Notes under the pieces: generated by a model
The model's input: only the letters and a program-made list of their open reading frames with translations
Databases searched by the model: none
Told to the model about the DNA's origin: nothing
DNA from: Oerskovia douganii
GTDB taxonomy: Bacteria > Actinomycetota > Actinomycetes > Actinomycetales > Cellulomonadaceae
DNA: 64,000 nucleotides
Reading direction: 5' to 3'
NCBI RefSeq assembly: GCF_015142735.1
Contig: NZ_JACSPN010000005.1
Location: forward strand, 100,083 to 164,082
Program-made: the position numbers and the translations under genes
In this document: positions 1-64,000 of the stretch, piece after piece
Position numbering within the stretch: position 1 is the first letter of the stretch
Layout of the letters: every line of letters starts with the position of its first letter

Positions 1-1512
1 GAGCGAGAACAGCGCGACCGCCACGAGGTCCTCCTCGGTCGCCGCGTCGGACGGCACCCGCCCGCTCGCGACGAACCGCTCGATCAGCCCGGTGTCGAGG
101 TCCCCGGCCCGGACGTCGGGGTCCGCGAGGAGCGCGCGCAGGAAGCCGACGTTGGTGTCGACGCCCAGGACGAGCGTCTCGGCGAGCAGCCGGTCGAGCC
201 GGTCGAGCGCCTGGGCCCGGTCGGCGCCGTGCGCGACGGCCTTCGCGAGCAGCGGGTCGTACTCTCCTCCGACGTGCAGGCCCTCGGTGAGGCTGCTGTC
301 GAGGCGCCACCCGGCGCCGTCGGGCTCGGTGAGCGCAAGGACGTCGCCCGTCGCGGGCAGGAACCCGCGGGCCGGGGACTCGGCGTAGACCCGCGCCTCG
401 ATCGCGTGGCCGCGCAGGACCACGTCCTCCTGCGCGAACCCCAGCGGCTCCCCCGCGGCGACGCGGAGCTGGGCCTCGACCAGGTCCAGGCCCGTGACCA
501 TCTCCGTCACGGGGTGCTCGACCTGCAGGCGCGTGTTCATCTCGATGAAGTAGAACGTGCTCGGCTCGGCGGCCGGGACGAGGAACTCGACGGTCCCGGC
601 GCCCTCGTAGTCGACGCTGCGCGCGACCTCGCACGCGGCCTCCCCGATGCGGGCGCGCGTCGCGGCGTCGAGCAGCGGCGACGGCGCCTCCTCGACCACC
701 TTCTGGTGACGGCGCTGGAGCGAGCACTCCCGCTCCCCCAGGTGCACGACGGCGCCGCGCGAGTCCGCGAGCACCTGCACCTCGATGTGGCGCGGCCGGG
801 CGACCAGGCGCTCGACGAGCAGCGTGCCGTCGCCGAACGACCGGGTCGCGACGCGTCGGGCGCTCGCGAGCGCGGCCGGGAGGTCCTCGGCCGAGGTCAC
901 GACCTGCATGCCCTTGCCGCCGCCGCCGCCGGAGGGCTTGACCAGCAGGGGGAAACCGACGTCGAGGGCCGCCCGGGCGAGGGCGTCGTCGTCGAGCGCC
1001 GAGCCGGTCGCGGGGTCGCGCCCCGTGCTGCCGGGCACGACCGGGACCCCGCGCGCCGCGACGATCTCCTTGGCCGTGATCTTGTCGGCCATCGCTTCGA
1101 GCGCAGCGACGCCCGGCCCGACGAACACGATGCCTGCGTCCGCGCAGGCCCGTGCGAGCCCGGGGTTCTCCGACAGGAAGCCGTAGCCGGGGTGGATCGC
1201 GTCGGCGCCCGTCGCGCGGGCCGCGTCGATGATCGCGGGCACGCTCAGGTACGACTCGGCCGCGGGGGCCGGGCCGATCCGCACCGCGACGTCGGCGAGG
1301 GACACGTGGCGCGCGCCGGCGTCGGCGTCGCTGTGGACCGCGACCGAGCGGATGCCGAGGCGCCGCAGCGTGCCGATGATGCGGCACGCGATCTCGCCGC
1401 GGTTGGCGACGAGCACGGTCCCGAACGGACGCCGCCGCGGGCCGTCAGGACGATCGTGATCGTGAGGGGCACGCGCCGGTGCCGACACGTCGGGGGTGCG
1501 CAGCGGGAGCAT
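1..1512 (-). CDS. mccA: Biotin carboxylase subunit of acyl-CoA (methylcrotonyl-CoA type) carboxylase, 3' end outside window
   Basis: ATP-dependent carboxylation of biotin, the first half-reaction of an acyl-CoA carboxylase. The start ATG at 1512 lies 5 bases after the stop of the carboxyltransferase gene. After a short Pro/Arg-rich leader the protein enters the biotin carboxylase N-domain ([13 protein letters not shown]). It then shows the ATP-grasp glycine loop ([11 protein letters not shown]), the active-site stretch [15 protein letters not shown] and the C-domain motif EARVYAE. All 504 codons in the window are open, and the frame runs off the left edge. The carboxyl-carrier (biotinyl) domain expected near residue 600-680 is therefore not visible. 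The choice of methylcrotonyl-CoA over propionyl- or acetyl-CoA rests on the partner subunit and the bkd neighbours. Confidence 0.9.
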
Positions 1513-1517
1513 GGCCC

Positions 1518-3194
1518 TCACATCCTGAAGAGCCCGAACCGCGGGCCCTCGGTCGGGGCCAGCGGCGTGCGGGCGCACACGTCGAGCGCGAGCCCGAGCA
1601 CGCGGCGCGTGTCGGCGGGGTCGATGACGCCGTCGTCCCAGAGCCGGGCCGTGGCGTAGTACGGGTCGCCCTGCTCCTCGTAGCGCGAGCGGATGTCCTC
1701 GCGGAAGGCGGCCTCGTCGTCGGGCGCCCACCGCTCGCCACGCGCCGCGAGCTGGTCGGCCTTGACCGTCGCGAGCACCGACGCGGCCTGCGGGCCGCCC
1801 ATGACCGAGATGCGGCTCGCGGGCCAGGACCACAGGAAGCGCGGCGAGTACGCGCGCCCGCACATCGAGTAGTTGCCCGCCCCGAACGACCCGCCGACCA
1901 CGACGGTCAGCCTGGGCACGCGCGTCGTCGCGACGGCCGTGACCATCTTGGCGCCGTCCTTGGCGATGCCCCCGGCCTCGGCGTCGGTGCCGACCATGAA
2001 CCCCGAGATGTTCTGCAGGAACACGAGCGGGATGCCGCGCTGGTCGCACAGCTCGACGAAGTGCGCGCCCTTGAGGGCCGACGGGCTGAACAGCACCCCG
2101 TTGTTCGCGACGATCCCCACGGGGTGCCCGTGCAGGTGCGCGAACCCCGTGACCAGGGTGTCGCCGTACTCGCGCTTGAACTCGTGGAACACGCTGCCGT
2201 CGACGAGCCGCGCGACGATCTCGCGCGCGTCGTAGGGCGCCTGGACGTCGACCGGGACGGCGCGGTACAGGCTCTCGCCCGGTCCGCCGGGCTCGTCCTG
2301 CCCGACCGCGGGCGGCGCGCTCGCCTGCACGGCCCACGCGGGCGCGGGGTCGGGCGGGAGCGTCGAGACGATGCGGCGCACGATCGCGAGCGCGTGCTCG
2401 TCGTCGTCGGCGAGGTGGTCCGTGACGCCCGAGCGCCGCGCGTGCATGTCGCCGCCGCCCAGCTCCTCGGCCGTGACGACCTCGCCGATCGCGGCCTTCA
2501 CGAGCGGCGGGCCCCCCAGGAAGATCGTGCCCTGGTTGCGGACGATCACGGTCTCGTCGCTCATCGCGGGCACGTACGCGCCGCCCGCGGTGCACGATCC
2601 CAGGACGGCCGCGATCTGCGGGATGCCTGCGGCCGAGAGCCGGGCCTGGTGGTAGAAGATCCGGCCGAAGTGGTCGCGGTCGGGGAAGACCTCGGCCTGG
2701 AGCGGCAGGAACGCGCCGCCCGAGTCGACCAGGTAGATGCACGGCAGCCGGTTCTCGAGCGCGATCTCCTGGGCGCGCAGGTGCTTCTTGACCGTGAGCG
2801 GGTGGTAGGTGCCGCCCTTGACGGTCGCGTCGTTGCACACGACCAGGACCTGCCGCCCCTCGACCAGGCCGATCCCCGCGATCACCCCCGCGCCGGGCCA
2901 CTCGCCTCCTCCCAGCCCCTCGGCCGCGAGCGGCGCGACCTCCAGGAACGGGCTGCCCTCGTCGAGCAGGTGCTCGACGCGCTCGCGCGGCAGCAGCTTG
3001 CCGCGCGCGACGTGCCGGGCGCGCGACTGCTCGGGACCGCCGAGCGCGGCCCGGGCCGTGCGTTCGCGCAGCCCGGCGACCAGCGCGCGCTGCGCCGCGT
3101 CGTTGGCCCGGGCGGTCGGGGAGGCCGGGTCGACCGTCGTCCCCAGGACGTCGCCCACGCCCGGCGGGCGCGTGGTCGGCAGCGTCGCGGTCAC
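1518..3194 (-). CDS. mccB: Carboxyltransferase beta subunit, methylcrotonyl-CoA carboxylase type
   Basis: Transfers carboxylate from biotin to an acyl-CoA; in this family the usual substrate is 3-methylcrotonyl-CoA in leucine breakdown. The product is 558 residues, the normal length. The N-terminus ([23 protein letters not shown]) and the oxyanion-type glycine segments ([32 protein letters not shown]) are characteristic of MccB rather than AccD. I chose the GTG at 3194 because it overlaps the stop of the E2 gene as GTGA and the family homology begins just after it; an open frame continues further upstream but has no family sequence. The gene sits between bkdC and the biotin carboxylase and is probably translationally coupled to both. 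Propionyl- or geranyl-CoA specificity cannot be excluded. Confidence 0.9.
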
Positions 3195-4999
3195 GAGGCG
3201 CCCCCCGTCGAGGGCGCGCCCCGGTCGACGGGGTCGGCAGCGTCGGCGGGGTCGCCCACGAGCAGCAGCGCGAGCGCCGGGTCGGCGAGCAGCGCCCCGA
3301 GCTCGGCGAGGAAGCGGGCCCCCTGCTCGCCGTCGACCACGCGGTGGTCGAACGACAGGCTCAGCGTCACGACGTCGCGCAGCGCGACCTGCCCCTCGTG
3401 CTCCCACGGGCGGCGGCGCACGGCCCCGACGCCCAGGATCGCGGCCTCGCCCGGGACCAGGATCGGCGTCCCGGCGTCGACGCCGAACACCCCGACGTTG
3501 GTGATCGTGAGGGTCCCGCCCGTGAGCCGCTCGGGCGCGGTGCGTCCGCTGCGAGCCGTCGCGGTGAGGTCCGCGAGCGCCTCGGCGAGGCCCGTGAGCC
3601 CGAGCCTGTGCGCGTCGGGCACGTGCGGCACCACGAGGCCGCGGTCGGTCGCGACCGCTATCCCCAGGTGCACGCGCGGGCTGTGGACGATCTCGGCGCT
3701 CCCGTCCGGCAGGTCCTCCCACCGGCTCGCGAGCGACGGGTGCCGGGGCAGCACCACGCACAGCGCCCGCGCCACGAGCGCCAGGACCGTGATGCGCGTC
3801 CCGCGGGCGAGGGGGTGGGTGCGGAGCCGTTCGAGGAGCTCGGTGCCGGGCGTGACGTCGACCGTGAGGAACACGGTCGCGTGGGGCGCGGTGAACGCGC
3901 TCGCGACCATCGCGGCGGCCGTGTGCTTGCGCACGCCGCGCACGGGGGTGCGCGTCTCGCGGGCAGCGGGGTCCCCCGGCCCGCGGCCGGCACCGGTGCC
4001 CGCCCGGCCCGACGACGTCGCGCCCGTCCCGCGCGCCGGTGCGTCGTGCGCGGTGCGCGGCTCGGGCGGCGGGAACCCGCCGGTGCGCCGCGCGGCGGCC
4101 CGGGCCAGCCCGGACTGGCCGAGGAGGTCGCGCAGGGCCGTCGGCCCGGAGCGGCGCGAGGAGCTCGGCGGGTACTCGTCGTCGTCGAGGTCGCCGGGGG
4201 CACCGGGGGCGCCGTGGCCGCCGCCCTGCTCGTCGACCGGACCGGTCGAGGCGGTGCCCGGGAGCCCGTGGGCACCGTCGCGCTCGCGCCCCGTCCCGTC
4301 ACGCGCCACGCCCTGCGCACAGCTCACGGCCGCGAGGACGTCCTCGCGGGTCACGAGGCCGCGAGCCCCGGTCCCGACGATCCGTTCGAGGTGGACGCCG
4401 AGCTGCTTGGCGAGGCGGCGCACGGGCGGCGTCGAGCGGGGGCGCTCGGCCGGGGCGGCCGCGCCTCCGTCCTGGGCGGTGACCGCCGGGACCTCCTGGC
4501 CGCTCCCGGGTCCACCGTCGCCGGCCGGGACGGGGCTCGTCGTCGCCTGCGGGTCGTCCCCGGCGTCGGCGAGCCCGATCTCGGCGGGAGCCCCCGCAGG
4601 ACCTCGACGCGCCCGCCGTGCCGGGCGGCCCGCACGCTCAGGTCGCGCGCCGTACCCGACGAGGTTCGGCTGGGGTGCCTCCTCGGCGGCGTCCTCCCCG
4701 CCGCCGGCCGGACGCCCGGTCGGCACGGCGCCGTCGGGCGGGACCGTCCCGGCCTCGTCGGGGACCTCGAACGTGACGAGCGGCTCCCCGACGTTGACCG
4801 TCTGCCCCGGCTCGGCGTGCAGGACCGTGACGACGCCCGCGTACGGCGACGGGAGGTCGACGAGCGCCTTGGCGGTCTCGACCTCCGCGATGACCTGGTT
4901 GAGCTCGACCCGGTCGCCCGCAGCGACGTGCCAGCTCACGAGGTCGGACTCGGTGAGGCCCTCGCCGAGGTCGGGGAGACGGAACTCGCGCGTGCTCAT
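3191..4999 (-). CDS. bkdC: Dihydrolipoamide acyltransferase (E2) of branched-chain 2-oxoacid dehydrogenase
   Basis: The E2 core carries acyl groups on a swinging lipoyl arm and transfers them to CoA. The 602-residue product has one N-terminal lipoyl domain with the lipoylated lysine at about K44 (ETAKA). A peripheral-subunit-binding domain follows near 190-225 ([19 protein letters not shown]). The catalytic domain ends in the HxxxDG motif ([12 protein letters not shown]). The linkers are unusually long and rich in Gly, Ala, Pro, Asp and Arg: about 80 residues between lipoyl and binding domains and about 110 before the catalytic domain. The ATG overlaps the E1 beta stop by one base (TGATG). 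Pyruvate dehydrogenase E2 is the alternative; a single lipoyl domain, the separate E1 alpha/beta genes and the carboxylase neighbours favour the branched-chain enzyme. Confidence 0.88.
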
Positions 5000-6030
5000 C
5001 ACCGTGCCACCCCCTCGAACGCCGCATACCCCGCCGCCGTGTACGCCCCGCGCCCCAGGACGCGGTCCACGCCGTCGAGGATCCGGTCGAGGTCGGGGAC
5101 CTGGTGCTGCTCGAGCTTCGCGGGCGGGTACGGGACGTCGTGCCCCGTGACCCGGAAGGGCGCGGCCTCGAGGTGGTCGAAGCAGCGCTCGGTCGCGGCC
5201 GCAGCGACCTCCGCCCCCAGGCCCGCCTGGTGCGGGGCCTCGTGCGCGACGACCAGGTGCCCGGTCTTGCGGACCGACGCCGCCACGGTCGCGTGGTCGA
5301 TCGGCGACAGCGAGCGCAGGTCCACGACCTCGACCGACACGCCCTCGTCGGCGGCCGCGACCGCCGCGTCGCGCGCCGTCGTCACGAGCGACCCGAACGT
5401 CACGAGCGTGACGTCCGTCCCGGGCACGACGACGCGCGCCGCGTCCATGGGCGGCGCCGTGCGGAGGTCGGCCGCTTCGTTGACCTCGCCCTTGAGGTGG
5501 TAGCGACGCTTGGGCTCGAAGAACACGACCGGGTCGTCGCACGCGATGGCCTGCTGGAGCACGGTGTACGCGTCCTGCGGGTCGGCGACCGTCACGACGC
5601 GCAGGCCTGCGGTGTGCGCGAAGTACGCCTCGGGCGACTCCGAGTGGTGCTCGGCCGCGCCGAGCCCCCCGCCCACGGGGATGCGGATCGTGATCGGCAG
5701 GCGCACGGCACCGCCCGTGCGGGCGTGCATCTTGGCGAGCTGCGACACGATCTGGTCGAACGCGACGTACACGAACCCGTCGAACTGGATCTCGCACACG
5801 GGCCGGTAGCCGCGGTACGCGAGGCCCACGGCCGTGCCGAGGATGCCCGACTCGGCGAGCGGCGTGTCGAGCACGCGACGCGGGCCGAACTCCTTCTGCA
5901 GCCCGTCGGTCACGCGGTACACACCGCCGAGGCGGCCCACGTCCTCGCCCATGACGACGACCTTGTCGTCGTTCGCGAGCGACCGGCGCAGCCCCGCGTT
6001 GAGGGCCTTGGCGAGGGTGAGGGTGGTCAT
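4999..6030 (-). CDS. bkdB: 2-oxoacid dehydrogenase E1 component, beta subunit
   Basis: The E1 beta subunit forms, with E1 alpha, the thiamine-diphosphate-dependent decarboxylase of the complex. The 343-residue product is of normal length. It shows the transketolase-type pyrimidine domain (VMGEDVGRLGGVYRVT, DTPLAESGILGTAVGLAYRG, EIQFDGFVYVAFDQI), the histidine loop GAAEHHSESPEAYFAH, and the C-terminal transketolase domain (VVDLRSLSPID, VAHEAP). The ATG at 6030 overlaps the E1 alpha stop as ATGA, and the stop overlaps the E2 start, so the three subunits are almost certainly translated together. No E3 (lipoamide dehydrogenase) gene is present in the window; it is presumably supplied from elsewhere. 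Confidence 0.92.
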   Translation of the reverse strand: MTTLTLAKALNAGLRRSLANDDKVVVMGEDVGRLGGVYRVTDGLQKEFGPRRVLDTPLAESGILGTAVGLAYRGYRPVCEIQFDGFVYVAFDQIVSQLAKMHARTGGAVRLPITIRIPVGGGLGAAEHHSESPEAYFAHTAGLRVVTVADPQDAYTVLQQAIACDDPVVFFEPKRRYHLKGEVNEAADLRTAPPMDAARVVVPGTDVTLVTFGSLVTTARDAAVAAADEGVSVEVVDLRSLSPIDHATVAASVRKTGHLVVAHEAPHQAGLGAEVAAAATERCFDHLEAAPFRVTGHDVPYPPAKLEQHQVPDLDRILDGVDRVLGRGAYTAAGYAAFEGVAR

Positions 6031-7235
6031 CGGGAGCCTTCCTTCTCGTCGACCGTGCCGGTCGTGCCCGCGGCACCGTCGTCGGTGCCGGCAACCCTGT
6101 CCGCGTCGGCGTCGGCGAACCCCTCCAGGTACTGCGCGTACGCGGCGCGCTCCCCGGCGAGGGCCGCGTGCGGCTCGGCGTACACGTGGTCGAAGATCGT
6201 GAGCGGGGGCGGGTCCTGGAGCCCGGTGCACCCGGCGCGCAGCTCGGCCGCAGCCCGGTCGGCGACGCCCTGGACCCGCTCCTCCTCGGCGTCGTCCAGC
6301 AGCCCACGGTCGGTCAGGTAGGCCCGGTAGCGCGAGATCGGGTCGCGCCCGGCCCAGGTCTCGAGCTCGGCGGGGTCCCGGTAGCGCGTGGGGTCGTCGG
6401 CCGTGGTGTGCGGGCCCATGCGGTACGTCACGGCCTCGACGAACGTGGGACCGCCGCCCGTGCGGGCGCGGTCGAGGGCCTCGCGCGTCACCGCGTGCAC
6501 CGCGAGGACGTCGTTGCCGTCGACGCGTACGCCGGGGATCCCGAAGCCCCCGGCCCGGTCCACGAGCGGGACGGGCGACTGGAGCGTCACGGGCTCCGAG
6601 ATCGCCCACTGGTTGTTCTGGCAGAGGAACACCACGGGCGCCCGGTAGGTCGCGGCGAACACGAACGCCTCGTTGACGTCGCCCTGGCTCATGGCGCCGT
6701 CCCCCAGGTAGGCGACCGCGACGGAGTCGGCGCCGTCGTTCTGGACGCCCATGGCGTAGCCCGTCGCGTGCAGGGTCTGGGCGCCGATGATGACCTGCGG
6801 CGTCGCCATGTTGACCGCGTACGGGTCCCACCCCGACGCCGTCACGCCGCGCCAGACCCGCACGAGGTCGACGAGCGCGACACCTCGCGTGTACGCCACG
6901 GCGTGCTCGCGATAGCTCGAGAACACGAAGTCGTCGGGACGCAGCGCCCGGCCCGAGCCGACCTGCGCGGCCTCCTGCCCCAGCAGCGGGGGCCAGAGCG
7001 CGAGCTCTCCCTGCCGTTGGAGGGCTGTGGCCTCGGCGTCGATCCGACGCACCACCACCATGTCCTCGTAGAGGCGGACGGCCGACGCGGGGTCTGCGTC
7101 GAGTCCTTCCAACCACCGGTCCTGCGCGGCCGATCCGTGGCGTGCACCGGCCTCGTCGAGCACCTGGACGACGTCCTGCGTCGTCCGCGTCCCGGCGCGG
7201 CCGTCCACACGGCTGTCGACTGTGCTGGGCGTCAT
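6027..7235 (-). CDS. bkdA: 2-oxoacid dehydrogenase E1 component, alpha subunit
   Basis: Thiamine-diphosphate-binding subunit of the branched-chain 2-oxoacid dehydrogenase; 402 residues. The cofactor motif is clear: GDG at 178-180 (LGDGAMSQGD) and NN at 207-208 (LCQNNQWAIS). SYREHAVAYTRG and YRMGPHTTADDPTRYR are typical of branched-chain E1 alpha. The start ATG at 7235 is preceded by a good ribosome site (GAGGTGA); other in-frame starts further upstream lack one. It is the first gene of the bkd-mcc operon and is divergent from the Lrp-type regulator, with 159 bases between the two starts. The N-terminal ~40 residues before the conserved region are poorly conserved in character. Confidence 0.92.
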   Translation of the reverse strand: MTPSTVDSRVDGRAGTRTTQDVVQVLDEAGARHGSAAQDRWLEGLDADPASAVRLYEDMVVVRRIDAEATALQRQGELALWPPLLGQEAAQVGSGRALRPDDFVFSSYREHAVAYTRGVALVDLVRVWRGVTASGWDPYAVNMATPQVIIGAQTLHATGYAMGVQNDGADSVAVAYLGDGAMSQGDVNEAFVFAATYRAPVVFLCQNNQWAISEPVTLQSPVPLVDRAGGFGIPGVRVDGNDVLAVHAVTREALDRARTGGGPTFVEAVTYRMGPHTTADDPTRYRDPAELETWAGRDPISRYRAYLTDRGLLDDAEEERVQGVADRAAAELRAGCTGLQDPPPLTIFDHVYAEPHAALAGERAAYAQYLEGFADADADRVAGTDDGAAGTTGTVDEKEGSR

Positions 7236-7394
7236 CGCGTCACCTCGCGTCTGCTCCCGTGCTCGTCGTCGAGCACCCCGGGGCTCACCGTCGAGCACCG
7301 GATACCGCGAACGTAGCCCCGCCCCGCACATGGCTCCAGTCATCGCGGAAACCTTGCGCGCTCTGCTCCCGGATGTCCGGCTAGGCTGAACAAT
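7236..7394. promoter_or_regulatory. Divergent control region between bkdA and the Lrp-type regulator
   Basis: This 159-base gap must hold the promoters of both the bkd-mcc operon and the regulator gene. A -10 like TAGGCT at 7382-7387 ends 7 bases before the regulator's GTG, so that mRNA is probably leaderless. Lrp/AsnC proteins next to a divergent catabolic operon usually bind the shared region, so an operator is expected here, but I could not define one by eye. Confidence 0.55.
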
Positions 7395-7868
7395 GTGCGC
7401 AGCTACGATGCCGTCGACCTCGATCTCCTCGTCGCGCTCGCGAAGGACCCGCGCGGCACGATCGTCGCGCTGGCCGAGCGCCTGCGGCTCTCACGCAACA
7501 CGGTGCACGCGCGCATGGCCCACCTCGAGGAGGCCGGAGCGTTCCTGGACTTCGACCGGCGCATCAGCCCGGAGTTCCTGGGCCACCCCCTGACGGCGTT
7601 CATCGAGGTCGAGGTCAAGCAGAAGGAGCTGGGCCGCATCGTGGCGACGCTCGCGGAGATCCCCGAGGTGCTCCAGGCGCACGGCCGCTCGGGCACCTCG
7701 GACCTGCGGGTCCTGGTCGCGTGCCGCACGACCGACCACCTGTTCCGCATCGACGCGGCGATCCTCGCGATCGACGGGGTCGAGCGCACCGAGACGTCGC
7801 TCTCGATGGGCGAGCTCATCCCCTACCGGGTGCGGCCCTTGATCGAGCGGGCGCGCAAGACGCTCTAG
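7395..7868 (+). CDS. Lrp/AsnC family transcriptional regulator, probable regulator of the bkd operon
   Basis: DNA-binding regulator that usually senses amino acids or related small molecules. The 157-residue product has the N-terminal helix-turn-helix (LAERLRLSRNTVHARMAHLEEAG) and a C-terminal RAM/AsnC ligand-binding domain beginning near residue 65. I chose the GTG at 7395 because it starts the conserved fold directly and sits 7 bases after a TAGGCT -10 box. An ATG two bases earlier is in a different frame. It is divergent from the bkd-mcc operon, the classic position of a local BkdR-type regulator responding to branched-chain amino acids or oxoacids. The regulatory link is inferred from position only. 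Confidence 0.87.
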   Translation: MRSYDAVDLDLLVALAKDPRGTIVALAERLRLSRNTVHARMAHLEEAGAFLDFDRRISPEFLGHPLTAFIEVEVKQKELGRIVATLAEIPEVLQAHGRSGTSDLRVLVACRTTDHLFRIDAAILAIDGVERTETSLSMGELIPYRVRPLIERARKTL

Positions 7869-7895
7869 GGCGGGCCGCCGGGAGCACCGCGGTCA

Positions 7896-7974
7896 CGAGA
7901 CGGGTGGTCCGGCACGAGTCGGGCGCTCCCGCCGTCGTCCCAGGCACCCGTCTGGGACCGAACCACCCGTCTCG
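7896..7974. terminator. Nested inverted repeats between convergent genes, likely bidirectional terminator
   Basis: A perfect 13-base inverted repeat (CGAGACGGGTGGT at 7896-7908 against 7962-7974) encloses a second hairpin with a 7-base stem (GTCCCAG at 7937-7943 against 7952-7958). It sits between the ends of the Lrp gene and the giant membrane protein gene. There is no T-tract, as is common in actinobacteria. Confidence 0.6.
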
Positions 7975-8010
7975 CGCAGCGGCTCCCCGTCGGCCCCCGA
8001 CGCAGGCCCC

Positions 8011-11000
8011 CTACCTCAGGTCCCGCAGGTACGCCGCCGCCCCGTCGTACGACGACATCTTGCGCTCGTAGTACACCGCGATGATGAGCAGCAACCCGCC
8101 CGCGGCGGTCAGCGTGAGCATCCACGGCCCCGCGGAGATGGCGGTGCCGAGCTGGCTCACGAACACCACGAGGATCTCGACCGGGAGCACCACGACGCCC
8201 AGCACGAAGGGCGCGGCGAGGTGGAACCGGGTCCCGACCAGCACGGCCGCGAGCGCCAGCCCGATCACGAGCACGGCCCGCCACGTCCGCGCGTCGGTGT
8301 ACGTCGCGAGGACCGAGGGCCCGAGCACCGCCAGGATCCCCACCGCGAACGTGCGCCACGAGCCGACGAACCCGACGGGCCAGTCGGCGAGCCGCGGCGC
8401 GCTCACGCCCCGGTCCCCGGCCACGCCCCCGGTCCCCGTCGCTCCGGCGCCGACGTCCCCGGACCGGGCGGCCGCCCGCGACGTCGCCGCGAACGCCAGG
8501 TACCCGGCGACCAGCAGGCCGGCACCGAGGGGCAGCGAGAAGACCTCGACCCGCAGCTCGCGCGGGCTCCACGCCCCGATCGCGGCGGTGAGCGCGAGCA
8601 GCCACACGAACCAGGTGGGTGGCCAGCGGAGCTCGCCGGGCCCGGACGACGCCACGGCCCGGCGCACGGTGTGCACCACGAGCAGGACGAGCGCGACCTC
8701 CACGAGCCACGCGAGAGCGATCACGGTCCAGCTCTCACCCACGGCCCCGACCGGCCCGACGACGCCGAGCACCATCGCGGGCGCGGCCCACCACCTGCGC
8801 AGGGGCGGTGCGAACGGGCGGGGAGCGGCGCCGTCGGGCCGTGCCGTCACACCCCACGGTGCGACCGCCGCGACGAGCCGGTCCCCCGCGAGCGCCGCGA
8901 GCGCAGCCCCCGCGACGGACCAGGCGAGCGCGACGAGGTAGACCTGCGTGGGGTCGGCCCCCGCCGCGTCCTGGGTCGACCGGAGGGCCGCGACCAGCCC
9001 CGCGACCGAGGACAGGATCGCGGCGAGCGCGAGGTGCGCCGCGGCGTCGGCCGCCCAGACCGGGTCGACGCGACCGCTGCGGGCCGCGAGCCGGCGGGCC
9101 GCCTCGCCGCCCGCGACGAGGACCAGGCCCAGCAGCAGGAGCGCAGGGTCGCGCCACGGGTCCCCGCCCGGGACGAGGATCGACACGAGCAGCGAGGGCA
9201 GCACGAGCAGCCCGAGCCCGCACAGCACGAGGCGCCAGCCCGCGGGCGTGCGCCGTGCCAGGAGACCACCGACGACCACGGCCGCGAGCGCGGGCGGCGC
9301 CGTGTAGGCCTCGACGAGACCGACGTCGAGCAGCACCAGCAGCGACCAGAGCGCGCAGACCCACATCCCGCCCGCGACCCACCAGGCCCAGCGACGGGCC
9401 GGGCGCCCCGCGACGACCGCGGCCCCCGCCCCGAGGACGAGGAACACGATCGCCGCGGTCTCGGGGCCGGCAGCGACGCGCACCAGGGCGAGCAGGACCG
9501 TGAGCGAAGCCGTGACGAGCACGCCGACCTCGACCGCGGTGCCGGCGTCCTGCACGTGCCGCCCGGGGAGCCCGCGCGCCCGCAGGTGCGCCTGCGCGGC
9601 CGGGACCCCGACGACCGTGGCCGCGGTCAGGATCGCGACGAGCGGCAGCACCACGGGCGACGCGCTGCCGGGCACGACCTCGGCGCCGAGGCAGACCAGC
9701 ACGACCGACGCCGTCGGGAGCAGGAGCCCCGCCGCGGCCACGCGCACCTGGCGGGCCATCTCGGCCCGCCGGGTCAGGACGAGCACTGCCTCGAGCGCGA
9801 GCATCGTGGCGGCCGCCGCGGCGGACCACCAGCTGCGCTCCTCGAGGACCGTCGCTACCCCCAGGAGGAACGGCACCGAGGTCGTGACGAGGACGGCCCA
9901 CCACGACGGCTGGCCCACGGCACGGACCCGCGTCACGACGATCGCGACGACCGAGGCCGTGACCGACACGACGGCGACGGCCTCGATCCCGGTGAGCCCC
10001 GCACCGTCGAGCGTCGTCCCGAGCACGAGCAGCGCGTAGGCGTACCCCGCGGCCACGAGGAACGGGCGCGCGGGGGCGGGGACCGCGCGCCGGGCGTACA
10101 GCGCCAGCGCGAGCACGACGGCGCCGCCCAGGACCACGGTCGGGCGCGCCGCCCAGGACACCAGGGCCGTGAGCGCGGTCGCGGCGAGACCGCCCGTGAG
10201 CGCGGCCGCACCCCACGTCGCCGGCGACCGGAGGGTCCGCGGGGCCGACGGCTCCGGGGACCCCGCGCCCCTGCGCGCCCGCGCGAGGCGGCCCGCGGCG
10301 AGCAGCAGGGCGAGCGCCAGGCCGCCGAGCGCGACGAAGGTCGTGACCGCTGCCCAGGCCGGGTGCAGGGCGACCGCCAGCAGCAGGAGGAGGACGACCC
10401 AGGGCGCGGTGCCCGCCGCGGTCCCTGCCAGCCCGGCCCTGGTGGGTGCGGGCGCCGCGACCTCCGGCGAGCCCGGCGCCGCGGTCCCGGGCACGACGGG
10501 TGCGGGGGTGCCGCCGAGGCGCAGGCTCGCGACCCCGAGGAGCGCGAGCACCGCCGCCACCACGCCGACGAGCCCAGCCGTGTACGTGGCGTCGGTGAAC
10601 GTCGGGCTCTCGGTCAGGCGGTCGGTCGTGAACGACCACGCAGGGTTCGTCGGGCGGATCGTCGAGACCGCCACGAACAGGCCCGCGAACGCGAACGACA
10701 CGGCGGGCAGCGCGGCCGCGGCGAGCACGGCCGCGCCCCCGGCCACGAGTGCGGGAAGGGTCCGGCCGGAGGCCCTGGCGAGCGTCGCGACGCCCACCAG
10801 CACCACGCCGGCCAGCAGCGCGGCCACGGGCACCGTCCCCAGCCACGCGGGATGGGACCCGACGCCGAGGAGCGCCCCCGCGAGGACCGTCGCCCCTCCC
10901 GTGGCCCACCACCATCCGCGCTGCGACGTGAACCAGGCGAGCAGCGCGGCCGTGCCGGCGGCCGCCAGGACGAGCAGCGCGGCACCGCTCCACCCCGGGA

Positions 11001-12066
11001 TGCCCGGGACCGGTGGCACGAGGAGCGCCAGGACGACCGCGGTGGGGAACGCGAGGAAGCGTGCGACCTCGAGCAGTGCCCGCTCCACGCCCAGACCCGA
11101 CCCGAGCCGCTCGCGCGAGACCCGCAGGACGGGCAGGTCGAGGAGCGTCACGAGCGACGAGGCCAGCAGGGCGACCACGTACGCCGCGAGGGTCGCCCCG
11201 GTCAGCCCGTCGAACGCCCCGGCGAGGACCAGGGGCACGACGGGGGCGACGACGAGCCCCGCGCCGACCCAGCTCCGCATCCGGACGCGGAGGCCCGCCG
11301 CGAGGAGACCGCCCGCGACCAGGAGCAGCAGGACACCGCGCACGACGGCGGGGTCGGCTGCCCCGAGCAGCCTCGCGCTCAGGACGAGCTCGACGTCGAC
11401 GAGCAGCAGCACGACGCCGAGCGCGCCGATCGACTCGGCCGACGCACCCATCCCTCGTCGCCGCAGGAAGCCCGCGGTCGCGAGCGCGAGGAGCGTGACG
11501 ACGCCCGTGACGAGCGCGCGGAGCGCGAGGTCGTCGGCGAGCGTGAAGAAGACGAAGACGATGGTCGCGACCGCGAGCAGCCCCGCCCCCGCGCTCGCGA
11601 GGATGGGCTGGAGGCCCAGCCCGGACCGCGCCGGGGCGGGTGCCACGGGGGCCCCGCCCGGCGCCGGCCGACGCGGGTGCGCGGTCGGCGCCGGGCGCGG
11701 TGCGGTGGGGCGAGGTGCGGTGGGGCGCGACGCCCCGGGGTCGACCGGCGGGGCCGGGCGCTCGGGTCGGGGTCCGGGGAGCGCGCTGGGCGCGGTGGCC
11801 GCACCGGGCGCGGACCGCGGGCGGGGCGCCGGGTCGGGGCCCGCGGCCTCCGCCTCGACCGCACGCAGCGACCGCAGGGCGGACGACCGCCGTTCGAGCG
11901 CGAACGCCGCCTCGCGCGACGCACGCAGCACCTCGACGGCCCACGGGCCCGACAGGAGCAGCCCGCAGTCCGAGCAGCGGACCGACGTCAGGTGTGCTCC
12001 GCACGCCGGGCACGCGTGCTGGTCGCGCAGCCGCGTCGTCGCGACCTCGACCCACTGTTCACTCAT
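8011..12066 (-). CDS. Giant polytopic membrane protein with N-terminal zinc ribbon (SCO7613-type)
   Basis: A 1351-residue protein of unknown function. A zinc ribbon occupies residues 19-34 (CPAC...CSDC). About 90 residues rich in Pro, Ala and Arg follow. The rest, from about residue 150 to the end, is an almost unbroken series of hydrophobic segments, by eye about 35-40 membrane helices. The architecture resembles the actinobacterial family named after Streptomyces SCO7613, which has no established role. The start ATG at 12066 lies 6 bases after CATGAT, a -10-like hexamer, so the gene may have its own leaderless promoter despite following yibE/F on the same strand after a 63-base gap. A transport, scaffold or envelope-polymer role would be guesswork. 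Confidence 0.8.
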   Translation of the reverse strand: MSEQWVEVATTRLRDQHACPACGAHLTSVRCSDCGLLLSGPWAVEVLRASREAAFALERRSSALRSLRAVEAEAAGPDPAPRPRSAPGAATAPSALPGPRPERPAPPVDPGASRPTAPRPTAPRPAPTAHPRRPAPGGAPVAPAPARSGLGLQPILASAGAGLLAVATIVFVFFTLADDLALRALVTGVVTLLALATAGFLRRRGMGASAESIGALGVVLLLVDVELVLSARLLGAADPAVVRGVLLLLVAGGLLAAGLRVRMRSWVGAGLVVAPVVPLVLAGAFDGLTGATLAAYVVALLASSLVTLLDLPVLRVSRERLGSGLGVERALLEVARFLAFPTAVVLALLVPPVPGIPGWSGAALLVLAAAGTAALLAWFTSQRGWWWATGGATVLAGALLGVGSHPAWLGTVPVAALLAGVVLVGVATLARASGRTLPALVAGGAAVLAAAALPAVSFAFAGLFVAVSTIRPTNPAWSFTTDRLTESPTFTDATYTAGLVGVVAAVLALLGVASLRLGGTPAPVVPGTAAPGSPEVAAPAPTRAGLAGTAAGTAPWVVLLLLLAVALHPAWAAVTTFVALGGLALALLLAAGRLARARRGAGSPEPSAPRTLRSPATWGAAALTGGLAATALTALVSWAARPTVVLGGAVVLALALYARRAVPAPARPFLVAAGYAYALLVLGTTLDGAGLTGIEAVAVVSVTASVVAIVVTRVRAVGQPSWWAVLVTTSVPFLLGVATVLEERSWWSAAAAATMLALEAVLVLTRRAEMARQVRVAAAGLLLPTASVVLVCLGAEVVPGSASPVVLPLVAILTAATVVGVPAAQAHLRARGLPGRHVQDAGTAVEVGVLVTASLTVLLALVRVAAGPETAAIVFLVLGAGAAVVAGRPARRWAWWVAGGMWVCALWSLLVLLDVGLVEAYTAPPALAAVVVGGLLARRTPAGWRLVLCGLGLLVLPSLLVSILVPGGDPWRDPALLLLGLVLVAGGEAARRLAARSGRVDPVWAADAAAHLALAAILSSVAGLVAALRSTQDAAGADPTQVYLVALAWSVAGAALAALAGDRLVAAVAPWGVTARPDGAAPRPFAPPLRRWWAAPAMVLGVVGPVGAVGESWTVIALAWLVEVALVLLVVHTVRRAVASSGPGELRWPPTWFVWLLALTAAIGAWSPRELRVEVFSLPLGAGLLVAGYLAFAATSRAAARSGDVGAGATGTGGVAGDRGVSAPRLADWPVGFVGSWRTFAVGILAVLGPSVLATYTDARTWRAVLVIGLALAAVLVGTRFHLAAPFVLGVVVLPVEILVVFVSQLGTAISAGPWMLTLTAAGGLLLIIAVYYERKMSSYDGAAAYLRDLR

Positions 12067-12072
12067 GCGCAC

Positions 12073-12078
12073 ATCATG
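12073..12078 (-). promoter_or_regulatory. Candidate -10 box (CATGAT) for a leaderless mRNA
   Basis: Read on the minus strand, CATGAT is followed by 6 bases and then the ATG of the giant membrane protein. It matches TATAAT at four of six positions including the key A2 and T6. No -35 was recognised. Confidence 0.4.
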
Positions 12079-12129
12079 GCGAACTCCACGCACGGGCACC
12101 GGGCCCGTCCGGTGGGGTGTCCGTGCTGA

Positions 12130-13605
12130 TCAGGTGAAGGGCCCGCTCCGGACCAGGTCGCCGTCCTCGTCGCGGTGCACGCTCCCGCGTCGCGCCTCGG
12201 GGGCGTCCGATCCGGCGTCGCGAGACGGTCCAGCAGCCGGGCCGTGGACCGTCGGCCCGTCGAGGGGTGCCCGCCGGTCGGGTCCGGGCTCGCCGGTCCC
12301 GGTCTGGTCGACGGGCAGCGCCCGGCCGGAGGGCACCGCCGCGACCGCGACGGCCGTCGTCAGCGGGATCGCGAGCACCAGACCGATCGAGCCGACGAGG
12401 GTCCGGACGACCTCCTCGGCGATCTCCCCCGACGTGAGGCTCGTGCCGAGCGCCTGGTCGGACAGCCAGACGGCCATGAGCAGGGGCAGGGCGGCTCCCA
12501 CGTACGCGAACGCGATGGTGTAGACGGTCGAGGCGATGTGGTCGCGACCGATCCGCATGGCCCGCGCGAAGAGCTCGCGCCGCGACGCCCAGGGCGCGAG
12601 GGCGCGCAGCTCCCACACGGTCGAGGCCTGGGTGATCGTCACGTCGTTGAGCACCCCCATGCCCGCGAGCACGATCCCGCAGATCGCGATGCCCTGCAGG
12701 TCGATCCCGGGCGCGTAGGACGGGAGCCAGAGCGCCTCCTCGGACGTGAGGCCGGTGATGCGCGCCGTCGAGGCCCCCCAGGAGGCGAGGGCGGCCGTGA
12801 GGACGAGGCCCACGAGGGTGCCGACCATCGCGGTCGAGGTCCGGGCCGTGAACCCGTGCGCGACGTAGAGCACCACGAACATGACGGCCGACGACGTCAC
12901 GAGCGCCACGGGCAGGACGTCCTGCCCCGCGAGGAGGGCAGGCAGCGTGAACTGGGCGATCGTCACGAGGGCGATCGCGAGCCCGGCGAGCGCGGCGAGC
13001 CCTCGCAGCCGGGCGACGGCGAGCACGAGCAGCGCGAACGCGACCGCGAGCGCGGCGATCGGCACGGAGCGCTCGAAGTCGAGGAACGCGTACGGTGAGC
13101 CGCCGTCCCCCTCTGCCTGGGAGATGTAGAGCATCCGCAGGCGGTCGCCGGCCTCGAAGCCGTGCTGGACGTACTCGGGCGGGGCGACGACCTCGGTCTC
13201 GGTGCCGTCGTCGAGGCGGACGGGCACGAGCCCGGTCTCGACCTCGGCCGCGCCCGTCACGACGCCGTGCACCACGTGGGTGCCCTGGGCCGTGAACGGG
13301 ATCTGGTCGGGCAGGTCGGCCGCGCGCGGCCAGAGCGCGACGAGCCCGACGACCGTCAGCAGCAGCGCCGGGACGAGGATCGCGGCCAGGGCGAGCCGGA
13401 CCCTGCGCGTCGCGGGCAGCGCCGGACCGCCCCCGTGGGAGTGGCCGTGGGGGTCCGCGTCCCGTCGGCCCGCGGGTGGCCCGGGACGCGCCCCGTGCTC
13501 GGGCGGGCCGGCCGTGCGGGAGCTGCGGGCACCGTGGCGTGCGGTCCCCGTGCGGGACCCACGCTCTCCGGGCGCGCTGCTGGTCGGGTGCTGCGGGAGG
13601 CTCAT
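12130..13605 (-). CDS. YibE/F family membrane protein with His-rich N-terminus
   Basis: A 491-residue membrane protein of the YibE/F family, whose biochemical role is not established. After about 65 polar residues containing a histidine cluster (DPHGHSHGGG) comes a first membrane helix near 70-92. A soluble extracytoplasmic domain (about 95-185) and roughly seven further helices follow, with family-typical stretches such as GIDLQGIAICGIVLAGMGVLNDVT. The ATG at 13605 has a usable ribosome site (GAAGGG). A GTG at 13650 is possible but would put the start against the palindrome at 13661-13673. That Zur-like palindrome and the histidine cluster suggest a link to zinc or another divalent metal; this is inference. 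Confidence 0.82.
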   Translation of the reverse strand: MSLPQHPTSSAPGERGSRTGTARHGARSSRTAGPPEHGARPGPPAGRRDADPHGHSHGGGPALPATRRVRLALAAILVPALLLTVVGLVALWPRAADLPDQIPFTAQGTHVVHGVVTGAAEVETGLVPVRLDDGTETEVVAPPEYVQHGFEAGDRLRMLYISQAEGDGGSPYAFLDFERSVPIAALAVAFALLVLAVARLRGLAALAGLAIALVTIAQFTLPALLAGQDVLPVALVTSSAVMFVVLYVAHGFTARTSTAMVGTLVGLVLTAALASWGASTARITGLTSEEALWLPSYAPGIDLQGIAICGIVLAGMGVLNDVTITQASTVWELRALAPWASRRELFARAMRIGRDHIASTVYTIAFAYVGAALPLLMAVWLSDQALGTSLTSGEIAEEVVRTLVGSIGLVLAIPLTTAVAVAAVPSGRALPVDQTGTGEPGPDRRAPLDGPTVHGPAAGPSRDAGSDAPEARRGSVHRDEDGDLVRSGPFT

Positions 13606-13660
13606 GACGCCCTTCGGGTCGCGGTGGGCGCACGCCCAGGACCCGCCCACTCTAGAGAAT

Positions 13661-13673
13661 GAGAACGGTTATC
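13661..13673. promoter_or_regulatory. Zur-box-like palindrome upstream of yibE/F
   Basis: GAGAACGGTTATC lies 56 bases before the yibE/F start. It aligns base for base with the box at 15379 (GAGAATCGTTCTC) over the 13-base core and keeps the GA.AA...TT.TC layout of actinobacterial Zur sites. The palindrome is imperfect. Confidence 0.5.
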
Positions 13674-13713
13674 GGTGGGTGCGACGCGCTGCGACCGCCA
13701 CCTCCGGAGACGA

Positions 13714-13756
13714 CAGAGGCCCGGGCGACCGACGTCGTCGGGCACCCGGGCCTCTG
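13714..13756. terminator. Hairpin terminator after the HU gene
   Basis: A 12-base perfect stem (CAGAGGCCCGGG at 13714-13725 against 13745-13756) with a 19-base loop that can itself pair. It lies about 55 bases after the HU stop codon, on the way to yibE/F on the same strand. Confidence 0.7.
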
Positions 13757-13811
13757 CGCGAGATGCGGAGCCTGGCCCCGCGGTGCGGCACGCCTCAGCG
13801 TGCCGCGAAGA

Positions 13812-14093
13812 TCACTTGGTGACGGCCTTCTTGAGGAGGCTGCCGGCGCTGATCTTGACACCGAAGCCAGCGGGGATCTGGATCTCCTCGCCGGTGCGGG
13901 GGTTGCGGCCCGTGCGAGCGGCACGCTCGACGCGCTCGACGGAGAGGAGGCCGGTGACCTTGACGGCCTCGCCCTTGCCGAGCGACTCGACGAGGACTTC
14001 CTGGAACGCGTTGAGGGCGTTCTCGGCCTGAGCCTTGGTGAGGTCGGACTTTGCGGCGATGGCCGAGACGAGCTCAGACTTGTTGAGCGACAT
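13812..14093 (-). CDS. hup: DNA-binding protein HU
   Basis: Small histone-like protein that bends and compacts DNA as a dimer. The 93-residue product is of standard HU length, starting MSLNKSELV and containing the signature GRNPRTGEEIQIPAG with the conserved arm proline. The end (LKKAVTK) is typical. This is the short HU form, without the Lys/Ala-rich C-terminal tail seen in many actinobacterial HupB proteins. The ATG at 14093 is preceded by GAAGGGATC. The gene stands alone between two hairpins, so it is probably monocistronic. Confidence 0.97.
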   Translation of the reverse strand: MSLNKSELVSAIAAKSDLTKAQAENALNAFQEVLVESLGKGEAVKVTGLLSVERVERAARTGRNPRTGEEIQIPAGFGVKISAGSLLKKAVTK

Positions 14094-14413
14094 GCGGATC
14101 CCTTCATCGGTTCACGCCCCGCAGTGGGCACCACGGGACGTTGAGGTCTCAGTTTGCCAGCCCTGAGGCGGGACTTCGTGGACAACACTAAGGAATCTAC
14201 GGGGTTCCGCGCGCGTTTCCGCGCCGAAGTCGTTCCTCTGAGCGCGGAATCTTGTCCGATCCGCCCCGAATGTGACCTACTGGGCGGCTCCGGACCCCGC
14301 CGACGGGCCACGTCGGCACGCGACCGCAGGGCCGAGCACGACGCGGACGAGCCGCCCACCCCGAGGGGTGAGCGGCTCGTGGAATGCTGCGCCGTCCTCG
14401 CGGCGCCCGCGTC
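14094..14413. other. Spacer between rpmE2 and hup: terminator plus hup promoter region
   Basis: About 320 bases with no credible gene. The left part, next to hup, is less GC-rich than its surroundings (around 14160-14230), as expected for the hup promoter. I could not assign -35 and -10 boxes with confidence. The right part holds the hairpin at 14347-14380. Confidence 0.5.
14347..14380. terminator. Terminator of the zinc-free ribosomal protein cassette
   Basis: A long hairpin: ACGAGCCGC (14347-14355) pairs with 14372-14380. After one mismatch a second run of 5 pairs (CACCC with GGGTG) follows, closing on a 4-base loop. It lies 34 bases beyond the rpmE2 stop. Confidence 0.75.
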
Positions 14414-14713
14414 TCAGCGGCCGTCGCTCGCGGCGGAACCGCCCTTGCTCCCGTACCGCTGACGGAACTTCTCCACGCGTCCCGCGGTGTCCACGACGCG
14501 CGCGGTGCCCGTGTAGAACGGGTGGCTCGCGCTCGAGATGTCGACGTCGACCACCGGGTAGGTGTTGCCGTCCGTCCACACGATCGTCTTGTCCGGGCGG
14601 CCCGGACCGCCGGGGTTGTTCCCGGCGAGCGTGGACCGCGTCAGGAACGCGAAGTCGGCCGAGACGTCGCGGAACACGACCGGCCCGTACTCGGGGTGGA
14701 TGTCCTTCTTCAT
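14414..14713 (-). CDS. rpmE2: 50S ribosomal protein L31, type B (zinc-independent)
   Basis: Alternative L31 of the large ribosomal subunit; 99 residues. The start [16 protein letters not shown], the segment [13 protein letters not shown] and the end (KFRQRYG) identify type B L31. No CxxC zinc motif is present. In many bacteria this form replaces the zinc-binding L31 when zinc is short, under Zur control. It is the last gene of a minus-strand cassette after rpsN (23-base gap), and a palindrome resembling a Zur box lies upstream of the first gene. ATG at 14713 follows GAGG-like bases. Confidence 0.96.
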
Positions 14714-14736
14714 GGGTGCTCCTCTGCGTGTCTCGA

Positions 14737-15042
14737 CTACCAGCTGGACTTGGTGACGCCCGGCAGCTCCCCGCGGTGCGCCATGTCGCGCAACCGGATG
14801 CGGGAGAGGCCGAAGCGGCGGTTGTAGGCGCGCGGACGACCGTCGACCACGTCCCGGTTGCGCAGGCGGGTCGCGCTCGCGTCGCGGGGCTGCGCCCGCA
14901 GCTCGGCTGCGGCGGCGTCCTTCTCGGCGTCCGTGGCGCGGGGCGACGCGATGATCTTCTTGAGCTCGGCACGGCGCTGGGCGTACCGGGCGACGATCAC
15001 CTCGCGCTGCTCGTTGCGCGCGATCTTGGACTTCTTGGCCAT
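14737..15042 (-). CDS. rpsN: 30S ribosomal protein S14, zinc-independent form
   Basis: Alternative S14 of the small subunit; 101 residues, the length of the zinc-free long form (zinc S14 is about 61). It begins [13 protein letters not shown] and contains [20 protein letters not shown], the S14 signature. No cysteine is present, so it cannot hold the zinc of the standard form. It lies 9 bases after rpmG and 23 before rpmE2, in one operon. Replacing zinc ribosomal proteins frees zinc under starvation; that role is known for the family. Confidence 0.96.
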
Positions 15043-15051
15043 GCGGCTCCC

Positions 15052-15219
15052 CTACCGTTCCTCGCGGAACGCGACGTGCGCCCGGGCGACCGGGTCGTAC
15101 TTGAGCAGGGTCAGCCGGTCCGGGTCGTTGCGCCGGTTCTTGCGCGTGACGTAGGTGTAGCCGGTCCCGGCGGTCGAGCGCAGCCTGACCACGGGACGCA
15201 GCTCGGTGCGTGCTGCCAT
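15052..15219 (-). CDS. rpmG: 50S ribosomal protein L33, zinc-independent form
   Basis: Small protein of the large subunit; 55 residues. The sequence [25 protein letters not shown] is the L33 signature. The four cysteines of zinc-binding L33 are absent. It is the first gene of the L33-S14-L31 cassette. In other actinobacteria rpmB (L28) often belongs to this cassette; the 159 bases upstream are too short for it and no L28 sequence is present. The ATG at 15219 has a GAGGGAGA ribosome site just upstream. A long leader of about 160 bases separates it from the Zur-like box. Confidence 0.96.
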
Positions 15220-15378
15220 CTGATGTGTCTCCCTCGATGTCTCCGACGACCCCGCCCGGGGCGGACGGTCGCGGCGTGGGCACTCCTTCCCACCCTGACA
15301 TGCCTGCCCACCGACGGCACCCAGAGGCGTGGCTCCTCGCGGTCGGCGCCCGGGGCACCGGTCGAGCGGGTCACTGAT

Positions 15379-15391
15379 GAGAATCGTTCTC
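15379..15391. promoter_or_regulatory. Zur box upstream of the zinc-free ribosomal protein cassette
   Basis: GAGAATCGTTCTC is a perfect 5+3+5 palindrome within TGATGAGAATCGTTCTCTT, matching the TGANAATNATTNTCA pattern of actinobacterial Zur sites. It lies 160 bases upstream of rpmG, and zinc-free ribosomal protein operons are the best known Zur targets. Confidence 0.75.
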
Positions 15392-15604
15392 TTGGGGGTG
15401 GAGCGCTCGCGGGGCCTCGGATATTCCCGGAACCCCTTCGACGCCCTCCAGATCCTTCGGACGACGCGATCCCCCCGCGACTCCCCGGCCCTGAGTGCCG
15501 TCACCCACGACCGTGAACGGCACCGCGCCCTTGGTACCTGGACGTCGTCGACGCCCGCGCAGCGTGAGCGGCTTCGCCCTGGCCGTCCCCCCGACCGACG
15601 GGCG

Positions 15605-17470
15605 TCACAGCTCTTCGACGTACTCCTCGGGCTCGCCGAGGACGGCCGAGGCCGTCAGCTCGAGATCGTGACCGACCGCGTGGAGCTCGAGGACCGTGAC
15701 GGTGTTGCTCCCTGCGTGCAGCAGCGGCGCGGGGACGTAGAGGGTGTGCTGGGGGCCGCGCTCCCAGTAGCGACCGAGCAGCACGTCGTTGACCCAGACG
15801 AACCCCTTGCGCCAGCCCGGCAGGGCGAGGAAGGCGTCGGCCGGGACGTCGACGTCGAGCGTCACCCGTGCGACCACGCCCTGCGGCCCGACGGCGGCGG
15901 GCGCCGCGGCAGGGGCAGCGGCAGGGGCAGGGGCGGCTGCCCACAGCCCGTCGACGGGCAGCAGGTCGAGCGGCAGCGAGCGCGAGGTCCAGCCGTGCAC
16001 GATGCGCCGCTCGACCAGGACGTCACCCAGGATGCCCTTGTGCTCACCGAGCCGCGGACCGTAGTTGATGCGGCCGAGATTCTCCACCAGGATCTCGAGC
16101 CGCACGGGGACCCCGTGCCCGCGGACCGTGAGGCCCAGGTGGGAGGTCTCGCGCTCCAGGACGCCGACCTCGTGGCCGTCGACGTAGACCGTCGCGCGGT
16201 CGTGCAGACCGAGGATCGAGAGCGTGGTGTCCCCGGCCGGCAGGACCGGGGTCGCGGTGTGGAGCACGAGCCCGGCGTTCTGGCCGAGCTGCTCGAACGT
16301 CAGCGGCGCGGTCGAGCCGACCTCGGTGCCCGAGGCGCGCAGGACCGTCAGGAGCGGCCGGGTCGTGACCGGGGGCAGCGTCCGGGCGCCGAGCCGGGCG
16401 GGCGGCTGGATCCACCGGTCGTCCTGGGTGTCCCCGACGTCGCCCCGGACCTCGTTGAGCACCTTGCGCAGCGCGAAGAACTTGGGGGTCACGCTCCCGT
16501 CCTCGGCCACCGCGGCGTCGGAGTCGTAGCTCGTGACCGTGGGCTGCAGGCGGGTCCCGTCGTGGTTGGCGCCTGCGGTGAGCCCGAAGCTCGTCCCGCC
16601 GTGCGCCATGTAGAGGCTCACGGAGCCGCCGAGGTCGAGGAGCTCGCGCACGTCGGCCGCCGCGCTGTCGGCGCCGCGCACGTGGTGCGGGTCGCCCCAG
16701 TGGTCGAACCACCCGTTCCAGAACTCGGCGCACACGAAGGGCTGCTCGCCGCGACGCGCGGTGAGCTTGTCGAGCGCCTGCCCGGGGCGGCTGCCGAACG
16801 TTGCCGCCGCCAGCACGCCGGGAAGCGTCCCGCCGTCGAGCATGAGGTCCGTGGGGCCGTCGGCCGTGAAGAGGAGCTCGTCGATGCCCCGGTCGACGAG
16901 CGCGTCACGTACCCACGCCACGTAGGCGTGGTCGTCCCCGAAGCTGCCGTACTCGTTCTCGACCTGCACGGCCACGACGGGGCCACCCCGGACCGCCTGG
17001 AGCGCGGCGAGGCGTGGCACCAGCTCGTCGAACCAGGCGGCGACCGCGGCGAGGTACGTCTCGTCGCTGCAGCGCAGCCGGATGCCCGGGAGCGCCGTGA
17101 GCCACGCCGGCAGGCCACCGTTGTCCCACTCGGCGCAGATGTACGGCCCGGGGCGCACCACGACGTCGAGCCCGAGGTCGCCCGCGAGGCGCACGAACCG
17201 CTCGACGTCGCGCCACCCCGTGAAGTCGAACGTGCCGCGCTCGGCCTCGTGCCAGTTCCACGGGACGTAGGTGTCGACCGTGTTGAGGCCCATGGCGCGC
17301 AGGCGCAGCAGGCGGTCCTCCCACAGGTCCGGGTGGACCCGGAAGTAGTGGATCGAGCCCGAGAGCATGCGGTGGGGGGCGCCGTCCCGCAGGAGGTTCG
17401 TGCCGTCCACGTGCAGGGTCCGGCCGCCGGCCGGGCGCGGGGCCCGGTCGGCTGGGTGCTGCTGGTTCAC
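15605..17470 (-). CDS. Beta-galactosidase, glycoside hydrolase family 35
   Basis: Retaining exo-beta-galactosidase of 621 residues. The TIM barrel spans about 20-340. The acid/base glutamate is about E173 in [11 protein letters not shown], and the nucleophile is about E249 in [13 protein letters not shown]; both are intact. [17 protein letters not shown] is a second GH35 signature. Jelly-roll beta domains follow, interrupted near residue 530 by a low-complexity Ala/Pro run. There is no signal peptide, so the enzyme is probably cytoplasmic and acts on imported oligosaccharides. The GTG at 17470 overlaps the permease stop (GTGA), tying it to the ABC transporter operon. The natural substrate is probably a beta-galactoside or galacto-oligosaccharide; that is inference. 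Confidence 0.94.
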
Positions 17471-18486
17471 TTGATGGCCCCCGCTGCGAGTCCGGAGCGC
17501 CAGAAGCGCTGGAGGGAGAGGAACGCGACGATGAGCGGGACGACCGCCACGAACGCGCCGATGATGACCATGTGCCGCTCGATCTGGCCGGCCTGGACCA
17601 GGGCGTTCCAGCTCACCAGCCCGACCGTGACGGGGCGCAGGTTCTCGGAGATGAGGACCTGCGAGGGGAGCAGGAAGTTGTTCCAGATCTCGACGAACTG
17701 GAACAGGAAGATGGTGACGAGCGCGGGGGCCATCATCTTGAGGCTGACCCCGAAGAAGATCCGGCCCTCGTTCGCGCCGTCGAGGCGGGCGGCCTCGATG
17801 ACCTCGTCGGGCACCGAGCTCGCGGCGAAGACGCGCCCGAGGTAGACGCCGAACGGGCTGACGATGCTGGGCAGGAGCACCGCGAGGTACGTGTTGACGA
17901 TGCCGGTCTCGGAGAACATGAGGAACAGCGGCAGCGTGAACAGGACCTTGGGGATGAGGACCGCCCCCAGGACCACGCCGAACAGCACGCCCTTGCCGCG
18001 GAACTCGTACTTGGCCAGGGCGTAGCCCGTCGCGACCGCGATGAGCGTCCCGAGGCCGGCGCCGACGATCGAGTAGAGCGCCGAGTTGGCCGTCCAGACG
18101 GCGAAGATGCCGTCCTTGTACGCGAAGAGGTCACCGATGTTGCCGAACAGGTCGAAGTTCGAGAACCACAGGGGGCTGCCGGCGAAGGTGTATCCGGCGT
18201 CCTTGGTGGCGGCGACGAACAGCCACCACAGGGGGAACAGGAAGTACACGGCGGTCAGTGCGAGGACCGCGGTGACCGCGATGCGGCTCGTCGCCGTGGT
18301 CTCGATCGAGTCGCCGCGCAGGCCGCCCGCCGGCCCCTTCCCGGCGCCCCTCGTCCCGGCGGCCGCCTTCCGGGCGGAGCGCTTCCGGGCGGAGCGCTTC
18401 CGGGCGACCCCCTCCCTGGCGGAGCGGTCATGGCGCGGGCGGTCGCCCGGGGTCTCGGCCACGACGGGCGTTCTGCTCGTGGTCAC
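17467..18486 (-). CDS. Carbohydrate ABC transporter permease (MalG/UgpE type)
   Basis: Inner-membrane permease of a CUT1-type sugar importer; 339 residues. A basic N-terminal region of about 60 residues with repeated RKRSARKRSARK precedes the first helix (about 75-97). The cytoplasmic EAA loop that contacts the ATPase is visible (EVIEAARLDGANEGRIFFGVSLK). The GTG at 18486 overlaps the stop of the upstream permease (GTGA), and the stop overlaps the galactosidase start. No ATPase gene is in the operon; such importers usually borrow a shared MsmK/MsiK-type ATPase. The basic N-terminal extension is longer than usual. Confidence 0.93.
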   Translation of the reverse strand: MTTSRTPVVAETPGDRPRHDRSAREGVARKRSARKRSARKAAAGTRGAGKGPAGGLRGDSIETTATSRIAVTAVLALTAVYFLFPLWWLFVAATKDAGYTFAGSPLWFSNFDLFGNIGDLFAYKDGIFAVWTANSALYSIVGAGLGTLIAVATGYALAKYEFRGKGVLFGVVLGAVLIPKVLFTLPLFLMFSETGIVNTYLAVLLPSIVSPFGVYLGRVFAASSVPDEVIEAARLDGANEGRIFFGVSLKMMAPALVTIFLFQFVEIWNNFLLPSQVLISENLRPVTVGLVSWNALVQAGQIERHMVIIGAFVAVVPLIVAFLSLQRFWRSGLAAGAIK

Positions 18487-19436
18487 GAGGACCTCCTGGA
18501 CGTCAGACGGAAGAAGAGGACGGAGAGGACGGCCACGCCGACGGCGAGCAGCACCGACTGGGCCGCCGCGTACGGGTAGTTGGCGGCCTGGAGCGAGGCC
18601 TGCGCGGCCATGATCGGCGTGTAGCTCGCGTCGATCGCCCCGGTGCTCTGCTTGAGCACGAACGGCTCGTTGTAGAGCTGGGCCGAGCCGATGATGGAGA
18701 AGATCGTGGTGAGCAGGATCGCGGGCCGCACGAGCGGGACCTTGATGCTCCACGCGGTGCGCCACGGCGAGGCACCGTCGAGCTTGGCGGCCTCGAGCAC
18801 GTCCCCCGGGACCCCCTGCAGGGCGGCGTAGATGATGATCATGTTGTAGCCGGTCCAGCCCCAGGTCACGACGTTCGCGACGGCCCACAGGGCGAGGTCC
18901 TGGCTGAGGAAGTTGGCCTCGATCCCGAGCCACCCGAGGAGCTGCCCCATCGGGCCGTTGGTGGGCGAGTAGAGGAACGACCACATGAGCGCCGAGACGA
19001 CGGTCGGCACGGCGTAGGGCGCGAAGCTCGACAGGCGGAAGAAGCCCTTGGCGCGCGCCGAGGCCGAGTCGATGAGGAGCGCGATCCCGAGCGCGAGAGC
19101 CAGCATGACGGGCACCTGCACCACGCCGAACAGGAGCACGCGGCCGATCGAGCTGATGAACTTCTCGTCACCCAGCGCGTACGCGTAGTTGAACAGGGGG
19201 TCGAAGATCTCCTGCGTCCCGCCCAGGCCGAGCGCGTCGCGCTGGATCCGGAAGAGGCTCTTGTAGACCGCGAAGAGGATCGGCGCGATGTACATGGCCA
19301 CGAACAGCAGGACGAACGGTCCGACGAACCAGATCGCGTAGCGACCGGTCCGGCTGCGCCGCCTCTGGGGCGGCGTGCTCGCCGCGCGCTTCGTCTCCAC
19401 CGGCGGCGGTGCCGCCGACGTCAGGCTCGTGGTCAT
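18483..19436 (-). CDS. Carbohydrate ABC transporter permease (MalF/UgpA type)
   Basis: First permease of the same importer; 317 residues with six predicted helices. The opening helix is near 33-57 and the EAA loop is near residue 218 (DVLEAAKLDGASPWRTAWSIKVPL). It begins MTTSLTSA with ATG at 19436. It follows the binding-protein gene after a 204-base gap that contains tandem repeats with hairpin potential, which could lower permease expression relative to the binding protein. Substrate assignment follows the GH35 enzyme downstream. Confidence 0.93.
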   Translation of the reverse strand: MTTSLTSAAPPPVETKRAASTPPQRRRSRTGRYAIWFVGPFVLLFVAMYIAPILFAVYKSLFRIQRDALGLGGTQEIFDPLFNYAYALGDEKFISSIGRVLLFGVVQVPVMLALALGIALLIDSASARAKGFFRLSSFAPYAVPTVVSALMWSFLYSPTNGPMGQLLGWLGIEANFLSQDLALWAVANVVTWGWTGYNMIIIYAALQGVPGDVLEAAKLDGASPWRTAWSIKVPLVRPAILLTTIFSIIGSAQLYNEPFVLKQSTGAIDASYTPIMAAQASLQAANYPYAAAQSVLLAVGVAVLSVLFFRLTSRRSS

Positions 19437-19537
19437 GGGAGTTCCTCAGGGGGATGCGTCGTGGTGCCCGACGACGTCACGCGCACAGGTGCACCGGTGC
19501 TCGGGGGTGCGTGGCGTCGTCGGGCCTTCTGCTGCTG

Positions 19538-19581
19538 TGCTGCTCGGGTGCTGCTCGGGTGCTGCCCGAGTGCTGCCCGGC
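19538..19581. repeat. Four 11-base tandem repeats forming hairpins between binding-protein and permease genes
   Basis: Units starting TGCTGC repeat every 11 bases (19538, 19549, 19560, 19571). The first two end CTCGGG and the next two CCCGAG/CCCGGC, so unit pairs are complementary: CTCGGG at 19554-19559 pairs with 19565-19570 across a 5-base loop. It lies about 60 bases after the binding-protein stop and could attenuate or stabilise the upstream mRNA. Confidence 0.5.
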
Positions 19582-19640
19582 GCGACCCGGCCGTCGAGGC
19601 CGTGTCGCACCGTTCGTGCGGGTCGTGCGGGGCCGTCAGG

Positions 19641-20951
19641 TCACTCGTTGACGGCGATGCCCTGCTGCGTGAGCTCGGACTCGGTCGCCTCGCGGGCGCC
19701 CGTGAGCGCGGTCGCGACGGTCGCGCCGCCCTCCTTGGCGTAGGCCTGCTTCATGCCCGTGGCGAGCGTGCCGACCAGCGTCGAGACGCCGGGGCCCCAG
19801 GCCCAGTCCTCGTTGACCTGTCCCGAGGCGGTCTTGAAGACGTCGGCGACGACCTGGCCGCCGAAGTAGTCGTCACCCGAGGTGAGGAGGTCGGACTCGA
19901 GGCCCGCGAGCGAGGCCGGGTAGACACCGCCGCCCTCGATGAGCGCGTCGACCGACTCCGGGTCCGTGCTGAGCCAGTTGGCCACGGTCCACGCGGCCTC
20001 GGGGTCGTCGCAGCCCTTGAGGACCGCCGAGAGGCTGCCACCCACGTTGCCGGTCTTGGCGTCCCCGGCCTCCCACTGCGGGAGCTCGGCCACGGCCCAG
20101 TCGCCGGCCGAGGCCGCCGCGGAGTCCTTGAGGATGCCGGAGAACCAGGCCGCGCCCACGATCGTGGCGATCGAGCCGTCGCCGAGGCCCGCGGACCACT
20201 CGTCGCTCCAGATGCCCGCACCGATCAGGTCGGCGTCGATCAGGCCCTGCCAGTAGTCGGCCACGTCGAGGTTCTCGGGCGAGTCGGGCGTGATGGACCA
20301 GGCACCGTCCTTGATCTCGTACCAGGGGGCGCCGGCCTGCCACGCGAAGCCCGAGTAGTCGTAGTCCTCGTAGGTCCCCGTGAGCTTGACGCCCGCGGCC
20401 TTGAGCTGCTCGCCCGCAGCCTGGTACTCGTCCCACGTGGTCGGCACGGCCACGCCGTTCGCCTCGAAGACGGTCTTGTTGTAGAAGAGCACCATGGGGC
20501 CCTGGTCCTGCGGGGCTCCGTAGACCTTGTCGCCCACCGTGACGCCGGCCCAGCCCGCGGGGGCGTAGAGGCCCTTGTCGGCCGAGGCGAACTCGGTCAC
20601 GTCCACGACGTTGCCCTCGGCGACGAAGCTGGGGAGGGTCTCGTAGCCCACCTGGGCGAGGCACGGGGCGTTGCCCGCGGTGATCGAGTTGCGGACCTTG
20701 TCGTAGCCGCCCTTGTTGCCCGGCTCGATCTGCGTGTACTTGATCTGGATGTCGTCGTGCGAGGCGTTGAACGCCTTGGCCGCCTCGTCGTACCCGGCGG
20801 CCCAGGTCCAGACCTCGACCTCCTTGACCTTGCCGTCTCCCTCGGATGAGCCGCCGCCGGACGTCGAGCCGGACGCGCAGCCGGTCAGGCCGCCCACCGT
20901 GAGGGTGAGGATCGACGCGACCCCGGCTGCCTTGATGATCGATGACTTCAT
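19641..20951 (-). CDS. Extracellular sugar-binding lipoprotein of ABC importer
   Basis: Solute-binding protein of 436 residues that captures sugar outside the cell and delivers it to the two permeases. The N-terminus is a lipoprotein signal peptide (charged MKSSIIK, hydrophobic core, lipobox LTGC with the lipidated cysteine near residue 25) followed by a Gly/Ser-rich linker. The body has the SBP_bac_1 fold pattern: WTWAAGYDEAAKAFN, then QDQGPMVLFYNKTVFE and WDEYQAAGEQLKAAG. It heads the transporter operon and is divergent from the LacI regulator. The ATG at 20951 follows an AAGGAGAG ribosome site. Its ligand is unproven; a beta-galactoside is the best guess. Confidence 0.94.
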   Translation of the reverse strand: MKSSIIKAAGVASILTLTVGGLTGCASGSTSGGGSSEGDGKVKEVEVWTWAAGYDEAAKAFNASHDDIQIKYTQIEPGNKGGYDKVRNSITAGNAPCLAQVGYETLPSFVAEGNVVDVTEFASADKGLYAPAGWAGVTVGDKVYGAPQDQGPMVLFYNKTVFEANGVAVPTTWDEYQAAGEQLKAAGVKLTGTYEDYDYSGFAWQAGAPWYEIKDGAWSITPDSPENLDVADYWQGLIDADLIGAGIWSDEWSAGLGDGSIATIVGAAWFSGILKDSAAASAGDWAVAELPQWEAGDAKTGNVGGSLSAVLKGCDDPEAAWTVANWLSTDPESVDALIEGGGVYPASLAGLESDLLTSGDDYFGGQVVADVFKTASGQVNEDWAWGPGVSTLVGTLATGMKQAYAKEGGATVATALTGAREATESELTQQGIAVNE

Positions 20952-21267
20952 GACTCTCCTTCTGACCACACTGTGCTGAGGATGGAGCGGCGACGGCGCC
21001 GCGGTCTGCGTGGGGCACACTCTGGCACAGGGTTGATATGGATCACAACCCTTGCAACACGTGGATGCTCGGTCTGCGTGATTCCGTCACTTCTCGCTGC
21101 ACGATCTGACTGTTATGGTCAACATATGTAACAATTGGATGACGGCGACGTGGAGCCCGGAAGGCCCTGCGGTGTTGGCGTCCACTACGCTGCGGTGCAC
21201 ATCCGTGGCAGCGCACACCGAGGTGCCGGACGCTCCGCGACCGGCCCTCACGCCCGAAGGAGAGCAC
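20952..21267. promoter_or_regulatory. Divergent promoter region of the sugar operon and LacI regulator
   Basis: The gap is markedly richer in A and T around 21030-21140 than the genes. It contains the 22-base inverted repeat at 21030-21051. For the sugar operon, TTGTGA and CAGAGT spaced 18 bases on the minus strand flank that repeat and could be -35/-10. A CATATG-centred palindrome (ACATATGT, 21122-21129) lies closer to the regulator. I chose GTG at 21268 as the regulator start, so upstream ATGs such as 21115 fall inside this region. Confidence 0.5.
21030..21051. promoter_or_regulatory. Candidate LacI-family operator
   Basis: GGGTTG at 21030-21035 is repeated inverted as CAACCC at 21046-21051 around a 10-base centre; 8 of 11 symmetric positions pair. 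The 22-base size and the position in front of the binding-protein gene suit a LacI-family operator. Confidence 0.5.
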
Positions 21268-22341
21268 GTGGAACCACCGTCACGGTCCGAGGGGGCCGAG
21301 CGGTCCGAGCCGGCGCCGAGCACCACCACGGCCGCTCCCCCGCGAGGCCGCGGACCCGCGATGGCCGACGTCGCGCGCGTCGCCGGGGTCTCCGCCCAGA
21401 CCGTCTCGCGCGTCCTGTCGGGGCACCCCAACGTCAACGAGACCACCCGCAACCGGGTCCGCGCCGCGGTCGAGCAGACCGGGTACCGCCGCAACAGCCT
21501 CGCGCGGGCGCTCGTGACCGGACGCAGCAGGACCATCGGGGTCATCACGCACGAGACGGACTTCTACTCGGGCAGCGCGATGATGCTCGGGATGCAGCGC
21601 GCGGCACGCGACGGCGGCTACTTCGTGAGCACCGCCAGCACCGCGTCGCTCTCCCCCGCCTCGATCGCCCAGGCCGTCGACCGGCTCCTGGACCAGGGTG
21701 TCGACGGCCTGGTCATCGCCGTGCCGGTGCGTGACGACGACTCGCTGGGCGACCTCATCCACGGCACCCCGACCGTCGTCGTGGACGGCATGCAGTCGTC
21801 GGCGACCGAGGTCGTCGCGGTGGACCAGGTCGCCGCGGGGCGCGCCGCGACCGAGCACCTCCTGGAGCTGGGCCACGAGACCGTGTGGCACCTCGCGGGC
21901 CCCCCGTCGTGGAACGACGCGAACGGCCGCACGGCCGGGTGGCAGGCGGCGCTGCACGACGCCGGGCGCACCGAGCCGCCCGTGCTCTACGGCGACTGGA
22001 GCCCCGAGTCGGGCTATCGCAACGGCCTGGTCCTGGGCCGTCTGCCCGAGGTCACCGCGGTGTTCGTCGCGAGCGACGAGATGGCGTTCGGGCTGATCCG
22101 CGGCCTGACCGAGATGGGCCGCCGGGTGCCCGAGGACGTGTCGGTCGTGGGTATGGACGACATCGCGCTCGCGGCGTACTGCTCCCCCCCGCTCACCACG
22201 GTCCGCCAGCCGTTCCACCTGACCGGTCGCCTCGCGGTCGAGCACGTGATCGCGCTCATCGCGGACCCGACGACCGTGCACGAGCCCGAGGTCGTGCTGC
22301 CCGAGCTCGCGGTGCGCCTCAGCACGGCACCGCCGCGCTGA
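21268..22341 (+). CDS. LacI family transcriptional regulator of the beta-galactoside operon
   Basis: Sugar-responsive repressor of 357 residues. A polar leader of about 30 residues precedes the helix-turn-helix (MADVARVAGVSAQTVSRVLSG) and hinge helix (NSLARALVTGRSRTIGVI). The periplasmic-binding-like sensor domain follows, with VVGMDDIALAAYCSPPLTTV near the end. I chose GTG at 21268 because GAAGGAG lies 6 bases upstream. Longer forms from the ATG at 21115 lack a ribosome site and add non-conserved sequence. It is divergent from the binding-protein, permease and GH35 genes and almost certainly represses them, with a galactoside as likely inducer. Confidence 0.92.
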   Translation: MEPPSRSEGAERSEPAPSTTTAAPPRGRGPAMADVARVAGVSAQTVSRVLSGHPNVNETTRNRVRAAVEQTGYRRNSLARALVTGRSRTIGVITHETDFYSGSAMMLGMQRAARDGGYFVSTASTASLSPASIAQAVDRLLDQGVDGLVIAVPVRDDDSLGDLIHGTPTVVVDGMQSSATEVVAVDQVAAGRAATEHLLELGHETVWHLAGPPSWNDANGRTAGWQAALHDAGRTEPPVLYGDWSPESGYRNGLVLGRLPEVTAVFVASDEMAFGLIRGLTEMGRRVPEDVSVVGMDDIALAAYCSPPLTTVRQPFHLTGRLAVEHVIALIADPTTVHEPEVVLPELAVRLSTAPPR

Positions 22342-22697
22342 GTCTCGGGGAGCCGGCGGGGCCGCGGGCTCCCTGCGTCGGCGGAGCGGACGACCCCGGA
22401 CGCGCCGAAGGCGACCCGTCGCGTGAGCACCCCCCTGCGGGGCTCGCGCCACGGGCCGCCTCCGACCCTCACGCCCGTCACGACCCCCATCGACGACCGA
22501 GCGTTCACCGAAGCAGAGGGGGGTGGTGCAGGACTGATACACCACCAGGACGTGACTCGTGTCACATTCTGCCGTCGGGTCGCCGTCGGTGCACGCGAAC
22601 GGCCCGTGCGGAGCCCTCGAGAGGCACCGCACGGGCCGTCCCGGCGTCCGCGCCGGCAGGCGCTCCGCCGCGTCGTCAGACCGGGTTCGGACCCGGA
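22342..22697. other. 356-base spacer between convergent lacI-type and copC-like genes
   Basis: No credible gene. It holds an inverted repeat GGTGGTG/CACCACC (22522-22528 and 22540-22546), a CRP-like palindrome CGTGACTCGTGTCACA (22551-22566) and the strong hairpin at 22599-22639. A short CCGGGT/ACCCGG hairpin lies at 22681-22696. Confidence 0.6.
22599..22639. terminator. Hairpin terminator between convergent genes
   Basis: A perfect 13-base stem (ACGGCCCGTGCGG at 22599-22611 against 22627-22639) with a 15-base loop, about 60 bases past the copC-like stop on the minus strand. Confidence 0.75.
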
Positions 22698-23438
22698 TCA
22701 GACCTGGTCGTGGCGGCGACGACGCACGATCAGCACCGCGACGACCACGGCGGCCGCGGCGAGCACGCCGATCCCGACGAGCAGCGGCGCGATCGAGCGC
22801 CCCTCGTCGGTGTCCTCGTCGGTCACCACGTCGGTCGCCGTCGTCTCGTCGCCCTCGTCTGTGCTGCCCGACGGCGTCGCGGACACGGTCTCCTCGGTCG
22901 CCGGTGTCTCGACGAGCTCGGGGGCCGCGGCGACCGCGAACGAGAACGTGCCCTCGATGGGGTGCCCGTCCGAGGACACGACGCGCCACGCGACCGTGTA
23001 GGTGTCACCGGTCAGCTCGGCGGGCCACGGGAACGTCGCGGAGGTCCCCTCGATCGTGGGGGCGCCCTGCGCGACGACGGTCCCGGCCGTGTCGGTCACG
23101 ACGACCTGCGGCTCGACCGCGAGGGGCTCGGTGCTGAACGTCATGGTCAGGGCCGCAGGGGCCGCGTCGAGCTGGGCACCGTCGGCCGGGTCCGAGCTGA
23201 GGATGCGGTCGTGCGCCTGGGCCGGGACGGCGCCGACGACGCCGAGCAGCAGGGTCGCCGCGAGCGTGGCCAGGGCCGCGAGCGTGGCGACGAGGAGCCG
23301 GACGGGTCCTGCGGGGGCGGACGGGCGGGCGAGGGCCACCGCGCGGGGGCGCGGGGTCGGCTGCGCCTCGGTCCGACGGACGGGGCCCGTGCGGACGTCC
23401 TGGTGGGAGGGGAAGGAGTGGTCGGTCTGCGAAGACAT
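22698..23438 (-). CDS. CopC domain copper-binding protein with C-terminal membrane anchor
   Basis: Extracytoplasmic copper-binding protein of 246 residues. A long basic N-region precedes a signal sequence (about 46-72) ending AQAHD, so the mature protein would begin at or near the copper-ligand histidine. The CopC fold follows (SSDPADGAQLDAAPAALTMTF), with the second conserved histidine in SSDGHPIEGTFSF. After an acidic Thr/Glu/Asp linker comes a single C-terminal helix (SIAPLLVGIGVLAAAAVVV) and RRRR. The start ATG at 23438 is reasonable but its ribosome site is weak. The next gene on this strand, 95 bases upstream, is a His-containing membrane protein and may be a partner. No CopD or YcnI gene is present. 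Confidence 0.88.
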   Translation of the reverse strand: MSSQTDHSFPSHQDVRTGPVRRTEAQPTPRPRAVALARPSAPAGPVRLLVATLAALATLAATLLLGVVGAVPAQAHDRILSSDPADGAQLDAAPAALTMTFSTEPLAVEPQVVVTDTAGTVVAQGAPTIEGTSATFPWPAELTGDTYTVAWRVVSSDGHPIEGTFSFAVAAAPELVETPATEETVSATPSGSTDEGDETTATDVVTDEDTDEGRSIAPLLVGIGVLAAAAVVVAVLIVRRRRHDQV

Positions 23439-23533
23439 GATCTGGCTCTCGATGAGGCGCGGCGTGGGCTCGCGCAAGGGGTACCCGGTGGCGACCGGCC
23501 TCGTCGATGGCCCGCGCGCGAGCGCGGACAGGG

Positions 23534-24175
23534 TCAGGAAGGGAGGGCGACGGGCCGGGCGGGCACGGGCGGCCCACGCGTCGTCGGGATCCGCAGGTGG
23601 ACCGTCGCGGCACGGGACGGCGCCGCGAGCGGAGCCGGGAGCCGGTGCACGACCGGCAGCGCAGGAAGAAGGTCGGCCAGGGCGCCACGCGGTGCGAGCC
23701 ACGCCAGCAGCAGGCCCAGCGCACGCTCGCCGTGCGCGACGACCAGGGCCACGACCAGGGTCGCGAGCACGTGCGCCAGGACCATCCACACCCCGGTGGT
23801 GGCGTCGTGCGGGAGGTGCGCGACGCCGTCGGGCAGGGGCGCGACCGTCACGCACGACGCGACCCGCCCCGGCTCGGCGTGCCCCGCATGACCCCCCGGG
23901 ACCGGGGAGCACGCGACGCCCGCGGAGAACCCCAGGCCGTGATGCAGCGCGACCTGCCCCGTGCCGAGGACCGCGACGAGGCGCGGGAACGTGAGGCGGA
24001 AGCGGGCCGCGAACGTCGCGCCGGCCATCGTGAACGAGGCCAGGGCGACGAGGATCAGCGGGTGCGGGAGCGTGCCGCCCGCGGCGCGGTGCGCGAGCGA
24101 CGCCAGGGCGAGCACCAGTGCCGCGACGAGGCCAGCGCGCGCGACACGCAGCGGACCGGCGACCTGGGTGAGCAC
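23534..24175 (-). CDS. Hypothetical membrane protein upstream of the CopC-like gene
   Basis: A 213-residue protein of unknown function. By eye there are four to five hydrophobic segments (near 14-28, 38-57, 68-80 and 127-165). Histidines lie in and between them (VALHHGLG, GGHAGHAEP, HLPHD), which could bind metal. It precedes the CopC-like gene by 95 bases on the same strand, an arrangement common for copper-related accessory membrane proteins. I set the start at GTG 24175 because TAGGGT (24183-24188 on the minus strand) ends exactly 7 bases before it. The alternative GTG at 24184 would overlap that box. Confidence 0.65.
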   Translation of the reverse strand: MLTQVAGPLRVARAGLVAALVLALASLAHRAAGGTLPHPLILVALASFTMAGATFAARFRLTFPRLVAVLGTGQVALHHGLGFSAGVACSPVPGGHAGHAEPGRVASCVTVAPLPDGVAHLPHDATTGVWMVLAHVLATLVVALVVAHGERALGLLLAWLAPRGALADLLPALPVVHRLPAPLAAPSRAATVHLRIPTTRGPPVPARPVALPS

Positions 24176-24182
24176 GGGGACC

Positions 24183-24188
24183 ACCCTA
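24183..24188 (-). promoter_or_regulatory. -10 box (TAGGGT) for a leaderless mRNA
   Basis: TAGGGT read on the minus strand, 7 bases before the GTG at 24175. It implies a shared promoter for the hypothetical membrane gene and the copC-like gene. Confidence 0.45.
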
Positions 24189-24381
24189 GCGGGACATGAC
24201 GCGGCGTCGGATCCGGCCTCCGGGACCCGGCGGACGGGCCCGCGAACGCGCTCGGACGACCGCCCCGGCCACGAGTCCCCAGAAGGCCGTCCAGCACACG
24301 CCGACGACGAGGACGGTGCGCGGCGCGGCTCATGTCGCCCCCTGATGATCGTCGTGCCCGGTCGGGGAGAGGATAGAGCGC

Positions 24382-25620
24382 ATGACCACACGCAACAGCA
24401 TCGCCATCACGAACGGCTACGTCGTCCCCGTCGCCTCCGCACCCCTGGAGAACGCGACCGTCCTCGTCGAGGACGGTGTCATCACGGCCGTCGGCCAGGA
24501 CGTCGTCGTGCCCGCCGGCGTCCGCACGATCGACGCCGGAGGGCGCTGGGTCCTGCCCGGGTTCGTCGAGTCGCACGGCCACATGGGCGTCATGGAGGAG
24601 GCCGAGGGCTGGGCCGGCAACGACACCAACGAGATGACCGACCCCAACGGCGCCGCGCTGCGCGCCCTGGACGCCATCAACATCGAGGACGAGGGCTTCC
24701 GTGACGCGCTCGTGGGCGGCGTGACGTCGGCCGTCATCAAGCCCGGCTCGGGCAACCCGATCGGCGGCCAGACCGTCGCGATCAAGACCTGGGGCGGGCG
24801 GACCGTCGACGAGCAGGTCATCCGCGAGGCCGTGTCGGTGAAGTCGGCGCTGGGCGAGAACCCCAAGCGCGTCTACGGCGACCAGAAGAAGCTCCCCTCG
24901 ACGCGCCTGGGCGTCGCGAACGTCATCCGCACGGCGTTCGTCGACGCCCAGAACTACGTCGCCAAGCGCGACGCGGCGCAGGCCAAGGGCGAGCCGTTCG
25001 AGCGCGACCTCGCCAAGGAGACGCTGGGCCGCGTGCTCGCGGGCGAGCTCTACTGGGACCAGCACACGCACCGCGCCGACGACATCGCGACCGCGCTGCG
25101 TCTCGCCGACGAGTTCGGCTACCAGCTCGTCATCAACCACGGGACCGACGGCGCCGCCGTCGCCGACGTCCTCGCCGAGCGCGACGTGCCCGTCATCTTC
25201 GGCCCGCTGTTCACGTCGCGCTCCAAGATCGAGCTCCGCAACCGCGACATCGCGAGCCTGGGCGCTCTCGCGCGGGCCGGGGTGCGCGTCGCGATCACGA
25301 CCGACCACCCCGTGGTGCCCATCAACTTCCTGGTGCACCAGGCGTCGCTCGCCGTGAAGGAGGGGCTGGACCGCGACGTCGCGATCCAGGCGCTCACGAC
25401 CAACCCCGCCGCGTTCCTGGGGCTCGACGACCGCGTCGGCTCGCTGCGCCCCGGGCTCGACGGCGACGTCGTGATCTGGTCCGGTGACCCGCTCGACGTG
25501 ACGTCGCGCGCCGAGAACGTGTTCGTGACCGGCACCGAGGTCTACACGTGGGACCGTGCGGCGGCCGGTGGGCGCGGAGCGGGCCGGGTCGTCGAGCGCG
25601 GGGAGCGCTTCGCGGGCTGA
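24382..25620 (+). CDS. Amidohydrolase family protein (imidazolonepropionase-like)
   Basis: Metal-dependent hydrolase of 412 residues; the natural substrate is unknown. The amidohydrolase layout is complete: an N-terminal beta domain, the HxH metal motif in FVESHGHMG (about residue 66), later ligand histidines in QHTHRADD and INHGTDGAA, and the catalytic aspartate in ITTDHPVVP. It closes with the composite beta domain typical of imidazolonepropionase-like enzymes (VGSLRPGLDGDVVIWSGDPLD). There is no signal peptide. The ATG at 24382 has a GAGAGGA ribosome site. No hut genes are near, so a role in histidine breakdown is not supported; a peptidase or cyclic-amide hydrolase role is possible. Confidence 0.88.
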   Translation: MTTRNSIAITNGYVVPVASAPLENATVLVEDGVITAVGQDVVVPAGVRTIDAGGRWVLPGFVESHGHMGVMEEAEGWAGNDTNEMTDPNGAALRALDAINIEDEGFRDALVGGVTSAVIKPGSGNPIGGQTVAIKTWGGRTVDEQVIREAVSVKSALGENPKRVYGDQKKLPSTRLGVANVIRTAFVDAQNYVAKRDAAQAKGEPFERDLAKETLGRVLAGELYWDQHTHRADDIATALRLADEFGYQLVINHGTDGAAVADVLAERDVPVIFGPLFTSRSKIELRNRDIASLGALARAGVRVAITTDHPVVPINFLVHQASLAVKEGLDRDVAIQALTTNPAAFLGLDDRVGSLRPGLDGDVVIWSGDPLDVTSRAENVFVTGTEVYTWDRAAAGGRGAGRVVERGERFAG

Positions 25621-25658
25621 CCTCCCGGACGTCGGGCGGGCCGGTACCCGGTCGCCGA

Positions 25659-25710
25659 GCGTGCAGTCCGGGTCGTTCCCCGTGCCTGGGGGACGACCCG
25701 GACTGCACGC
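25659..25710. terminator. Very long perfect hairpin between convergent genes
   Basis: An 18-base perfect stem (25659-25676 against 25693-25710) starting GCGTGCAGTCCGGG. It continues through a T-G wobble into CCCC/GGGG, leaving a tiny loop. It lies 38 bases after the amidohydrolase stop and 22 before the glutamate decarboxylase stop; a bidirectional terminator. Confidence 0.85.
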
Positions 25711-25732
25711 CCGGCGTCGAGCCGGAGAGCCG

Positions 25733-27133
25733 TCAGTGGTGGAAGCCCTTGCTCACGGCCTCGACGGGCATGGGTGACTCGAGCGCGTCGAGGAACGCGA
25801 CCTCGGTCCGGATGTCGCCGAGCAGGCTGGCCGCGAGATCCCGGCTCAGACCGTTGCGGACGACGATGCGCTGGACCGTCAGGTCCTCGAGGTCCACGGG
25901 CATGGGGTAGGACGGCAGGAGCCACCCCTTGGTCCGCAGCCGCTCGGACAGGTGGTAGAGCGTCCACTTGTCGGTGTATCCCTTCGTGAGGCTCCACGCG
26001 AAGACCGGGATGTCGCTCCCGTCGTTCCACAGGTCGAACTGCGGCATCTTCGCGATCTCGCCCGAGAGGTACAGCGCGACGTCCTGCGACGCCTTCTGCA
26101 CCTTGTAGTAGCCGTCGTGGCCGAGGCGCAGGAACAGGTAGTACTGGAGCAGCACCTGCGAGCCCGGCCGGGAGAAGTTGAGCGCGAACGTCGGCATGTC
26201 GCCGCCCAGGTAGCTCACGGAGAACACGAGGTCCTCCGGTAGCACGCCCTCGTCCCGCCAGACGACCCACCCGAGCCCGGGGTACACGAGCCCGTACTTG
26301 TGGGCCGAGGTGTTGATCGACGCCACCCGGTCCACCCGGAAGTCCCACACGAGGTCCGGCTGGAGGAAGGGCGCGATCATGGCCCCCGACGCGCCGTCGA
26401 CGTGGATGGGGACGTCGAGCCCCGTGGCGGCCTGGATGCGGTCGAGAGCCGCTGCGATCTCCGTGACCGGCTCGTAGGCCCCGGTGTACGTGACCCCGAG
26501 GATCGTGACCACGCCGATCGTGTTCTCGTCCACCTACTTCTCGAGCTCGAACCCGTCGAGCACCTTGTGCTCGAGCGAGATGGGGACGTAGCGGGCCTCG
26601 ACGTCCCAGTAGTTGCAGAACTTCTCCCAGCAGACCTGGACGGCGCTCGACAGGACCAGGTTGGGCTTCTCGGTCGGCTTCCCCGCGGCCCGGCGCGCGT
26701 GCTGCCAGCGGCGCTTGAGCGCGAGCCCGCCCAGCATGGCGGCCTCGGACGACCCGATGGTGGACGTCCCGATCGTCCTCGCCGGGTCCGGCGCGTTCCA
26801 CAGGTCGCCGAGGATCTTCCAGCACCGGGTCTCGATCGCTGCGGTGGCCGGGTACTCGTCCTTGTCGATCATGTTCTTGTCGGCGGTCTCCGCGTTGAGA
26901 CGCTGCGCGTAGGGATCCATCCACGTCCCGACGAACGTCGCGAGGTTGAGCCGTGCGTTGCCGTCGAGCATCGCCTCGTCGTGGACGATCTGGTAGGCCG
27001 TCTCGGGGAAGGACTCCCCCGGCGGCAGGACGTTGCGCGGAAGCTCGGTCGCCTCCCCCGGTCGGGAGAACAACGGGTTCATGGCGACGACGTCGCGCTC
27101 CTCGGACTCTGCACCACGGTTCGATCCGGACAT
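25733..27133 (-). pseudogene. gadB: Glutamate decarboxylase interrupted by an in-frame TAG stop
   Basis: PLP enzyme converting glutamate to GABA, usually in acid resistance. Read through, the frame from ATG 27133 (ribosome site AGAGGAA) to TGA 25733 is 467 codons, the same size as E. coli GadB (466 residues), with family sequence throughout. At 26534-26536 codon 200 is TAG, between FELEK and VDENTIGVV, directly before the conserved DENTIG motif. No frameshift is present; one base change from a Tyr, Leu, Gln or similar codon explains it. The upstream half (199 residues) lacks the PLP lysine; the downstream half contains it (NTSAHKYGL). A GTG immediately follows the stop but could only yield a partial PLP domain. 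Recent inactivation, suppression/readthrough or a sequencing error are the options. Confidence 0.88.
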
Positions 27134-27287
27134 GTTCGTTCCTCTGGCAGGACGGGGGTGGGTCGGTCGGCACGCCCACCGGGCGGGCCGACGCCGTCGT
27201 GCCGCCGGACCCAGCCCGCTCCTTCCACGGTAGGTGGGAGGTCCGGCGTGCGCTCGGTGGCCCTCCGAGGAGGATAAGCGACACGTG

Positions 27288-27316
27288 TTGCCTAACTTCT
27301 GGCACGAGCGTACTGT
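27288..27316 (+). promoter_or_regulatory. Sigma70-like promoter of the tetR-type gene
   Basis: A -35 TTGCCT (27288-27293) and -10 TACTGT (27311-27316) are separated by exactly 17 bases. The start codon is about 70 bases downstream, so this mRNA has a leader. Confidence 0.65.
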
Positions 27317-27331
27317 CGAAGTGTCACTTCG
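27317..27331. promoter_or_regulatory. Perfect palindromic operator abutting the -10 box
   Basis: CGAAGTGTCACTTCG is a perfect 7+1+7 palindrome beginning at the base after the -10 box, over the expected transcription start. The position and form suit autorepression by the TetR-type protein encoded downstream. Confidence 0.65.
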
Positions 27332-27385
27332 TTCCGCCGCCCGGAGAGGCGGCCGCAGCACCCACCACGCACCAGAAAAGGCGAC

Positions 27386-28021
27386 ATGGACCCCCGTACC
27401 GAGCGCACCAGCTCAGCACTCCGCGCAGCCGTCCTCGAGCTCGCCGCCCAGCAGGACATCGACGAGCTCACGGTCTCGCAGGTCTCCGCCCACGCCGGGA
27501 TCAACCGTGCGACCTTCTACGACCACGCGAGCAGCCCCGCCGACCTCCTCACGAGCATCCTGCGCACCGAGCTCGACGAGATCCGGGACGACTTCTACAC
27601 CGCGGCCCAGGGCCTCCCGCCCGGACCCGCGACCGGGCCCGACGCCCCCCCGAGGACCGACCCCCGCCAGCTCGTCGACACCATCACCCAGGCGCTCGTC
27701 GGCCACGTCGACGCACACACGGCGATCTACGAGCGCGCACTCCAGGGCGGCCTCAGCGCCCCCCTGTTCCGCCTCCTCGCCGAGCACTTCTCCGAGACCC
27801 TGCGCGCCTTCCTCCTGGAGCGCCCGCACCTCATGCCGCTGCCCTGCGACGCCGAGCAGACGGACGTCGAGCAGGCCGCCCGCGCGTACGCCTGCTACGT
27901 CGCGCTCGGCTCGGTCGGCGCCCTCGAGGCGTGGCTCGCCACCCCCGCCCCCCGCGACCCGGGGTTCTTCCCCCGGATCACCCGCACGTCGCTCGCCCCC
28001 TGGTGGACCGCGCCCAACTGA
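27386..28021 (+). CDS. TetR family transcriptional regulator
   Basis: A 211-residue repressor-type protein. The N-terminal DNA-binding domain (about 10-55) has the helix-turn-helix ELTVSQVSAHAGINRATFYDHASS. The C-terminal part is helical and ligand-specific, with a TetR_C-like segment (YACYVALGSVGALEAWL). ATG 27386 follows AAAAGG. The gene lies 108 bases before the short-chain dehydrogenase on the same strand and is divergent from the broken glutamate decarboxylase. It probably controls itself through the palindrome at 27317 and the dehydrogenase downstream. The ligand is unknown. Confidence 0.88.
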   Translation: MDPRTERTSSALRAAVLELAAQQDIDELTVSQVSAHAGINRATFYDHASSPADLLTSILRTELDEIRDDFYTAAQGLPPGPATGPDAPPRTDPRQLVDTITQALVGHVDAHTAIYERALQGGLSAPLFRLLAEHFSETLRAFLLERPHLMPLPCDAEQTDVEQAARAYACYVALGSVGALEAWLATPAPRDPGFFPRITRTSLAPWWTAPN

Positions 28022-28129
28022 CCCGGCGCACCCACCGCCCAGGCGGGCGGCACCACCCACCGCACGCTCCGCCGTCGGGCACCCCACGAGGGTTCCCCGA
28101 CCCCGGGCACACCGAAAGGAGGCCCCACC

Positions 28130-28864
28130 ATGGGCCGTGTCTTCAACAAGGTCGCCATCGTCACCGGAGGAACCGGAGGCATGGGTGTGACCCACGCCAA
28201 GGCGCTCGTCGCCGAGGGCGGCAAGGTCGTCATCGCCGACCTCGACGACGCCAAGGGCGAGGCGCTCGCCGCCGAGCTCGGCGAGAACGCCGCCTACGTC
28301 CACCTCGACGTGACCAAGGAGGAGGACTGGGCCGCGGCCGTCGCCTTCACGCTCGAGACGTTCGGGCGCATCGACGTCCTCGTGAACAACGCGGGCATCG
28401 CGAACGCCGCCGGCATCACCGAGTTCACGCCCGAGATGTGGCGCAAGATCATCGACATCAACCTCACGGGCACGTTCCTGGGGATCCACGCCGTCTCGCC
28501 GATCATGGCGAAGGCCGGACGCGGGTCGATCATCAACATCTCGTCGGTCGAGGGCATGCGCGGCAGCGCGGGCCTGCACGGCTACGTCGCGTCGAAGTTC
28601 GGTGTCCGCGGGCTCACCAAGTCCGTCGCCCTGGACCTCGGACCGTCGGGCGTGCGCGTCAACTCGGTCCACCCGGGCTTCATCAAGACGCCCATGACCG
28701 CCACGATCAGCTCGGACGACCTCCACATCCCGCTGGGCCGCGCGGCCGAGCCCGAGGAGGTCTCGCAGCTCGTGCTGTTCCTCGCGAGCGACGAGTCGAG
28801 CTACTCGACCGGCTCGGAGTTCATCGTCGACGGTGGGCTCATCGCGGGCGTGCCCCACAAGTAG
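28130..28864 (+). CDS. Short-chain dehydrogenase/reductase (SDR)
   Basis: Classical SDR of 244 residues. The coenzyme loop is TGGTGGMG (about 13-20), an acidic residue follows strand 2 (IADLDD), suggesting NAD preference, and NNAG is at about 88-91. The catalytic Ser-Tyr-Lys are intact: SS in NISSVEG, then YVASK. The C-terminus (FIVDGGLIAG) is standard. It resembles 3-alpha/20-beta-hydroxysteroid and glucose dehydrogenase-like SDRs, but SDR specificity cannot be read from sequence. A strong AAAGGAGG ribosome site precedes ATG 28130. It follows a tetR gene that probably regulates it and is closed by a hairpin. Confidence 0.9.
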   Translation: MGRVFNKVAIVTGGTGGMGVTHAKALVAEGGKVVIADLDDAKGEALAAELGENAAYVHLDVTKEEDWAAAVAFTLETFGRIDVLVNNAGIANAAGITEFTPEMWRKIIDINLTGTFLGIHAVSPIMAKAGRGSIINISSVEGMRGSAGLHGYVASKFGVRGLTKSVALDLGPSGVRVNSVHPGFIKTPMTATISSDDLHIPLGRAAEPEEVSQLVLFLASDESSYSTGSEFIVDGGLIAGVPHK

Positions 28865-28881
28865 GGCGTCCGCGACACGGT

Positions 28882-28912
28882 GCCGAGGCGGACCCACCGG
28901 GTCCGCCTCGGC
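28882..28912. terminator. Hairpin terminator between convergent SDR and TraR-type genes
   Basis: A perfect 14-base stem (GCCGAGGCGGACCC at 28882-28895 against 28899-28912) with a 3-base loop, 17 bases past the SDR stop and directly beside the stop of the opposing gene. Confidence 0.85.
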
Positions 28913-28916
28913 CCGT

Positions 28917-29285
28917 CTACCGCGCGGCCGACGCGCACACGATGCACTGCCGCGCCGTCGGGCGCGCCTCGAGCCGCCCCTCCCCGACGGGCCGCCCGCA
29001 CGTCTCGCACGTCCCGTACGTCCCGGCGTCGAGCCGCGCGAGCGCGGCGTCGGCCTCCGCCGCCTGCTGCGCCGCGAGCCGTTGCAGCGCCCCGACCTGC
29101 GCGCGCTCGAACGCGATCGTCGCGCCGTCGGGGTCGTGCTCGTCGTCGGCGTTCGAGTCCTTGGAGGCCTCGACGATCCCGGCGACCTCGCCGCGCAGCG
29201 CCTCCTGCCGGGCCAGGGCCTCGTCCCGCAGGGCCATCAACCGCGCCCGCACGACGGCGTCGTCCACCCCGGGAGCGCCCGTCAC
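28917..29285 (-). CDS. TraR/DksA family C4 zinc finger protein
   Basis: A 122-residue protein with a helical N-terminal part rich in Ala, Arg and Glu (about 1-85) and a C-terminal four-cysteine zinc finger (CETCGRPVGEGR...CIVC). DksA/TraR proteins insert a coiled coil into the RNA polymerase secondary channel; the acidic tip here (SNADDEHDPDGAT) is compatible with that. The GTG at 29285 overlaps the stop of the DUF3626 gene (GTGA), so the two are co-translated. Whether it acts on RNA polymerase is inferred from family only. Confidence 0.85.
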   Translation of the reverse strand: MTGAPGVDDAVVRARLMALRDEALARQEALRGEVAGIVEASKDSNADDEHDPDGATIAFERAQVGALQRLAAQQAAEADAALARLDAGTYGTCETCGRPVGEGRLEARPTARQCIVCASAAR

Positions 29286-30139
29286 GACGGCCCCGGGGCA
29301 GGGTCGGGCACCGCGGCGGCGGCCGCGCGCCCGAACCGGGCCAGGCAGTGCCACACGCGCTTGAGCATCTGGGGGTCGATGCCCGGTGCGCCTCGCCGAC
29401 GCCCGAGGACCGCTGGCGTGAGGACCCCGTCCTCCGCGACCCGGGCCGCCAGCCCGACGACGTCGGCACCCCGGTAGTCGGCGTGCCGGGCGATCGTGTC
29501 GACGTCGACCACGTACCCCGGGTGCCACTCGACCGCCAGGTCGGTCCCCCGCAGCGCCTCGCCGAGCACCTCCCGGTAGGACGGGTCGAGCACGAGGGCC
29601 TCGACGTCACCCGGGACGGCCACCCCTCCGTGCACGTGCGCCTCGACGTAACGGTCCAGCAGGTCGCTCCCCGGCCTCGCCCGGAGCAGCTCGACGAGTC
29701 CCATCCGCTGCGCCACGCCGAACGCCTCGGGCTCGAGGACGCTGTCCGGGTAGGCGAACGTCGCACGGTCCAGGGTCTGGCGGCGCAGGCGGAACCACGC
29801 CGACCCGAACCGGGGGGCGGGCCCGTACGGGTCGTCGTCGAGCGTCAGGGCCCCGTAGACGGGACGCTCGCGCACCGGGACGTCGTCGTACAGCCCGCCG
29901 AAGATGCGCTGCTCCCAGCGCCACCGGTCGCCGCGGCTCGCCGCGGTGAGACCGCCGTTGCTCGTCCCGGTCGCGAACTGCGAGAGGTACGCGCCGTCGT
30001 CGAGGATGCGCCCGAGGGTCGGCTCGCCCCGCAGGTCGGCGTCGGGGTGGAAGTGCAGCGCGATCCGGGCACCCTCGTGGACGGGCGGCCCGTCGAGCGC
30101 ACGGGCGGCCACGTGCTCGAGGGCTGCACGGGGGTCCAT
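29282..30139 (-). CDS. DUF3626 domain-containing protein
   Basis: A 285-residue protein that resembles the DUF3626 family; no function is established. Recognisable stretches are ALHFHPDADLRGEPTLGRILDDGAYLSQFATGTSNGG near the N-terminus and EWHPGYVVDVDTIARHADYRG near the C-terminus. No signal peptide or membrane helix is present. The conserved histidines and acidic residues suggest a metal-dependent enzyme, which is speculative. I set the start at ATG 30139; it has GAGGG directly adjacent, a poor spacing, and an in-frame start near 30199 remains possible. It is coupled to the TraR-type zinc finger gene by a GTGA overlap. Confidence 0.7.
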   Translation of the reverse strand: MDPRAALEHVAARALDGPPVHEGARIALHFHPDADLRGEPTLGRILDDGAYLSQFATGTSNGGLTAASRGDRWRWEQRIFGGLYDDVPVRERPVYGALTLDDDPYGPAPRFGSAWFRLRRQTLDRATFAYPDSVLEPEAFGVAQRMGLVELLRARPGSDLLDRYVEAHVHGGVAVPGDVEALVLDPSYREVLGEALRGTDLAVEWHPGYVVDVDTIARHADYRGADVVGLAARVAEDGVLTPAVLGRRRGAPGIDPQMLKRVWHCLARFGRAAAAAVPDPAPGPS

Positions 30140-30221
30140 CCCTCGATGGCACCACGGGGCGGTCGGGCCGCCTCCCGCACGGCGCGCCACGGACCTCACG
30201 TCGGGTGGCCCGGGGAGGCGG

Positions 30222-30866
30222 TCAGCGCCGCCAGAACAGGTGGTGCACCACCCCGCTCGGGCTCGGGACGACGTCCAGGTGGAACCGGTCGAGCAGCTCG
30301 TCGGGCGACTCCCACAGACGGACGCCCGAGCCGAGCTCGAGCGGTGAGACCGCGACGTGCAGGGTGTCGATCAGGTCCGCGTCGAGGAACTGCCGGATCG
30401 TGGTGGCCCCGCCGCCGATCCGGACGTCGCGGCCCTGCGCGGCGTCCAGGGCGAGGTCCAGGACCGAGGCGGGGTCGCCGTCGACGAAATGGAACGTGGT
30501 GTCCGACAGCGTGAACGACGGGCGGACGTGATGGGTCATGACGAAGACCGGGGTGCGGAACGGCGGCTCGTCTCCCCACCAGCCCTGCCACTCGTGGTCC
30601 TGCCACGGCCCGCGCTGCGGGCCGAACTTGTTGCGCCCCATGATCTCCGCACCGATGCCGTGCGGGTAGTCGCGCGTCAGGTAGTCGTCGAGCCCCCGGC
30701 TGCCGCCGGGAGCGGTGCGCATGGGCCAGCTCGCGGTGGCCCCCGCCCAGGCGAACAGCCGTTGCGGGTCGACATGGCCGAACGGTCTGTCGAGGGTCTG
30801 GTCCTCGCCCGCTCCGATCCCGTCGCTCGAGACGTTGAAGTTCTGCACCTTCACGAGCTGGGTCAT
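30222..30866 (-). CDS. Dihydrofolate reductase family protein (RibD C-terminal-like)
   Basis: A 214-residue NADPH-dependent reductase of the RibD_C/DHFR-like superfamily. It shows the N-terminal VQNFNVSSDGIGAGE strand-loop, GAEIMGRNKFGP, the middle segment TPVFVMTHHVRPSF and the nucleotide-binding IGGGATTIRQFLDADLIDTLHVAVSPLELGSG. Members annotated as dihydrofolate reductases usually do not replace FolA, so the substrate is uncertain. A textbook ribosome site (AGGAGG, 8 bases away) fixes ATG 30866. The gene appears to stand alone. Confidence 0.85.
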   Translation of the reverse strand: MTQLVKVQNFNVSSDGIGAGEDQTLDRPFGHVDPQRLFAWAGATASWPMRTAPGGSRGLDDYLTRDYPHGIGAEIMGRNKFGPQRGPWQDHEWQGWWGDEPPFRTPVFVMTHHVRPSFTLSDTTFHFVDGDPASVLDLALDAAQGRDVRIGGGATTIRQFLDADLIDTLHVAVSPLELGSGVRLWESPDELLDRFHLDVVPSPSGVVHHLFWRR

Positions 30867-31380
30867 GTCGTCGTCCTCCTGCATCGGCGGCGTCGTCGGT
30901 GTCATGCGGTGTCATGCGGTGTCACGCGGTGTCGTCGGGGCTGGGACCTGCGCGGGGACCGAAACTCATCGCTGCGTGACGTCCGACACGCCGGGCGCCG
31001 CTCCTCGGGTGGCCTGGCTGCCCGACGGCGCCCCGCACCTCCGCGCCCGGCCCGCCCGCCCGTGGACGGGGGGCGCGCACTGCGGACCGAGGGCTGACGT
31101 CGGGTGACGGACGGGGCGTTTCGCGCGGGGTGGCGCGGCTCGCGGCCGCTGCGCGCCCCGCCCCTCGTCCTCCTGGCCCGGGCCGTCGCGGACCTCGTCC
31201 GCGGAGCACGTCCGCGCCCCGCGAGGGTTCCGGGGAGCGGTCCACGGGCGACGACCGGCCCAGGTCACGGTCCGACGACGCGCATGACAGGACTCGCCCG
31301 GGATGGAAGAGTGGAAAGCCGGTTTCGCGTGAACCGCACATCTTCCCCCCAGCGCCCCCGCATCTCGAAGAGGTAGACCC
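30867..31380. other. 514-base divergent intergenic region
   Basis: No convincing gene in either direction. It holds three 10-base tandem copies at 30901-30930 and a small inverted repeat CGGTT/AACCG (31320-31336) about 45 bases before the oxidoreductase start. Promoters for both flanking genes must lie here, but none was clear to me. Confidence 0.5.
30901..30930. repeat. Three tandem 10-base repeats
   Basis: GTCATGCGGT occurs at 30901, 30911 and, with one change (GTCACGCGGT), at 30921, just upstream of the DHFR-like gene. The 10-base period is close to one helical turn. Confidence 0.75.
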
Positions 31381-32307
31381 ATGAGCACCGCGATCTTCTA
31401 CGACCGTCACGGCGGGGTCGACGTCCTGCGTGCCGGCGACGAGCCCGTCCCGGCCCCCGGCGAGGGCGAGCTCGTCGTCGCGAACCGTGCGGTCGGGGTC
31501 AACCCGGCCGACGTGAAGAAGCTGGCCGGTCGGTTCGGCGGCGACGACGAGCTCCCGCAGGTGCTCGGGTTCGAGGCGGCGGGGGTCGTGGAGGCCGTCG
31601 GCGAGGGCGTCGACGGGTTCTCGGTGGGCGACGAGGTCGTGTGGAGCGGCACCGGCGCGCAGCGCGAGCGGTCGCTCGTCAAGGCCGCCAAGGCACGGCT
31701 CAAGCCCGCGAACGTGCCGTTCGACCAGGCTGCGGTGCTGCCCGTCGCGGCGTCCGCAGCGTTCTCCGCACTGGTCCAGGCCGGGGTCGGTGCCCAGGAC
31801 GTGGTGCTGGTCCACGGCGCGTCGGGCGGCGTCGGGTCGGCCGCGGTGCAGATCGCGAGGGCGCTCGGTGCGCGCGTCGTCGGGACGGCGTCCGAGCGCA
31901 ACCTGGACTACGTGCGGGACCTGGGCGCGACGCCCGTGGCCTACGGCCCCGGGCTCGTGGACGCGGTCCGTGCGCTGGCGGACGGGCTCGCGGACGTGAC
32001 GGCCGTCGTCGACACGGTCGGGTCGGCGGAGACCGTCGGCCAGACGGTCGAGCTGCTGGGCGCCGTCGGGCTCGAGCGCGACGGCACGCCGCGCGCCGTG
32101 ACCCTGGTCGAGTCCGAGGAGTCGCTCGCGGCCGGGATCGCGAGCAAGGTGTCCCAGAAGGGCGCGCTCGCCGAGGTGCTCGCGCTCGCCGAGGCCGGGC
32201 TCCTCACGGCGGAGATCTCGGCGCGCTTCCCGCTGGCCGAGGCCGCGCAGGCGGTCGAGCTGGTCGCGGGCGGGCACGTGCGCGGCAAGGTCGTCCTGGA
32301 GGTCTGA
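31381..32307 (+). CDS. NADP-dependent quinone oxidoreductase-like protein (zinc-less MDR family)
   Basis: A 308-residue medium-chain dehydrogenase/reductase. It shows the GroES-like N-domain (VGVNPADVKKLAGRF, LGFEAAGVVEAVGEGV) and a Rossmann nucleotide loop (VHGASGGVGSAAVQIARALGARV). The cysteine and histidine ligands of zinc alcohol dehydrogenases are missing, which places it with QOR-type NADPH:quinone or enone reductases. ATG 31381 has an AGAGGTAG ribosome site. Its substrate is unknown. It is followed after 47 bases by a YjbR-like gene on the same strand. Confidence 0.9.
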   Translation: MSTAIFYDRHGGVDVLRAGDEPVPAPGEGELVVANRAVGVNPADVKKLAGRFGGDDELPQVLGFEAAGVVEAVGEGVDGFSVGDEVVWSGTGAQRERSLVKAAKARLKPANVPFDQAAVLPVAASAAFSALVQAGVGAQDVVLVHGASGGVGSAAVQIARALGARVVGTASERNLDYVRDLGATPVAYGPGLVDAVRALADGLADVTAVVDTVGSAETVGQTVELLGAVGLERDGTPRAVTLVESEESLAAGIASKVSQKGALAEVLALAEAGLLTAEISARFPLAEAAQAVELVAGGHVRGKVVLEV

Positions 32308-32354
32308 CCCGCCCGGGCGGGTGCGCGTGGGCGGGGCGTGGTTCGCTGGGTGTC

Positions 32355-32786
32355 ATGCCGTCCCGCCCCGCCCTGCCCGACGCCGCCGCCCACCTCGTCG
32401 AGGTGCGTCGCCTCGCGCTCGCGTTCCCGGGGACCGAGGAACGGGTCTCGCACGGCCGCGTGACGTTCCGCGCCCGGCTGCTCTTCGCGGTCTTCAGCGG
32501 CATGACCAAGGCGGCGCCCGGGACACCCCTGAGGCAGTACCCCGACTCGGTGCTCGTCAAGGTGGACCCGGCGGAGCTCACGGCGCTGTCCCAGGACCCG
32601 CGGTTCTACCTGCCGGCGTACTACGGCCCGGCGGGCTGGCTCGGGCTCGACCTCGCGGCGGCGCCGGTCGACTGGCAGGAGGTGGCCGAGCTGCTCGACA
32701 TGTCCTACCGCGAGGTGGCCGGTCGCCGGCTCGTGGCCAGGCTCGACGCCGAGGGCTCGCCCGCGGAACGTCTCCCCGGACGCTGA
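32355..32786 (+). CDS. MmcQ/YjbR family DNA-binding-like protein
   Basis: A 143-residue protein of the MmcQ/YjbR family (CyaY-like fold). Visible hallmarks are RRLALAFPGTEERVSHGRVTFR at the start and the central SVLVKVDPAELTALSQDPRFYLPAYYGPAGWLGL. No DNA-binding motif can be demonstrated; the label is historical. ATG 32355 lacks a clear ribosome site. It may be co-transcribed with the oxidoreductase upstream. The stop codon lies inside the long hairpin that ends the unit. Confidence 0.85.
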   Translation: MPSRPALPDAAAHLVEVRRLALAFPGTEERVSHGRVTFRARLLFAVFSGMTKAAPGTPLRQYPDSVLVKVDPAELTALSQDPRFYLPAYYGPAGWLGLDLAAAPVDWQEVAELLDMSYREVAGRRLVARLDAEGSPAERLPGR

Positions 32787-32835
32787 GTGCGGAGCACGTG
32801 TCGTCGAGGCGATCGACGACACGTGCTCCGCACTC
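32785..32835. terminator. 23-base-pair perfect hairpin between convergent genes
   Basis: A perfect 23-base stem (32785-32807 against 32813-32835, starting GAGTGCGGAGCACG) with a 5-base loop. It begins inside the stop codon of the YjbR-type gene and ends 25 bases before the stop of the opposing symporter gene; a bidirectional terminator. Confidence 0.88.
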
Positions 32836-32859
32836 GGCGGGAGGGGCGGGGACGGTGGG

Positions 32860-34347
32860 TCAGCGCGCCCCGACCAGCTCCTCGTCCGCGCTCGGGGCCG
32901 ACGGCTCGTCCGCCCCGGTCTCGTCGGCCGACTCGTCCTCGTCGTCCGTGAACAGGTCCTCGACGTTGACGCCCTCGTACTGCTCGAGGTCGAGCAGACC
33001 CTCGCGCTTGGCCACGACGGTCGGCACGAGCACCTGGCCCGCGACGTTGACCGCGGTGCGGCCCATGTCGAGGATCGGGTCGATCGCGAGCAGCAGGCCC
33101 ACGCCCGCGAGGGGCAGGCCCAGCGTCGAGAGCGTGAGCGTCAGCATCACGATCGCGCCGGTCAGGCCCGCGGTCGCCGCGGATCCCACGACGGACACGA
33201 ACGCGATGAGCAGGTAGTCCGTGAAGGACAGGTCGATCCCGAAGAGCTGGGCGATGAAGATCGCGGAGATCGCCGGGTAGATCGAGGCGCAACCGTCCAT
33301 CTTGGTCGTCGCGGCGAGCGGCACCGCGAACGACGCGTACTCGCGCGGGACGCCCAGGTTCCGCTCGGTCACGCGCTGCGTGACGGGCAGGGTGCCGATC
33401 GAGGAGCGGGAGACGAACGCGAGCTGGATCGCGGGCCAGGCGCCCTTGAAGTAGCTCGTGATCTTCAGGCCGTTGGTCCGCAGGATCACGGGGTAGACGA
33501 CGAACAGCACGAGCGCGAGGCCGATGTAGATCGCGGCGGCGAACGTCGCGAGCGGCGACAGGAGGTCCCAGCCGTAGGTCGCGACCGCGTACCCGATGAG
33601 GCCCAGGGTGCCCAGCGGCGCGAGGCGGATGATCCACCACAGGACGGTCTGGATGATCGAGAGCGCCGAGCGGTTGAACGCGAGGAACGGGTCGGCCTTC
33701 TTGCCCGACTTGAGCGCCGCGATGCCGACGACCAGCGCGATGACGACGATCTGCAGCACGTTGAACGAGATCGAGGTCGTGGCGCCCGTGACCGCGCCCT
33801 CTGCCGACTCGAGGCGGGTGCCCGCGCCGATGCCCAGGAAGTTGCTCGGGATGAACCCGTTGAGGAAGTCGAGCCACGAGCCCGACCGGCCGGGCTCGCT
33901 GCCGTCCGCGGTGGACAGCGTCGTGTTGGCGCCCGGCTGGAGCACGAGGCCCAGGCCGATGCCGATCACGACGGAGATCAGTGCCGTGATGGCGAACCAC
34001 AGGATCGTCTGGCCCGCGAGACGCGCCGCGTTGGTGACGTTCCGCAGGTTCGCGATCGACGCGACGATCGCGGTGAACACGAGCGGCGGCACGATCGCCT
34101 TGAGCAGCGTCACGAACGACGAGCCGATCGTGTCGAGCGTCGTGGTCAGCCAGTTCGGGACCTCGTCGGGGGTGCCCGCGCCGGACGCGGGGCCCATCGA
34201 CAGGGCGACCCAGCCGAGCAGGACGCCCAGGCCGAGGGCGACGAGGATCTGGACGGTGAAGGACGGGGCCTTGAGCCGGCGCCTGGTCTTCGGGGTCGGG
34301 GTCTCCGGCGCGGTGGTGGCCGCGGACTGCGAGGAGGAGGTGGGCAC
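32860..34347 (-). CDS. Dicarboxylate/amino acid:cation symporter (DAACS family)
   Basis: Sodium- or proton-coupled importer of the glutamate/C4-dicarboxylate family; 495 residues, eight transmembrane segments plus two re-entrant hairpins. The serine-rich hairpin 1 motif (FVSRSSIGTLPVTQR), the TTKMDGCASIYP stretch and the substrate-site region with MGRTAVNVAGQ are present. The C-terminal ~50 residues form an acidic tail (DDEDESADETGADE) not needed for transport. The start is GTG 34347, whose ribosome site is weak. The gene is not linked to metabolic genes here, so aspartate, glutamate, succinate or serine are all possible substrates. Confidence 0.92.
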   Translation of the reverse strand: MPTSSSQSAATTAPETPTPKTRRRLKAPSFTVQILVALGLGVLLGWVALSMGPASGAGTPDEVPNWLTTTLDTIGSSFVTLLKAIVPPLVFTAIVASIANLRNVTNAARLAGQTILWFAITALISVVIGIGLGLVLQPGANTTLSTADGSEPGRSGSWLDFLNGFIPSNFLGIGAGTRLESAEGAVTGATTSISFNVLQIVVIALVVGIAALKSGKKADPFLAFNRSALSIIQTVLWWIIRLAPLGTLGLIGYAVATYGWDLLSPLATFAAAIYIGLALVLFVVYPVILRTNGLKITSYFKGAWPAIQLAFVSRSSIGTLPVTQRVTERNLGVPREYASFAVPLAATTKMDGCASIYPAISAIFIAQLFGIDLSFTDYLLIAFVSVVGSAATAGLTGAIVMLTLTLSTLGLPLAGVGLLLAIDPILDMGRTAVNVAGQVLVPTVVAKREGLLDLEQYEGVNVEDLFTDDEDESADETGADEPSAPSADEELVGAR

Positions 34348-34829
34348 GGTTCTGCTTTCTCGTCGTGGGCACGTGGGGTGCCCAGGGATCGCGAGGGTCG
34401 CGAGGGGGAGGGAGCGCAGTCGTCCCGGCCCGGAGGGAGGGGCCCGACGCCGGAGCGCGCCGCCCGCGGGCGGCGCACCTGGGTCACGGCGCACGATGGC
34501 ACGCCCCGCGGTGCGGGGGCGCGGCGGTGTGCCGACGTCAGGGGGTGGGGAGGACTGCTGGTGCGGGCCCGGGGGCCCGGCGTCTCAGTGGGTCAACAAC
34601 AGAGCGCGCTGGCGACTCGTCGCAGATCGACGTCACGGCGCGCGGTGAAGGACCACCGGTTCAGCAAGGATTCGACTCCCGTTCGGGCCGGCCCGAGGAC
34701 CGGCGGTGCAGGCGATCGTCGCCCACGGCTACCGATGGTAGCCGAGGAAGGAACATCGTCGGGCACGCGGTCTATTCCCCGGCGCCCTGCCCGACGGCTC
34801 TTCTGCCGGGGCCCGCGCCACGCCTCCTG
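34348..34829. other. 482-base spacer with one hairpin
   Basis: No credible gene. A hairpin CGGCTACC-GAT-GGTAGCCG at 34726-34744 lies 86 bases past the ferredoxin-like gene on the minus strand and may terminate it. A T-loop-like stretch near 34671 is not part of a foldable tRNA. The remainder should hold the symporter promoter, not identified. Confidence 0.5.
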
Positions 34830-35216
34830 TCAGGGAGCGTCGATGCGCAGCGGTGCGAGGTCCTCGGGGACCGGGGACCGGCCGGGGCCTCCGGCCCGGA
34901 CCCAGCGGTGGAGCGAGTCGCTCGGCGCGTCGCCGGCCAACCGCTCGAACCAGACGGGTGCGTGCTCGGTACGGGCGGCCGGGGCGGGTCGAACGACGAC
35001 CACGTCACCACGTTCGCACGCGTCGAGGCAGTCGACGAGTGTCAGTGCGGCGTCGCCGGTCGCGGCGACGGCCTCCACGCGGGCGAGCTGTCCGCCGGGG
35101 CGGGGGTCGGACGCGCCGAGGGTCTCGCCCGCGCACAGCCGGCACACCGTCAGGCCGGGGACGGTCCGCCGGGGGCGTCGGGTCGCCCGCTCCTCGCGGG
35201 CCGTCACGTCGCTCAT
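34830..35216 (-). CDS. (2Fe-2S) ferredoxin-like / DUF1636-type protein
   Basis: A 128-residue protein with a thioredoxin-like ferredoxin pattern: VCRLCAG near residue 26 and CLDACERGDVVVVRP near residue 63, giving four cysteines that can ligate a 2Fe-2S cluster. No signal peptide is present. Relatives occur near cobalamin and metal genes in other actinobacteria, but nothing here shows such a link. ATG 35216 has GGAGGAACC upstream. A near-perfect inverted repeat lies 21 bases upstream of the start codon, between this gene and the end of the penicillin-binding protein gene. Confidence 0.7.
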   Translation of the reverse strand: MSDVTAREERATRRPRRTVPGLTVCRLCAGETLGASDPRPGGQLARVEAVAATGDAALTLVDCLDACERGDVVVVRPAPAARTEHAPVWFERLAGDAPSDSLHRWVRAGGPGRSPVPEDLAPLRIDAP

Positions 35217-35236
35217 GTCCTGGTTCCTCCGCCTCG

Positions 35237-35267
35237 GCACCGGATACCCCCGCGAGGTATCCAGTGC
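35237..35267. promoter_or_regulatory. Inverted repeat between PBP and ferredoxin-like genes
   Basis: GCACCGGATACC (35237-35248) and GGTATCCAGTGC (35256-35267) pair over 11 of 12 positions with a 7-base loop. It could be the terminator of the upstream PBP gene or an operator for the ferredoxin-like gene. Confidence 0.55.
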
Positions 35268-35282
35268 GTCAGCCTAGCGCCC

Positions 35283-37331
35283 TCACCCGTCCACCCCGGC
35301 GTCGGGGGCGTCGAGGAACGCCTTCATGAGCGGCCCGGCCGTGCCGGACCCGCTGTCGCCCGTCTCGACGAACACCGCGACCGCCAGGTCTCCCTGGATC
35401 GCGATCATCCACGCGTGCGCCAGGCTGCCGTCGCCGTACTGGGCGGTGCCGGTCTTCGCCCCCACCTCGCCGGGCAGGTCGAGGAGCAGCCGGGCGCTGC
35501 CGTCCGTGACGACCGAGCGCATGAGGCTGCGCAGCGTCCCGGCCTCCTCGGGCGTGAGCCCCGACGGCGCCGGGGCCTCGGCCGCGGCGGGCGTGACCTC
35601 GGGGCGGACCAGGACGGGCGAGACCCGCGAGCCCTGGGCCACGCTCGCCGCGAGCGTGGCCATGCCGAGCGGCGAGGCCTCGACCTTGCCCTGGCCGATC
35701 ATCGACGCGGCGTGCTCGGTGCCCTCGGCCGAGGCCGGGACGGACCCGAAGTAGCCGGGCGCCCCGAGGGCCGACTCGACGCCCAGCCCGAGGTCCGCCG
35801 CGGCGTCGTGCAGCGCCTGCTGCGAGACGGCCTCGCGCTGCGCGATCATCGCGGTGTTGCACGAGTTGGCGAAGGCGGTCCGGAACGGCACCTCGCCGAT
35901 CGCGGCCTGCGGGAACCCGGGGACGTTCTGGAACTCACGGCCGTCGACCGTGATGGTCGGCGTGCAGGACACGACCGTCTCCGGGGTCACGCCGGCGCGG
36001 AGCATCGCGAGCGTCGACGCGACCTTGAACGTGGACCCCGGGGCATACTTCCCGGTCGTGGCGGTCGACGTCCCGTCGCCCCCGGGGCCGCTCGCGGCGG
36101 CGAGCACGTCCCCGGTGGAGGGCTGGACCGCGACGATCGCGCTCGCCGACGGGACGCCGGCCAGCACGGCCTCGGCGGCGACCTGCATGTCGGTGCGCAG
36201 GGTCGTGGCGAGCGGTACGCCCGCGACGGGCTCGACCGCGAAGACGTCGGTCACGTCCTCGACCGGGTCGGGAGCACCGTCGAGGTCCAGGTCCTGCCCG
36301 GTGTCCTCCCCCGCGCTGCCGTCGGCGACGACGCTGATCGTGATCCCGGGCGTCCCGCGGAGCTGGACGTCGTACTGGCGCTGGAGCCCCGAGAGGCCGA
36401 TCGTGTCCCCTGCGACGACCTGACCGCCGGACTCCTCGACGGCCTCGGCCGTCGCGTCGCCCACGCGCCCGAGGATGGGCCGGGCGAACGTGCGCGTCGG
36501 GGCGAGGTCGAGCTCGCCGTCGACGACCGACACGCCGTCGATCGCCCGGACGGCCGCGAGGTCGATGCCCGCGGTGTCGTCGGCGCGGACCACGATCGCC
36601 TCGACGAACGCCTTGTCCCCCGCTCCCGCGACCTTCTGCGCGTACGCCTCGACATCGATCCCGACGGCGGCACCCACGGCCCGCGCGACGGCGTCCTGCC
36701 GTGCGGGGTCGAGGTTCATCTTGTCGACGCCGATCCGGTGCACGGGGCGCGGCTCGACGATGGGGGCCCCGTCCGCTCCGAGGATCTGCGCGCGCTCGGC
36801 GCGGACGCGCGTGACGGCCAGCCGGTCGCCGTCCCGGAGGTCCGGCACGAGCACGTCCGGCTCCCACACGACGGCCCACTCCTGGGGTCCGTCGCCGTCC
36901 TGCGGGTCCTGGAGCACCAGGTCGACGGACGTCTCGTAGGCCCACGGCGTGGTGTCGGTGACGTCCCAGGTGTAGGCGAGGGTCGCCGTCGCACGCCTGC
37001 CCTCGTCGTCACCCTCGGTCGCGACCTCGACCCCTTCGAGCGTGACCGTGTGGTCGATCGCGGCGAGGGGCTCGAGCACCGCGTCCCGGTGGGCGGGGAC
37101 GTCGATGTTCGCCTGCGAGAAGGCGACCCCGCCGAAGTCGCCGTCGGCGATCGCGGCCGCGAGCTCCTTCGCGGCCGCCTCGGGGCCGGGAGCCTCCTCG
37201 GTGCACGCCGTCAGGGTGAGGGCGAGCACCACCAGCGAGGTCGGTGCGGCCGCGAGCGCCCGCCGTGAACGCGTCGGGCGTCCGGGACGTCGCGCCCCGA
37301 CGCGCCTGCCGACCTGTTGCGTGCGACCCAC
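35283..37331 (-). CDS. Penicillin-binding transpeptidase lipoprotein (class B, MecA_N-type)
   Basis: Peptidoglycan D,D-transpeptidase of 682 residues. The N-terminus is a basic region and lipoprotein signal (LALTLTAC), unusual for class B PBPs, which are normally held by an uncleaved helix. An NTF2-like MecA_N domain (about 55-170) and a PBP dimerisation domain follow. The transpeptidase domain has all three active-site motifs: STFK (in APGSTFKVAS), SCN (ANSCNTA) and KTGT (GAKTGTAQYG). GTG 37331 has GAGGGGGAA upstream. It resembles the Streptomyces/Mycobacterium PbpA/PBP2a-like group with MecA_N domains. It appears monocistronic or paired with the ferredoxin-like gene. Confidence 0.92.
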   Translation of the reverse strand: MGRTQQVGRRVGARRPGRPTRSRRALAAAPTSLVVLALTLTACTEEAPGPEAAAKELAAAIADGDFGGVAFSQANIDVPAHRDAVLEPLAAIDHTVTLEGVEVATEGDDEGRRATATLAYTWDVTDTTPWAYETSVDLVLQDPQDGDGPQEWAVVWEPDVLVPDLRDGDRLAVTRVRAERAQILGADGAPIVEPRPVHRIGVDKMNLDPARQDAVARAVGAAVGIDVEAYAQKVAGAGDKAFVEAIVVRADDTAGIDLAAVRAIDGVSVVDGELDLAPTRTFARPILGRVGDATAEAVEESGGQVVAGDTIGLSGLQRQYDVQLRGTPGITISVVADGSAGEDTGQDLDLDGAPDPVEDVTDVFAVEPVAGVPLATTLRTDMQVAAEAVLAGVPSASAIVAVQPSTGDVLAAASGPGGDGTSTATTGKYAPGSTFKVASTLAMLRAGVTPETVVSCTPTITVDGREFQNVPGFPQAAIGEVPFRTAFANSCNTAMIAQREAVSQQALHDAAADLGLGVESALGAPGYFGSVPASAEGTEHAASMIGQGKVEASPLGMATLAASVAQGSRVSPVLVRPEVTPAAAEAPAPSGLTPEEAGTLRSLMRSVVTDGSARLLLDLPGEVGAKTGTAQYGDGSLAHAWMIAIQGDLAVAVFVETGDSGSGTAGPLMKAFLDAPDAGVDG

Positions 37332-37488
37332 GTGCTTCCCCCTCGGTGCCCTGCGGCAGACGGTCCGCCGACGGCCGGCGGAAGAGTTGACCCGGGCGTC
37401 CTCGCCCGCCTGCGAGGCTAGCCCACGCCCGTGCGGGAGCGCGGCCACGGCTCGCGCATCTCCTCCGGACCGGCACACGTTCTCCGCC

Positions 37489-37536
37489 GGCGCGACCGGC
37501 GGCGCGACCGGCGGCGCGACCGGCGGCGCGACCGAC
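37489..37536. repeat. Four tandem 12-base repeats
   Basis: GGCGCGACCGGC repeats exactly at 37489, 37501 and 37513, and with one change at 37525. It lies in the divergent gap between the PBP and TMEM175-like genes, about 40 bases upstream of the latter's -10 box. Confidence 0.85.
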
Positions 37537-37574
37537 GGCCGGACCTCCGCCGCGCCGGAACGTGTCGGCCTTCC

Positions 37575-37580
37575 TAGAGT
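37575..37580 (+). promoter_or_regulatory. -10 box (TAGAGT) of the TMEM175-like gene
   Basis: TAGAGT lies 24 bases before the ATG at 37605, leaving room for a short leader that contains the AGGAGG ribosome site. No clear -35 was seen. Confidence 0.45.
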
Positions 37581-37604
37581 GGAGGGGCACCGCAGGAGGC
37601 GCCC

Positions 37605-38255
37605 ATGCCGACCATCCGCACGGACCGAGGGCTCGACCGCCTCGTCAACTTCACCGACGCCGCGGTCGCGATCGCGATCACGCTGCTCGTGCTGCCGTTG
37701 GTCGACCTCGTCACGGACGGGGAGGACCGCTCGGTCGCGTCCTTGTTCACGGACAGCGCCGGGACGTTCCTCGCGTTCGCGATCAGCTTCGTCGTGATCG
37801 CGAACTTCTGGGTGGGGCACCACCGGGTCTTCGAGCACCTGCGGGACTACTCGACCGCGATCCTCTGGGCCAACTTCCTGTGGCTCGCGAGCATCGTCCT
37901 CATCCCGTTCACGACCCAGCTCCTGGCCGACGAGGGCACCGACGACCCCGCGGTCAACGCCCTGTACATCGCCGTGATGATCGTGACGACCGGCAGCCTG
38001 GCGCTCGTCGAGTGGCTCGCGGTCCGCGACCCCGAGCTCCAGCGGGCCGAGGTCCGCGGCACGCTCGAGGTCCGGGGGGCGCTCGTCGCGATGCTCCTGC
38101 TGCTCCTGATCCTGGTGCTCGCGGTGGTCACGCCGGGGGTCGGGATGTTCTGGCTCTTCCTGCTCTTCCTGTCCGGCCCCCTGACCCGGCTCGCCGGGCG
38201 CCCCCGCCCCCCCCCCCCCCCCCACGGCGACGGCGGCGCCGACGAGGGCGGGTGA
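37605..38255 (+). CDS. TMEM175/DUF1211 family membrane protein, putative potassium channel
   Basis: A 216-residue membrane protein. The first helix carries the TMEM175-type signature (RLVNFTDAAVAIAITLLVLPLVD), where the canonical F-S-D appears as F-T-D. About six helices are visible, matching one bacterial TMEM175 repeat, which assembles as a tetrameric potassium-leak channel. HHRVFEHLRDYS and WANFLWLASIVLIPF are also typical. The C-terminal tail after the last helix is encoded by a 17-base run of C (38207-38223), giving PPPPP and a short Gly/Asp tail. A change in run length would alter only the tail. AGGAGG precedes ATG 37605. Confidence 0.85.
   Translation: MPTIRTDRGLDRLVNFTDAAVAIAITLLVLPLVDLVTDGEDRSVASLFTDSAGTFLAFAISFVVIANFWVGHHRVFEHLRDYSTAILWANFLWLASIVLIPFTTQLLADEGTDDPAVNALYIAVMIVTTGSLALVEWLAVRDPELQRAEVRGTLEVRGALVAMLLLLLILVLAVVTPGVGMFWLFLLFLSGPLTRLAGRPRPPPPPHGDGGADEGG
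38207..38223. repeat. 17-base poly-C tract in the 3' end of the TMEM175-like gene
   Basis: Seventeen consecutive C on the plus strand, preceded by CCCCCG. It is inside coding sequence, 11 codons before the stop. Tracts of this length slip readily in replication and are also error-prone in sequencing. Confidence 0.95.
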
Positions 38256-38294
38256 GGGGCGAGGGGTACGCGGGAGTGCGGGCGCGAGGCGCCG

Positions 38295-39506
38295 TCAGCC
38301 GTCCTGGGCCGCGGGGGCCGACCGTGCGGCCTCGCCCATGCGACGGACGGCCTCCGTCAGGATCTCCTGGCTGGTCGCCAGGTTCAGGCGCACGTGCCCG
38401 TCGCCGCCGGGCCCGAAGTGCCGGCCGTCGTTGAGGGCGACCTTGGCCCGGTCGAGGAAGAACCGGTAGGGGTCGTCCGCGACGGAGGACGCGTCGAGCC
38501 AGGCGAGGTAGGTGCCCGGCGCGGGCTGGTAGCGGACCTCCGGCAGGTGTTCCTCGAGGAGGTCTGCCAGCAGCAGCTTGTTGCGACGGACACCGCGCAG
38601 GACCGCGTCGAGCCAGGTCACCCCCTGCGTGAACGCGGCGGCGTGGGCGATCACGGAGACGTGACCGACGCCGTGGACCACTTCCTCGGGGATGCGTCGC
38701 AGGTCGTCGGCCGCCTCGGGACCGCCCACGGCGACGGCGGCCTTGAGGCCCGCGAGGTTCCACGCCTTGGAGGCGGAGAGGACCGCGATGGCGTCCTCGG
38801 CCCCTGCCACGGTCACGATGGGCGTGTACGCGACGCCGGGCGCCGTGAGGGGCGCGTGGATCTCGTCGGACACGATGCGCACGCCGTGGCGGCGCGCGAG
38901 CGCCGCGAGCCCTTCGAGCTCCTCGCGCGTGTGGACCGTGCCGGTCGGGTTGTGCGGGTTGCACAGCAGGTACACCGCGCGGCGACCGCTGCCCGGGCCG
39001 CTCCCGTTGAGCCGGGCGCCGGTCGCGTCGGCGAACGCCGCGTCGAGCGCGTCGAGGTCGAGGCGGAGGTCGGCCGTGAGCGGCGCGGTGACGATGCGAC
39101 GCCCCTCGTTCTGCGTGAACCCGAAGAAGGGCGGGTAGACGGGGGTGCTGACCACGACCGCGTCGCCCGGCCCCGTGAGCACCTTGAGGATCTCCATGAG
39201 CCCGAGCATCACGTCGGGCACCATGCGCGTGGCGGCCGGGTCGAACGCCCAGTCCCAGCGTCGCTTCGCGAACGCGGCGAGCGCCTCGGCGTAGGTGTCG
39301 CCGTAGTCGTACCCGGTGTCCCCCGACCGCATCGCCTCGGTCACGGCCTCGACCACGGGCGGCGCGAGCTCGACGTCCATCTCGGCCACCCACAGGGGGA
39401 GCACGTCGGGCGCGTAGGCGCGCCACTTGAGGCTGGTCCGACGGCGGAGCGCGTCCGGGGTGAGGGCGTCGAGGGGGTTGTCGGTCGCGAAGGGGGAGGT
39501 CGTCAC
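38295..39506 (-). CDS. MalY/PatB family PLP-dependent C-S lyase (aminotransferase class I/II fold)
   Basis: A 403-residue fold-type I PLP enzyme. LPLWVAEMDVELAPPVVEAV and GYDYGDTYAEALAAFAKRRW at the N-terminus are the MalY/PatB cystathionine beta-lyase signature. The cofactor aspartate is in RIVSDEIHAPL, the PLP lysine in SASKAWNLAGLK, and the carboxylate-binding arginine near HVRLNLAT. Members cleave cystathionine or cysteine conjugates; E. coli MalY also acts as a transcription modulator. GTG 39506 lies 7 bases after TAGGCT, so the mRNA is probably leaderless. No methionine genes are adjacent. Confidence 0.92.
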   Translation of the reverse strand: MTTSPFATDNPLDALTPDALRRRTSLKWRAYAPDVLPLWVAEMDVELAPPVVEAVTEAMRSGDTGYDYGDTYAEALAAFAKRRWDWAFDPAATRMVPDVMLGLMEILKVLTGPGDAVVVSTPVYPPFFGFTQNEGRRIVTAPLTADLRLDLDALDAAFADATGARLNGSGPGSGRRAVYLLCNPHNPTGTVHTREELEGLAALARRHGVRIVSDEIHAPLTAPGVAYTPIVTVAGAEDAIAVLSASKAWNLAGLKAAVAVGGPEAADDLRRIPEEVVHGVGHVSVIAHAAAFTQGVTWLDAVLRGVRRNKLLLADLLEEHLPEVRYQPAPGTYLAWLDASSVADDPYRFFLDRAKVALNDGRHFGPGGDGHVRLNLATSQEILTEAVRRMGEAARSAPAAQDG

Positions 39507-39513
39507 GGGATCG

Positions 39514-39519
39514 AGCCTA
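39514..39519 (-). promoter_or_regulatory. -10 box (TAGGCT) for leaderless malY/patB-type mRNA
   Basis: TAGGCT on the minus strand, 7 bases before GTG 39506. It is identical to the box in front of the Lrp-type gene (7382). Confidence 0.5.
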
Positions 39520-39607
39520 CGACGCGAGCGTCGTGGCGGCCGGTGCCGGGCGGTCCCGCCGTGCTGACCGCCCGCCCGAGGGCCTCGCCGGTGACCGGTC
39601 GGACCGC

Positions 39608-39613
39608 TAGGTT
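39608..39613 (+). promoter_or_regulatory. -10 box (TAGGTT) for a leaderless small-protein mRNA
   Basis: TAGGTT followed by 6 bases and ATG 39620. Its presence supports the reality of the short gene. Confidence 0.45.
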
Positions 39614-39619
39614 GTCCGG

Positions 39620-39814
39620 ATGGAACTCGTGTCGGGTCTGATCTTCTTGTACTACACCGTGGTCGCCGCCGTGGCCGTCCTCGTGATCTGGGCGCTGGTG
39701 CTCACGATCCGGCTCCTGCGGAGCGTGCTCGCCGAGCGTGGTGCCCGCGAGGTGGCGGCCCGCGTGTCGGCGCCGGCCCGCGGCCCGCTCGACGAGCAGC
39801 CGCTCGACCGGTAG
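39620..39814 (+). CDS. Small single-span membrane protein, hypothetical
   Basis: A 64-residue protein of unknown function. One strongly hydrophobic helix spans about residues 5-32 (LIFLYYTVVAAVAVLVIWALV). A basic/amphipathic stretch (RLLRSVLAERGAREVAARV) and a short polar tail follow. A TAGGTT -10 box ends 6 bases before the ATG, a spacing repeated at other leaderless genes in this window, which argues for expression. It is divergent from the C-S lyase gene and convergent with the DedA gene 13 bases away. Confidence 0.6.
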   Translation: MELVSGLIFLYYTVVAAVAVLVIWALVLTIRLLRSVLAERGAREVAARVSAPARGPLDEQPLDR

Positions 39815-39827
39815 GGCTCCGGACCCG

Positions 39828-40664
39828 TCAGTCGACCGAGGGCCTGGCCGACACCCCGGACCGCTCGAACACTCCCTTGGGCAGCGCGAGCGTCGTCGTG
39901 GGGGTCTTGGTCCGCTCGGTGGCACCCTCGCCGGGGGCCGGCTCGCCGTCGTCGGGCAGGGCGGGGCGGGCGCGACGACCGTGCGCCGGGGGTGCGCCCG
40001 CGAGCACCGTCCGGGCGACCCGATGGACCACGAACGCGACCACGGCGAGCGCCACGGCCCCGATCACGAACTTCTGCAGCACGCCCGCGTACTCCTCGAC
40101 CAGGTGCCAGCTCTCGCCCAGCACGTACCCCGCGGCCACGAAGATGCTGTTCCAGATGAGGCTGCCCGCGGTCGTCAGGAGCACGAACTTGGGCAGCGGC
40201 ATCCGGTCCACCCCGGCGGGCAGCGAGATGAGGCTGCGGAAGATCGGGATCATGCGGCCGAAGAACACCGCCATGCTGCCGTGCTTGTGGAACCAGGCCT
40301 CGGTGCGGTCGACGTCCTCGAGCTTGACGAGCGGCAGCCAGCCGATGATCCGGCGCGTGCGCTCGCGCCCGACCATCGCCCCCACGTAGTACAGCGCGAT
40401 CGCGCCCACGAGCGACCCGATGGTCGTCGCGAGGATCGCGGCGAAGACGTTGAAGCTGCCGCGGCTCGCCGTGAAGCCCGCGAGCGGCAGGATGACCTCG
40501 CTCGGCAGCGGGGGGAACAGGTTCTCGAGCGCGATCGCGAGGCCCGCGCCGAACACGCCGAGCGTCTCCATGAGCGACACGGCCCAGCCCGCGACTCCCC
40601 CCAGGTCGGGATCGCTCGAGGCGGCCACGTTCACGAGGTCGACAGGGAGGTTCACGAAGGGCAT
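39828..40664 (-). CDS. DedA family membrane protein
   Basis: A 278-residue integral membrane protein of the DedA/SNARE-associated family. These proteins are linked to undecaprenyl-phosphate or phospholipid recycling and membrane homeostasis. Family motifs are present: ENLFPPLPSEVILPLAGF near residue 48, then GSLVGAIALYYVGAMVGRER, and FFGRMIPIFRSLISLPAG around residue 140. A polar tail of about 60 residues follows the last helix. Although it follows the polyamine-type operon on the same strand, TAGTGT ends 7 bases before its ATG, suggesting an independent leaderless promoter. Confidence 0.92.
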   Translation of the reverse strand: MPFVNLPVDLVNVAASSDPDLGGVAGWAVSLMETLGVFGAGLAIALENLFPPLPSEVILPLAGFTASRGSFNVFAAILATTIGSLVGAIALYYVGAMVGRERTRRIIGWLPLVKLEDVDRTEAWFHKHGSMAVFFGRMIPIFRSLISLPAGVDRMPLPKFVLLTTAGSLIWNSIFVAAGYVLGESWHLVEEYAGVLQKFVIGAVALAVVAFVVHRVARTVLAGAPPAHGRRARPALPDDGEPAPGEGATERTKTPTTTLALPKGVFERSGVSARPSVD

Positions 40665-40671
40665 GGAGCAG

Positions 40672-40677
40672 ACACTA
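40672..40677 (-). promoter_or_regulatory. -10 box (TAGTGT) for leaderless dedA mRNA
   Basis: TAGTGT on the minus strand, 7 bases before ATG 40664, separating dedA transcription from the speE-type gene that ends 118 bases upstream. Confidence 0.5.
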
Positions 40678-40794
40678 TGCGCCCGAGGCCGGACATTTCG
40701 ACCTCAGGTGGGTCTCCCCCGGGCACCTTCACGTGCTGTTCACGCGCCGCGCGACCGGTCTCCCGGAGCGCACCCGTCCGACGGGCTCCGGGCG

Positions 40795-42450
40795 TCAGTA
40801 CCGCCAGCGGGACATGTCCTGCTGGTAGGTCCGGTAGACCACGGGCGACAGCAGCGTCGAGGGCTTCATGTCGACCTCGGGGCCGGGGTGGTCGCCCGCG
40901 AGCGTCGCGGTCGCCCGCAGGGAGTCGAGCGTGTGGAAGCGCAGCCCCACCGGGAGGGGCGTGGCGCCGAAGAGGCGCGCTCCGCCGTCGGGCAGGCCCA
41001 CCGCTCCGTCCTCCCCCGGGGCCGGGGGGAGCGACAGCACGAAGCCCCACTCCCCGAACGAGGGGACGTTGACCGACAGCGGCACCACGGTCCGGCCCGG
41101 CGAGCCCGCGCGCACCGTCGCCGCGACCTGCCAGAACGCGTTCGGGGTGAAGTACGACGACGTCGCCTGCGTCGCGTACACGCCCCCGGGCCGCAGGTGG
41201 TTCGCGACCATGGCGTAGAACTCGGTCGAGTAGAGCTTGGCGATGCGCTCGTTCGACGGGTCGACGAGGTCGATCAGGACCGCGTCGAACGTCTCGTCCG
41301 TGCTGTCCACGAAGCGGAACGCATCGGTGTTGACGACCCGTACGCGCGGGTCGTCGAACGCGTGCTCGTTGAGGCCGCTCACGAGACGGTTGGTCCGTGC
41401 GAGCTCGGTCACCGCCGGGTCGAGGTCCACGACCGTGACCTCCCGGACGCCCGGGTAGCGCAGGACCTCGCGCGCGAGCAGCCCGTCCCCTCCCCCGAGG
41501 ATCGCGACCGACGCGGGCGCCGCGACCGACGTGAGCGCCGCGTGCGCGAGGGTCTCGTGGTACCTCGCCTCGTCGAGCGAGGAGAACTGGAGCTGGTCGC
41601 TCAGGTAGAGCCGGACGTCGTCACCGAAGCTCGTGAGCACGAGCTTCTGGTAGGCCGTCGACTCGTAGTGGAGCACCGGGTCCTGGTAGAGGCGCGTGTT
41701 GATCGCGCCCTCGATCGCGCTCGACGCCGCGAAGCACACGACCAGGAACGTGACCGTCGCCCAGCTGAACCACGTCCAGCGCGTGCGACGGCCCATGCGC
41801 CGCAGCATGAACACCGCGACCAGCACGTTGAGCAGCGCGACCGCGTACGCGGTCCGCAGGAGCCCCAGGTACGGCAGCATGACGAACGGGAACAGCAGCG
41901 AGGCCGCGAGCGCCCCGAAGTAGTCGACGGCGAGGACCTTCGACAGCAGCCCGACCGACTCGTCGCGCCCGTGCTCCTTGAGCAGCGCCACGAGCAGCGG
42001 GATCTCGACACCGATCCCCACGCCCAGCGCGAGCGAGAGCAGCACGAAGACGAGCCAGTACACCTCGGTCAGGCTGAACGCCGCGTACAGGATGAGGACC
42101 GAGCTGCCGCCCAGCAGGGCGAGCGCGACCTCGTTGCGCACGAAGTTCAGGCCCGGGTTCGTGGCCAGGCGCGTCGCGAGCAGCGACCCGATCCCCATGC
42201 CGAACAGCGTGAGGCCCGTCGCGACGGAGAACGCGACGACCGAGTCGCCGAACAGGTAGGACGCGGCCGTGCCGAGGATCAGCTCGTAGATGATCCCGCC
42301 GACCGCGACGAGCAGCGCGGCCGCGAACACGGTCGGCCGGTCCATTGCGCGGCCGGGGTGCGGCACGTCGGACGTCCCGGGCGACGCCGACGACGACGGG
42401 CCCGACGGCGTCGCGCCCGCGGCGGCGGCCGCGCTCACGTCCTGGCTCAC
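40795..42450 (-). CDS. Membrane-fused polyamine aminopropyltransferase (spermidine synthase-like)
   Basis: A 551-residue fusion. Residues about 45-255 form seven or so transmembrane helices. The C-terminal half is a class I methyltransferase-fold spermidine synthase domain with VAILGGGDGLLAREVLRY, the acidic VVDLDPAV, VNTDAFRF and the catalytic-loop stretch AVLIDLVDPSNE. It would transfer aminopropyl groups from decarboxylated S-adenosylmethionine to an amine near the membrane. The AdoMet decarboxylase gene three genes upstream fits this. The start is uncertain: GTG at 42450 and 42438 both lie in a 12-base duplication, and ATG 42347 is a third choice. The gene begins 9 bases after DUF350. Confidence 0.88.
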   Translation of the reverse strand: MSQDVSAAAAAGATPSGPSSSASPGTSDVPHPGRAMDRPTVFAAALLVAVGGIIYELILGTAASYLFGDSVVAFSVATGLTLFGMGIGSLLATRLATNPGLNFVRNEVALALLGGSSVLILYAAFSLTEVYWLVFVLLSLALGVGIGVEIPLLVALLKEHGRDESVGLLSKVLAVDYFGALAASLLFPFVMLPYLGLLRTAYAVALLNVLVAVFMLRRMGRRTRWTWFSWATVTFLVVCFAASSAIEGAINTRLYQDPVLHYESTAYQKLVLTSFGDDVRLYLSDQLQFSSLDEARYHETLAHAALTSVAAPASVAILGGGDGLLAREVLRYPGVREVTVVDLDPAVTELARTNRLVSGLNEHAFDDPRVRVVNTDAFRFVDSTDETFDAVLIDLVDPSNERIAKLYSTEFYAMVANHLRPGGVYATQATSSYFTPNAFWQVAATVRAGSPGRTVVPLSVNVPSFGEWGFVLSLPPAPGEDGAVGLPDGGARLFGATPLPVGLRFHTLDSLRATATLAGDHPGPEVDMKPSTLLSPVVYRTYQQDMSRWRY

Positions 42451-42458
42451 GTCCTGGC

Positions 42459-42680
42459 TCAGGAGAGGATCGTCCCCGCGATGATGATGCCGATCGCGAC
42501 GGCGAGCCCGGCGATCATGATCCCGAACGCGGTGTTGTGCTCGTCGACCAGCTCGCGGTGCAGGTTGAGCTTGAAGAGGTAGTTGACGACGACGATCGTC
42601 AGGACCAGCAGGACGATGCCCAGCACCGAGTAGACGATCGTGGACAGGAAGGCGTCGAGGCGCAGCTCGGCGAGGCTCAT
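42459..42680 (-). CDS. DUF350 small membrane protein
   Basis: A 73-residue protein with two hydrophobic helices (about 13-37 and 52-73) joined by a polar loop containing HRELVDEHNTAFGIMIAG. This is the DUF350 (YjfL-like) pattern. In E. coli yjfL lies in an operon with the PspA-like yjfJ and a spermidine-synthase-like gene. Its function is unknown. ATG 42680 has a GGAG site. It lies between the DUF4178 gene (56-base gap) and the membrane-fused spermidine synthase gene (8-base gap). Confidence 0.88.
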   Translation of the reverse strand: MSLAELRLDAFLSTIVYSVLGIVLLVLTIVVVNYLFKLNLHRELVDEHNTAFGIMIAGLAVAIGIIIAGTILS

Positions 42681-42736
42681 GATGGCTCCAGGGTGTGGTG
42701 GGGGCGGACTCGGTGGGGTCGTGCGCGGGGCGCCGG

Positions 42737-43474
42737 CTACTTGCCGAGGCCTCCGCCACCGCCGCCGTAGACCGAACGGCGGTAGCAGGTGTCGTTCTCG
42801 GTCTGGACGGGGGCGCCGCTCGCGTCGTACCGCTGCTCGACCGTGCGGGGCGTGCAGTCGTCGTCACGGTCGTCGTCGCACGCGGAGAAGAGGCCGATGC
42901 CCGCGACCATGACGAGCACGAACGCGACGACGGGGTTGGCCTTGACCCGTCGCGGTGCGATCCGCCTGCCGAAGTGGGCCTTCTGGCCCGCGACGTCCAG
43001 GACCGTGCCCTGGTACAGGTCGATGACGCGGTCGTCGAACTTCTCGAGCGAGAGCACCGTGTCCTGGGTGCGCAGCTCGGCGTAGGCGACGCGCTGCCCC
43101 ACGGTCAGGTCGTAGGTGAACGACCCGTCGAGCGACGCGATGGTCCCGACGCCGGCCTCCGAGACCTTGGCGCGGTGCTTCTTCCCGGCGACCGTGACGG
43201 TCACGATCTGCCCTGCGCGCATCCTCGTGGGGTCGAGGGCCTCCTCGGACTCGACGGGGCGGTAGAGCGTGACGTCCCGGGTGTGGTGGTCGTACTCGAC
43301 CCAGAGGTCGAGGTTCTCGTACCCCAGGACCTCCCACTCCTCCCAGTGGTAGGTCACGCCGTCGGCGGGGTCCTTCTCGCCGTAGACGACGACGCCCTGC
43401 GGCAGCGAGCGCCACGGTGGCGCTCCGATCAGGTGCTTGCCGAGCGTCATGCGGGCCTTGGGCCGTGGCGCCAT
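42737..43474 (-). CDS. DUF4178 domain-containing membrane-anchored protein
   Basis: A 245-residue protein. The DUF4178 region (about 10-185) is beta-rich with conserved blocks such as YHWEEWEVLGYENLDLWVEYDHHTRDVTLYRPV and, in a second half, DLTVGQRVAYAELRT. A single helix (VVAFVLVMVAGIGLFSA, about 190-207) anchors it, with an acidic, cysteine-bearing outer tail ending in a Gly-rich stretch (YGGGGGGLGK). DUF4178 genes are often found beside DUF350 and spermidine synthase genes; no mechanism is known. ATG 43474 overlaps the AdoMet decarboxylase stop by one base (TGATG). Confidence 0.85.
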   Translation of the reverse strand: MAPRPKARMTLGKHLIGAPPWRSLPQGVVVYGEKDPADGVTYHWEEWEVLGYENLDLWVEYDHHTRDVTLYRPVESEEALDPTRMRAGQIVTVTVAGKKHRAKVSEAGVGTIASLDGSFTYDLTVGQRVAYAELRTQDTVLSLEKFDDRVIDLYQGTVLDVAGQKAHFGRRIAPRRVKANPVVAFVLVMVAGIGLFSACDDDRDDDCTPRTVEQRYDASGAPVQTENDTCYRRSVYGGGGGGLGK

Positions 43475-43830
43475 CAGAGGAGCGTCCGGACGCTCACGCC
43501 CGCGGCGGCGAAGGTCTCGCGCAGCAGGGCGCGCGTGTCCTCCTCGAACGTGCCCGACGACGGCGCCCGGCACGTCGTCAGGGTCAGGTAGGCGGTGCCG
43601 TCCTCGGGCCACGTGTGGACCGCGAGGTGGGACTCGGCCAGGAGGGTCGCCATGCTGAAGCCCTGGGGGGCGAAGCGGTGCGACGTCTCGCCCAGCGGGG
43701 TCAGGCCCGCGCGGTCGACGACCCGGGAGATGCAGGTGCGGACGGTCTTCTCGTCGTCGAGGAGCGCGGGGTCGCCGCCGGAGACGTCGAAGACGTAGAC
43801 GAGGTTGCGGTTGACCGGGTCGGTCGGCAC
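43474..43830 (-). CDS. speH: S-adenosylmethionine decarboxylase proenzyme (SpeH type)
   Basis: Pyruvoyl enzyme of 118 residues that decarboxylates AdoMet to supply aminopropyl groups. The self-cleavage site is Glu66-Ser67 in AESHLAVHTWPEDG; the serine becomes the pyruvoyl group. The processing and catalytic residues H72 and C87 (LTTC) are also present, matching the S63/H68/C83 arrangement known for the Thermotoga enzyme. GTG 43830 follows GGGAGAACAC; a GTG at 43863 would add 11 residues. It is the first gene of the speH-DUF4178-DUF350-speE-like operon, so enzyme and aminopropyltransferase are produced together. Confidence 0.9.
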   Translation of the reverse strand: MPTDPVNRNLVYVFDVSGGDPALLDDEKTVRTCISRVVDRAGLTPLGETSHRFAPQGFSMATLLAESHLAVHTWPEDGTAYLTLTTCRAPSSGTFEEDTRALLRETFAAAGVSVRTLL

Positions 43831-43944
43831 GTGTTCTCCCTGGGCAGCGGCTGGCGGCGTCACCGTAGCGGATGCCCGATGTTCCGGAAAAATGGCGACC
43901 TTCCGGTGGACGCCGAGCGAGCCGGGACCTGGACGCCGTGCGCG

Positions 43945-45105
43945 CTAGGCCCCGGTGATCAGCGCGTCGAGGCGCTTGATCGGGTCCCAGGCGCCGTCCT
44001 CGCTGTTGCACACGACCGCGACCGTGGTCCCCGGTCCGCCGTCCCGCCCCGGGTAGTGCCGCACGATCGCGCTCGACCCGGTGTTGATCCCGTCCTTGGA
44101 CAGGGACCGGACGCTCCCGTCCGCGGTCACCTCGATCTCGAGGCCGAACGCGAAGTGCACGGCCGCGGCCTCCCCCGGCCCCGCGCCCTCGATCTCGTGG
44201 TGCAGGGCCTGCGGGGTCAGGAACGCGGACGTGAGGTCGGGCGGCAGCAGCTCGCCCGCGCGCACGGCGTCGAGGAACCGGACGAGGTCCGCCGCGGTCG
44301 TGTGCGCGCCGCCGTCGGGCGACCCGATGGGCGGGTAGCTGTAGATGTTCTGCCGCCAGCCCACGATCCCGGGTGCACCGCGCTCGCCCGGGCGAGCGGC
44401 GCCGTCGGGCGTGGCCTCCGCCGGGACGGCGGACGCGTCCGCGCGGACGGGCTCCCAGCCCTCCGCGACGTCCGGCACGGCCTCACGCATGTCGAAGAAG
44501 CCCGACGACGTCATGCCCGCGCGCGCGAAGACGTGCTCGCGGACGTAGTCGCGGTAGGTGAGGCCCGTGGCGTGCTCGAGGGCCAGTCCTGCCAGGACGT
44601 AGCCCACGTTGCAGTAGCGGCACCCCTCGCCCACAGGGAACGTCGGGGTCTTGTGGACGAACTGCGGCAGGAAGTCCGCGGTCTGCGTGACCGCGTAGCT
44701 CGGCTTCTCGACCCACAGGGCCTCGTAGGACTCGCCCGCCTCCTCGTCGGCGTCGTCCGCGATGCCCGAGGTGTGCGAGAGGAGGTGGCGCAACGTGACC
44801 TCGCGCGGGATCCGGGTGCCGTCGAGGTCGACGTGGTCGTGGATCGAGGCGTCCAGGTCGAGGGTCCCCGCGGCGACCTGCTGGAGGACCGCGACCGACG
44901 TGAAGAGCTTGGTCACCGAGGCGACGTCGAAGCGCGTCGAGGCCTTGACGGGGACGCCCCAGCGCCGCGAGGCCACGCCGTAGGCGCCCTCGAAGAGGGT
45001 CCCGCCGTCCTGGGACACGAGCACGACGCCCGAGAGCTCGTCCCGCGCGGCGGCCTGCCGCAGGTGGTCGTCGAGCGCGGCGAAGGCTTCTGCTGCAGGG
45101 GTCAT
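43945..45105 (-). CDS. Serine hydrolase, class C beta-lactamase/D-Ala-D-Ala carboxypeptidase family
   Basis: A 386-residue penicillin-binding-like serine hydrolase without signal peptide. The nucleophile motif SxxK is SVTK (DVASVTKLFTSVAVLQ, about residue 65), the tyrosine motif is YCN (CRYCNVGYVLAG), and LRHLLSHTSGI is the standard family block. Lack of a secretion signal argues against a true beta-lactamase; cytoplasmic esterase or amidase activity is more likely. TACCGT lies 7 bases before the ATG, consistent with a leaderless transcript. It is divergent from the lipoprotein gene. Confidence 0.88.
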   Translation of the reverse strand: MTPAAEAFAALDDHLRQAAARDELSGVVLVSQDGGTLFEGAYGVASRRWGVPVKASTRFDVASVTKLFTSVAVLQQVAAGTLDLDASIHDHVDLDGTRIPREVTLRHLLSHTSGIADDADEEAGESYEALWVEKPSYAVTQTADFLPQFVHKTPTFPVGEGCRYCNVGYVLAGLALEHATGLTYRDYVREHVFARAGMTSSGFFDMREAVPDVAEGWEPVRADASAVPAEATPDGAARPGERGAPGIVGWRQNIYSYPPIGSPDGGAHTTAADLVRFLDAVRAGELLPPDLTSAFLTPQALHHEIEGAGPGEAAAVHFAFGLEIEVTADGSVRSLSKDGINTGSSAIVRHYPGRDGGPGTTVAVVCNSEDGAWDPIKRLDALITGA

Positions 45106-45112
45106 GCCCTCG

Positions 45113-45118
45113 ACGGTA
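45113..45118 (-). promoter_or_regulatory. -10 box (TACCGT) for leaderless serine hydrolase mRNA
   Basis: TACCGT on the minus strand, 7 bases before ATG 45105. The divergent lipoprotein gene has its own box at 45189. Confidence 0.45.
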
Positions 45119-45188
45119 GGCCCGCCGGGTCGGGGCAGGCCAGGGAAAAGCCGTCGCGTCGCCCGGGCGCGGCGGCCGTCCGCACGCC

Positions 45189-45194
45189 TAGGGT
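45189..45194 (+). promoter_or_regulatory. -10 box (TAGGGT) for leaderless lipoprotein mRNA
   Basis: TAGGGT followed by 6 bases and GTG 45201. Confidence 0.5.
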
Positions 45195-45200
45195 GGGGCC

Positions 45201-45614
45201 GTGCGCCCACGCCTCGTCGCCGCCCTCGTCACCGCCGTCGGTGGGCTCGGCGCCGCCTGCGCGGCCCCGGGTCCCGACGACGCCCCCACCCCCACCGCGC
45301 CCCTGGGGCCGGCCGCGGTCTACCGCACCGTCGGGACGGGCGGCGACGCCGCGCTGCTCGAGGGCGTCGTGAGGATCGTCGACGGCTGTCTCTACGTCGA
45401 CGGGCAGGAAGGGACGGGGCGGTACTTCCCCTACTTCCCCGTGACCGACACCGCGTGGGAGGACGACACCCTGGTCTGGGACGGCGGGCGGTACGTCGAC
45501 GGCGACCCGATCTCGCTCGGTGGCGGGGAGATCGGTCCGGGTGGCCTGACCGACGCCGTCGCCCCGGCCGGGTGCGACGACTCGCAGGGCTGGATCGTGG
45601 CCCAGCGACGATGA
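45201..45614 (+). CDS. Small secreted lipoprotein, hypothetical
   Basis: A 137-residue putative lipoprotein. The N-terminus MRPRLVAALVTAVGGLGAAC is a short lipoprotein signal with the lipidated cysteine at position 20. A Pro/Thr-rich linker and a compact domain with two further cysteines (DGCLYVDG, AGCDDSQGW) that could form a disulfide follow. The segment YFPYFPVTDTAWEDDTLVWDGGRYVDGDPISLGGGEI suggests a small beta-sheet domain. Function is unknown. GTG 45201 is 6 bases past TAGGGT. The flavin oxidoreductase gene follows after 37 bases with its own strong ribosome site. Confidence 0.75.
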   Translation: MRPRLVAALVTAVGGLGAACAAPGPDDAPTPTAPLGPAAVYRTVGTGGDAALLEGVVRIVDGCLYVDGQEGTGRYFPYFPVTDTAWEDDTLVWDGGRYVDGDPISLGGGEIGPGGLTDAVAPAGCDDSQGWIVAQRR

Positions 45615-45651
45615 CCCCTGTCTTCCCCCACCGATTCGAAGGAGAACCACC

Positions 45652-46662
45652 GTGCCCCGTCCCCGCCTCGGCGTGATCGTCCCGCGCGACCTGCCGATCG
45701 CCGACCTGCTGCCGTTCGCGCTGCGTGCCGAGGAGATCGGCCTCGACGAGATCTGGGTGGTCGAGGACTGCTTCTTCCGGGGCGGGATCGCGCAGGCCGC
45801 GACGATCCTGGCCCGGACGCAGGCGATCCGCGTGGGCATCGGGATCCTGCCGGCCGCTGTCCGCAGCCCGGCCATGACCGCGCTCGAGGCGGGGACGCTC
45901 GCCGAGCTCCACCCCGGGAGGCTGCTGCTGGGGATCGGGCACGGGATGCCCGGGTGGATGCGGCAGATCGGCGTGTGGCCCAAGAGCCCGCTGACCCTGC
46001 TCGAGGAGACCACGGGCGCGGTCCGTGCCCTCCTGCACGGCGAGCGTCTCAGCGTCGACGGACGCTACGTACAGCTCGACGACGTCTCTCTGCACAGCCC
46101 CCCGCCCGTGGCGCCGCCCGTCCTCAACGGGGTGCGCGGGCCCAGGTCCTTGGAGGTCGCGGGCCGCGTCGCCGACGGCACGATCCTCGACATGCCCGTG
46201 ACCCCCGAGTACCTGGCGACGGTCCGCGAGGCCGTCGGACGAGGCCGGGCCGCGGCGGGGGCGAGCGCCCCGCCCGAGCACACGCTCGTCGCGTTCAGCC
46301 TCGCCGTGGTGCACGACGACGTCGCGGCAGCCCGCGAGATCGTCCGGCCCGCACTGGCCACGTTCGGCGCCGCGGACTGGACCGCGCAGATCGACCCGCT
46401 CCCGTTCGCGGCCGCGTTCCGGGAGCTGCGCGACGTGAGCGCGACCCCCGAGGCCTTCGCCCGCGCGATGCCCGACGAGTGGATCGACCAGCTCGCGATC
46501 GTCGGGCCCCCCGACGTCGTCCGGGCGCGGATGTCCGCGCTCGAGGCGAACGGGGTCAGCAGCGTGGTGGTCGTTCCCACGAGCCCCGACCCGGACCGGC
46601 CCGACGACCCGTTCGCGGCGCTCGACGCGCTCGCCCGCGTCGTGCTCCCCGCTGCGCGATGA
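45652..46662 (+). CDS. LLM class flavin-dependent oxidoreductase
   Basis: A 336-residue TIM-barrel enzyme of the luciferase-like monooxygenase family. The opening strand (LGVIVPRDLPIADLLPFALRAEEIGLDEIWVVED), the block RVGIGILPAAVRSPAMTALEAGTLAELHPGRLLLGIGHG and DGRYVQLDDVSLHSPP are family hallmarks. It would use reduced FMN or F420; Micrococcales relatives often use F420, but this cannot be read directly. GTG 45652 has a GAAGGAG ribosome site. Its substrate is unknown. It may share a transcript with the lipoprotein gene and ends at a hairpin. Confidence 0.9.
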   Translation: MPRPRLGVIVPRDLPIADLLPFALRAEEIGLDEIWVVEDCFFRGGIAQAATILARTQAIRVGIGILPAAVRSPAMTALEAGTLAELHPGRLLLGIGHGMPGWMRQIGVWPKSPLTLLEETTGAVRALLHGERLSVDGRYVQLDDVSLHSPPPVAPPVLNGVRGPRSLEVAGRVADGTILDMPVTPEYLATVREAVGRGRAAAGASAPPEHTLVAFSLAVVHDDVAAAREIVRPALATFGAADWTAQIDPLPFAAAFRELRDVSATPEAFARAMPDEWIDQLAIVGPPDVVRARMSALEANGVSSVVVVPTSPDPDRPDDPFAALDALARVVLPAAR

Positions 46663-46668
46663 GCCGAT

Positions 46669-46692
46669 GCCCCGTCCCGCGGGGGACGGGGC
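46669..46692. terminator. Hairpin terminator between convergent genes
   Basis: A perfect 10-base stem (GCCCCGTCCC at 46669-46678 against 46683-46692) with a GCGG loop, 6 bases after the LLM oxidoreductase stop and 19 before the opposing stop. Confidence 0.85.
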
Positions 46693-46711
46693 CGGGCCGG
46701 TCGCGATGACG

Positions 46712-47113
46712 TCAGGCCCGGCTCGCCCGCGCCGTCCTCAGTGGATGAGCTCTCGCCAGTTCTCGGGGGACCCGCTGCGCGGGACCGGGCGTCGTCTGGT
46801 CCTCGGGGTGCGCGATCGGCGGCGCGAGGTCCGGCCCCTCGAACGACTGCTCCGAGACGTAGTCCCAGTACCAGTCCTCGCCCGGCTCGTAGGTGCGCAT
46901 GAGCCGGTGGCCGGTCTCCCGGAAGTGCGCCGTGGCGTGCTGGGAGGGCGACGTGTCGCAGCACCCCACGTGCCCGCACTGCGCGCACCTGCGCAGATGC
47001 ACCCACCAGCCCTCGGACACCTCGCACTCGGCGCAGCCGGGACCGCTCGGCGGCACCGCCAGGTCGAGGGACTCCTCGAGGCCGGGGGCGCCGCCGTCGT
47101 CGGCCGCCGTCAA
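46712..47113 (-). CDS. UBP-type zinc finger domain protein
   Basis: A 133-residue protein almost entirely made of a UBP-type zinc finger: CAEC, then RRCAQCGHVGCCDTSPSQHATAHFRETGHRLMRTYEPGEDWYWDY, including the conserved cysteines, histidines and WYW. In eukaryotes this finger binds free ubiquitin tails. Bacterial versions occur without ubiquitin and their role is unknown. The start is inferred as TTG 47113, which overlaps the upstream stop (TTGA); no ATG or GTG lies in the N-terminal part of this frame. It is the last of three coupled genes with an SGNH hydrolase and a conserved unknown protein. Confidence 0.85.
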   Translation of the reverse strand: MTAADDGGAPGLEESLDLAVPPSGPGCAECEVSEGWWVHLRRCAQCGHVGCCDTSPSQHATAHFRETGHRLMRTYEPGEDWYWDYVSEQSFEGPDLAPPIAHPEDQTTPGPAQRVPRELARAHPLRTARASRA

Positions 47114-47799
47114 ACCTGTGCCCCGACGCTCCGCACGACCGGCTCCCAGTCCGCCGGGTCGAGCGGCTCGGCCGGCTCGGCAGCGGCCCAGCCGCGGGCT
47201 GCCTCGATCGTCGACGAGAGCAGCTCGTGGAGCGCGTCGTCGGCGTCCCGGGAACCGGCCTCCGAGATCCCCTGGACCGCGGCGGCGACGATGCTCGGGG
47301 CAGCGTCACGGGCGAACCGGGCCGGGCGCAGGCGCGAGCCCTTGCAGAACGACTCGGCCCAGGCCGCGGTCCGCGGCACCTTGTCCAGTGCCTCCTGCGA
47401 CGCCGGGGTGCGGGTGCCGGGCTCGCGCCCCTCGAGCTGGTCGAGCATGCGCTCGCCCGCGATGATCGCGACCGCGAGGACGTCCTGCCGGTCGCTCGGC
47501 GACACGGGCAGCGCCGTCTGCGCGGCGCGCAGCGAGATCCACACGCTCCAGCGCGGGTCGTCGGACCGCAGCCCGATCACGGACGGGATGAGGATCGCCA
47601 GGCGCGGCCGGGCTGCATCGCTCGTGAGGTCGTTGACCGCCCGCGCGAGCATCGCGACGAGCGGGTGCGTGCACTGGGGATGATCGCTCCAGCGCTCGCC
47701 GGCCAGGTACGACGCGAGCTCCATGAAGCACGCGCCCTTCTTCGGGTTGCGGTGCTTGCCGCGTCCTAGCATGGGTAGCACGTCGTACGTCGATGTCAC
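47110..47799 (-). CDS. Conserved hypothetical protein (between SGNH hydrolase and UBP zinc finger genes)
   Basis: A 229-residue soluble protein I cannot assign to a named family. Early residues read LGRGKHRNPKKGACFMELASYLAGERWSDHP, a conserved-looking block with one cysteine. A mostly helical region follows (LVAMLARAVNDLTSD, LAVAIIAGERMLDQL). No membrane helix or signal is visible. GTG 47799 follows GGAGGTGCCC and overlaps the SGNH hydrolase stop (GTGA). The stop overlaps the TTG of the UBP zinc finger gene, so the three proteins are probably made together. Confidence 0.75.
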   Translation of the reverse strand: MTSTYDVLPMLGRGKHRNPKKGACFMELASYLAGERWSDHPQCTHPLVAMLARAVNDLTSDAARPRLAILIPSVIGLRSDDPRWSVWISLRAAQTALPVSPSDRQDVLAVAIIAGERMLDQLEGREPGTRTPASQEALDKVPRTAAWAESFCKGSRLRPARFARDAAPSIVAAAVQGISEAGSRDADDALHELLSSTIEAARGWAAAEPAEPLDPADWEPVVRSVGAQV

Positions 47800-48524
47800 G
47801 AGGGCACCTCCATCAAGGGGTCCGGTCCATTCCAGTCTGCGACCGGCACCCCAGGTTGGCAACGGGTGGGACGCCGACCGTCCGCAGGCCCGGGCCGGGC
47901 CGGTGGCGGGGCGTCGCGGAACCGCTCGTCCAGCCACGCGAGGAAGGGCTCGACGACGACCGCCGCCAGCACCTCGTAGCCCGCCGCACCGGGGTGGTAC
48001 CCGTCGCCGTCCCGCACCTCGTGGCGCCAGACCTGGCTCCGCACGGTGGCCGAGAACGTGTCGACGAACGGGACGCCCCGTCGCTCCGCCGCCTCCCGCA
48101 ACGCCTCGCTCGTGCCGAGCAGGCGCAGGTTCTGCGCGTCGTCGTCGACCGCGGGCGGGCCGACGAGCAGGACCGACGCCGCGCCGGCCGCCTCGCACGA
48201 CCGGTCGAACGCACCGACGGTCCCGGAGGGCGTCACGCGCACCCGTCCCTCCACCAGGACCGTGTCGTTGACCCCGAACGACAGCACCACCCCGGAGCGC
48301 ACCCCGGACGGCAACCGTGGCGCCAGCTCGCGCGCCAGCCGGTCGCCGACGTCCACGGACGTGTCCCCCCGGACGCCCAGGTTGTACGCCGTCAGGCGAT
48401 GCCCACGCGCGACCGCGGCCGCCGTGACGCGCCCGACCCACCCCAGGGCCGTCGGGTCACCGGTCCCCGCGACGAACGAGTCCCCCACGAAGCACGTCCG
48501 GACGTCCGGCCCTGGCATCGACAT
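47796..48524 (-). CDS. SGNH/GDSL-type hydrolase
   Basis: A 242-residue esterase-like protein. All four SGNH blocks are visible: FVGDSFVAGTG with the nucleophile serine (about residue 16), the glycine block NLGVRGDTS, the asparagine in SFGVNDTV, and the D-x-x-H pair in GDGYHPGAAGYEVL. No signal peptide is present, so it is probably cytoplasmic. ATG 48524 lies 7 bases after TACGAT, supporting this start over an upstream one at 48551. It is the first gene of a three-gene overlapping operon. The substrate is unknown. Confidence 0.88.
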   Translation of the reverse strand: MSMPGPDVRTCFVGDSFVAGTGDPTALGWVGRVTAAAVARGHRLTAYNLGVRGDTSVDVGDRLARELAPRLPSGVRSGVVLSFGVNDTVLVEGRVRVTPSGTVGAFDRSCEAAGAASVLLVGPPAVDDDAQNLRLLGTSEALREAAERRGVPFVDTFSATVRSQVWRHEVRDGDGYHPGAAGYEVLAAVVVEPFLAWLDERFRDAPPPARPGPADGRRPTRCQPGVPVADWNGPDPLMEVPS

Positions 48525-48531
48525 GTCGCCG

Positions 48532-48537
48532 ATCGTA
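48532..48537 (-). promoter_or_regulatory. -10 box (TACGAT) for a leaderless three-gene mRNA
   Basis: TACGAT on the minus strand, 7 bases before ATG 48524 of the SGNH hydrolase gene. Confidence 0.5.
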
Positions 48538-48624
48538 GGGCTGTCCCGCACCGCACGCAGGGCCCGCCCGTCGTCCCTCCCCGGGGCCCGTCGCCGGGCG
48601 GCTTCACCCCTAAGGCGCCTCAGA

Positions 48625-48661
48625 CCATCTCAGGCGGGATACGCCGTCGGGCCTGAGGTGG
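48625..48661. promoter_or_regulatory. Inverted repeat in the divergent gap, candidate operator
   Basis: CCATCTCAGGC (48625-48635) and GCCTGAGGTGG (48651-48661) pair at 10 of 11 positions around a 15-base centre. It lies about 90 bases beyond the SGNH operon promoter and 114 before the small gene at 48775. Confidence 0.45.
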
Positions 48662-48774
48662 TGGAGGCCCAGAAACTACCCGCTCGACCGATGCACGACC
48701 GGCCCGCTCAGCACGAGAGTGAGGATCACAGCGGGCACCAGGTCCGCGACGACGACGCGACAGCGAGGACGACC

Positions 48775-48945
48775 ATGAACGAGACGTACGTGCTGGGGTT
48801 CGAGGCCGAGATGGCCTACCGCCAGCAGCAGCTCAGCAGCGAGTTCGACCACCACGAGGGCGTCCTGATGCACTGGATCCGGAGCCACCGCATGGGGCAC
48901 AGGACCCGCAGTCCCCACGCGCGCAGCACCGGTCAGAGCGGATGA
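48775..48945 (+). CDS. Small hypothetical protein (56 residues)
   Basis: A short open frame with a GAGGACGACC ribosome site in front of ATG 48775. The product MNETYVLGFEAEMAYRQQQL continues into a basic, histidine-rich second half (WIRSHRMGHRTRSPH). It is not like a shadow of another gene, because no gene runs on the opposite strand. No family is recognised. It precedes the large LuxR/ATPase regulator by 161 bases on the same strand. Coding status is moderately supported. Confidence 0.5.
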   Translation: MNETYVLGFEAEMAYRQQQLSSEFDHHEGVLMHWIRSHRMGHRTRSPHARSTGQSG

Positions 48946-49106
48946 CCGGACCCTCCTCCGGTCGGGTGAGCCGAGGACGCACACCGCCCTCGGCACCACC
49001 TGGACCCCGGTTCCCGGCCGGACCGGAGGAGGGGTTCGTCACACCGGGCGGCGAGTATCAGGAAACTTCGTGGCAGGCGTCACACCCCGCTGCGAGGATG
49101 GGCACC

Positions 49107-52073
49107 ATGCCGCGCCCCTCCCAGGCCCACTTCGTCGCACGACAGCACCAGCTCGACGTGATCGCCGCAGCGGTGGGCCGCGCCGCGGCCGGGCAGCCCG
49201 GCGCGATCCTCCTCGGCGCCGACGCCGGGGTCGGCAAGTCACGCCTCCTGGTCCGGGCCGGCGAGCTCGCGCGCGACATGGGCGCGACCGTCGTCGTGAG
49301 CCACTGCGTGGACCTCGGCGACGTCGGCCTGCCCTACCTCCCCTTCACCGAGGCCCTCTCCGAGCTCCGCTCCACGCACGAGGTCGTCGACCAGACCGTC
49401 GACGCCCGGCCCGCCCTGGGGCGGCTCCTCGACGCCGGGCCCTCGGCCCTCGACGGCAACGGCGAGGACCAGGCCGGCCGGCTCCAGCTCTTCGAGAGCA
49501 TCACCGCCGCGCTCACGGCCCCCGGGCGTCCCGGCGCCCCGCTCGTCCTCGTCATCGAGGACCTCCACTGGGCCGACGCGTCCACCCGCGACGTCCTGCG
49601 CTTCCTCGTCGCCCGTCTGCGCGCCGACCACCTGCTCGTCGTCGCGAGCTACCGCACCGACGACCTCCACCGCCGGCACCCGTTGCGCCCCGTGCTCGCC
49701 GAGCTCCGGCGGCACCCGCGCGTCGACCACCTCGCCCTGGCCCCGTTCACCCCGGCCGAGCTCAAGCAGTTCACCGCCGCGGTCGCGGGGCGGTCGCTGC
49801 CCAAGAACGACTTCGAGCGGGTCATGAAGCGCTCGGAGGGCAACGCGTACTTCGCGGAGGAGCTCGTCGAGGCCGGGCCGCAGGCCGACGCGCTGCCCTG
49901 GTCGCTCGCCGACGTCCTGCACGCGCGACTCGAACAGCTCGAGCCCGACGTCCAGCAGCTCGCCCGCATCGCCTCGCTCGCCGGGCGGGTCGTCGCCGAG
50001 CCGCTGCTGCGAGCCGTCGTCGGGCAGGACCTCGGCGTCTTCTCCCTCGGTGGGCTGCGGGCGCCGGGCGCACCGCTGATCCGCGCGGCCTCCGACCAGA
50101 TGTTCGACGCGACGCTCCGGGAGGCCGTGGCCCACCACGTGCTCACGGTCGAGGGCGGCAAGATCGCGTTCCGCCACGCCCTGCTGGCCGAGGCCATCGC
50201 GGCCGACCTCCTGCCCGGCGAGCAGGTCGCGCTGCACCGCGCGTACCTGGCCGCCCTCACCGAGGACCCGTCGCTGGGCTCCCCCGCGCAGCGCGCCCAC
50301 CACGCGCTGTCCGCGCACGAGACGACGACGGCGCTCGTCGCCTCCCGCGAGGCCGCGCGCCGGGCAGGCAGGGTGCTCGCACCCGCCGAGGAGCTCCGGC
50401 ACCTCGAACAGGTCCTCCGGCTGTGGGACGCCGTCCCGCAGGCGGCCGAGCTGCTGGGCGAGGACCGCGTCGACGTCGCCGTCGCGGCGGCCGCCGCCGC
50501 GAGCCGCGCGGGCGAGCCGGACCGCGCGGTCGCGATCGCGCGCAAGCTCGTCGAGCTCACGGCGGACGACCCGTTGCGCCAGGCGTCGCTGCGCCACGTG
50601 CTGTCCCTGCACCTCCTGGGCACCGAGCAGGTCGAGGAGGTCATCGAGCACACGGCCGCGGCGCTCGCGGTGCTGCCCGCCGAGCCTCCCTCGCGCGACC
50701 GCGCCTGGACCCTCGCGACCCGTGCCCGCGCCGCGATGAACCTCGACCGTGCGGAGATGGACGTCGTCGCGCGGGAGACCGCGGAAGAGGCCATCACGGT
50801 CGCCCGGGCGATCGACGCCCCCGACGTCGAGGCCGACGCCCTCACGACGCTCGCGGGGCTGGAGGTCGACGACGCGGACCGCGCGGCCGGCCTCCTCGCG
50901 AACGCGCGCGAGCGCGCCCAGGCCGCGGGCGACCTCCTCACGGAGATGCGCTGCTGGTACAACATCGCGGCCAACCGCTACTACTCGGGCGACCTGGCCC
51001 AGGCCCTCGTCGAGGCGCACACGGGGCTCGAGCACGCGGTCGCGGCCGGGCTCGGCTGGAACGGCTACGGGGTCGAGCTCCGCCTCTTCAGCGAGCTCGT
51101 CCGCTATGCCACGGGCGACCTCCGCCCGCCCCCCGCGTCGCCCGACCAGATGCCCCCCAGCGCGGTCGCCGCGCTCTCGGCCGCGCAGCTCTACGCGGCC
51201 GTCGCGCGCGGGGACCAGGACGTGGTCGAGCGCGCTCGCGCCCTGCGGCCGGAATGGCGGCGCGACGGGCAGATCGCCCTCATCGCGGGCGGTTGCATGG
51301 TCGACGCCCTGGTCTGGTCGGCACACCGCGACGAGGCGCTGACCTACGCGCAGGAGCTCATCGTCTACCTGGGCCGCACCTGGAGCGACTACTTCCTGGG
51401 CCGGATCTGGATCTCGGCGCTCGCACTGACCGCCCTGGCCGACGCAACGGAGGAGCGACGCCTCGTCGGCGCGGACGTCGGGGACCTGGTCGCCCAGGGC
51501 GACGCGCTGCTCGCCGAGGCCGAGACCACCGCGCTGCGGGGGCGACCGCGGGGCGGACCGCTCGGCCCGGAGGGCGTCGCGTGGCTCGTGCGCGCCCGTG
51601 CCGAGCACAGCCGCCTCACGGGCACCAACGACCCGTCGCTCTGGGAAGAGGCCACGAACGCCTTCGACTACGGGTACCGCTACGAGGTCGCCCGCTCCCG
51701 GTGGCGCTGGGCGCAGTCGCTGCTCGCCGTCGGCGACCGCGACGGGGCGGCGGCCCAGGCGGGCGAGGCGCTCGAGGAGGCCGACGACATGGGGGCCGCG
51801 CCGCTCATGGCCGCCCTGCGGGACCTCGCGCGCCGCGGACGCCTCGATCTGCCAGGCCTGCGCCGCGGTGCGACGACGGTCCTGACCGACCGCGAGGAGG
51901 AGGTCCTGGTGCTCGTCGCGCAGGGCCTGACGAACCGGCAGGTCGGCGAACGCCTGTTCATCAGCGGCAAGACCGTGAGCGTCCACGTCTCGAACGTCCT
52001 GGCCAAGCTGCACGCGTCGGGACGCACCGAGGCCGTCTCGATCGCGCACCAGCGAGGGCTCATCGAGATCTGA
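49107..52073 (+). CDS. LuxR family regulator with N-terminal AAA ATPase (LAL type)
   Basis: A large transcriptional activator of 988 residues. It has an AAA_16 ATPase module with Walker A GADAGVGKS (about 38-46) and Walker B LVLVIEDLHWAD. A long helical TPR-like middle (about 400-900) follows. The C-terminal LuxR helix-turn-helix has LTDREEEVLVLVAQGLTNRQVGERLFISGKTVSVHVSNVLAKL (about 925-970). LAL regulators such as MalT use ATP and an inducer to oligomerise on DNA. I chose ATG 49107, with GAGGAT 7 bases upstream; an ATG at 49098 is also in frame. Target genes cannot be read from position. Confidence 0.9.
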   Translation: MPRPSQAHFVARQHQLDVIAAAVGRAAAGQPGAILLGADAGVGKSRLLVRAGELARDMGATVVVSHCVDLGDVGLPYLPFTEALSELRSTHEVVDQTVDARPALGRLLDAGPSALDGNGEDQAGRLQLFESITAALTAPGRPGAPLVLVIEDLHWADASTRDVLRFLVARLRADHLLVVASYRTDDLHRRHPLRPVLAELRRHPRVDHLALAPFTPAELKQFTAAVAGRSLPKNDFERVMKRSEGNAYFAEELVEAGPQADALPWSLADVLHARLEQLEPDVQQLARIASLAGRVVAEPLLRAVVGQDLGVFSLGGLRAPGAPLIRAASDQMFDATLREAVAHHVLTVEGGKIAFRHALLAEAIAADLLPGEQVALHRAYLAALTEDPSLGSPAQRAHHALSAHETTTALVASREAARRAGRVLAPAEELRHLEQVLRLWDAVPQAAELLGEDRVDVAVAAAAAASRAGEPDRAVAIARKLVELTADDPLRQASLRHVLSLHLLGTEQVEEVIEHTAAALAVLPAEPPSRDRAWTLATRARAAMNLDRAEMDVVARETAEEAITVARAIDAPDVEADALTTLAGLEVDDADRAAGLLANARERAQAAGDLLTEMRCWYNIAANRYYSGDLAQALVEAHTGLEHAVAAGLGWNGYGVELRLFSELVRYATGDLRPPPASPDQMPPSAVAALSAAQLYAAVARGDQDVVERARALRPEWRRDGQIALIAGGCMVDALVWSAHRDEALTYAQELIVYLGRTWSDYFLGRIWISALALTALADATEERRLVGADVGDLVAQGDALLAEAETTALRGRPRGGPLGPEGVAWLVRARAEHSRLTGTNDPSLWEEATNAFDYGYRYEVARSRWRWAQSLLAVGDRDGAAAQAGEALEEADDMGAAPLMAALRDLARRGRLDLPGLRRGATTVLTDREEEVLVLVAQGLTNRQVGERLFISGKTVSVHVSNVLAKLHASGRTEAVSIAHQRGLIEI

Positions 52074-52197
52074 CGGCGAGGCGGCCCGCCGAGGGGCTGC
52101 CACACCCAGGAGTCCGCGACCCAGGAGGCCCGGCCCGGGAGGTCGGGGCCCATCTGGTGCGCCAGGGTCGCCCGGACGCGCCCCGGTTCACCGACGG

Positions 52198-53358
52198 TCA
52201 GGCGCGCGAGAACGAGACGTCGAGCAGGCAGCGCCGCCAGGCGTCGGGATCGACGCCGAGGTCCTCAGGGAGGGCGTTCCCGTTCGCCCCCCGGGGCACG
52301 GCCTCGCCTCGGAGGCCGAGGCAGAACGCCATGACGTCCGGCTCCGCCGCCGTCGGGAGCCGGCTCAGCTCGAGCATCACGCTGTCCTCGGGCGACACGA
52401 ACCGGCGGTCGGTCGTGCCGGTCGAGCGGACGACGTCGCCCGTCTGCGGGTCGTAGGTCGATGCGCAACCGGGGTCCTCTGCGCTGCACGCCGCGACGTT
52501 CCAGGTGGAGCTCGAGACCTGCAGCGCGGCCCGGAAGGGCGGTCTGTCGCCGGGGACGTCGGAGCGCACGACGTACATCTCGACGTTCTCCCCCACGAAC
52601 GGCAGGGTCGGCACGGCCACGGAGGTGACCTGGTCGCCGTCGGGTCCGGGGATCGGCTCCCAGGTCGAGAGGTAGGTGACCCGCTCGGACCACCCGCCGC
52701 TCGGCTCGACGAGTCCCAGCAGGAGCTGCGTCCCCGTCGCGAGCGTGATCGTCGACATGCCCGCCACGTCGTCGAGGACGACCGTGGTCGGCGTCCCCCC
52801 GCCGCGCAGGCGCTCGAGCTCCGCCTCGTCCCCCACGACGACCTGGACGTGCGGATCCTCCATCGGGGCGTACCCGAGGGCGGCCATCTCCTGGATGTAG
52901 TCGGGGTCCGAGCGGTCCAGGGTCGGGTCGACGGGCATCTGCAAGGGTGCCCCGGCCGTGAGCTCGACCGACGCGACGACCATGAACCGATCGCCGTCCG
53001 CACCGGTCCCGATCCCCGTGTCCAGGACGATCGTCCCGTCCGGGCGCTCGTAGGTCGCGGCCTCGGAGACCGCCGTGACCTCCGGGGCGACCTTCTCGTG
53101 CACGATCTCGGTGCTCAGGGCCCGGTAGGAGGCCGCGGGGACGAGGTTCCGGGCGAGGTCGCCGGGGACCCCGCTCGTGACCGCGACGCCGAGGACGGCC
53201 ACGGCCGTGACCGCGGCGGCGCCCGCGACGGCGCGTCGCACGGTCGACTTGCGTCTGCTGGTCAGCAGGACCACCGGAAGGTCGAGCGTCGAGGGCGGTA
53301 CCGCGTCCGCCGCGGCGTGCAGCCGGTCGAACAGGTCGTCGTCCTGAGGACCGGTCAT
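52198..53358 (-). CDS. Membrane protein paired with SigE-type sigma factor, putative anti-sigma factor
   Basis: A 386-residue single-pass protein. A cytoplasmic part of about 40 residues (MTGPQDDDLFDRLHAAADAVP) precedes one helix (AVAGAAAVTAVAVLGVAV, about 43-60), then an external beta-rich domain of about 320 residues with two cysteine pairs. Such proteins encoded directly after SigE-family sigma genes are usually their anti-sigma factors, though no zinc anti-sigma (HxxxCxxC) motif is present. ATG 53358 overlaps the sigma factor stop (ATGA), so the two are co-translated. The signal sensed is unknown. Confidence 0.7.
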   Translation of the reverse strand: MTGPQDDDLFDRLHAAADAVPPSTLDLPVVLLTSRRKSTVRRAVAGAAAVTAVAVLGVAVTSGVPGDLARNLVPAASYRALSTEIVHEKVAPEVTAVSEAATYERPDGTIVLDTGIGTGADGDRFMVVASVELTAGAPLQMPVDPTLDRSDPDYIQEMAALGYAPMEDPHVQVVVGDEAELERLRGGGTPTTVVLDDVAGMSTITLATGTQLLLGLVEPSGGWSERVTYLSTWEPIPGPDGDQVTSVAVPTLPFVGENVEMYVVRSDVPGDRPPFRAALQVSSSTWNVAACSAEDPGCASTYDPQTGDVVRSTGTTDRRFVSPEDSVMLELSRLPTAAEPDVMAFCLGLRGEAVPRGANGNALPEDLGVDPDAWRRCLLDVSFSRA

Positions 53359-54044
53359 GAGGTTCCGCCCTTCGTGGAGGGGTCGTCGAGGATGGCGCGG
53401 AGCCGGGCGAGCGCCCGGGACGTGGTCGACTTGACGGTGCCGACGGGCATGCCGAGCTCTGCCGACACCTCGGCCTCCGACAGGTCCAGCAGGTGCCGCA
53501 TGACCACGACGCGGCGCTGCTTGAGGGGGAGCTGGAGCAGGGCCCGGACGACCAGGTCGCGGTCGTCGACGGCGCTGGGCGCCGGCCCGCCGCGGCGGCC
53601 GGCCGGGACCCTGACGAGCTCCTCGGCGTGCTGCTGGAGGTCCTCGGGTCCTGCCAGCACCTCGCGTCGCGTCCGCCGCCACGAGTCGATGCGCAGGTTG
53701 GCGAGGATGCGCCGTGCGTAGACCAGCGGGTCGCCGTCACGGGCTCGGGACCAGGCCCGGTAGGTCCGTTCGAACGTCTGCTGCGTGAGCTCCTCGGCGC
53801 GGTGCTGGTCGCCGCTCAGGAGGTAGGCCATGCGGTGGAGGGGGGCGACGGCCCGCGCCATGAAGGCCGTGAACTCGGCGTTCCTCGTCGCGTGCAGCAT
53901 CCCGGGGTGCTCGGCGGCCCGGTGGTCGTCGAACTCCGCGTCGAAGCTGTCCGACGCGACGTCGTCGGGAGGGACGGTGCCGAGCGTGGTGCTGCCGGGT
54001 CCCGGGAAGGGGTCTGCGCCGACGAGCGGCAGGACGAGGGCCAT
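53355..54044 (-). CDS. RNA polymerase sigma factor, ECF SigE-like family
   Basis: A 229-residue ECF sigma factor. Region 2 begins near residue 60 (EFTAFMARAVAPLHRMAYLLSGDQHRAEELTQQTFERTYRAWSR) and continues with VYARRILANLRIDSWRR. Region 4 is at about 165-215 (LPLKQRRVVVMRHLLDLSEAEVSAELGMPVGTVKSTTSRALARLR). This is the SigE/SigL70 type common in actinobacteria. An unusual acidic extension of about 55 residues precedes region 2. ATG 54044 overlaps the upstream membrane gene stop by one base, and its stop overlaps the putative anti-sigma start. Three overlapping genes thus form one regulatory unit. Confidence 0.92.
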   Translation of the reverse strand: MALVLPLVGADPFPGPGSTTLGTVPPDDVASDSFDAEFDDHRAAEHPGMLHATRNAEFTAFMARAVAPLHRMAYLLSGDQHRAEELTQQTFERTYRAWSRARDGDPLVYARRILANLRIDSWRRTRREVLAGPEDLQQHAEELVRVPAGRRGGPAPSAVDDRDLVVRALLQLPLKQRRVVVMRHLLDLSEAEVSAELGMPVGTVKSTTSRALARLRAILDDPSTKGGTS

Positions 54045-54691
54045 CAGGGCACCCGTCGTGCGGCGACGCAGCGCAGCGGCGGGACGACGGCGCGCCGGCG
54101 CGGTGAGCGCCGGGTCTCGACGAGCTCGACGTCGCGGACCAGGGCGTCGTGGGCGTGCCGGACCAGGAGGGCCTGCCGCTCGGGCGTGAGGCCGTCCCGC
54201 CGGTGGGCGCCGAGGGAGCGGCTGTCCGAGAGGCGCTCGACCGCGACGAGCCGGTCGAGCAGCGCGAGCGACTCGACCCGGCCTGCCGCGCCGGTGACGT
54301 GGGCCCGGACCACCCTCTCGGCGAGAGCGCGCCGCTGCCCGCCGGCCGGGAGGCACGAGCCGTCCAGGAGGAGCATCCCCAGCGGCCTGCGGGTCACGAG
54401 CCATCCCCTGTCGTCGTCGGTCAGGACGATGTGCGCCCCGCTCACCGCCGCCCGCCGGGGCGCGAGGTGCCACCACGCCATGATGGCGCAGACGCCTCCT
54501 GCGGCGATGCCGACGACCACGGCCGGCCCGGGGCGCGGCAGGAGCCAGGCCAGGGCGAGGACCAGGAGCGACGTGCCCAGGATCCCGGCGGCGGCGACCT
54601 CACCGGTCGACGCCCTGCGCAGGGCGTCCCGCAGCCCGCCCCTGGCTGCCGGGGGAGCTGCCCGGGGGTCGGTCGGTCGCGGCCGGTGCAT
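54044..54691 (-). CDS. Two-helix membrane protein upstream of the sigma factor gene, hypothetical
   Basis: A 215-residue protein of unknown function. Two adjacent helices (about 35-53 and 57-77: ILGTSLLVLALAWLLPRP, AVVVGIAAGGVCAIMAWW) form a hairpin. A cytoplasmic-looking basic domain of about 135 residues follows, containing VSGAHIVLTDDDRGWLVTRRP. The stop overlaps the sigma factor start (TGATG), implying a functional link with envelope signalling. The start is uncertain between ATG 54691 and GTG 54700, neither with a good ribosome site. Confidence 0.65.
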   Translation of the reverse strand: MHRPRPTDPRAAPPAARGGLRDALRRASTGEVAAAGILGTSLLVLALAWLLPRPGPAVVVGIAAGGVCAIMAWWHLAPRRAAVSGAHIVLTDDDRGWLVTRRPLGMLLLDGSCLPAGGQRRALAERVVRAHVTGAAGRVESLALLDRLVAVERLSDSRSLGAHRRDGLTPERQALLVRHAHDALVRDVELVETRRSPRRRAVVPPLRCVAARRVP

Positions 54692-54796
54692 CGTCGTCAC
54701 GATCGGAACACGCAGCGGGCGGCGCAGAGGTTCCCTCCGGGTGGCGACCAGTTCTCTCCCAGGTTTCGTCGAGCCTCTCCGCACGCACCACACACA

Positions 54797-54818
54797 TAAC
54801 CTACGCATCCGTAGGTTA
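54797..54818. promoter_or_regulatory. Perfect palindromic operator of the fatty acyl-CoA ligase gene
   Basis: TAACCTACG (54797-54805) and CGTAGGTTA (54810-54818) are perfect inverted copies around CATC. The right arm overlaps the presumed -10 TACGGT (54817-54822), ideal for repression. The half-site resembles TetR-type operators seen upstream of actinobacterial fatty-acid genes (from memory). Confidence 0.75.
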
Positions 54819-54822
54819 CGGT
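54817..54822 (+). promoter_or_regulatory. -10 box (TACGGT) for leaderless acyl-CoA ligase mRNA
   Basis: TACGGT is followed by exactly 6 bases and GTG 54829, and it overlaps the last two bases of the palindrome. Confidence 0.5.
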
Positions 54823-54828
54823 GTAGTA

Positions 54829-56616
54829 GTGAACACCTTGGCAAAGCAGCCCTGGCTGAGTCGGTACTCCCCAGGGGTTCCCGCGACCGTCGACGTCCCC
54901 GACGAGCCCGTCACCGCGGCGCTCGCCCGAGCAGCTGCCCGCTGGCCCGACCGGGTCGCGGTCGACTTCTTCGGCGCCACGACCACGTACGCGCGGCTCG
55001 CCGAGCAGGTGGACCGCGCCGCGAGCGCCCTGTCCGCCCTCGGCGTGCGCAGCGGCGACCGGGTCGCGCTCGTCATGCCCAACAGCTCGTCGCACGTCGT
55101 CGCGTTCAACGCCGTGCTGCGGCTGGGCGCCGTGGTCGTCGAGCACAACCCCACCTACTCGGCCGACGAGCTGGCCCACCAGCTCGCGGACTCGGGCGCG
55201 ACGGTCGCGCTCGTGTGGCAGAAGGCCGTCCCCACGGTCCTCGCCGCGAAGGCCGGGACCGAGCTGCGCACGGTCGTGTCGGTCGACGTCGTCCGTGACC
55301 TGCCGCTCGTCAAGCGCGTCGCGCTGCACCTGCCCGTCAAGACGGCCCGCACCCTCAAGTCCGCGCTGCGCGGCCCGGCGTCCGCGGGCGTCCCGGACTG
55401 GCACCGGCTCGTCGCGAGCGCCGGACCGCTCGACCCGTCGACCCCCCAGCCCACGGCCGACGACGTCGCGCTCCTCCAGTACACGGGCGGCACCACGGGC
55501 ACGCCCAAGGGCGCGGTCCTGACGCACCGCAACCTCGTCGCGAACACCGTGCAGGGCCAGGCGTGGGCGTCGTTCCGCGAGGGCGAGGAGACCATCTACG
55601 GCGTCCTGCCGTTCTTCCACGCGTTCGGGCTCACGTTCTGCCTGACCCTGGGCGTGCGGATCGGCGCGACGCTCGTCGCGTTCCCCAAGTTCGACGCCGA
55701 CTCCGTCCTGGCCGCGCAGAAGCGTCGCCCCGCGACGTTCCTGCCGGGCGTCGCGCCCATGTTCGACCGCATCTCGGCCGCCGCCGCCACGGCCCGCAAG
55801 GCGGGCAAGCCGGTGGACCTGCACTCGATCCGCCTCGCCTTCGCGGGCGCGATGCCCATCAGCCCGACGACGGCGCGCACCTGGGAGGAGACGACCGGCG
55901 GCCTGCTCATCGAGGGCTACGGCATGACGGAGACGTCGCCCGTCGCGCTCGGCAACCCGGTGTCGGCCGACCGGCGCCCCGGCACGCTGGGCCTGCCCTT
56001 CCCGAGCACCGACATCCGCGTCGTCGACCAGGACGACCCGACGCAGGACGCCGTCCCGGACGAGGACGGCACGGTCCGCGGCGAGCTCCTCATCAGCGGC
56101 CCGCAGGTCTTCCAGGGGTACTGGAACCGCCCTGAGGAGACGGCCCACCAGCTCCTCGACGGCGGCTGGCTGCGCACCGGCGACGTCGTGACAGTGGACG
56201 CGGACGGCGTGGTCACGCTCGTCGACCGCATCAAGGAGATGATCATCACCGGCGGGTTCAAGATCTACCCGTCGCAGGTCGAGGACCACCTGCGTCTCAT
56301 GCCCGGCATCCGGGACGTGGCCGTCGTGGGTCTGCCGGGCGAGGGCTCGGACGAGCGCGTGGCCGCGGCCGTCGTGCTCGACGAGGAGCACGACCCGGCG
56401 GGCGGTCTGCCGATCGACCTCGCGGCCGTGCGCGCCTGGGGCGAGCAGAAGCTCGCACGCTACGCCCTGCCCAAGCACCTGTTCGTGGTGCCCGACCTGC
56501 CGCGCTCGCAGATCGGCAAGGTGCTGCGGCGCGTCGTCCGCGACAGCGTGCTGCACAAGCCGACCGACGGCGACGGCCCGGGGCACCCGACCGGGGGCGC
56601 GGCACCGACCGCCTGA
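54829..56616 (+). CDS. fadD: Long-chain fatty acid-CoA ligase (AMP-forming)
   Basis: Activates fatty acids to acyl-CoA through an acyl-AMP; 595 residues. The ATP/AMP signature is YTGGTTGTPKGAVLTH (about 215), followed by PFFHAFGLTF, GYGMTETSPV and the adenylate motif LRTGDVVTVDADGVVTLVDRIKEMI. The hinge lysine region is TGGFKIYPSQVED, and the catalytic lysine near the end is in RSQIGKVLRR. The start is GTG 54829, 6 bases after TACGGT, so the mRNA is probably leaderless and under the palindrome at 54797. No regulator gene is adjacent. A hairpin ends the unit. Confidence 0.93.
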   Translation: MNTLAKQPWLSRYSPGVPATVDVPDEPVTAALARAAARWPDRVAVDFFGATTTYARLAEQVDRAASALSALGVRSGDRVALVMPNSSSHVVAFNAVLRLGAVVVEHNPTYSADELAHQLADSGATVALVWQKAVPTVLAAKAGTELRTVVSVDVVRDLPLVKRVALHLPVKTARTLKSALRGPASAGVPDWHRLVASAGPLDPSTPQPTADDVALLQYTGGTTGTPKGAVLTHRNLVANTVQGQAWASFREGEETIYGVLPFFHAFGLTFCLTLGVRIGATLVAFPKFDADSVLAAQKRRPATFLPGVAPMFDRISAAAATARKAGKPVDLHSIRLAFAGAMPISPTTARTWEETTGGLLIEGYGMTETSPVALGNPVSADRRPGTLGLPFPSTDIRVVDQDDPTQDAVPDEDGTVRGELLISGPQVFQGYWNRPEETAHQLLDGGWLRTGDVVTVDADGVVTLVDRIKEMIITGGFKIYPSQVEDHLRLMPGIRDVAVVGLPGEGSDERVAAAVVLDEEHDPAGGLPIDLAAVRAWGEQKLARYALPKHLFVVPDLPRSQIGKVLRRVVRDSVLHKPTDGDGPGHPTGGAAPTA

Positions 56617-56638
56617 CCCGTCCCGTCCCTGCACGTCG

Positions 56639-56671
56639 CGAGGCCCCTCCCGGAACACGGGAGGGGCCTCG
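56639..56671. terminator. Hairpin terminator between fadD and arsC
   Basis: A perfect 14-base stem (CGAGGCCCCTCCCG at 56639-56652 against 56658-56671) with a GAACA loop, 22 bases past the fadD stop. Confidence 0.88.
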
Positions 56672-56674
56672 TGC

Positions 56675-56721
56675 CCTGTCACGGGTCCGACGGGCACAGA
56701 TCCTGTCACGGGTCCGACGGG
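56675..56721. repeat. 20-base direct repeat
   Basis: CCTGTCACGGGTCCGACGGG occurs at 56675-56694 and again at 56702-56721, 7 bases apart, between the terminator and the arsC stop. Confidence 0.9.
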
Positions 56722-56737
56722 GCGCAGGTCACCGGGG

Positions 56738-57136
56738 TCAGGGGGCCAGCAGCTCCCGCACGTGCGCCGCGATGTCGTCGCGCACCAGCCGCATGCGCTC
56801 CATGCCCTCGATGCCGCGCAGCGACGGCTCGTCGGTGTCCCAGACCACGACGGGCGTCCCGTCGTCGGTCGCCACCTGCGCGTCCCGGCCCAGGACGACC
56901 ACCACGTCGGCGCGCGCCACGAGCTCCGGGGTGAGCGGCTTGGGCTGCTCGCCGGAGAGGTCGACGCCGACCTCGGCGAGGGCCTCGACCGAGAGCGCGT
57001 TGAGGCTCGAGCCCGGGGCGGTCCCGGCGGAGTCGACGTGGACGTCGGGCGCGACCTGCCGCGCCAGGCCCGCGGCCATCTGGGACTTGCCGCCGTTCTT
57101 CACGCACACGAACAGGACGGATCGGGGCGCGCTCAT
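56738..57136 (-). CDS. arsC: Arsenate reductase, low-molecular-weight phosphatase fold (mycothiol-type)
   Basis: A 132-residue enzyme that acts on arsenate. The phosphate-binding loop is CVKNGGKSQMAAG with the nucleophile at Cys11. A lysine stands where tyrosine phosphatases and thioredoxin-type ArsC have arginine; this variant is typical of actinobacterial arsenate-mycothiol transferases, which need mycothiol and mycoredoxin rather than a resolving cysteine. Indeed no further cysteine is present. ATG 57136 overlaps the monooxygenase stop (ATGA). With the flavoprotein and divergent ArsR it makes an arsenic-resistance module, but no efflux gene (arsB/acr3) is in sight. Confidence 0.88.
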   Translation of the reverse strand: MSAPRSVLFVCVKNGGKSQMAAGLARQVAPDVHVDSAGTAPGSSLNALSVEALAEVGVDLSGEQPKPLTPELVARADVVVVLGRDAQVATDDGTPVVVWDTDEPSLRGIEGMERMRLVRDDIAAHVRELLAP

Positions 57137-58563
57137 CGGGGGTCCTCCTGCTCGTCGGCCGACCGGCCGTGGGCGGTCCCGGTCGCGAGTCCCAGGCCGG
57201 CGGCGGGGGCGCCGAACGCGACGAGCACGGGCTCCGGTGCCGCCGGGGACGTGCCGCAGCACGAGACCTCGGCCGCCTCGCCGGACCCGGGGTCGAGCAC
57301 GAGGTCGGTCGAGCAGACCCCGGTCGCGGGCAGGTCGAGCTGGACCAGGTCAGCCGACTCGCGGTCACCGGCCAGGGCCGCGGCGATCGAGCGCGCCTGT
57401 TCGTAGCCCGTCGCGAGCAGGAACGTCGGGGCGCGGCCGTAGCTCTTCATGCCCACGACGTAGAAGCCCGTGTCGGGGTGCGCGAGCAGGGCCTCGCCGT
57501 GCGGCGGGACGGTCCCGCACGAGTGGTGGTTCGGGTCGATCAGGTCCGCGAGCGCCCGCGGGGACTCGACCACCGGGTCCAGGTCGACCCGGACCTCGCG
57601 CAGCACGTCCAGGTCGGGGCGGAACCCGGTCGCCCCGACGATCGTGTCGACCTCGAGGTCGAGCACCCCGTCCCGCGTGGCTCCCTGCACCCGGACGGAC
57701 TCCCCGCCGGGCGCTACGGGGTCGATCCGCTCGATCGAGGTGCGGGTCAGGAGCGTGACGAGCCCTGACTCGACCGCCTCGCGCAGGCGGGTCCCCAGGA
57801 GTCCTCGGGCGGGCAGCTGGTCGTCGGCTCCGCCGCCGTAGAGGCGCCGTGGCGATCCGCCGCGGACGGCCCAGGCGATGCGGGTGCCGGGCTCGTCGCG
57901 GGCGAGCTCGACCAGGCTCAGCAGCGTGTTCGCGGCCGAGTGCCCCATGCCGACGACGAGCGTCCGCCGGCCCGCGAACCGCTCGCGGTCGGCGCCCAGG
58001 ACGTCGGGCAGCGGTCCGGTCACGGCCGCGGCCTCGGGCTCACCGATCGCGGGCAGCCCGCCCGTCCCGACCGGGTTCGGCTGCCCCCACGTGCCGGACG
58101 CGTCGAGGACCGCGCGGGCGCGCACGTGGTGCGTGGCGCCGTCGGGCCCCTGGACGCGGACCGAGTACGGGAGGCGTTCGCGACCGAGCGAGCGCGTCTT
58201 GTCCGCGCCCTCGCGCGAGATCCCGACGACGCGCGACGACGTCCGCAGGCGGGACGCGATCTGCGGGGTCGCGGCGAGCGGTGCCAGGTAGCGCTCGACG
58301 AGCTCGGCGCCCGTGGGGAGCCCGTCGGGGTCCGGGGCGGTCCACCCCGAGGCGTCGAGCAGGCGGCGCGCGGCAGCGTCGACGTCGTAGCGCCACGGGG
58401 AGAACAGGCGCACGTGCCCCCATGCCGCGACGGCCGCGCCCGCCCGGTCCCCCGCCTCCAGGACGAGCGGTTCGATGCCGCGCTCGAGCAGGTGGGCGGC
58501 GGCGGCGAGTCCGACGGGCCCTGCCCCCACGACGACGACGGGCAGCTCCTCGTGACCTGGCAT
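57133..58563 (-). CDS. ArsO-like FAD/NAD(P)-binding monooxygenase
   Basis: A 476-residue flavoprotein. The FAD loop is VVVVGAGPVGLAAAAHLL (about 9-26), a second dinucleotide loop is VVGMGHSAANTLLSLVELA (about 205), and an ATGF-type motif (IVGATGFRPDL) follows. The order matches flavin monooxygenase-like ArsO proteins found in ars operons. The C-terminal ~60 residues contain a cysteine triplet region (GVCSTD...VSCCGTS) that could bind arsenite. ATG 58563 is the first gene of the arsO-arsC unit. The exact reaction of ArsO is unsettled in the literature as I know it. Confidence 0.85.
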   Translation of the reverse strand: MPGHEELPVVVVGAGPVGLAAAAHLLERGIEPLVLEAGDRAGAAVAAWGHVRLFSPWRYDVDAAARRLLDASGWTAPDPDGLPTGAELVERYLAPLAATPQIASRLRTSSRVVGISREGADKTRSLGRERLPYSVRVQGPDGATHHVRARAVLDASGTWGQPNPVGTGGLPAIGEPEAAAVTGPLPDVLGADRERFAGRRTLVVGMGHSAANTLLSLVELARDEPGTRIAWAVRGGSPRRLYGGGADDQLPARGLLGTRLREAVESGLVTLLTRTSIERIDPVAPGGESVRVQGATRDGVLDLEVDTIVGATGFRPDLDVLREVRVDLDPVVESPRALADLIDPNHHSCGTVPPHGEALLAHPDTGFYVVGMKSYGRAPTFLLATGYEQARSIAAALAGDRESADLVQLDLPATGVCSTDLVLDPGSGEAAEVSCCGTSPAAPEPVLVAFGAPAAGLGLATGTAHGRSADEQEDPR

Positions 58564-58613
58564 GGCGTTCCTTCCTCGGGTGACCCGCCGCGCGGCTCGC
58601 AGGGATCGACAGC

Positions 58614-58646
58614 CTTCGATGTCTGAATGTATCGAAGATTGTCGAT
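58614..58646. promoter_or_regulatory. ArsR operator region with two overlapping inverted repeats
   Basis: CTTCGAT (58614-58620) and ATCGAAG (58631-58637) are perfect inverted copies 10 bases apart. The second arm also pairs with TCGAT at 58642-58646 (ATCGA at 58631-58635). This AT-richer spot lies between the divergent arsO-like gene and arsR. Confidence 0.7.
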
Positions 58647-58652
58647 GCGTGT

Positions 58653-58658
58653 CACGAT
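58653..58658 (+). promoter_or_regulatory. Candidate -10 box (CACGAT) for leaderless arsR mRNA
   Basis: CACGAT followed by 6 bases and ATG 58665, the same spacing as other leaderless genes in this window, though the hexamer is a weaker match. Confidence 0.35.
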
Positions 58659-58664
58659 GGGGCC

Positions 58665-59072
58665 ATGACGACCGTCCTGCCCGCGCCCCGCGCCACCACG
58701 TGCTGCGCCCCGAGCGACGCCGCGGCCGCAGGGATCCCCCCGAGCACGACGCCCGACGCCGAGGCCCTCGCCCGGAGCTTCAAGGCGCTCGCCGACCCGA
58801 CCCGCCTCAGGCTGCTCACGATCGTCGCCGCCTCACCGAGCGGCGAGGCCTGCGTCTGCGACCTCGTCGACCCCGTGGGCCTGAGCCAGCCGACCGTGAG
58901 CCACCACCTCAAGATCCTCGTCGACGCCGGCCTGCTGCACCGCGAGAAGCGAGGGGTCTGGGCCTACTACGGGCTGGTCCCGGGAGCCGCCCAGGACGTC
59001 GCCCGCGGCCTCGTGGATCTCGCGTCCGACCGGTCCGCCTCCACCGCCCCGGCGGCCGACACCCCGCGCTGA
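58665..59072 (+). CDS. arsR: ArsR family metalloregulator
   Basis: Arsenite-responsive repressor of 135 residues with a winged helix-turn-helix. The recognition region is LSQPTVSHHLKILVDAGLLHREKRGVWAYY. Metal-site cysteines are in ACVCDLVD before helix 3 (the CxC of classical ArsR), and a second pair lies near the N-terminus (TTCCAPSD, about residues 13-14). This arrangement resembles Corynebacterium-type ArsR proteins that bind arsenite with an N-terminal cysteine pair plus another. It is divergent from the arsO-like gene and arsC, with paired palindromes between. Confidence 0.92.
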   Translation: MTTVLPAPRATTCCAPSDAAAAGIPPSTTPDAEALARSFKALADPTRLRLLTIVAASPSGEACVCDLVDPVGLSQPTVSHHLKILVDAGLLHREKRGVWAYYGLVPGAAQDVARGLVDLASDRSASTAPAADTPR

Positions 59073-59108
59073 CCGGTCGCGACCCGCGCGGCGAGCCGCC
59101 CGTCCGGG

Positions 59109-60440
59109 TCAGCGCCCGCCGTCGGGCCCCTGGCCGTCCGCAGGGACGTCGGCCAGGCGCGAGACCGCGACACGCCGGATCCGGCGGTCCTCGACGGCCG
59201 TCACGGTCAGGCGGTGCCCGGCGACGTCGACGGCGTCGCCCACGGCACCGAGACGCCCCAGCCGCGCGATGACGTACCCCGCCACGGTCTCGTAGGGGCC
59301 GTCGTCGAGCCGGATGCCGCTCGCCTCCGTGAAGGCCTCGATCGTGAGACCTGCGTCGTACGCCCCCTCCGCGAGCGGGGTGCGCGCCGGGTCGTACTCG
59401 TCCCGGATGTCTCCCACGAGCTCCTCGACCAGGTCCTCGAGCGTGACGATGCCGTCCGTCCCCCCGTACTCGTCCACGACGATCGCGAGGTGCACGCCCG
59501 TGCGGCGCATGAGCGCGAGCGAGGGCAGCAGCTCGTTCGTCCCCGGCAGCTCGAGCACGGTCCTGGCCACGTCGCGCACCGTGGCCCGCCGGGCCGGGCC
59601 GGTCGTCGGCTCGTCCGTGCTGCCGCCCGGCACCCCCAGCAGGTCCCGGACGTGCAGGAACCCCACGACGTCGTCGAAGTCCTCGTCCGTCACCGGGTAC
59701 CGCGAGTACGGCTGCGAGCGCACGATCGCGGCCGCCTCCGGCAAGGTCAGGTCCGCCGGCAGGAACACCACCTCGCCCCGCGGCCGCATGACCTCCACGA
59801 CCGATCGCTTCGCCGCGGAGAAGACGTCCGTCAGGATGCGGCGCTCGTCCTCCGGAAGCGCCTCGTGCGCGATCACCAGGTCTCGCAGCTCCTCCTCCGT
59901 CATCGCCTCGCTGCGCGCCGTCGGGTTCCCGCCGAGCAGGCGCACCACCAGGTCGGTGGAGCGCGAGAGCAGCCAGATCACCGGGCGCATCGCCGTCGCG
60001 AAGCGGTCGAGCGGAGGCCCGACGACGAGCGCGAACCGCGCGGACCGCTGCAGGGCGATGCGCTTGGGCACGAGCTCGCCCAGGACGAGCGACAGGTACG
60101 AGATGACGAGCGTCAGCGCCACGAGCGAGACCGTCTCCGCGAGGCCGGTCGGCAGCCCCAGCGACTCGAGCGCCGGCACGAAGTCCGGTGCCAGCGTCGA
60201 GGCACCGTACGCCGCCGACAGGAAGCCGGCCACCGTCACACCGATCTGCACCGCGGCCAGGAAGCGGTTCGGGTCGCGGGCCACCCCCGCGACGCGCGCG
60301 CCCCTCGGTCCGCGCTGCTCGAGCTGGTCGATCTGCGAGTCGCGCAACGAGACCAGGGCGAACTCGGTCCCGGCGAAGACGCCGCCGACCAGCACGAACA
60401 CCAGGACGAGCCCGATGTTGAGCCAGGTTCCAGAGTCCAT
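59109..60440 (-). CDS. CNNM/CorC (hemolysin C) family transporter-associated protein
   Basis: A 443-residue membrane protein. A DUF21/CNNM domain with about four helices (about 5-150) contains GGVFAGTEFALVSLRDSQIDQLEQRG and VLGELVPKR. A CBS pair follows (about 200-340: VEVMRPRGEVVFLPADLTL, GVHLAIVVDEYGGTDGIVTLEDLVEELVGDI). The C-terminal CorC_HlyC FAD-like domain ends the protein. Homologs are implicated in magnesium or cobalt export or regulation. ATG 60440 has GGGGAGAAGG upstream. It is convergent with arsR, 36 bases apart. Haemolysis is not implied. Confidence 0.92.
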   Translation of the reverse strand: MDSGTWLNIGLVLVFVLVGGVFAGTEFALVSLRDSQIDQLEQRGPRGARVAGVARDPNRFLAAVQIGVTVAGFLSAAYGASTLAPDFVPALESLGLPTGLAETVSLVALTLVISYLSLVLGELVPKRIALQRSARFALVVGPPLDRFATAMRPVIWLLSRSTDLVVRLLGGNPTARSEAMTEEELRDLVIAHEALPEDERRILTDVFSAAKRSVVEVMRPRGEVVFLPADLTLPEAAAIVRSQPYSRYPVTDEDFDDVVGFLHVRDLLGVPGGSTDEPTTGPARRATVRDVARTVLELPGTNELLPSLALMRRTGVHLAIVVDEYGGTDGIVTLEDLVEELVGDIRDEYDPARTPLAEGAYDAGLTIEAFTEASGIRLDDGPYETVAGYVIARLGRLGAVGDAVDVAGHRLTVTAVEDRRIRRVAVSRLADVPADGQGPDGGR

Positions 60441-60527
60441 CGGCCTTCTCCCCAGGTCGCGGGTCCGTCGTACCGGTCAACGAGAGGCGCTGACCGACGG
60501 TTCCCGCAGCCCCCGGCCGGGCGCGGC

Positions 60528-61412
60528 TCAGCGCCCGGCGCGTGCGACCAGGACGGGCCACCGTGCGTGGTGCAGGACCGACTGGCTGACCGACCCGAGA
60601 ACAGGGCCCAGCACCCGCCCGTGCCCCCTGGCGCCGACCGCGACGAGCGAGGCCGCGGTGCCCGCCACCTGGGCGACGGCCTGTGCGGCGGGGCCCTCGA
60701 CGACGTGCGTCCGCACGTCGACCTCCGCCCCGGCCGCGCGGGCCGCCCGTGCCGCCTCCTCGGCGACGCGGCGGGCGTGCTCCTGGCTCGCCGAGCGCAG
60801 GTCCGAGGGCGGCGAGAGCGGGTTCACCAGGGTGTCGGTCGGCACGGTGTGCGCCACGACGAGGTCGAGCGGGACCTCGCGGGCCGCCGCCTCACGAGCC
60901 CCTTCGCGGACGGCCGCCGCGGAGTGCGCCGCGCCGTCGACCCCGACGACGACCGGCCCGTCCACCGAGAACGGCGTCCGCGGTGGGACCACGACCACCG
61001 GGGCCGGGGACCGGGCGGCCAGGTGCGTGCTGACGGACCCGAGGAAGAGCGAGTCGAACGCCCCCAGCCCGCGCGAGCCCACCACGAGGAGACCGGCCCC
61101 CGCCTCGGCCTCGTCCAGCAGGACCGACGCCGCCGCTCCCAGGCAGACGCTGCCTTCGACGGGCAGCTCGGGATCGAGGTCCTGCACCAGGTCGACGGCC
61201 GTCCCGAGCGCGACGTCGGCCCCCTCCTCGACGAGCGGGACCGGGGAGAGGCAGCTCGCTCCCGCGAGGATCGGGTCGTAGTCCGGTCTCGGACGTGCGT
61301 GGACCGCGCGCAGGGGCGCGCCCCGCAGGTGAGCCTCGTGCGCGGCCCACACGAGAGCCTCGCGGCTCGTGCTCGATCCGTCGATCCCGACGACGACCGG
61401 GCTGGCGGTCAT
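60528..61412 (-). CDS. Universal stress protein, tandem Usp domains
   Basis: A 294-residue cytoplasmic protein with two Usp folds. Domain 1 starts VVVGIDGSSTSREALVWAA and ends with the nucleotide loop VVGSRGLGAFDSLFLGSVS. Domain 2 starts VVVGVDGAAHSAAAVREGA and ends VGARGHGRVLGPVLGSVSQSVLHHA. Both keep the G2xG9xG(S/T) ATP-binding loop, so it probably binds ATP like mycobacterial tandem Usps induced in hypoxia or stasis. ATG 61412 has only a weak ribosome site (GGAGAGA). Two copies of a 22-base repeat lie immediately upstream. Confidence 0.92.
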   Translation of the reverse strand: MTASPVVVGIDGSSTSREALVWAAHEAHLRGAPLRAVHARPRPDYDPILAGASCLSPVPLVEEGADVALGTAVDLVQDLDPELPVEGSVCLGAAASVLLDEAEAGAGLLVVGSRGLGAFDSLFLGSVSTHLAARSPAPVVVVPPRTPFSVDGPVVVGVDGAAHSAAAVREGAREAAAREVPLDLVVAHTVPTDTLVNPLSPPSDLRSASQEHARRVAEEAARAARAAGAEVDVRTHVVEGPAAQAVAQVAGTAASLVAVGARGHGRVLGPVLGSVSQSVLHHARWPVLVARAGR

Positions 61413-61422
61413 CTCTTCTCTC

Positions 61423-61470
61423 CTGTTCCGGCAGCAGCGCTGCCAGGTCTGTTCCGGCAGCAGCGCTGCC
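61423..61470. repeat. Two 22-base direct repeats, each containing a palindrome, upstream of usp
   Basis: CTGTTCCGGCAGCAGCGCTG plus CC occurs at 61423-61444 and 61449-61470, a 26-base period. Each copy contains GGCAGC-AGC-GCTGCC, a perfect 6-base-pair inverted repeat. They lie 11 bases before the Usp start on its upstream side. Confidence 0.85.
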
Positions 61471-61515
61471 CTGTCGTGCGGTGCTCGAGGGCGTGCTCCC
61501 GGTGCCCCCACCGGC

Positions 61516-62793
61516 TCACGCGCCCCGTTCTGCCCGGGACGACCCCACGAGAGCCGCCGGCACGCGCCCCGACCCCTCGTGGGTTTCGCGGCGGAGGGTG
61601 ACCGTGCGCAGGGGGGCCGACCGGAGGGCCCTGACCTGCTCCAGACGGGCCAGGGCGACCGCCCGGTCCAGCTCGCGGTCCCAGTCCGGTGCGAGACCGC
61701 CGCCGGGCTCGGGCCGGTCGTCGTCGGGCGAGGGGTCCGGCCGCACGTGGTTCCACCGGACGTCGCGGCCGGTGAGCGTCAGGAGGCAGGCCCGCACGTA
61801 GGCGGCCTGCAGGAACAGGTCGTAGGCGAGCTCGGGCAGCACGAGGGCGGCGAGGAACCGCGCCCTCGGCCCGTTGCGCCACACCGTCACCAGGCGTTCG
61901 GCGACGAGCACGGCCCCCACCCCGAGCCAGAAGGGCACGACCCCGAACGTCCCCGTCGCGACCGTGACCGCCGTGAGGACGACGAGGCTCGCGAGCATGA
62001 GCGCTCCGACCAGCAGCATGACCTGCTGCCCGACGTACCGCGCCGTGACCCGCGTGAACCCGTAGCCGCGCAGGTTGTCCAGCATCCCCTTGTACCAGCG
62101 CACCCGCTGGCGGTGCAGGTCCCGGGCGGTCGGCATGAGCTCGGTCGTGCACGACATGCTCAGCGGCGACGCGAGCCCGTACCCGAGCGTGCGCAGCGCG
62201 AGCGTCAGCTCGGAGTCCTCGGTGATCGCGCCCGGGTCGTACACCGCTCCCGGCGGCCCCGGGAGCCGCCCCCCGCGGTGGCGGGCGACGTCCGCGAGCG
62301 CCTCGGTCCGGATCAGGGCCGCAGTCCCGGTCAGGACCGCGGTCCGCCCGGTGGTGTCGATCTGCACCGCGTACCTCTCGTACTCGTTCGACTGGAGCTG
62401 CTCCAGCAACGAGCGGGGCGGGGTGCCCCGGAAGACTCCCCCGACGGCCCCCAGCGCGGGGTCCTGGTCGAGCAGCGCGAGGCCCTCCTCGACGAAGGTC
62501 GGGGCGATCGACGTGTCGGCGTCGAGGACCAGGACGTTCTCGGCGTCCACGACCTCGAGCGCCTGGTTGAGCGCCCCCGCCTTGCGGCCCGTGTTGCCCA
62601 GCGTCTCCAGGACGTCCGCGCCGAGCGAGCGCGCGACCTCGACCGTCCGGTCGGTGCTGTTGTCGGACACGACCAGCACCCGGTCGACCGGGCGCGTCTG
62701 CGCCCGCAACGACGCCAGCGTCCCGGGCAGCGCCTCGGCCTCGTCGTGCGCGGGGACCACGGCGACGACCCGGCGCACGGCCGCGGCCGTCAT
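61516..62793 (-). CDS. Membrane glycosyltransferase family 2
   Basis: A processive-type glycosyltransferase of 425 residues. The GT-A domain shows VVAVVPAHDEAEALPGTLASLRAQ, the DxD-region VLVLDADTSIAP, the acidic ITEDSELTLALRTLGYG and the acceptor motif QRVRWYKG, a variant of the QxxRW of cellulose/hyaluronan synthases. Three to four helices follow (about 250-330). It probably builds or exports a cell-surface polysaccharide. ATG 62793 overlaps the stop of a tiny membrane protein gene (ATGA). The product sugar cannot be read. Confidence 0.9.
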   Translation of the reverse strand: MTAAAVRRVVAVVPAHDEAEALPGTLASLRAQTRPVDRVLVVSDNSTDRTVEVARSLGADVLETLGNTGRKAGALNQALEVVDAENVLVLDADTSIAPTFVEEGLALLDQDPALGAVGGVFRGTPPRSLLEQLQSNEYERYAVQIDTTGRTAVLTGTAALIRTEALADVARHRGGRLPGPPGAVYDPGAITEDSELTLALRTLGYGLASPLSMSCTTELMPTARDLHRQRVRWYKGMLDNLRGYGFTRVTARYVGQQVMLLVGALMLASLVVLTAVTVATGTFGVVPFWLGVGAVLVAERLVTVWRNGPRARFLAALVLPELAYDLFLQAAYVRACLLTLTGRDVRWNHVRPDPSPDDDRPEPGGGLAPDWDRELDRAVALARLEQVRALRSAPLRTVTLRRETHEGSGRVPAALVGSSRAERGA

Positions 62794-62951
62794 CGCTGGG
62801 CGGCGTGCCGCCTGCGCAGCACGCGCGCGGTCGTGACGAGCGCCAGGCCTGCCACGAGCAGCGTCCAGGCCCCCACCACCGAGAATCCGGTCGCCACGGC
62901 ACCCGTCGTGGCCAGTGCGGCGCCCGCCTGGGTCGTACCGAGCTGGTACAT
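62790..62951 (-). CDS. Small membrane protein coupled to the glycosyltransferase gene
   Basis: A 53-residue protein starting MYQLGTTQAGAALATTGA. One or two hydrophobic stretches (about 9-42) are followed by a basic tail (RVLRRRHAAQR). The order LATTG, hydrophobic span, RRR looks like a sortase-type sorting signal, but there is no signal peptide or mature domain, so this is probably coincidence. ATG 62951 has a strong GAGAGGTGG ribosome site, and the stop overlaps the glycosyltransferase ATG, so translation is coupled. No family is recognised; it may be a regulatory or assembly partner. Confidence 0.75.
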   Translation of the reverse strand: MYQLGTTQAGAALATTGAVATGFSVVGAWTLLVAGLALVTTARVLRRRHAAQR

Positions 62952-63022
62952 GGTTCCACCTCTCTCTTTCGTCGGTGGAACCACCGTGCCGGGGCACCGG
63001 CAGCACTCAGCCGGGGTCCGGC

Positions 63023-63056
63023 AGGACCTGAGCATCCGCACGGGAGGACCTGAGCA
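63023..63056. repeat. 12-base direct repeat with two-turn spacing
   Basis: AGGACCTGAGCA occurs at 63023-63034 and 63045-63056, 22 bases apart, about 70 bases upstream of the small membrane protein start; a candidate tandem activator site. Confidence 0.6.
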
Positions 63057-63112
63057 CCGCGGTCCCGCCCGCGCGGCCCGAGGGCGGACCTGCTGGGTAC
63101 CCCGCGACGGGT

Positions 63113-64000
63113 CTAGAGCCAGCGCCCGATCTCGTCGCGCGAGCTGACGCCGAGCTTGCGGAAGATCCGGTAGACGTGGTTGTCGACCGTCCGCTCGCTC
63201 ACCACGAGGCGCTCGGCCACCTCCCGGTTGCTCATCCCGCCGGCGACGAGCCGAGCCACCTCGGCCTCGCGGGGCGTGAGGCCCGACGTGACGGTCGTCG
63301 CGACCAGCAGGCCCAGCTCGTCCCCCACCTGCTCGGCCGTGGCGCGCAGCCGGGCGGACTCGGCCGTGGCCCGGGCGCTCTGCCCGCGCTCGCGCAGCAG
63401 CCTGATGGCCGACGTGTGGGCGCGCGTGGCGTAGAAGACGAGCCGCTGGTCGTCCAGGTCGTCGACCGACCGCAGGAGCGCGTCGGGCGACCGCTCGGCC
63501 GAGGCCAGGAGATAGCGGCCGAGGGCAGGGAGCACGGTCCCCTGCGCGGCGAGCGCGAGGTCGGCGAGCCGTGCGGCCCGGACCTGGTCGGGCCAGATGT
63601 CGACGAGCAGCGCGCCGTCGAAGACGGCCGGCAGGACGTACCCCTCGTCCATGAAGGAGGAGACCTCGTCCCACGCCGCCCGCGTGGCCTCGCGCGGTCC
63701 GGTGCCCGCGACGAGGTCGAGCACCGCCTGCGGTGCTGCCGCGCGGGCGAGCGGGGTGAAGGCTCCCCGGAGGCGCATCGACCCGAGCTGCGAGACGAGC
63801 GACCTCGCGCTCGGGACGTTGCCCTCCAGGAAGGACAGCCCGGCCGCCAGCGTCAGCAGTCCCGCCCTCGTGGTCGGTCGCAGGGGGGCCGGCGCGCTGA
63901 TCGCGAACACGCTCGTCAGGTGGTCGCGCAGGCTCGTGAACCGCCCCTGGAGGAACAGGCCCAGGGCGACCACGTAGCCGTGCGGTTCGATCATGCTCTG
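63113..64000 (-). CDS. LuxR family transcriptional regulator, C-terminal part (5' end outside window)
   Basis: The visible 295 residues are open to the right edge, so the true start lies beyond the window; the ATG at 63994 is probably internal. The middle is helical and Ala/Leu-rich, like the TPR-type sensor region of large LuxR regulators. The C-terminus is a clear LuxR helix-turn-helix: [45 protein letters not shown]. It lies upstream of, and on the same strand as, the small membrane protein and glycosyltransferase genes, separated by 161 bases with a direct repeat, and may control them. Confidence 0.88.

Follow-up and report, generated by a model that had tools for sequence, protein, structure and literature searches.

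What does a spermidine-synthase-type enzyme modify when it is fused to membrane helices and encoded next to an AdoMet decarboxylase and two further proteins? This question is raised by a four-gene cluster in the 64,000-nucleotide stretch of Oerskovia douganii DNA analysed here (the window). A sequence-only reading had described four genes from 43830 to 40795, and we were able to confirm all of them as tightly packed genes on the minus strand in the order speH, P0003, DUF350 gene and membrane-fused aminopropyltransferase (APT) (Table 1). The overlaps and small gaps it mentioned are present, the speH stop codon and the P0003 ATG sharing one base (TGATG) and 56 bases separating P0003 from the DUF350 gene. 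All four components were found again in 6/6 relatives fetched from the same family and DUF350 adjoining the fused APT also recurs in distant phyla, for which reason the cluster is not a chance arrangement; conservation, which that reading had proposed to check, extends beyond the genus. It was also right in finding no PspA in the cluster, the only PF04012 match of the genome being located on another contig.

Two neighbouring genes were considered as module members and rejected, based on a search of loci up to L121, many of them with little downstream sequence. The DedA gene (40664-39828; VTT domain, 130 bases downstream) is not taken as a core gene because L033 and L034 are the only loci with a homologue adjoining the module, and a homologue of the serine-hydrolase gene (45210-43945) is present in L037 and L038 only.

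Table 1. Features of the cluster, with positions given in the window
Feature	Position	Strand	Details
speH, AdoMet decarboxylase	43474..43830	minus	GTG 43830 to TGA 43474; 118 aa; PF02675
P0003, predicted acceptor	42737..43474	minus	245 aa; domain distantly DUF4178-like, single membrane helix, Gly-rich tail ending in Lys
P0003, predicted membrane helix	42878..42931	minus	residues 182-199
P0003, tail	42740..42781	minus	RRSVYGGGGGGLGK; last codon before the stop encodes the predicted acceptor lysine
DUF350 membrane protein	42459..42680	minus	73 aa, half-length, about two helices; PF03994
Fused APT	40795..42450	minus	551 aa; start GTG 42450 (42438 also possible); helices ~41-244, enzyme domain ~255-551

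The four proteins and the catalytic site of the fused enzyme

SpeH scores 81.5 bits against PF02675 (AdoMet_dc; cut-off 25) and its residues E66, S67, H68, H72, P75 and E76 are invariant across 24 aligned module homologues, the Glu-Ser-His sequence at residues 66-68 presumably being the pyruvoyl-forming site. With 68.5 bits it falls below the cut-off of 75.65 of the equivalog TIGR03330 (SAM_DCase_Bsu). A profile search yields one AdoMet_dc match in the source genome, and SpeH is the predicted source of decarboxylated AdoMet.

The fused APT reaches 540.3 bits against NF002956 (PRK03612, membrane-fused polyamine aminopropyltransferase; curated cut-off 472) and 122 bits against Spermine_synth (PF01564), and it holds the only Spermine_synth domain in the source genome. 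Hydropathy reveals about seven hydrophobic stretches ahead of the enzyme domain, as the sequence-only reading had stated. Q288, Y297, D344, D376, D394, D397 and F465 are present in 116/116 aligned APT sequences and D322 in 114/116, with Glu in the other two; all of these except F465 we take to be catalytic or donor-site residues of aminopropyltransferases. While the catalytic aspartates are kept, F465 occupies the position of a Tyr in the B. subtilis spermidine synthase 1iy9, which we assume to contact the acceptor. This Phe was rejected as proof of a new acceptor as it is not specific, the soluble APTs 1uir and 7xif, for example, having it as well.

The DUF350 protein, matching model positions 3-65 of 133 in PF03994 with 44.7 bits (cut-off 26), is the only one in the source genome and, across the loci surveyed below, a near-constant membrane partner of the module. 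The sequence-only reading had called it and P0003 two membrane proteins of unknown function, which holds in outline, P0003 reading as a soluble domain followed by one helix and a tail. The name DUF4178 given to P0003 fails as a Pfam assignment, since a Pfam search returns nothing even at E<=10 and the gathering score of DUF4178 (PF13785) is not reached, but stands as a distant similarity: profile-profile comparison with DUF4178-type proteins, for which Pfam names DUF4178 on both of those scanned (of L083 and L108), gives a probability of 96.5% (E 9.8e-10, 156 columns).

The helix of P0003 is preceded by RRVK and followed by DDDRDDD, a charge pattern being the same in most relatives, and the tail is therefore predicted to be outside. 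The tail is kept in 12/12 aligned relatives, and one exact-match pattern back-translated from it occurs a single time in the 4.25-Mb genome, at P0003. Because of this Gly-rich tail with its terminal lysine, which the sequence-only reading had missed, P0003 is the likely acceptor of the fused APT.

Lysine-ended tails across fused-APT loci

Our survey comprises 134 fused-APT loci, and the record titles of one of the searches behind it span about 15 phyla. A nearby module protein ends in Lys in 105/105 distinct loci with DUF350 beside the enzyme, the locus counts not being phylogenetically independent. The residue preceding the Lys in 108 tails is G in 79, H in 24, T in three, and A and I in one each. 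In the interval from -420 to +40 bases around the DUF350 start, 93 of 102 loci have an ORF ending in [GH]K and 97 an ORF ending in K, compared to 17/1807 (0.9%) for random same-strand control intervals, 28/2320 on the opposite strand, 2/49 upstream of AdoMetDC and 0/114 downstream of the APT. The bodies of the tail proteins vary, including DUF4178 fusions, DUF4247 lipoproteins and proteins of 50-65 aa, while the Lys end is constant; a clear helix above the threshold used is found in 90/109 candidates and is not universal.

Tail, DUF350 and an intact acceptor site co-occur. As a natural negative, 15 diverged second paralogues of Streptomyces type have neither DUF350 nor a genuine tail, and the two acceptor-site residues Q288 and F465 are absent in 15/15. 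At L054, the only K-ending ORF is spurious. For seven intact fused APTs, both DUF350 and tail are missing from the stretch examined (L046, L055, L068, L069, L075, L091, L118), the sequence ending less than 270 bases from the enzyme in L055, L075 and L091 and covering ~1.2 kb upstream in L118 and ~2.2 kb in L069.

Sister loci with an ATP-grasp ligase differ in the last residue. The Gly-rich protein preceding the ligase ends in G in 27/30 and in S in 3/30, E. coli YgiB and YjfM end in GG, and plasmid DUF1190 proteins end in G in 7/8 and in S in 1/8, i.e. Gly or Ser in 40/40 ATP-grasp-type tails overall. The same Gly-rich selection applied to the APT loci yields a K end in 61/64, whereas the K selection applied to the ATP-grasp loci yields 1/38 (L157, not Gly-rich). 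The Lys versus Gly/Ser end of the tail goes with the partner enzyme.

A model for tail-lysine aminopropylation and its alternatives

The data suggest, with a probability of roughly 60%, a model according to which the module constitutes a kit dedicated to protein modification. SpeH would convert AdoMet to decarboxylated AdoMet, from which the fused APT would transfer the 3-aminopropyl group onto the side-chain amine of the C-terminal Lys of the tail protein, here P0003. The flexible Gly-rich tail would then terminate in N6-(3-aminopropyl)lysine, in effect a spermidine-like chain anchored on a membrane protein. With its amine on four carbons, the Lys side chain resembles putrescine and could therefore fit a spermidine-synthase-type site. 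Lys as the acceptor, this product and a physiological role in envelope or membrane stability are what we infer. By charge pattern, there are about even odds that tail and APT enzyme domain are both outside the membrane; such a location would require export of decarboxylated AdoMet, perhaps performed by the transporter-like helices of the APT.

Several observations count against this model, among them the fused APT at L054 and the seven with neither DUF350 nor tail, the tail proteins lacking a clear helix and the Phe shared with soluble APTs. The ATP-grasp ligases are taken as intracellular, while the tails are predicted to be outside. Furthermore, AdoMet_dc is absent from 39/45 Actinomycetia genomes with a fused APT, so that the model needs either DUF2617 as an unrecognised decarboxylase or a different donor. 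DUF2617 accompanies 44/48 fused APTs in Actinomycetia, the other four being in genomes with AdoMet_dc (4/4), and may replace the AdoMet decarboxylase where AdoMet_dc is missing. The control genome of Corynebacterium glutamicum gave matches to DUF350, DUF2617, Spermine_synth and PspA and does not appear among the genomes with AdoMet_dc. An origin of DUF2617 as a diverged AdoMetDC was rejected, no homology being detected by hhalign (probability 1.4%).

The missing decarboxylase is also what speaks for transfer of another group to the tail Lys, e.g. 3-amino-3-carboxypropyl from AdoMet itself, at any rate where a lineage has no AdoMet decarboxylase. We consider this improbable given a same-strand AdoMetDC in 46/60 loci for which 4.5 kb or more of upstream sequence is available, its overlap with the next gene in the window and the complementary distribution of DUF2617 and AdoMet_dc in those four genomes. 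An ordinary spermidine synthase supplying spermidine locally at the membrane would explain the catalytic residues kept in the 116 aligned sequences and the NCBIfam family name, polyamine aminopropyltransferase. It is, however, hardly to be expected in a genome in which no OKR-type decarboxylase was found and the single match of the Orn/Arg-decarboxylase family scores as LysA, so that the two families searched yield no putrescine-forming decarboxylase; the Phe replacing the Tyr of 1iy9 and the constant association of the APT with the tail also argue against it, as does a result attributed to Li and colleagues (2019), in which such fusions reportedly yielded no spermidine and failed to complement an E. 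coli speE mutant. The sequence-only reading had offered both alternatives: that a membrane-associated amine is modified, in place of ordinary spermidine synthesis, gains support from these findings, from the conservation of the module and from the single Spermine_synth domain and AdoMet_dc match, whereas we found no support for local polyamine synthesis.

The APT might instead act on a small amine or a membrane lipid, with the unmodified Lys tail being a signal for docking, sorting or assembly that acts together with DUF350. The tail following DUF350 so closely (105/105) and the motif preceding the Lys, which could be a binding element, are in line with this; still, we regard it as unlikely. 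DUF350 is present in the stretch examined in 18/38 ATP-grasp loci, the tails of which nevertheless end in Gly/Ser, so the last residue varies with the enzyme and not with DUF350, and the tail persists with six intact APTs for which no DUF350 was detected (L027, L043, L048, L049, L067, L107).

Relation to known systems and implications

Clusters of AdoMetDC, an MFS-SpdSyn fusion and DUF350 are said to have been described by Li and colleagues in 2019 in the Biochem J, the acceptor not being putrescine and left open; AdoMetDC, fused enzyme and DUF350 are shared with the module described here. The E. coli operons yjfIJKLMC and ygiBC, encoding the peptide-spermidine ligases YjfC and YgiC, likewise combine a polyamine enzyme with an adjoining Gly-rich-tailed DUF1190 protein, and yjf also contains DUF350 and, as the sequence-only reading had stated, PspA. 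They differ in having an ATP-grasp amide ligase in place of AdoMetDC and APT and in tails ending in GG instead of Lys; a GSP_synth ATP-grasp gene (PF03738) has no match in the source genome, and the module is not of the yjf/ygi type. In deoxyhypusine synthase acting on eIF5A, a Lys side chain also receives a polyamine-derived aminoalkyl group, but the enzyme is unrelated to APT and transfers aminobutyl from spermidine to an internal Lys of a cytosolic factor. P. aeruginosa speD2-speE2 (PA4773-PA4774) is a dedicated pair of AdoMetDC and spermidine synthase with an envelope role (surface-localized spermidine), its product being free spermidine.

A PSP-associated operon with a 7TM-fused spermidine synthase, DUF350, DUF4178 and a lipoprotein is described in the main text of Ravi et al. 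2024 (PMC11237479), with the proposal of polyamine sensing or of other substrates being aminopropylated. The fused enzyme type, DUF350 and DUF4178 are the same; unlike in the second group of that operon, as given there, PspA and the CesT/Tir dyad are absent among the four genes here, and the cluster itself includes AdoMetDC. This kind of operon has been published before, as has the proposal of a non-putrescine acceptor (Ravi et al. 2024, PMC11237479; reportedly also Li 2019). The terms C-terminal lysine and glycine-rich do not occur in the main text of Ravi et al., where 'tail' turns up solely within a reference. In the parts of the open-licence literature covered (including PMC11237479, PMC10948618, PMC10407285, PMC11107197, PMC12568646 and PMC12506659), no description of a Lys tail or of protein aminopropylation was found.

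Taken jointly, the observations might reflect a widespread, as yet undescribed outer-face aminopropylation of the C-terminal Lys of envelope proteins by a transporter-fused APT also passing decarboxylated AdoMet, with an exported flavin amine oxidase then acting on the modified tail in many lineages, DUF2617 being a new, unrelated AdoMet decarboxylase family in Actinomycetia and the ATP-grasp sister operons arriving at the same result, a membrane protein with a polyamine end, through ligation of a preformed polyamine to a C-terminal Gly; as a whole, this reading is doubtful.

If confirmed, aminopropylation of a C-terminal Lys would be a new kind of protein modification. The model offers a candidate acceptor for a very common 'spermidine synthase' family that has lacked one and reportedly makes no spermidine, reduces the DUF350 puzzle to a single mass-spectrometry experiment and provides DUF4247, DUF4178 and DUF2617 with testable roles. 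Both operon types might moreover follow one logic, that of equipping the terminus of a membrane protein with a polyamine.

The four-gene cluster and its relatives

The membrane polyamine cluster proposed by the sequence-only reading was borne out, all four genes lying on the minus strand of a genome of 4.25 Mb in 69 contigs and encoding speH, a 245-aa protein (P0003), a 73-aa DUF350 protein and a 551-aa membrane-fused aminopropyltransferase (P0005; APT). speH shares one base with gene 2, which is followed by a gap of 56 bases, and 8 bases separate the DUF350 gene from the APT gene when the latter is taken to start at GTG 42450. The label DUF4178 for gene 2 is supported by profile comparison, although Pfam gives no such match. 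A membrane gene of the DedA type (VTT domain) lies 130 bases past the cluster, and such a gene also adjoins the module in loci L033 and L034. The genome holds one Spermine_synth domain, one AdoMet_dc, one DUF350 and one Orn/Arg-family decarboxylase, the latter scoring as LysA (413 bits; cut-off 298), with no match for GSP_synth or OKR decarboxylase. Looking for PspA-like genes elsewhere in the genome, as had been proposed, returned one PspA on a different contig.

The operon type is already known. Li et al. 2019 reportedly described AdoMetDC together with MFS-SpdSyn fusions and DUF350, found neither spermidine nor complementation, and left the acceptor open. Ravi et al. 2024 (PMC11237479), citing that work, report an operon linked to PspA in which a spermidine-synthase-like domain joined to seven membrane helices is accompanied by DUF350, DUF4178 and a lipoprotein; variants of it carry DUF4247, DUF2617, AdoMet decarboxylase and polyamine oxidase. 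The present cluster belongs to this type, as a variant having a lysine-ending tail fused to DUF4178.

P0005 has full-length matches in 7 of 61 genomes of the family, its own genome counted, and the NF002956 cut-off is exceeded in 45 of 197 Actinomycetia genomes (48 genes). A contig search yielded the best 80 of 581 relatives among the matches listed, from many phyla; in these 80 loci a simple search found DUF350 in 68, AdoMetDC in 51 and a P0003-like protein in eight, three of them weak. Where 4.5 kb or more of upstream sequence is available (60 loci), AdoMetDC is on the same strand in 46. Zinc-ribbon proteins of one large family, whose L083 member Pfam names DUF4178, are encoded in 60 loci of the best-80 set. 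A band-7 protein lies upstream in 24 loci, the one at L076 with a zinc ribbon, and DUF350 is half-length in these modules (median 71 aa) and by appearance longer in the Actinomycetia class loci. Locus L042, on a contig labelled as a Saccharibacteria MAG, holds a module that closely resembles the Actinomyces ones and that of the window; its assignment could be a binning error.

A downstream cluster spanning 53 loci of the best-80 set includes a flavin amine-oxidase-like gene, a simple flavoprotein filter being passed in 36 of them and the remainder including spurious ORFs. This gene is found directly 3' of the fused enzyme, frequently with a twin-arginine-like export motif, and its product may act on the tail after its predicted modification.

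Coordinates of the cluster and of individual features in related loci
Feature	Locus	Positions	Strand
Four-gene cluster, speH to APT	window	43830-40795	minus
GTG start of the APT	window	42450	minus
DedA-type (VTT domain) gene	window	39828-40664	minus
Flavin amine-oxidase-like gene	L083	7482-8996	
Band-7 protein	L076	2224-3225	
Two tail proteins flanking speH	L044, L045 (Actinomyces)	about 3416-5626	
Extra hypothetical protein ending AGK	L157 (Vibrio campbellii)	3577-3936	

The lysine-ending tail beside DUF350

P0003 ends in RRSVYGGGGGGLGK, a pattern found once in its own genome in the one exact-match form searched, and in many other modules a tiny Lys-ending protein is encoded immediately 5' of DUF350. 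Among 116 loci (30 class, 6 family, 80 named), 102 contain DUF350, and within -420 to +40 bases relative to its start an ORF ending in GK or HK is present in 93 and any K-ending ORF in 97 of these 102. The corresponding numbers are 17 and 130 of 1807 for same-strand random windows, 28 and 291 of 2320 for opposite-strand random windows, 2 and 9 of 49 upstream of AdoMetDC and 0 and 5 of 114 downstream of the enzyme. The five loci with no K-ending ORF in the interval (L022, L085, L090, L093, L110) have their tail elsewhere nearby.

The full table adds the window, the class genes not yet included and the Streptomyces paralogues to the earlier loci, giving 138 rows for 134 distinct loci (L196-L199 duplicate L010, L015, L024 and L022), its tail filter being looser than that of the interval count and the matches being inspected by eye. 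All 105 DUF350 loci have a tail and an enzyme with intact acceptor-site positions Q288 and F465. Intact enzymes without DUF350 (14 loci) show a genuine tail in six, a spurious one in one (L054) and none in seven, and the 15 loci with diverged enzymes have neither DUF350 nor a genuine tail, the K-ending ORFs at L203 and L208 being due to chance. As the terminal Lys in 108/108 tails is imposed by the filter, the informative observations are the 105/105 co-occurrence and the preceding residue, which is G in 79 and H in 24. Within the last 20 residues, 14 of 108 tails contain another Lys and 98 an Arg; other module proteins show 0-2 K endings per family. The Streptomyces-type second fused enzymes (L194, L195, L202-L214) have DUF2617 beside them with gaps below 500 bases, no DUF350, no tail and a diverged acceptor site; a Cys/Gly-rich protein with a GGGS end lies upstream in L194 and L195.

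Of the tiny tail proteins, the 11 compared with Pfam had no confident match (a single one reached E 0.025), nor had the 10 compared with NCBIfam. Three larger tail proteins scanned match DUF4247, one below cut-off, and the DUF4247 model extends into the tail. Two Actinomyces modules have two tail proteins each, on both sides of speH, and L065 shows a tandem duplication of DUF4178, tail protein and DUF350.

Terminal residue and partner enzyme

An amide ligase requires a carboxylate, as provided by a C-terminal Gly, and an aminopropyltransferase requires an amine, as provided by Lys. Sister operons with an ATP-grasp (GSP_synth) ligase occur in 40 of the same 197 genomes; in each of the best 30 loci that were read, the ligase gene is preceded by a Gly-rich protein, whose last residue is G in 27, S in three and K in none. 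E. coli YgiB and YjfM from ATP-grasp operons end in GG, in contrast to the Lys of APT modules; the E. coli record names YgiC and YjfC peptide-spermidine ligases, and PMC12568646 names them peptidylpolyamine synthetases. Eight plasmid DUF1190 proteins, picked for variety from the 40 that were listed out of 95 matching records, have G (7) or S (1) as their last residue, with an annotated ligase adjoining or near in 6/8.

Because the tail sets had been selected unlike each other, K-ending versus Gly-rich, the selections were crossed. The most Gly-rich ORF has at least 6 Gly in its last 30 residues in 64 of 102 APT loci, 61 of these 64 ending in K, whereas a K-ending ORF precedes the ligase in one of 38 ATP-grasp loci, L157, where an extra non-Gly-rich protein lies between DUF1190 and ligase. 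DUF350 is present in 18 of the 38 within the stretch examined. The tail's last residue tracks the chemistry of the partner enzyme.

Topology and the proposed aminopropyl donor

Lys/Arg residues are more frequent in helix loops 2, 4 and 6 of the enzyme than in loops 1, 3 and 5 in 116/116 sequences, which with seven helices, counted by hydropathy only, would place the enzyme domain outside. At the threshold applied, 90 of 109 tail candidates show a helix; the flank with more positive charge precedes it in 75 and follows it in seven, with eight ties, which would likewise place the tail outside; P0003 fits this. A loose twin-arginine-like pattern is found in 26 of 36 downstream flavoproteins. The three signals agree on an outside location, a reading that is uncertain since the ATP-grasp ligases presumably act inside.

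DUF2617 occurs in 41 of 197 Actinomycetia genomes (e.g. L164-L191), all with a fused APT, and 44 of 48 fused APT genes have it no more than 2 kb upstream in the same orientation. The four others, including the window, come from the only genomes that have a fused APT but no DUF2617; AdoMet_dc is present in 4/4 of these versus 2/41 with DUF2617 (Fisher p 1e-4, relatedness ignored). This near-exclusion suggests DUF2617 standing in for AdoMetDC as a candidate new AdoMet decarboxylase, with no homology detected between the two; support is moderate, as in three of these four genomes the AdoMet_dc gene is outside the module, and in one (G107) it adjoins a shorter synthase-like match. Should DUF2617 lack decarboxylase activity, a different donor would be needed in most of these Actinomycetia.

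No description of the Lys tail, or of the K versus G/S split between operon types, was found in the open-licence literature searched. Protein aminopropylation is the best supported mechanism for these modules, a predicted chemistry to which we assign a probability of roughly 60%.
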